12,059 nucleotides of DNA, taken from positions 1 through 12,059 of the forward strand of contig JAGLYT010000019.1 in the NCBI GenBank assembly GCA_023132075.1, read 5' to 3'. The position numbers were made by a program, and so were the translations under genes. This document shows, piece by piece, positions 1 to 12,059 of this stretch (position 1 is the stretch's first letter; the number at the start of each line of letters is the position of its first letter). Origin of the DNA: JAGLHV01 sp023132075 [NCBI: bacterium]. GTDB taxonomy: Bacteria; CBDUZB01; JAGLHV01. The notes below the pieces were generated by a model. The model was given only the letters and a program-made list of their open reading frames with translations. It was not told where the DNA came from and made no database searches.

Positions 1-249
1 CAGTGTAAAGAACCTAAATTGCCTCATCATGTTTGTTTACATTGTGGTTTTTATAATGGTAAAGAGGTGATTAAAATAAAGGAAAAGAAGGAAAAAAAAG
101 AGAAGGACGAGAAGAAGCAAATAAAGGAAAAGAAGGAAAAAAAAGAGAAGGACGAGAAGAAGCAAATAAAGGAAAAGAAGGGAAGAAAAGAGAAGGATGA
201 GAAAAAACAAATAAAGGAAAAGAAGGAAAAAAAAGCTGAGAAGAAATAG
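1..249 (+). CDS. rpmF: 50S ribosomal protein L32, C-terminal part, with long Lys/Glu-rich tail
   Basis: This is the 3' part of the gene for ribosomal protein L32, a small zinc-binding protein of the large subunit; the start lies upstream of the window. The first visible residues contain [20 protein letters not shown], which matches the end of bacterial L32, including the second Cys-x-x-Cys pair of its zinc site and the closing G(K/R)EV(I/V). A normal L32 of about 55-60 residues stops near there. This frame continues for about 58 more residues made almost only of Lys, Glu and Asp, in 15-residue repeats of the form [15 protein letters not shown], and ends at TAG 247-249. The position directly before plsX is the usual bacterial order. 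The L32 identity is firm; the role of the tail is unknown. It could be a charged single alpha-helix or a disordered rRNA-binding tail. Confidence 0.9.
76..234 (+). repeat. 45-bp in-frame tandem repeat, about 3.5 copies, within rpmF
   Basis: Units lie at 76-120, 121-165, 166-210 and a partial unit at 211-234. Units 1 and 2 are identical base for base. Unit 3 differs at five positions, which change only two residues (Glu-Lys to Gly-Arg); the other three changes are silent. The last partial unit runs into a different ending (AEKK, stop). Each unit is 15 codons with eight Lys, four Glu and one Asp, a net charge of about +3. The perfect match of units 1 and 2 suggests recent duplication. Unequal crossing over or slippage would change copy number without breaking the frame. 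Confidence 0.95.
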
Positions 250-273
250 GAAGAGTTTTTTTGGAGGAATTAA

Positions 274-1293
274 ATGTGGATTGCAGTTGATGCTATGGGT
301 GGGGATAATGCTCCGGATACGATAATAAATGGTGTGGTGCAGGCTTGTAAGGAATACGGATACAAGATAATTTTGGTAGGTGATGAAGGGATAATAAGGA
401 GAAAATTAAAACAATTTGATGTTTCAGGGTTAGAGTTGGAAATTGTTCATGCTTCGCAAGTTGTGACCATGGATGATGCTCCTGCTCATGCTTGCCGGCA
501 AAAAAAAGATTCTTCCATTATGGTGGCTTTACGATTGCTTAAAGAAGGAAAAGCAAATGCGTGCGTTTCTGCCGGTAATTCTGGTGCAATAATGGCTGCA
601 AGTTTAATGCATTTAAAAAGGTTACCCGGGGTAAATCGTCCGGCGATTGCTTCCATAATGCCTACCAAAAAAGGGATGTGCACTTTAATTGATGTCGGTG
701 CAAATGTTGATTGTAAAGCTAAAAACTTACTACAGTTTGCGATTATGGGTAGTGTTTATTTTAAGGATATTTTCGGGGTTGATTCTCCGAGAGTGGGTCT
801 ACTGAATATCGGAGAAGAATCCACCAAAGGTGACGAACTTAGGGTAGAGGCTTTTAGTTTACTTCAAAAAAGCAATTTAAATTTTGTTGGTAACTTAGAG
901 GGGAAAGATCTTCTCCAGGGAAAAGCCGATGTAGTAATATGTGACGGTTTTGTAGGCAATATAATTTTAAAGCTTGGAGAAGGCGTAGCTGAAATGATGT
1001 TGACCTTGATTAAAGAAGAAATCAATAAAAAAACATTATGGAGGATAGCTGCATATTCATTAAAAAGAGTGTTTAAAAATGTGAAAAAGAGAATCAATTA
1101 TGAAGAATACGGAGGAGCTCCTTTATTAGGAGTTAGCGGACTTTCTGTTATTTGTCATGGAAGTTCCAGTCATAAAGCAATTAAAAATGCAATTAAAGTG
1201 GCTGCGGAATTAATTTCTAAAAGTATTAATCAGGAGATTTGTACCCAAATTAATAAATATAATGGTGAAGAAAATTGTATAAAGCAAGAATAG
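274..1293 (+). CDS. plsX: Phosphate acyltransferase PlsX
   Basis: PlsX converts acyl-ACP and phosphate to acyl-phosphate, the acyl donor for the glycerol-3-phosphate acyltransferase PlsY in phospholipid synthesis. It is a peripheral membrane enzyme. The 339 residues match the family length. Visible family motifs are AVDAMGGDNAP (4-14), VSAGNSGA (98-105), LIDVGANVD (138-146), NIGEESTKG (178-186), CDGFVGNI (223-230), YGGAPLLGV (279-287) and HGSSS (295-299). The ATG at 274 has a GGAGG at 263-267 with a 6-nt spacer and lies 24 nt after the rpmF stop, so the two genes are probably co-transcribed. Its 3' end overlaps fabH by 19 nt. I see no promoter in the short gap upstream. Nothing is unusual except a short polar C-terminal tail after the last conserved block. 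Confidence 0.97.
   Translation: MWIAVDAMGGDNAPDTIINGVVQACKEYGYKIILVGDEGIIRRKLKQFDVSGLELEIVHASQVVTMDDAPAHACRQKKDSSIMVALRLLKEGKANACVSAGNSGAIMAASLMHLKRLPGVNRPAIASIMPTKKGMCTLIDVGANVDCKAKNLLQFAIMGSVYFKDIFGVDSPRVGLLNIGEESTKGDELRVEAFSLLQKSNLNFVGNLEGKDLLQGKADVVICDGFVGNIILKLGEGVAEMMLTLIKEEINKKTLWRIAAYSLKRVFKNVKKRINYEEYGGAPLLGVSGLSVICHGSSSHKAIKNAIKVAAELISKSINQEICTQINKYNGEENCIKQE
1264..1268 (+). promoter_or_regulatory. Ribosome binding site deciding the TTG start of fabH
   Basis: GGTGA inside the end of plsX sits 6 nt before the TTG at 1275. In the fabH frame an in-frame TGA occupies 1266-1268, so no earlier start is possible, and the next in-frame ATG is about 25 codons into the conserved protein. This makes TTG the start. 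Confidence 0.7.
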
Positions 1294-2255
1294 TCGGTAC
1301 CGGTTCTTATTTACCGGAAAGAGTTTTAAATAACTCTGATTTAGAAAAAATGGTAGATACTAATGACGAATGGATTGTTAGTAGGACCGGTATTAGAGAA
1401 AGAAGAATAGCCGCAGATAATCAGGCGACCAGTGATCTGGCTTTAGAGGCAAGTAAAGAAGCTTTAGCGAGTGCCGGTATTAAACCGGAAGAAATAGAAT
1501 TGCTGGTTGTTGCTACGATTACCCCTGATATGCTTTTTCCATCTACCGCTTGTATCCTTCAGGCTAAATTAGGGGCCAAAAAGGCTGTTTGTTTTGATTT
1601 AAATGCCGCCTGTACCGGATTTATTTATGCTCTTTCTTGTGTTAAACAATATTTGGAGATGGGAACTTATAAGACAGCTCTGGTTGTTGCTGCTGAAACA
1701 CTTTCCAAGGTTACTGACTGGCAGGACAGAAATACTTGTGTTTTGTTCGGTGATGGGGCTGGTGCTGCAGTATTGCGTAGAGAGCAGACGGAAAGAGGAG
1801 TTATGGGGGTATACTTGAATTCTAATGGGAACTATGCAGAGCTTCTAAATATGCCTGCGGGTGGTTCAAAGATACCTGCAACGGAGAATACGGTAAGGGA
1901 AAGACTTCATTTTTTAAAAATGAAAGGGAATGAAGTTTTTAAAATTGCTGTCCAATCAATGGTTAAATCTGCGAATGAAGCAGTGAGAGTAAACAACTTG
2001 ACCTGGGATGATGTTAAATTTATTATTCCTCATCAGGCTAATACCAGGATAATTAATGCCGTAGCAAAAAGGGTTGGAGTTCCTATAGAAAAGGTTTTTT
2101 TTAATATCCATAAATATGGAAATATGTCGGCGGCGACTACTGCCGTGGGATTAGATGAAGTGGTTAAGAAAAAAGGTGTAAAAAAAGGTGATATTTTAGA
2201 GTTGGTGGCTTTTGGAGCAGGTTTTACCAGTGGAGCTTGTATAATTCGTTGGTAA
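1275..2255 (+). CDS. fabH: Beta-ketoacyl-ACP synthase III FabH
   Basis: FabH starts each round of type II fatty-acid synthesis by condensing a short acyl-CoA primer with malonyl-ACP. The 326 residues match the family. The thiolase-fold triad is present: Cys113 in AACTG, His253 in IPHQAN and Asn283 in YGNMSAAT. Other family blocks are the N-terminal GTGSYLPE (8-15), DEWIVSRTGIRER (31-43) and the C-terminal AFGAGFTSGA (312-321). Translation begins at a TTG that overlaps the end of plsX by 19 nt, which suggests translational coupling. Primer choice (acetyl-CoA or branched acyl-CoA) cannot be read with confidence from the sequence. The nearby 2-oxoacid:ferredoxin oxidoreductase would be a possible source of branched primers, but that is inference. 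Confidence 0.97.
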   Translation: MYKARIVGTGSYLPERVLNNSDLEKMVDTNDEWIVSRTGIRERRIAADNQATSDLALEASKEALASAGIKPEEIELLVVATITPDMLFPSTACILQAKLGAKKAVCFDLNAACTGFIYALSCVKQYLEMGTYKTALVVAAETLSKVTDWQDRNTCVLFGDGAGAAVLRREQTERGVMGVYLNSNGNYAELLNMPAGGSKIPATENTVRERLHFLKMKGNEVFKIAVQSMVKSANEAVRVNNLTWDDVKFIIPHQANTRIINAVAKRVGVPIEKVFFNIHKYGNMSAATTAVGLDEVVKKKGVKKGDILELVAFGAGFTSGACIIRW

Positions 2256-2344
2256 TTTTGTGTTTATATAGTGTAATAGTTTTATCGAGAGAAGGAAGTT
2301 TTGTTAAGTTATTTTATGAGTAAAAGAGTAAGAGGAAACAAAAG

Positions 2345-3331
2345 ATGCAGGAAAATTTAAAATTCGTTGACCGGGAAATAAAGATAGGTTTGATTTTTCC
2401 CGGACAGGGATCTCAATATGTCGGTATGGGAAAAGAGTTCTTTGATAAATATGATGTAGCAAGGGAAGTTTTTCATCAAGCAGATAACCTTTTAGATTTT
2501 GATTTAAAAAAATATGTTTTTGAAGGAAGTGAAGAGGATCTGCGAAAAACAGAAATTACTCAACCGGCAATTTTTGTTACCTGTGTTTCTTTTTTAAAAG
2601 TATTTATGCATCAGTGTCCTTTTGATTTTAGTAACAAGATAACAGCCGTAGCCGGTCATAGTTTAGGAGAATATTCAGCTTTGTTTGCGGCGAATGTCTT
2701 AGATTTTTCCACTATATTGAAGCTTATAAATCAAAGAGGAAAATTTATTCAACAGGCTTCATTGGAAAATCCCGGGAAAATGGCGGCAATTATCGGTTTA
2801 AAAAAGGAAATAGTTGAAGAAATATGCCGTAAAGTAGAAAAGGAAATGAATTTAACTGTGGAGCCGGTAAACTTCAATTCTCCTCAACAAATTGTTATTG
2901 CCGGCAACAGTGATGCGTGTGAGCGAGCAGTGAAGCTTGCCCAAAATGAGGGGGCTAAAAGAGCAATTCTTTTAAATGTAAGCGGCCCTTTTCATTCTAA
3001 ATTGATGTTTTCCGCTGCAGAAAAGTTTTCGCGGGAAGTAGAAAAGATAGAGTTTAAAAACACAAAAATTCCGGTGGTAATGAATTGTGATGCAGAATTA
3101 AATTTTGAAGGAGAGGACATAAAAAAAGCTTTGATAAAACAAATTAATAATCCCGTAATGTGGGGAAAAAGTATTTTAAAAATGATTGATTGTGGAGTAA
3201 ATCTTTTCATAGAAATAGGTCCGGGCAAGGTTTTAACGGGTCTTTTGCGTCGAATTAATAAGGAGACAAAAGTTTTAAACATAGAAAATCAAAGCACCTT
3301 GGAAAAAACATTGCAGGTCTTGAAAGGCTAA
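2345..3331 (+). CDS. fabD: Malonyl-CoA:ACP transacylase FabD
   Basis: FabD moves the malonyl group from CoA to ACP, supplying the extender for FabH and FabF. The protein has 328 residues, slightly longer than usual because about 13 residues precede the conserved IGLIFPGQGSQ block (14-24). The nucleophile Ser106 lies in AGHSLGEYSA, with His217 in SGPFHS as its partner and Arg131 in the NQRG block that binds the malonyl carboxylate. The C-terminal IEIGPGKVL (289-297) is also typical. The ATG at 2345 follows AGAGG at 2331-2335 with a 9-nt spacer. The 89-nt gap after fabH has no clear promoter or terminator, so the gene is probably read from the upstream transcript. Confidence 0.97.
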   Translation: MQENLKFVDREIKIGLIFPGQGSQYVGMGKEFFDKYDVAREVFHQADNLLDFDLKKYVFEGSEEDLRKTEITQPAIFVTCVSFLKVFMHQCPFDFSNKITAVAGHSLGEYSALFAANVLDFSTILKLINQRGKFIQQASLENPGKMAAIIGLKKEIVEEICRKVEKEMNLTVEPVNFNSPQQIVIAGNSDACERAVKLAQNEGAKRAILLNVSGPFHSKLMFSAAEKFSREVEKIEFKNTKIPVVMNCDAELNFEGEDIKKALIKQINNPVMWGKSILKMIDCGVNLFIEIGPGKVLTGLLRRINKETKVLNIENQSTLEKTLQVLKG

Positions 3332-3404
3332 GGATTTGGAAAGAAAAGGTTTTTCTTATCGTATTAACTTGAAAATATGGAAATAAGTAATTTAGATCAC
3401 ATTT

Positions 3405-3411
3405 GGAGGAG
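3405..3411 (+). promoter_or_regulatory. Ribosome binding site for fabG
   Basis: GGAGGAG stands 9 nt before the ATG at 3421. An in-frame TTG at 3403 would place this site inside the coding region and would have no binding site of its own. The ATG is therefore preferred, giving a protein that begins MELTDKVVLVTGAGGG. Confidence 0.75.
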
Positions 3412-3420
3412 TGTAGAAAA

Positions 3421-4161
3421 ATGGAATTAACGGATAAAGTTGTTTTGGTTACCGGTGCAGGAGGAGGAATAGGTGCTTCTATTGCTTTAAAATTCAGTCA
3501 GTCAGGGGCGAAGGTCGTGGTGGCTGATGTTATTGAGGAATTTAGTTTAAATACTGTTTCCCGAATAATGGAACAAGGCGGGGAGGCGTTAGCTGTTACC
3601 GTAGATGTTTCGCAAATTTCTTCTGTAGAAGAAATGGTAAAAAAAATACTTGACAAATTCGGCAAAATTGATATATTAATTAACAATGCGGGGATTACCC
3701 GTGACAATTTATTACTGCGAATGAGAGACGAAGAATGGGATAAGGTTATAAACATTAATCTCAAAGGAGTTTTTAATTGTACAAAGGCAGTAGTGCGGCC
3801 AATGATGAAACAACGGAAGGGAAAGATTGTAAACATTGCTTCTATTGTGGGAATAATTGGTAATGCAGGTCAGTCTAATTATGCTGCTTCCAAGGGAGGA
3901 GTGATTTCTTTAACTAAGACATGGGCAAAAGAGTTTGCTTCTCGCAATATTAATGTGAATGCTATTGCTCCGGGTTTTATACGCACTAAAATGACAGATA
4001 AGTTGTCCGAGCAGATAAGAGAGAAGATAAATCAACAAATACCTTTGAAGCGTTTTGGTGAGGTGGAGGATGTAGCTAATTTGTGTGTTTTCCTGTCTTC
4101 TGATGAAGCAAATTACATTACCGGTGAGGTAATTAAGCTTGATGGCGGAATGGCCATATAA
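3421..4161 (+). CDS. fabG: 3-oxoacyl-ACP reductase FabG
   Basis: FabG is the NADPH-dependent reductase that turns 3-oxoacyl-ACP into 3-hydroxyacyl-ACP in each elongation cycle. It is a 246-residue classical short-chain dehydrogenase/reductase. Visible motifs are the cofactor-binding TGAGGGIG (11-18), NNAG (88-91), the catalytic Ser141 in NIASIVG, and Tyr154 and Lys158 in NYAASKGG. APGFI (183-187) and the ending ITGEVIKLDGGM are typical of FabG rather than of other family members. Its place between fabD and acpP supports the specific name. The 89-nt gap upstream contains a small A/T-only-arm hairpin (3341-3357) but no clear promoter. Confidence 0.96.
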   Translation: MELTDKVVLVTGAGGGIGASIALKFSQSGAKVVVADVIEEFSLNTVSRIMEQGGEALAVTVDVSQISSVEEMVKKILDKFGKIDILINNAGITRDNLLLRMRDEEWDKVININLKGVFNCTKAVVRPMMKQRKGKIVNIASIVGIIGNAGQSNYAASKGGVISLTKTWAKEFASRNINVNAIAPGFIRTKMTDKLSEQIREKINQQIPLKRFGEVEDVANLCVFLSSDEANYITGEVIKLDGGMAI

Positions 4162-4184
4162 GAAAAAAAACTAGTATTATAATA

Positions 4185-4192
4185 GGGGGTGA
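4185..4192 (+). promoter_or_regulatory. Ribosome binding site for acpP
   Basis: GGGGGTGA closely resembles the complement of the 16S rRNA 3' end and lies 8 nt before the ATG at 4201. A GTG at 4189 is also in frame but lies within this site, so the ATG is chosen. It gives the standard 78-residue protein with the modified serine at position 36. Confidence 0.8.
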
Positions 4193-4200
4193 GAATAAAG

Positions 4201-4437
4201 ATGGGAGTAGAGGATAGAGTGAAGGAAATAATAGTTGAGCAGTTGGGTGTAGATGCGGAGCAGGTTACGCCGCAAGCTTCTTTTATTAATGACCTTGGTG
4301 CCGATTCTCTGGATACTGTGGAATTAATAATTGCATTGGAAGAAGAATTTGATATAGAAATTCCGGAAGAGGAAACAGAGAAATTAGACTCAGTGGGTAA
4401 AGCTCTTGAGTATATAAAGGCTCGAACTAATCAATAA
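4201..4437 (+). CDS. acpP: Acyl carrier protein
   Basis: This small acidic protein carries growing acyl chains on a 4'-phosphopantetheine arm. The 78 residues are the usual length. The attachment site is Ser36 in the invariant DLGADSLD motif (31-38), followed by the acidic recognition helix [20 protein letters not shown] (39-58). It ends in two consecutive TAA stops. A strong ribosome binding site fits its expected high expression. It follows fabG by 39 nt and precedes a 238-nt gap holding a terminator-like hairpin, so the plsX-to-acpP transcript may partly end after it. The holo-ACP synthase is not in the window. Confidence 0.97.
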
Positions 4438-4560
4438 TAAAATTGCAGTTTATTAATAAAAAACAGATGTAAAATAAAGGATTTGTTCGATTGTTAATTA
4501 ATAGATAAGAGGGTAAGTTTTGTAGTTTTTTAAAAGAAAACGACAGAACAGACATAAAAA

Positions 4561-4605
4561 AAGGGTGATGAGGGTTTTTTACTTGCCACCCTTACGATTT
4601 TTTTT
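4561..4605 (+). terminator. Probable intrinsic terminator or attenuator after acpP
   Basis: AAGGGTG at 4561-4567 pairs perfectly with CACCCTT at 4587-4593 around a 19-nt loop. A run of eight T follows at 4598-4605 after four other bases. A run of A (4556-4562) precedes the stem, so the arms could extend by A-U pairs across a small bulge. A second copy of AGGGT (4571-4575) could pair with ACCCT (4588-4592) instead, giving a competing, shorter hairpin. The large loop and the offset T-run make it a weaker candidate than a textbook terminator. It lies in the 238-nt acpP-fabF gap, where I see no other clear element and no convincing promoter for fabF. Confidence 0.5.
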
Positions 4606-4675
4606 ATTTGTATTTAATCCCGATAAAAGAGAGCGGGAGAAAAATGGAAAAATACAAGATGGTTAAGGAGAGAAG

Positions 4676-5917
4676 ATGAAGCAGCGAGTGGTAATTACCG
4701 GGATAGGTGTGGTTTCTCCTCTTGGAGAAGGTAAGGATGAATTTTGGAAAGCATTATTGTCCAAGAAATCAGGAGTAGGTCATGTTTCTTTTTTTGATGT
4801 AAGTCAATATAATTCTCATCTCGATGCGGAAGTAAAAAATTTTCAACCGGAATCCTATATTGAAAAGAAAAAGATAAAACGAATGGATAGATTTGCCCAA
4901 TTTGCTTTTTCTGCGGGCAAAATGGCAATTGAAGATGCTCAACTGAATATGGAAGAAGAAGATCCTTATCAGGTAGGAGTGATTATTGGTTCCGGGATGG
5001 GGGGGCTTCAGACCATTGAAAATGAACATAACGTTATTTTGAGTAAGGGGCCTCGCCGGGTAAGTCCTTTTTTAATTCCGAAAATAATAACCAATATTGC
5101 TCCGGGAGAAATTGCTATAGCTTATGGATTGAAAGGCCCTAATTTTTCGCTTTCCTCTGCTTGTGCAAGTTCAAGTCATTCCATAGGAGAAAGTATGCGT
5201 TATATCCGTCATGGTGATGCGGATGTAATAATTGCCGGAGGATCAGATGCTGCTATTACTCCTTTAGGTTTTGCGGGGTTTTGTTCTCTGAAAGCTTTAT
5301 CTACACGAAATGATGCACCACAAAAAGCTTCCCGTCCTTTTGATGCCCGTAGAGATGGATTTATAATGGGGGAAGGGGCAGGAATGATAGTTATGGAATC
5401 ATTAGAACATGCGCAAAAAAGAGGGGCTTATATTTATGCTGAATTAGTGGGATATAGGGCAACCGATGATGCTTTTCACATAACTGCTCCGGATTCATCA
5501 GCCGAGGCTTCTTCGGAGGCAATGAAGTTAGCTTTAAAAGACGGAGGAATTGATCCCCGGGAGGTTGATTATATTAATGCACATGGAACGTCTACCCCTT
5601 TAAATGATAAAACGGAAACTTTGGCAATAAAAAAAGTTTTTGGAGACTATGCTTATAAAATACCCATTTCTTCTACCAAATCTATGACCGGACATCTTTT
5701 AGGTGCTGCCGGTGCAGTAGAATTGATTGCTTGTATCTTAAGTATTAGAGATGAGATTATTCATCCTACCGTAAATTACGAATTTCCTGACCCTGATTGT
5801 GATTTGGATTATGTTCCTAACGAGAGCCGTTCTAAAAAAGTAAGAGTTGCTCTTTCCAATTCATTGGGTTTTGGGGGACACAATGCCAGTCTGGTATTGA
5901 AAAAATATGAAAAATGA
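4676..5917 (+). CDS. fabF: Beta-ketoacyl-ACP synthase II FabF
   Basis: FabF elongates acyl-ACP by condensation with malonyl-ACP, releasing CO2. The 413 residues match the family. The catalytic Cys163 lies in SSACASSSHSIG, and the two active-site histidines are His303 in NAHGTSTPLND and His340 in SMTGHLLGAAG. The N-terminal RVVITGIGVVSPLG and the C-terminal SNSLGFGGHNASL are typical. The ATG at 4676 follows AAGGAG at 4665-4670 with a 5-nt spacer. The Ser-rich stretch after the nucleophile (ASSSHS) differs a little from the more common ACATG/ACAAG form, but the triad is intact. It is separated from acpP by a possible terminator, so it may depend on readthrough or an unrecognised promoter. Confidence 0.97.
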   Translation: MKQRVVITGIGVVSPLGEGKDEFWKALLSKKSGVGHVSFFDVSQYNSHLDAEVKNFQPESYIEKKKIKRMDRFAQFAFSAGKMAIEDAQLNMEEEDPYQVGVIIGSGMGGLQTIENEHNVILSKGPRRVSPFLIPKIITNIAPGEIAIAYGLKGPNFSLSSACASSSHSIGESMRYIRHGDADVIIAGGSDAAITPLGFAGFCSLKALSTRNDAPQKASRPFDARRDGFIMGEGAGMIVMESLEHAQKRGAYIYAELVGYRATDDAFHITAPDSSAEASSEAMKLALKDGGIDPREVDYINAHGTSTPLNDKTETLAIKKVFGDYAYKIPISSTKSMTGHLLGAAGAVELIACILSIRDEIIHPTVNYEFPDPDCDLDYVPNESRSKKVRVALSNSLGFGGHNASLVLKKYEK

Positions 5918-5959
5918 ATTGTTTGACTTGTTTTTTTTAAGAGATATTAACTGGTAAGG

Positions 5960-6655
5960 ATGAATTTTGATGTGGGAAATTTGAGAAAAGAATTAGAAAA
6001 TATAATAAAAATTAGGTTTAATGATAAAGAACTGCTTGAACTGGCGTTAACCCATAAATCTTATGCGTTTGAAAATGGAAAAAATGAATGGAATGAACGA
6101 TTAGAATTCTTAGGGGATAGTATTCTGTCAGCGGTGGTAAGTTCTTTTCTATATAAAAAACATAAAGGATATGATGAGGGGCAATTATCCAAATTAAAAG
6201 CTAATTTGGTAAGCAGAACTATTCTTGCTTTTTGGGCAAAGGAAGTAGATTTGGGAAAATATTTGTTATTTGGAAAAGGGGAGATTTTTTCCGGGGGACG
6301 AAAGCGTTCTTCATTGCTTTCTAATGGAATGGAAGCTTTAATTGGTGCTGTTTATTTAGATCAGGGTTTTGAGGTTGTTCAGAGATTTATAGAGGAAAGG
6401 GTAAAGGAGGCCTCTTTTACCTCTAAAGATTATAAAAGTCTTCTTCAGGAAATTGTTCAAAGCAATAATAAAATCGTTCCTCAGTATAGAGTAGTAAAAG
6501 AAGAAGGACCTGATCATAAAAAGGTATTTGAAATAGAAGTTTTTTGGAGGAATAAACTTAGGGGTTTAGGGAGAGGTAAAAACAAAAAAGAAGCGGAACA
6601 AAAAGCCGCAAAAGATGCTTTAAGTAAAATGGATAAGATTAAAAAAAATGTTTAA
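5960..6655 (+). CDS. rnc: Ribonuclease III
   Basis: RNase III cuts double-stranded RNA and matures rRNA precursors; it acts as a Mg-dependent homodimer. The 231 residues contain the signature NERLEFLGDSIL (45-56) with Glu46, Glu49 and Asp53, then DEG (72-74), and the catalytic Glu125 in GMEALIGAVYLD. A C-terminal double-stranded-RNA-binding domain spans about 157-226, ending in GLGRGKNKKEAEQKAAKDAL. Counting from E. coli with a constant offset of eight, the metal-binding Asp114 corresponds to Asn122 here, in LLSNGMEAL. The start is less certain: the ATG at 5960 directly abuts TAAGG, too close for a normal binding site. An in-frame GTG at 5972, four codons later, would have AAGGA 11 nt upstream. 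rnc after the fab genes is a common order, although smc does not follow here. Confidence 0.95.
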   Translation: MNFDVGNLRKELENIIKIRFNDKELLELALTHKSYAFENGKNEWNERLEFLGDSILSAVVSSFLYKKHKGYDEGQLSKLKANLVSRTILAFWAKEVDLGKYLLFGKGEIFSGGRKRSSLLSNGMEALIGAVYLDQGFEVVQRFIEERVKEASFTSKDYKSLLQEIVQSNNKIVPQYRVVKEEGPDHKKVFEIEVFWRNKLRGLGRGKNKKEAEQKAAKDALSKMDKIKKNV

Positions 6656-6685
6656 AAAATTATTGTTTATGAAAGGAGATAAAGT

Positions 6686-7846
6686 ATGAATTATTTTCTT
6701 AGTGAAGAACAGCAGATGATTAAGGAATTATCTAAAAAAATAGCAGAAGAAAAGATGAAACCGGTTAGAGAGCAATACGATGAAAATGAGGAATTTCCAT
6801 GGGAAATAGTAAAAGCTTTAGCTGATGCTGATTTGTGTGGCTTGTATATTTCGGAGAAATATGGAGGATTTGGAGGTGGGGTTTTAGAACTGTGTTTATG
6901 TGTGGAAGAATTATGCAAAATAGACGGAGGTATTGCTCTTTGCGTAGCTGCGACTGCACTGGGTACTTTCCCTCTGCTTCTTTTTGGTACAGAAGAGCAA
7001 AAGAAAAAGTTTTTGCCGGATATTGCCAGTGGAAAGAAAATTGCTGCTTTTGCGGTAACCGAAGCTAATGCGGGTAGTGATGCGGCAGGTATTCAGACGA
7101 CTGCCAGGAAAGAGGGAGATTTTTACGTATTAAACGGAACCAAGTGTTTTATTACTAATGGGGGAGATGCTGAAATCTATGTGATAATTGCCATGACTAA
7201 TAAAACGAAAGGAGCGCGAGGTGCTTCAGCATTTATTGTGGAAAAAAATACACCCGGTTTTTCCTTTGGAAAGAAAGAAAACAAAATGGGTATTCGTGCT
7301 TCGTCTACCAGGGAATTAGTATTTAATGAGTGCAAAATACCAAAAGAAAATTTAATATCCAGAGAGGGACAGGGATTTATTATCACTATGAAAACTTTTG
7401 ATGCTTCCAGACCGGGTGTAGCTGCACAGGCTTTAGGTATTGCTGCGGGTGCCCTAGAAGATGCTGTTAAATATTCCAGGGAAAGAATTCAATTTGGACG
7501 GCCTATTTCCTCCTTTCAGGCAGTGCAACATATGTTGGCTAATATGGCTACTAAAGTAGAGGCGGCAAGAGCACTTATTTATGCTACTGCAAAGACGATA
7601 GATAATGATCCTAAAGCAAGAGCAACTAAATGCTCGGCAATGAGCAAACTATTCGCTTCTGATGTTGCGATGGAAGTAACTACGGATGCCGTGCAGGTTT
7701 ATGGTGGATATGGATATATGAAGGAATATCCTATGGAAAAACGGATGCGCGATGCTAAAATTACTCAAATTTATGAAGGAACCAATCAGATTCAAAGGGA
7801 TGAAATAGCCCTTGCTTTGATTAAAGAGTCAGCAAGAAGTAAATAA
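6686..7846 (+). CDS. Acyl-CoA dehydrogenase, probably part of an Etf-linked complex
   Basis: This FAD enzyme interconverts an acyl-CoA and its 2,3-enoyl-CoA, passing electrons to or from electron-transfer flavoprotein. The 386 residues match the short-chain/butyryl-CoA dehydrogenase group. Seen are the flavin and substrate block AFAVTEANAGSDAAG (121-135), the RIQFGRPI block (267-274), VYGGYGYMKEYP (338-349) and the catalytic base Glu364 in QIYEGTNQIQR. After that motif it reads DEIA where LVIA is more usual. The ATG follows AAAGGAG with a 7-nt spacer, only 30 nt after rnc, so the two may share a transcript. etfB and a ferredoxin-fused etfA follow, which suggests a CarC- or Bcd-like subunit of a bifurcating complex. 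The substrate (crotonyl-, caffeyl-, branched or other acyl-CoA) cannot be told. Confidence 0.93.
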   Translation: MNYFLSEEQQMIKELSKKIAEEKMKPVREQYDENEEFPWEIVKALADADLCGLYISEKYGGFGGGVLELCLCVEELCKIDGGIALCVAATALGTFPLLLFGTEEQKKKFLPDIASGKKIAAFAVTEANAGSDAAGIQTTARKEGDFYVLNGTKCFITNGGDAEIYVIIAMTNKTKGARGASAFIVEKNTPGFSFGKKENKMGIRASSTRELVFNECKIPKENLISREGQGFIITMKTFDASRPGVAAQALGIAAGALEDAVKYSRERIQFGRPISSFQAVQHMLANMATKVEAARALIYATAKTIDNDPKARATKCSAMSKLFASDVAMEVTTDAVQVYGGYGYMKEYPMEKRMRDAKITQIYEGTNQIQRDEIALALIKESARSK

Positions 7847-7850
7847 ATTA

Positions 7851-7984
7851 TAAAGACAGTTGAAAGACAAAGACAAAAAAATAAATACTAAATTCGAAAT
7901 TCGAAATTCGAAATACTAAACAAAGTCAAAATACGAAATACAAAATTCAAAACAAGGACTAAAGACAAAGATAAAGACAAAGAA
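7851..7984 (+). repeat. A-rich intergenic patch of short degenerate repeats
   Basis: The 161-nt gap between the acyl-CoA dehydrogenase gene and etfB is largely built from short A-rich words. AAATTCG occurs three times in perfect tandem at 7890-7910, flanked on both sides by AAATACT. Looser copies follow (AAATACG, AAATAC, AAAATTC). Words of the AAAGACA type recur at both ends (about 7852-7876 and 7961-7982). The plus strand here has almost no G-C-rich segment and no open frame of note. No hairpin terminator or good promoter is visible. The etfB ribosome binding site (7994-8001) follows directly. Confidence 0.75.
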
Positions 7985-8007
7985 ATATAAATTAAAAGGA
8001 GATATTA

Positions 8008-8793
8008 GTGAATATTGTAGTATGTATAAAGCAGGTTCCTGCGACTACGGAAGTGAAGATTAATCCGGAAACCAATACCCTTGTTCGTGAAGGGGTGGAG
8101 TCGATTGTTAATCCTTTTGATATGTATGCAATTGAAGAGGGATTAAGGATTAAGGAAAAAGTAGGTGGTACAGTGACGGTGCTGACTATGGGGCCTCCGC
8201 AGGCAGAAACTGCTTTAAAAGAGGCAATATCTCTTGGGTGTGATGAAGCAGTGCTTGTTTCTGACCGTGCTTTTGCCGGTTCGGATACATTAGCTACAGC
8301 GTATACCTTAGCCAGAAGTATTAAAAAAATTGACGATTTTGATTTAATTATTTGCGGTAAACAAGCTATTGACGGAGATACTGCACAGGTGGGGCCGGGT
8401 ATTGCCGAAGAATTAAATGTTCCCTGTGTGACCTATGTTAAGAAAATTGAAAAAATAGAAGAAAATATGATTTGTGTAGAAAGAATGATGGAAGAGGGAT
8501 ATGCTGTAATTCAACTCCCCGTTCCTTGCTTAATTACCGTAGTTAAAGAGATTAATGAGCCCAGACTTCCCTCTTTAAGAGGAATGATGAAAGCGAAGAA
8601 AGTTCAAATTACTGTTTTGAATGCAGCGGATATTGCTGCTGAAACTAATAGAATTGGTCAGGTGGGTTCTCCTACTTTAGTAAGTAAGATTTTTGCTCCC
8701 CCTTTTAAAGAGGGAGGAGAAATGATTGTAGGCGATGTGGGAGAACAGGTAGAAGAATTATCGAAGAAATTAAAAGAAACAAAGGTGATTTAA
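8008..8793 (+). CDS. etfB: Electron transfer flavoprotein subunit beta
   Basis: EtfB pairs with EtfA to carry electrons to or from acyl-CoA dehydrogenases. In bifurcating forms EtfB holds the FAD that receives hydride from NADH. The 261 residues show NPFDMYAIEEGLR (35-47), the nucleotide-binding region GSDTLATA (91-98) and CGKQAIDGDTAQVGP (116-130), and the beta-subunit signature around VKEINEPRLPSLRGMMKAKK (179-198). The start is a GTG at 8008 with AAAAGGAG at 7994-8001 and a 6-nt spacer. The stop overlaps the etfA start by one base (TAATG), so the pair is translationally coupled. The AIDGDTAQVGP segment resembles that of known bifurcating Etfs; I treat the bifurcating role as inference, supported mainly by the ferredoxin domain on EtfA. 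Confidence 0.95.
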   Translation: MNIVVCIKQVPATTEVKINPETNTLVREGVESIVNPFDMYAIEEGLRIKEKVGGTVTVLTMGPPQAETALKEAISLGCDEAVLVSDRAFAGSDTLATAYTLARSIKKIDDFDLIICGKQAIDGDTAQVGPGIAEELNVPCVTYVKKIEKIEENMICVERMMEEGYAVIQLPVPCLITVVKEINEPRLPSLRGMMKAKKVQITVLNAADIAAETNRIGQVGSPTLVSKIFAPPFKEGGEMIVGDVGEQVEELSKKLKETKVI

Positions 8794-10022
8794 TGAGCAT
8801 ACAGATTTTAGAGGATAAATGTTCGGGTTGTTCTTTATGTGTAAATAGTTGTCCTTTTGGGATGATTAAAGTTGTTTCCAGAGAAGAGATAGGGAAACAT
8901 CATCCTAAATATAAAAAGATTGCTGTTATTGATGCGGGATGTAATCTGTGTGGGGCATGTGAAGAGGTATGTCCTTTAGGTGCAATAGTTATTAAGAAAG
9001 AAGAAAAAGAACAGGTCGTGGATTTAAAGGAATATAAAAATATTTGGATTTTTGCCGAGCAGAAAAAAGGAAAAGTACAAGGTGTAGCTTATGAATTGTT
9101 AAACGAAGCCTGCCGCTTGTCCGGGCAACTTAAAGAGAAAGTAGCTGCTGTGCTGCTGGGTGAAGATGTAGAGAAAGAAGCTGAGGAATTAATTGCTCAT
9201 GGAGCGGATATAGTTTATTTGGTTGAACATCCGACATTGAAAGAATTTCAAGATGACCCTTATACCGATATTTTAGCTGATTTAATAAAGAAGGAAAAAC
9301 CCCAGATTATTCTCATGGGGGCGACAACCATAGGGCGTTCTTTTGCTTCCCGCATAGCTGCGCGCATACATACCGGTTTAACTGCGGATTGTACAGGATT
9401 GGAAATAGATGTCCAGGAAAAAATTTTGCTGCAAACCAGACCGGCTTTTGGTGGAAATATTATGGCTACTATCAAAACTCCATATCATCGTCCTCAAATG
9501 GCTACGGTAAGACACAAAGTATTTAAAAAGAAAGCCCGAGACGGAGCAAGGAAGGGAGAAATTATCCGTAAAGTTTATGATGAAAAGTCATTTACTTGCC
9601 GCACCAAATTGTTGGATATGGTAGAAGATTTAACCCAGAAGATTAATATAGCTGATGCGGATATTATTGTTTCCGGAGGGAGGGGGTTAGGCGATCCCAA
9701 AAATTTTAAACTTATTGAAGAATTAGCACAGACGATTGGAGGGGCAGTGGGTGCAAGCCGGGCGGCAGTAGACGCCGGCTGGATTCCTTATTCGCATCAG
9801 GTAGGTCAAACGGGTCGCACTGTTTGTCCTAAGATTTATATTGCCTGTGGTATTTCCGGTGCAATTCAGCATTTAGTAGGAATGCAATCTTCCGATATTA
9901 TTGTTGCCATAAATCGTGACCCCAATGCTTCTATCTTTAAAGTAGCTACCTATGGTATTGAAGGAGACCTTCTCGAAGTAGTTCCTGCCTTAACTAAAAA
10001 ATTCAAAGAAATAATGAATTAA
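8793..10022 (+). CDS. etfA: Electron transfer flavoprotein subunit alpha with N-terminal 2[4Fe-4S] ferredoxin domain
   Basis: This EtfA has 409 residues, well over the roughly 320-340 of ordinary EtfA, because of an added ferredoxin domain. Cys10, Cys13, Cys16 and Cys20 form one CxxCxxCxxxCP motif; Cys50, Cys53, Cys56 and Cys60 form the second. The Etf N-terminal domain follows from about 83. The FAD domain covers about 270-409, with SGGRGLGDPKNF (294-305), GASRAAVDAGW (320-330), HQVGQTG (335-341) and the alpha-subunit signature YIACGISGAIQHLVGM (349-364). The same layout is known from CarE of the Acetobacterium woodii caffeyl-CoA reductase/Etf complex, where the clusters are thought to hand electrons to ferredoxin. 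With the neighbouring dehydrogenase and EtfB, the set looks like a flavin-based bifurcating or confurcating complex. The start overlaps etfB by one base. Confidence 0.95.
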   Translation: MSIQILEDKCSGCSLCVNSCPFGMIKVVSREEIGKHHPKYKKIAVIDAGCNLCGACEEVCPLGAIVIKKEEKEQVVDLKEYKNIWIFAEQKKGKVQGVAYELLNEACRLSGQLKEKVAAVLLGEDVEKEAEELIAHGADIVYLVEHPTLKEFQDDPYTDILADLIKKEKPQIILMGATTIGRSFASRIAARIHTGLTADCTGLEIDVQEKILLQTRPAFGGNIMATIKTPYHRPQMATVRHKVFKKKARDGARKGEIIRKVYDEKSFTCRTKLLDMVEDLTQKINIADADIIVSGGRGLGDPKNFKLIEELAQTIGGAVGASRAAVDAGWIPYSHQVGQTGRTVCPKIYIACGISGAIQHLVGMQSSDIIVAINRDPNASIFKVATYGIEGDLLEVVPALTKKFKEIMN

Positions 10023-10349
10023 AAAATACTTCTTACTCTTTTTTTTGAACTATTCAATCTCTTAGCAATTCTAGATTTTTTAATCCTATTTTTTATTAAT
10101 AATACTATATCAAACTTGAAAGAATGTGATTTATTTTATATATTAGGACATATTACTTTAAATGAATTAGATAAAATAAATAAGTTGATATTAAATTTGA
10201 AATGGATATAAGGAATAATAAAAAAAATTGATTAGTAAAATTAAAAATGAAAATAAGAATAAATTCTGACATTTTACTTGTTTTAAATAAAAGTTGACTT
10301 TTTCAGGTAAAGAGGATAAAATAACTATTGAAAATCCTCGAATATAAAA
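10023..10349. other. Very AT-rich 327-nt intergenic region, no assured gene
   Basis: This gap is much richer in A and T than the genes around it. A T8 run at 10039-10046 lies soon after the etfA stop, but no convincing stem precedes it. The etfA frame stays open for 62 codons past its stop (10023-10208, then TAA), with a hydrophobic first half, yet its only usual start codons are TTGs from 10116 onward and none has a clear binding site. On the minus strand, 10019-10135 is open for 38 codons with a basic, faintly helix-turn-helix-like stretch (KSRIAKRLNSSKKRV) and no good start. Either could be chance or a decayed gene. The right end carries the promoter at 10294-10322. Confidence 0.6.
10294..10322 (+). 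promoter_or_regulatory. Sigma-70-type promoter for the 2-oxoacid:ferredoxin oxidoreductase operon
   Basis: TTGACT (10294-10299) and TAAAAT (10317-10322) are separated by exactly 17 nt. Each hexamer has one mismatch to consensus. Transcription would begin near 10328-10330, giving a leader of about 32 nt before the ATG at 10362. It is the best promoter I can see in the window, and it separates this operon from etfBA. Confidence 0.65.
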
Positions 10350-10361
10350 GTGAGATATTAT

Positions 10362-10574
10362 ATGGTAAGAATTCGTATTGACAGGGAAAGATGTAAGGGA
10401 TGTGAATTTTGTGTTATTGCGTGTCCTGAAAATATTATAACTATGGATAAACAGCTAAATTTTGCCGGGTATTATCCGGCTATAAAAATAAAAGAGAAAG
10501 AAAAAGATTGTACCGCCTGTGGGAAATGCTATCAAATGTGTCCGGAAGTAGCTATTGAAATTTGGAAAGAATAG
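10362..10574 (+). CDS. vorD: 2-oxoacid:ferredoxin oxidoreductase delta (ferredoxin) subunit
   Basis: This 70-residue protein carries two [4Fe-4S] clusters and passes electrons from the oxidoreductase core to soluble ferredoxin. The motifs are Cys11, Cys14, Cys17, Cys21 and Cys50, Cys53, Cys56, Cys60, each in CxxCxxCxxxCP form. The 28 residues between the two motifs and the GYYPA segment are typical of KorD/VorD rather than of a free clostridial ferredoxin. I chose ATG at 10362 over the in-frame GTG at 10350, because the GTG has no binding site while AAGTGAG (10348-10354) can serve the ATG. The alpha and beta subunit genes follow at once. The symbol could equally be korD, as substrate specificity is not visible. 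Confidence 0.88.
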   Translation: MVRIRIDRERCKGCEFCVIACPENIITMDKQLNFAGYYPAIKIKEKEKDCTACGKCYQMCPEVAIEIWKE

Positions 10575-10576
10575 GA
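10573..10576 (+). promoter_or_regulatory. Ribosome binding site deciding the GTG start of vorB
   Basis: AGGA overlapping the vorD stop lies 6 nt before the GTG at 10583. An in-frame TTG at 10562 has no such site, so the GTG is preferred. The protein then begins [12 protein letters not shown], as expected for the family. Confidence 0.55.
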
Positions 10577-10582
10577 AATAAA

Positions 10583-11656
10583 GTGGAAAAGCAAATTTTA
10601 ATCAGAGGTAATGAGGCAATAGGAGAGGGAGCAATACAATCGGGATGCCGGGCTTATTTTGGTTATCCCATTACTCCCCAAAATGAATTAATTGCTTATA
10701 TGGCTAAGAGGATGTTTGAAGTAGAAGGGGTTTTTATTCAGGCAGAAAGTGAAATTGCTGCAATTAATATGGTTTTTGGTGCATCTTTAACCGGTGTGCG
10801 AACGATGACATCTTCTTCTTCTCCGGGAATAAGTTTAAAACAGGAAGGGATTTCCTATATGGCTGCCTGTCAATTACCGGGGGTAATTGTTAATGTTCAG
10901 AGGGGAGGGCCCGGGTTAGGAAATATTGCCGGTAGTCAGGGGGATTACTTTCAGGCTACCAGGGGCGGGGGGCATGGTGATTACAGAACCATTGTTTTAG
11001 CTCCTTATTCTGTACAGGAAATGTTTGACCTGACTTGTTTAAGTTTTCAGTTAGCTGATGAATATCGTAATCCGGTAGTGCTTTTATCTGATGGGATTGT
11101 CGGTCAAATGCTTGAGCCTATCCGGAAGAATTGGGATACTAATAATAAAAATATTGAATGGGAAGTTCATGGAGAAGATTGGATTTTGAATGGTTGTAAA
11201 GGAAGAGAACCAAGGATGGTTCGTTCCTTATTAATGGAAGAGGGGGAATTGGAAAAACTTAATTGGGAATTAAATAGAAAATACAAGAAAATGGAGGAAC
11301 AGGAAGTAAGGGTTGATTTGTGGAATGTCGAAGATGCAGAAATAATAATCGTTGCTTATGGTATTGCTGCCCGAATAGGAAAGACAGTAATCCAGCGGGC
11401 TCGCCGGCAGGGATTAAAAGTGGGAATGATTCGCCCGATTACCCTTTGGCCTTTTCCCGGACAAATTATTAAAGATATTGCTCAAAAAGTAAGCTCTGTT
11501 TTAGTAATAGAAATGAATTTAGGCCAAATGGTAGAAGACGTCAAGTTAGCGATAGAGGGAAAAAGAAGGGTTCATTTTTGTGGCCGGCCGGGAGGAAGTG
11601 TTTTGGAAGTAGATGAGATTTTAGATAAATTGAGGGAGATTTCCAATTTAAAATGA
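10583..11656 (+). CDS. vorB: 2-oxoacid:ferredoxin oxidoreductase alpha subunit (VorB/KorA type)
   Basis: With the beta subunit this forms the core that oxidatively decarboxylates a 2-oxoacid to acyl-CoA and CO2 and reduces ferredoxin. The 357 residues match the VorB/KorA family. Seen are the N-terminal [13 protein letters not shown] (6-18), YPITPQNE (28-35), the [17 protein letters not shown] block (76-92), RGGPGLG (107-113), GGGHGDYR (128-135) and the C-terminal transketolase-like domain with RPITLWPFP (284-292) and IEMNLGQM (309-316). The sequence looks closest to the enzymes annotated as 3-methyl-2-oxobutanoate (2-ketoisovalerate) oxidoreductases of clostridia, but 2-oxoglutarate enzymes are near relatives, so specificity is tentative. 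It starts 8 nt after vorD and overlaps the beta subunit by 4 nt (ATGA), so the subunits are coupled. Confidence 0.92.
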
Positions 11657-12059
11657 AAGAACTTTTTTCTTATCCGAAGAGTTTAAAAAAAACTAAATTT
11701 TCTTATTGTTCCGGGTGTGGACACGGAATAATTCACCGGCTGGTGGCAGAGGTGATTGATGAATTTAAAATACGGGAAAAGACAATAGGGATTGCTCCTG
11801 TAGGGTGTGCTGTTTTTGCTTATAATTACTGGAATTTTGATGTTACTGAGGCTGCTCATGGAAGGCCTCCTGCAGTAGCTACCGGGATAAAAAGAGTATT
11901 ACCGGATAGAATTGTTTTTACTTATCAGGGAGATGGAGATCTAGCTTCTATCGGGGCGGCAGAGATACTCCATGCTGCTAATCGGGGAGAGAATATCACG
12001 GTAATTTTTGTTAATAATGCTGTTTATGGAATGACCGGAGGACAGATGGCTCCCACTAC
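11653..12059 (+). CDS. vorA: 2-oxoacid:ferredoxin oxidoreductase beta subunit, N-terminal part
   Basis: This is the thiamine-pyrophosphate-binding beta subunit, cut off by the window end after 135 codons plus two bases. The frame was read by hand: it begins at the ATG overlapping the vorB stop and stays open to the end. It starts [19 protein letters not shown]. Cys19 and Cys22 in YCSGCGHG and Cys52 in PVGC fit three ligands of the core [4Fe-4S] cluster; the fourth would lie downstream. The thiamine-pyrophosphate motif is present as GDGD (93-96) and the Asn pair 121-122 in [16 protein letters not shown]. It completes at least a delta-alpha-beta operon; a gamma subunit gene would be expected next. 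The symbol korB would fit as well. Confidence 0.92.

Follow-up and report, generated by a model that had tools for sequence, protein, structure and literature searches.

A tandem-repeat, lysine- and glutamate-rich C-terminal tail on ribosomal protein bL32 in a repeat-rich bacterial genus

Introduction

Core ribosomal proteins are usually taken to be nearly fixed in length, and a bL32 gene (rpmF) whose reading frame runs far beyond the conserved core departs from this and raises the question of whether the additional residues are a genuine part of the protein and, if so, whether they are kept by selection or simply tolerated. Such a gene opens the window, the whole stretch of DNA analysed here, which comprises 12,059 bases and is an entire contig of the source genome G000 (1.87 Mb, 389 contigs, 86.7% complete). 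We conclude that the tail is real, in frame, common to the genus and lengthened by tandem duplication. A tail that keeps its charge whilst its repeats are rebuilt, taken together with an extension of S10 in a sister species, constitutes a natural test of what ribosomal terminal extensions do and of how low-complexity repeats enter essential machines; if neutral, the tail is a clear case of length change tolerated by the ribosome.

Identity of the gene at the contig start

The window begins with 82 codons (1-249) in a frame that is open at its 5' end and closed by a TAG stop at 247-249 (Table 1). Residues 1-25 matched positions 31-55 of 56 in Pfam Ribosomal_L32p (PF01783; E 5.8e-10) and positions 32-56 of 56 in TIGR01031 rpmF_bact, with scores, for this C-terminal half only, of 39.6 bits against a cut-off of 21.3 (Pfam) and 38.7 bits against 22.6 (NCBIfam). 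Besides this core, the window protein shares with bL32 the zinc-ribbon cysteines and a place before plsX and fabH, the order rpmF-plsX-fabH being the usual one. The contig start truncates rpmF, a point absent from the earlier note on this locus: base 1 of the window corresponds to base 94 of rpmF in the sister genome G002, and the N-terminal basic half (PKR-HSKSR...), seen in the sister gene, lies beyond the contig. Assuming a start as in G002, the full window L32 would be 113 aa. Neither the missing 5' part nor another L32 piece was found elsewhere in the G000 assembly, and a search of a plasmid collection with window positions 1-1300 gave no match.

Table 1. Features at the start of the window.
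Feature	Position	Strand	Basis and remarks
rpmF (bL32), 3' part only	1..249	+	ORF, profile matches; ~31 codons beyond contig start
L32 core end: last three zinc-ribbon cysteines and GKEVIK	1..75	+	Pfam PF01783 positions 31-55
Tail unit 1, 15 residues	76..120	+	Tandem Repeats Finder, codon reading
Tail unit 2, DNA identical to unit 1	121..165	+	Unit comparison
Tail unit 3, differing from unit 1 at five bases (three silent; transitions throughout)	166..210	+	Unit comparison
Tail unit 4, partial (12 codons), then stop TAG	211..249	+	Unit comparison
GGAGG, Shine-Dalgarno-like, before plsX	263..267	+	Read in sequence
plsX	274..1293	+	TIGR00182, 382.4 bits vs cut-off 243.4; homologues in 3/3 genomes of genus
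fabH	1275..2255	+	TIGR00747, 421.6 bits vs cut-off 292.1

Structure and composition of the repeat tail

Positions 76-246 encode a tail of 57 residues organised as 15-residue (45-bp) units, amounting to 3.8 copies by codons, and Tandem Repeats Finder reported an array at 74-235 with a period of 45, 3.6 copies, 94% matches and a score of 289, along with a nested 9-bp period. The earlier note, which had proposed a 45-bp unit in about 3.5 copies, was thus borne out, and its claim that the frame continues past GKEVI for about 58 residues holds for the extension itself, the exact count being 57. Unit-by-unit DNA comparison also upheld the identity of two units and the three silent changes out of five in unit 3. 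Its use of those silent changes as a sign of selection fails: all five are transitions, about one third of which would be expected to be silent, and the probability of at least three of five is 0.21. When the first unit of the sister gene was added, silent changes came to 7/10 (P 0.02, small sample), and the silent-change argument within the window was dropped. Taken alone, the window offers nothing that rejects neutrality.

The tail is made up of 30 Lys, 14 Glu, 4 Ile, 3 Asp, 3 Gln, 1 Gly, 1 Arg and 1 Ala, and its tract is 93% purine. The lysine codon AAG is used for 20 of the 30 lysines, whereas in 12 further window genes it accounts for 82 of 298, an excess such as copying of one segment would give. 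The longest exact direct repeat in the tail (63 bp) is below the usual read length, and the repeat copy number is therefore probably right. Since each of the two alternative forward frames of the tract contains stops, the reading frame has been kept.

Tails in the genus

The phylum was sampled with three genomes (G000, G001 and G002), all of one genus. The sister MAG G002 (JAUVLC01) carries rpmF intact in mid-contig, its 101 codons including a tail of 45 residues; this is the rpmF found in JAUVLC010000038.1 (MAG, Clostridia bacterium isolate CSMAG_496). The cold-seep catalogue that uses CSMAG names was assembled with MEGAHIT (PMC10491686). Compared with the window tail, that of G002 has nearly the same start and the end KKEKKA-KK, with a middle that is built differently and is without the 45-bp array, and the gaps in their alignment (9 and 27 nt) are in frame. 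Lysine makes up 53% of both tails (57 residues in the window, 45 in G002), and both carry a net charge of +14. The earlier note had suggested that copy number may vary between strains; between sister species, the layout of the repeat differs.

The L32 search of G001 found none, and the plsX contig of that genome ends 44 bases before plsX, where the rpmF frame reads KKEKKK-stop. Lys/Glu codons hence precede the rpmF stop in 3/3 genomes of the genus, with six codons visible in G001. A stop following GKEVI in relatives, named beforehand as evidence against the extension, was not found in the genus, for G002 continues and the last six codons of G001 end in Lys/Glu. Judged by these comparisons, the tail looks real and old, its relatives being shorter or rearranged and of the same make-up.

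Over its first 86 bp the window is identical to G002, with plsX being 88.5% identical (longest run 38) and neighbouring genes ~88-90%. A chimeric contig end was considered on the strength of this identical start and was dropped, given that the ribosomal-protein operon of G000 and G002 also has an 80-bp identical run; conservation can explain the 86-bp identity. Tandem Repeats Finder cover in the fetched stretches was ~18 kb per Mb in G000 and ~27 kb per Mb in G002, as opposed to 3.3 in control loci, these being 58 short loci of other genomes, mostly around ribosomal genes and not fully comparable.

Length of L32 across bacterial genomes

An L32 match was obtained in 376 of the 386 genomes searched, and 74 loci were read, comprising 39 chosen for long open frames among the matches listed together with 30 and five others. 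The parse covered 70 of the 74 (with two genes entering twice, as L068/L182 and L071/L180), and in these 70 loci the median number of residues after the zinc ribbon was 13.5, most falling between 10 and 16 and the longest outside the genus being 38. The corresponding values are 66 in the window, which has 57 extra C-terminal residues relative to PF01783 and TIGR01031, and 54 in G002; the four loci outside the parse (L014, L066, L077 and L092) have 13, 24, 31 and 16. The Protein Data Bank search matched 37 distinct bL32 sequences, with lengths of up to 67 aa, compared with 101 aa in the sister and an inferred 113 aa in the window, in agreement with the proposed doubling of L32 length. At four loci (L054-L057, family f95), the L32 ORFs reach 110-115 residues and carry, upstream of the usual start, a hydrophobic stretch that may be an N-terminal extension or coding sequence lying upstream in the same frame.

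Long terminal extensions of ribosomal proteins are described as common in bacteria (PMC9534751), those of Mycoplasma pneumoniae and other bacteria being mostly predicted to be disordered and some helical. The window protein likewise bears a long terminal extension on a conserved ribosomal protein, but in this case the extension is encoded by tandemly repeated DNA, the layout of which is not the same in sister species. Counted from profile position 55 of 56, its 57 residues exceed the 20 above which an extension is recognised, PMC9534751 having used alignment to E. coli instead of a profile, and a term search of the main text of that source did not return the name L32. Extended bL32 or repeat-built ribosomal-protein tails were absent from titles and abstracts among the literature matches listed, which is weak evidence of absence. 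Ribosomal-protein extensions are already known, and the repeat-built charged L32 tail is a variant of these.

Related tails in a neighbouring phylum

Loci of two further genomes, G363 and G238, have 31 residues after the zinc ribbon and a tail that starts EVIKIK-KKEK like that of the window. K/E-rich L32 ends were present in 5/5 genomes of the G363 phylum, four of them having 31 residues beyond the zinc ribbon and the fifth 19; the phylum was picked because two members had similar tails, so that the other three count as new cases. The window tail shares with these their K/E-richness and, in most members, the EVIKIK-KKEK start, but theirs are shorter, the zinc ribbon being followed by 19-31 residues where the window has 66, and a 15-residue protein unit is not visible in them. 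In a PlsX tree of 28 rows, its root set for drawing only, the G363 phylum joined the genus of the window with support of 90/89, which lies below the tool's mark for firm support, and the grouping of the two is suggestive. A short Lys/Glu tail was probably present in their common ancestor, whilst Lys/Glu tails, being easily made from purine-rich repeats, could also have arisen twice.

In the tails of this neighbouring phylum, pN/pS was low (0.18-0.33). Transition bias on K/E codons lowers this value, hence it was not used alone, and a neutral simulation that keeps transition and transversion counts took its place. Over the last 25 residues, fewer amino-acid changes than in the simulation were found in 6/6 pairs of the four genomes with 31 residues, with P<=0.015 in four and 0.14 and 0.40 in the others, the six pairs sharing sequences and being non-independent. 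By the same simulation, the L32 core in this phylum is far more constrained than the tail. It is these tails, outside the window, that are the better support for selection, and mild selection is likely on the short K/E tail, less surely on the full length.

Predicted helix and charge pattern

AlphaFold2 tends toward long helices for charged low-complexity sequence and repeats. The helix prediction that the earlier note had proposed as a check returned one long helix in both tails: for G002 L32, from a three-row alignment, a single helix at 54-100 with tail blocks at pLDDT 71-83 (whole model 73.4, pTM 0.31), and for the window fragment, from a single sequence, a single helix at 20-81 with blocks at 96-97 over residues 31-80. 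The suggestion that Lys and Glu are spaced at i/i+3/i+4 stood in part, as the window tail has more opposite-charge pairs at i+4 than shuffled sequences do (24 versus 17.5, P 0.018) but is strongly depleted of them at i+3 (7 versus 17.9), the depletion arising because glutamate often recurs every third residue. Enrichment at i+3 and i+4 combined was absent from the window tail, the G002 tail and the S10 extension described below (P 0.83, 0.96 and 0.99, respectively), so that opposite charges are not enriched at both spacings as expected of a single alpha-helix. Single alpha-helix (charged ER/K) domains are Lys/Glu-rich and form a long helix. The window tail resembles them in this richness, in its long predicted helix and in its opposite charges at i+4, but differs in the depletion at i+3 and in its large excess of lysine (30 K, 14 E and 3 D).

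An N-terminal extension of S10 in the sister genome

The S10 gene of G002 (L099:161-715, contig C160) encodes 89 Lys/Glu-rich residues before the Pfam domain (90-184 of 185), an extension built from a 72-bp unit in 2.4 copies, and AGGTGG precedes its ATG. When 709 ORFs of at least 60 residues, from the fetched 28% of G002, were ranked by their richest 40-residue K+E stretch, L32 came first (0.78) and S10 was tied second (0.70) with a TPR protein; the ranking is suggestive, given that L32 was the starting finding and that the S10 operon had been fetched for L22. S10 was not found in the G000 and G001 assemblies, and the extension is thus documented from one genome. Overall, S10 was matched in 130 of 135 genomes, 129 of them outside the genus; among the nine long ORFs (141-230 aa) read out of these 129, a K/E extension was absent from all nine, and the stretch preceding the core resembles sequence upstream of a normal start. 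Other ribosomal proteins in the G002 S10 operon are of roughly usual lengths, with S3 and S13 slightly longer. We regard it as doubtful that several ribosomal proteins of this lineage, L32 (at the C-terminus) and S10 (at the N-terminus) at the least, bear long basic tandem-repeat Lys/Glu helices as protruding charged arms of fast-evolving length and kept charge, arms that might, for example, link one ribosome to another or anchor ribosomes to RNA or the membrane.

Origin and possible role of the tail

We favour, with a probability of about 55%, the reading that this is a real bL32 with a basic, helix-prone C-terminal arm, in which an ancestral short tail under mild constraint was lengthened in the genus by duplication and acts through its charge near the tunnel exit. 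The ancestral tail would have been mildly constrained in the G363 phylum, with selection probably acting on composition. In the repeat-rich genus, in-frame duplication of purine-rich units, of 45 bp in the window or shorter in the sister, would then have lengthened and rebuilt it, exact tail length and repeat layout being nearly free. The region of bL32 is close to the tunnel exit, and the contact residues given next are presumably from Thermus structures. bL32 touches bL17 through residues 43, 52 and 55 and uL22 through residues 47-48 (PMC4881015), and in E. coli it adjoins uL22, a protein sited on the solvent side (PMC11723945). Given these contacts, the tail would start by bL17 and uL22, and the arm most likely exits beside them on the solvent side of the 50S, near the tunnel exit. 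There its net charge of +14 could act on nearby rRNA or on factors at the exit; such charge contact is the most likely mechanism, if there is any.

A quite possible, though less probable, account holds that the tail is a neutral low-complexity end, produced when slippage and unequal duplication acted in a genome rich in repeats and in AT, harmless and without function on a ribosome that accommodates basic ends, whether disordered or helical. The nested 9-bp and 45-bp periods, the nearly pure purine tract, the AAG excess, the high tandem-repeat cover of the genomes (variable intergenic arrays included) and the non-significant silent changes within the window are all as it would predict. Against it, Lys/Glu codons persist before the rpmF stop in all three genomes whilst PlsX protein identity drops to 79-91%, the G363-phylum tails show fewer amino-acid changes than neutral, and stops interrupt the tract in the two alternative forward frames. 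The arm reading has also to be set against two explanations that we consider very improbable. The tract might act as mRNA, its purine-rich, AAGGA-dense sequence aiding plsX translation or holding ribosomes, and indeed it contains 10 AAGGA motifs and the plsX start lies 24 bases past the rpmF stop; AAGGA is, however, a consequence of AAG-GAA codons, the DNA layout has changed whilst amino-acid composition is similar, and the S10 of G002 has a similar extension at its N-terminus, without a nearby following start site. That the array is an assembly artefact, whether through gain or collapse of repeat copies or through a chimeric contig end, could be argued from the position of rpmF at the contig start, from its 86 bp identical to G002 beside the more divergent plsX and from the missing 5' part in its own assembly, yet the 80-bp stretch shared without a mismatch by the ribosomal-protein operons of G000 and G002, the intact mid-contig tail of G002 itself and a longest exact repeat of 63 bp all weigh against this.

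Other tandem repeats in the genus

Intergenic short tandem repeats (AAATTCG and others) occur at window positions 7863-7983, before the electron-transfer-flavoprotein beta gene, and different repeats occupy this site in G002. The latter genome also contains large ORFs with long internal tandem repeats, some of them TPR-like by eye, at L165:14678-16609, L127:1748-4514 and L124:16973-18718, in keeping with its general richness in repeats.
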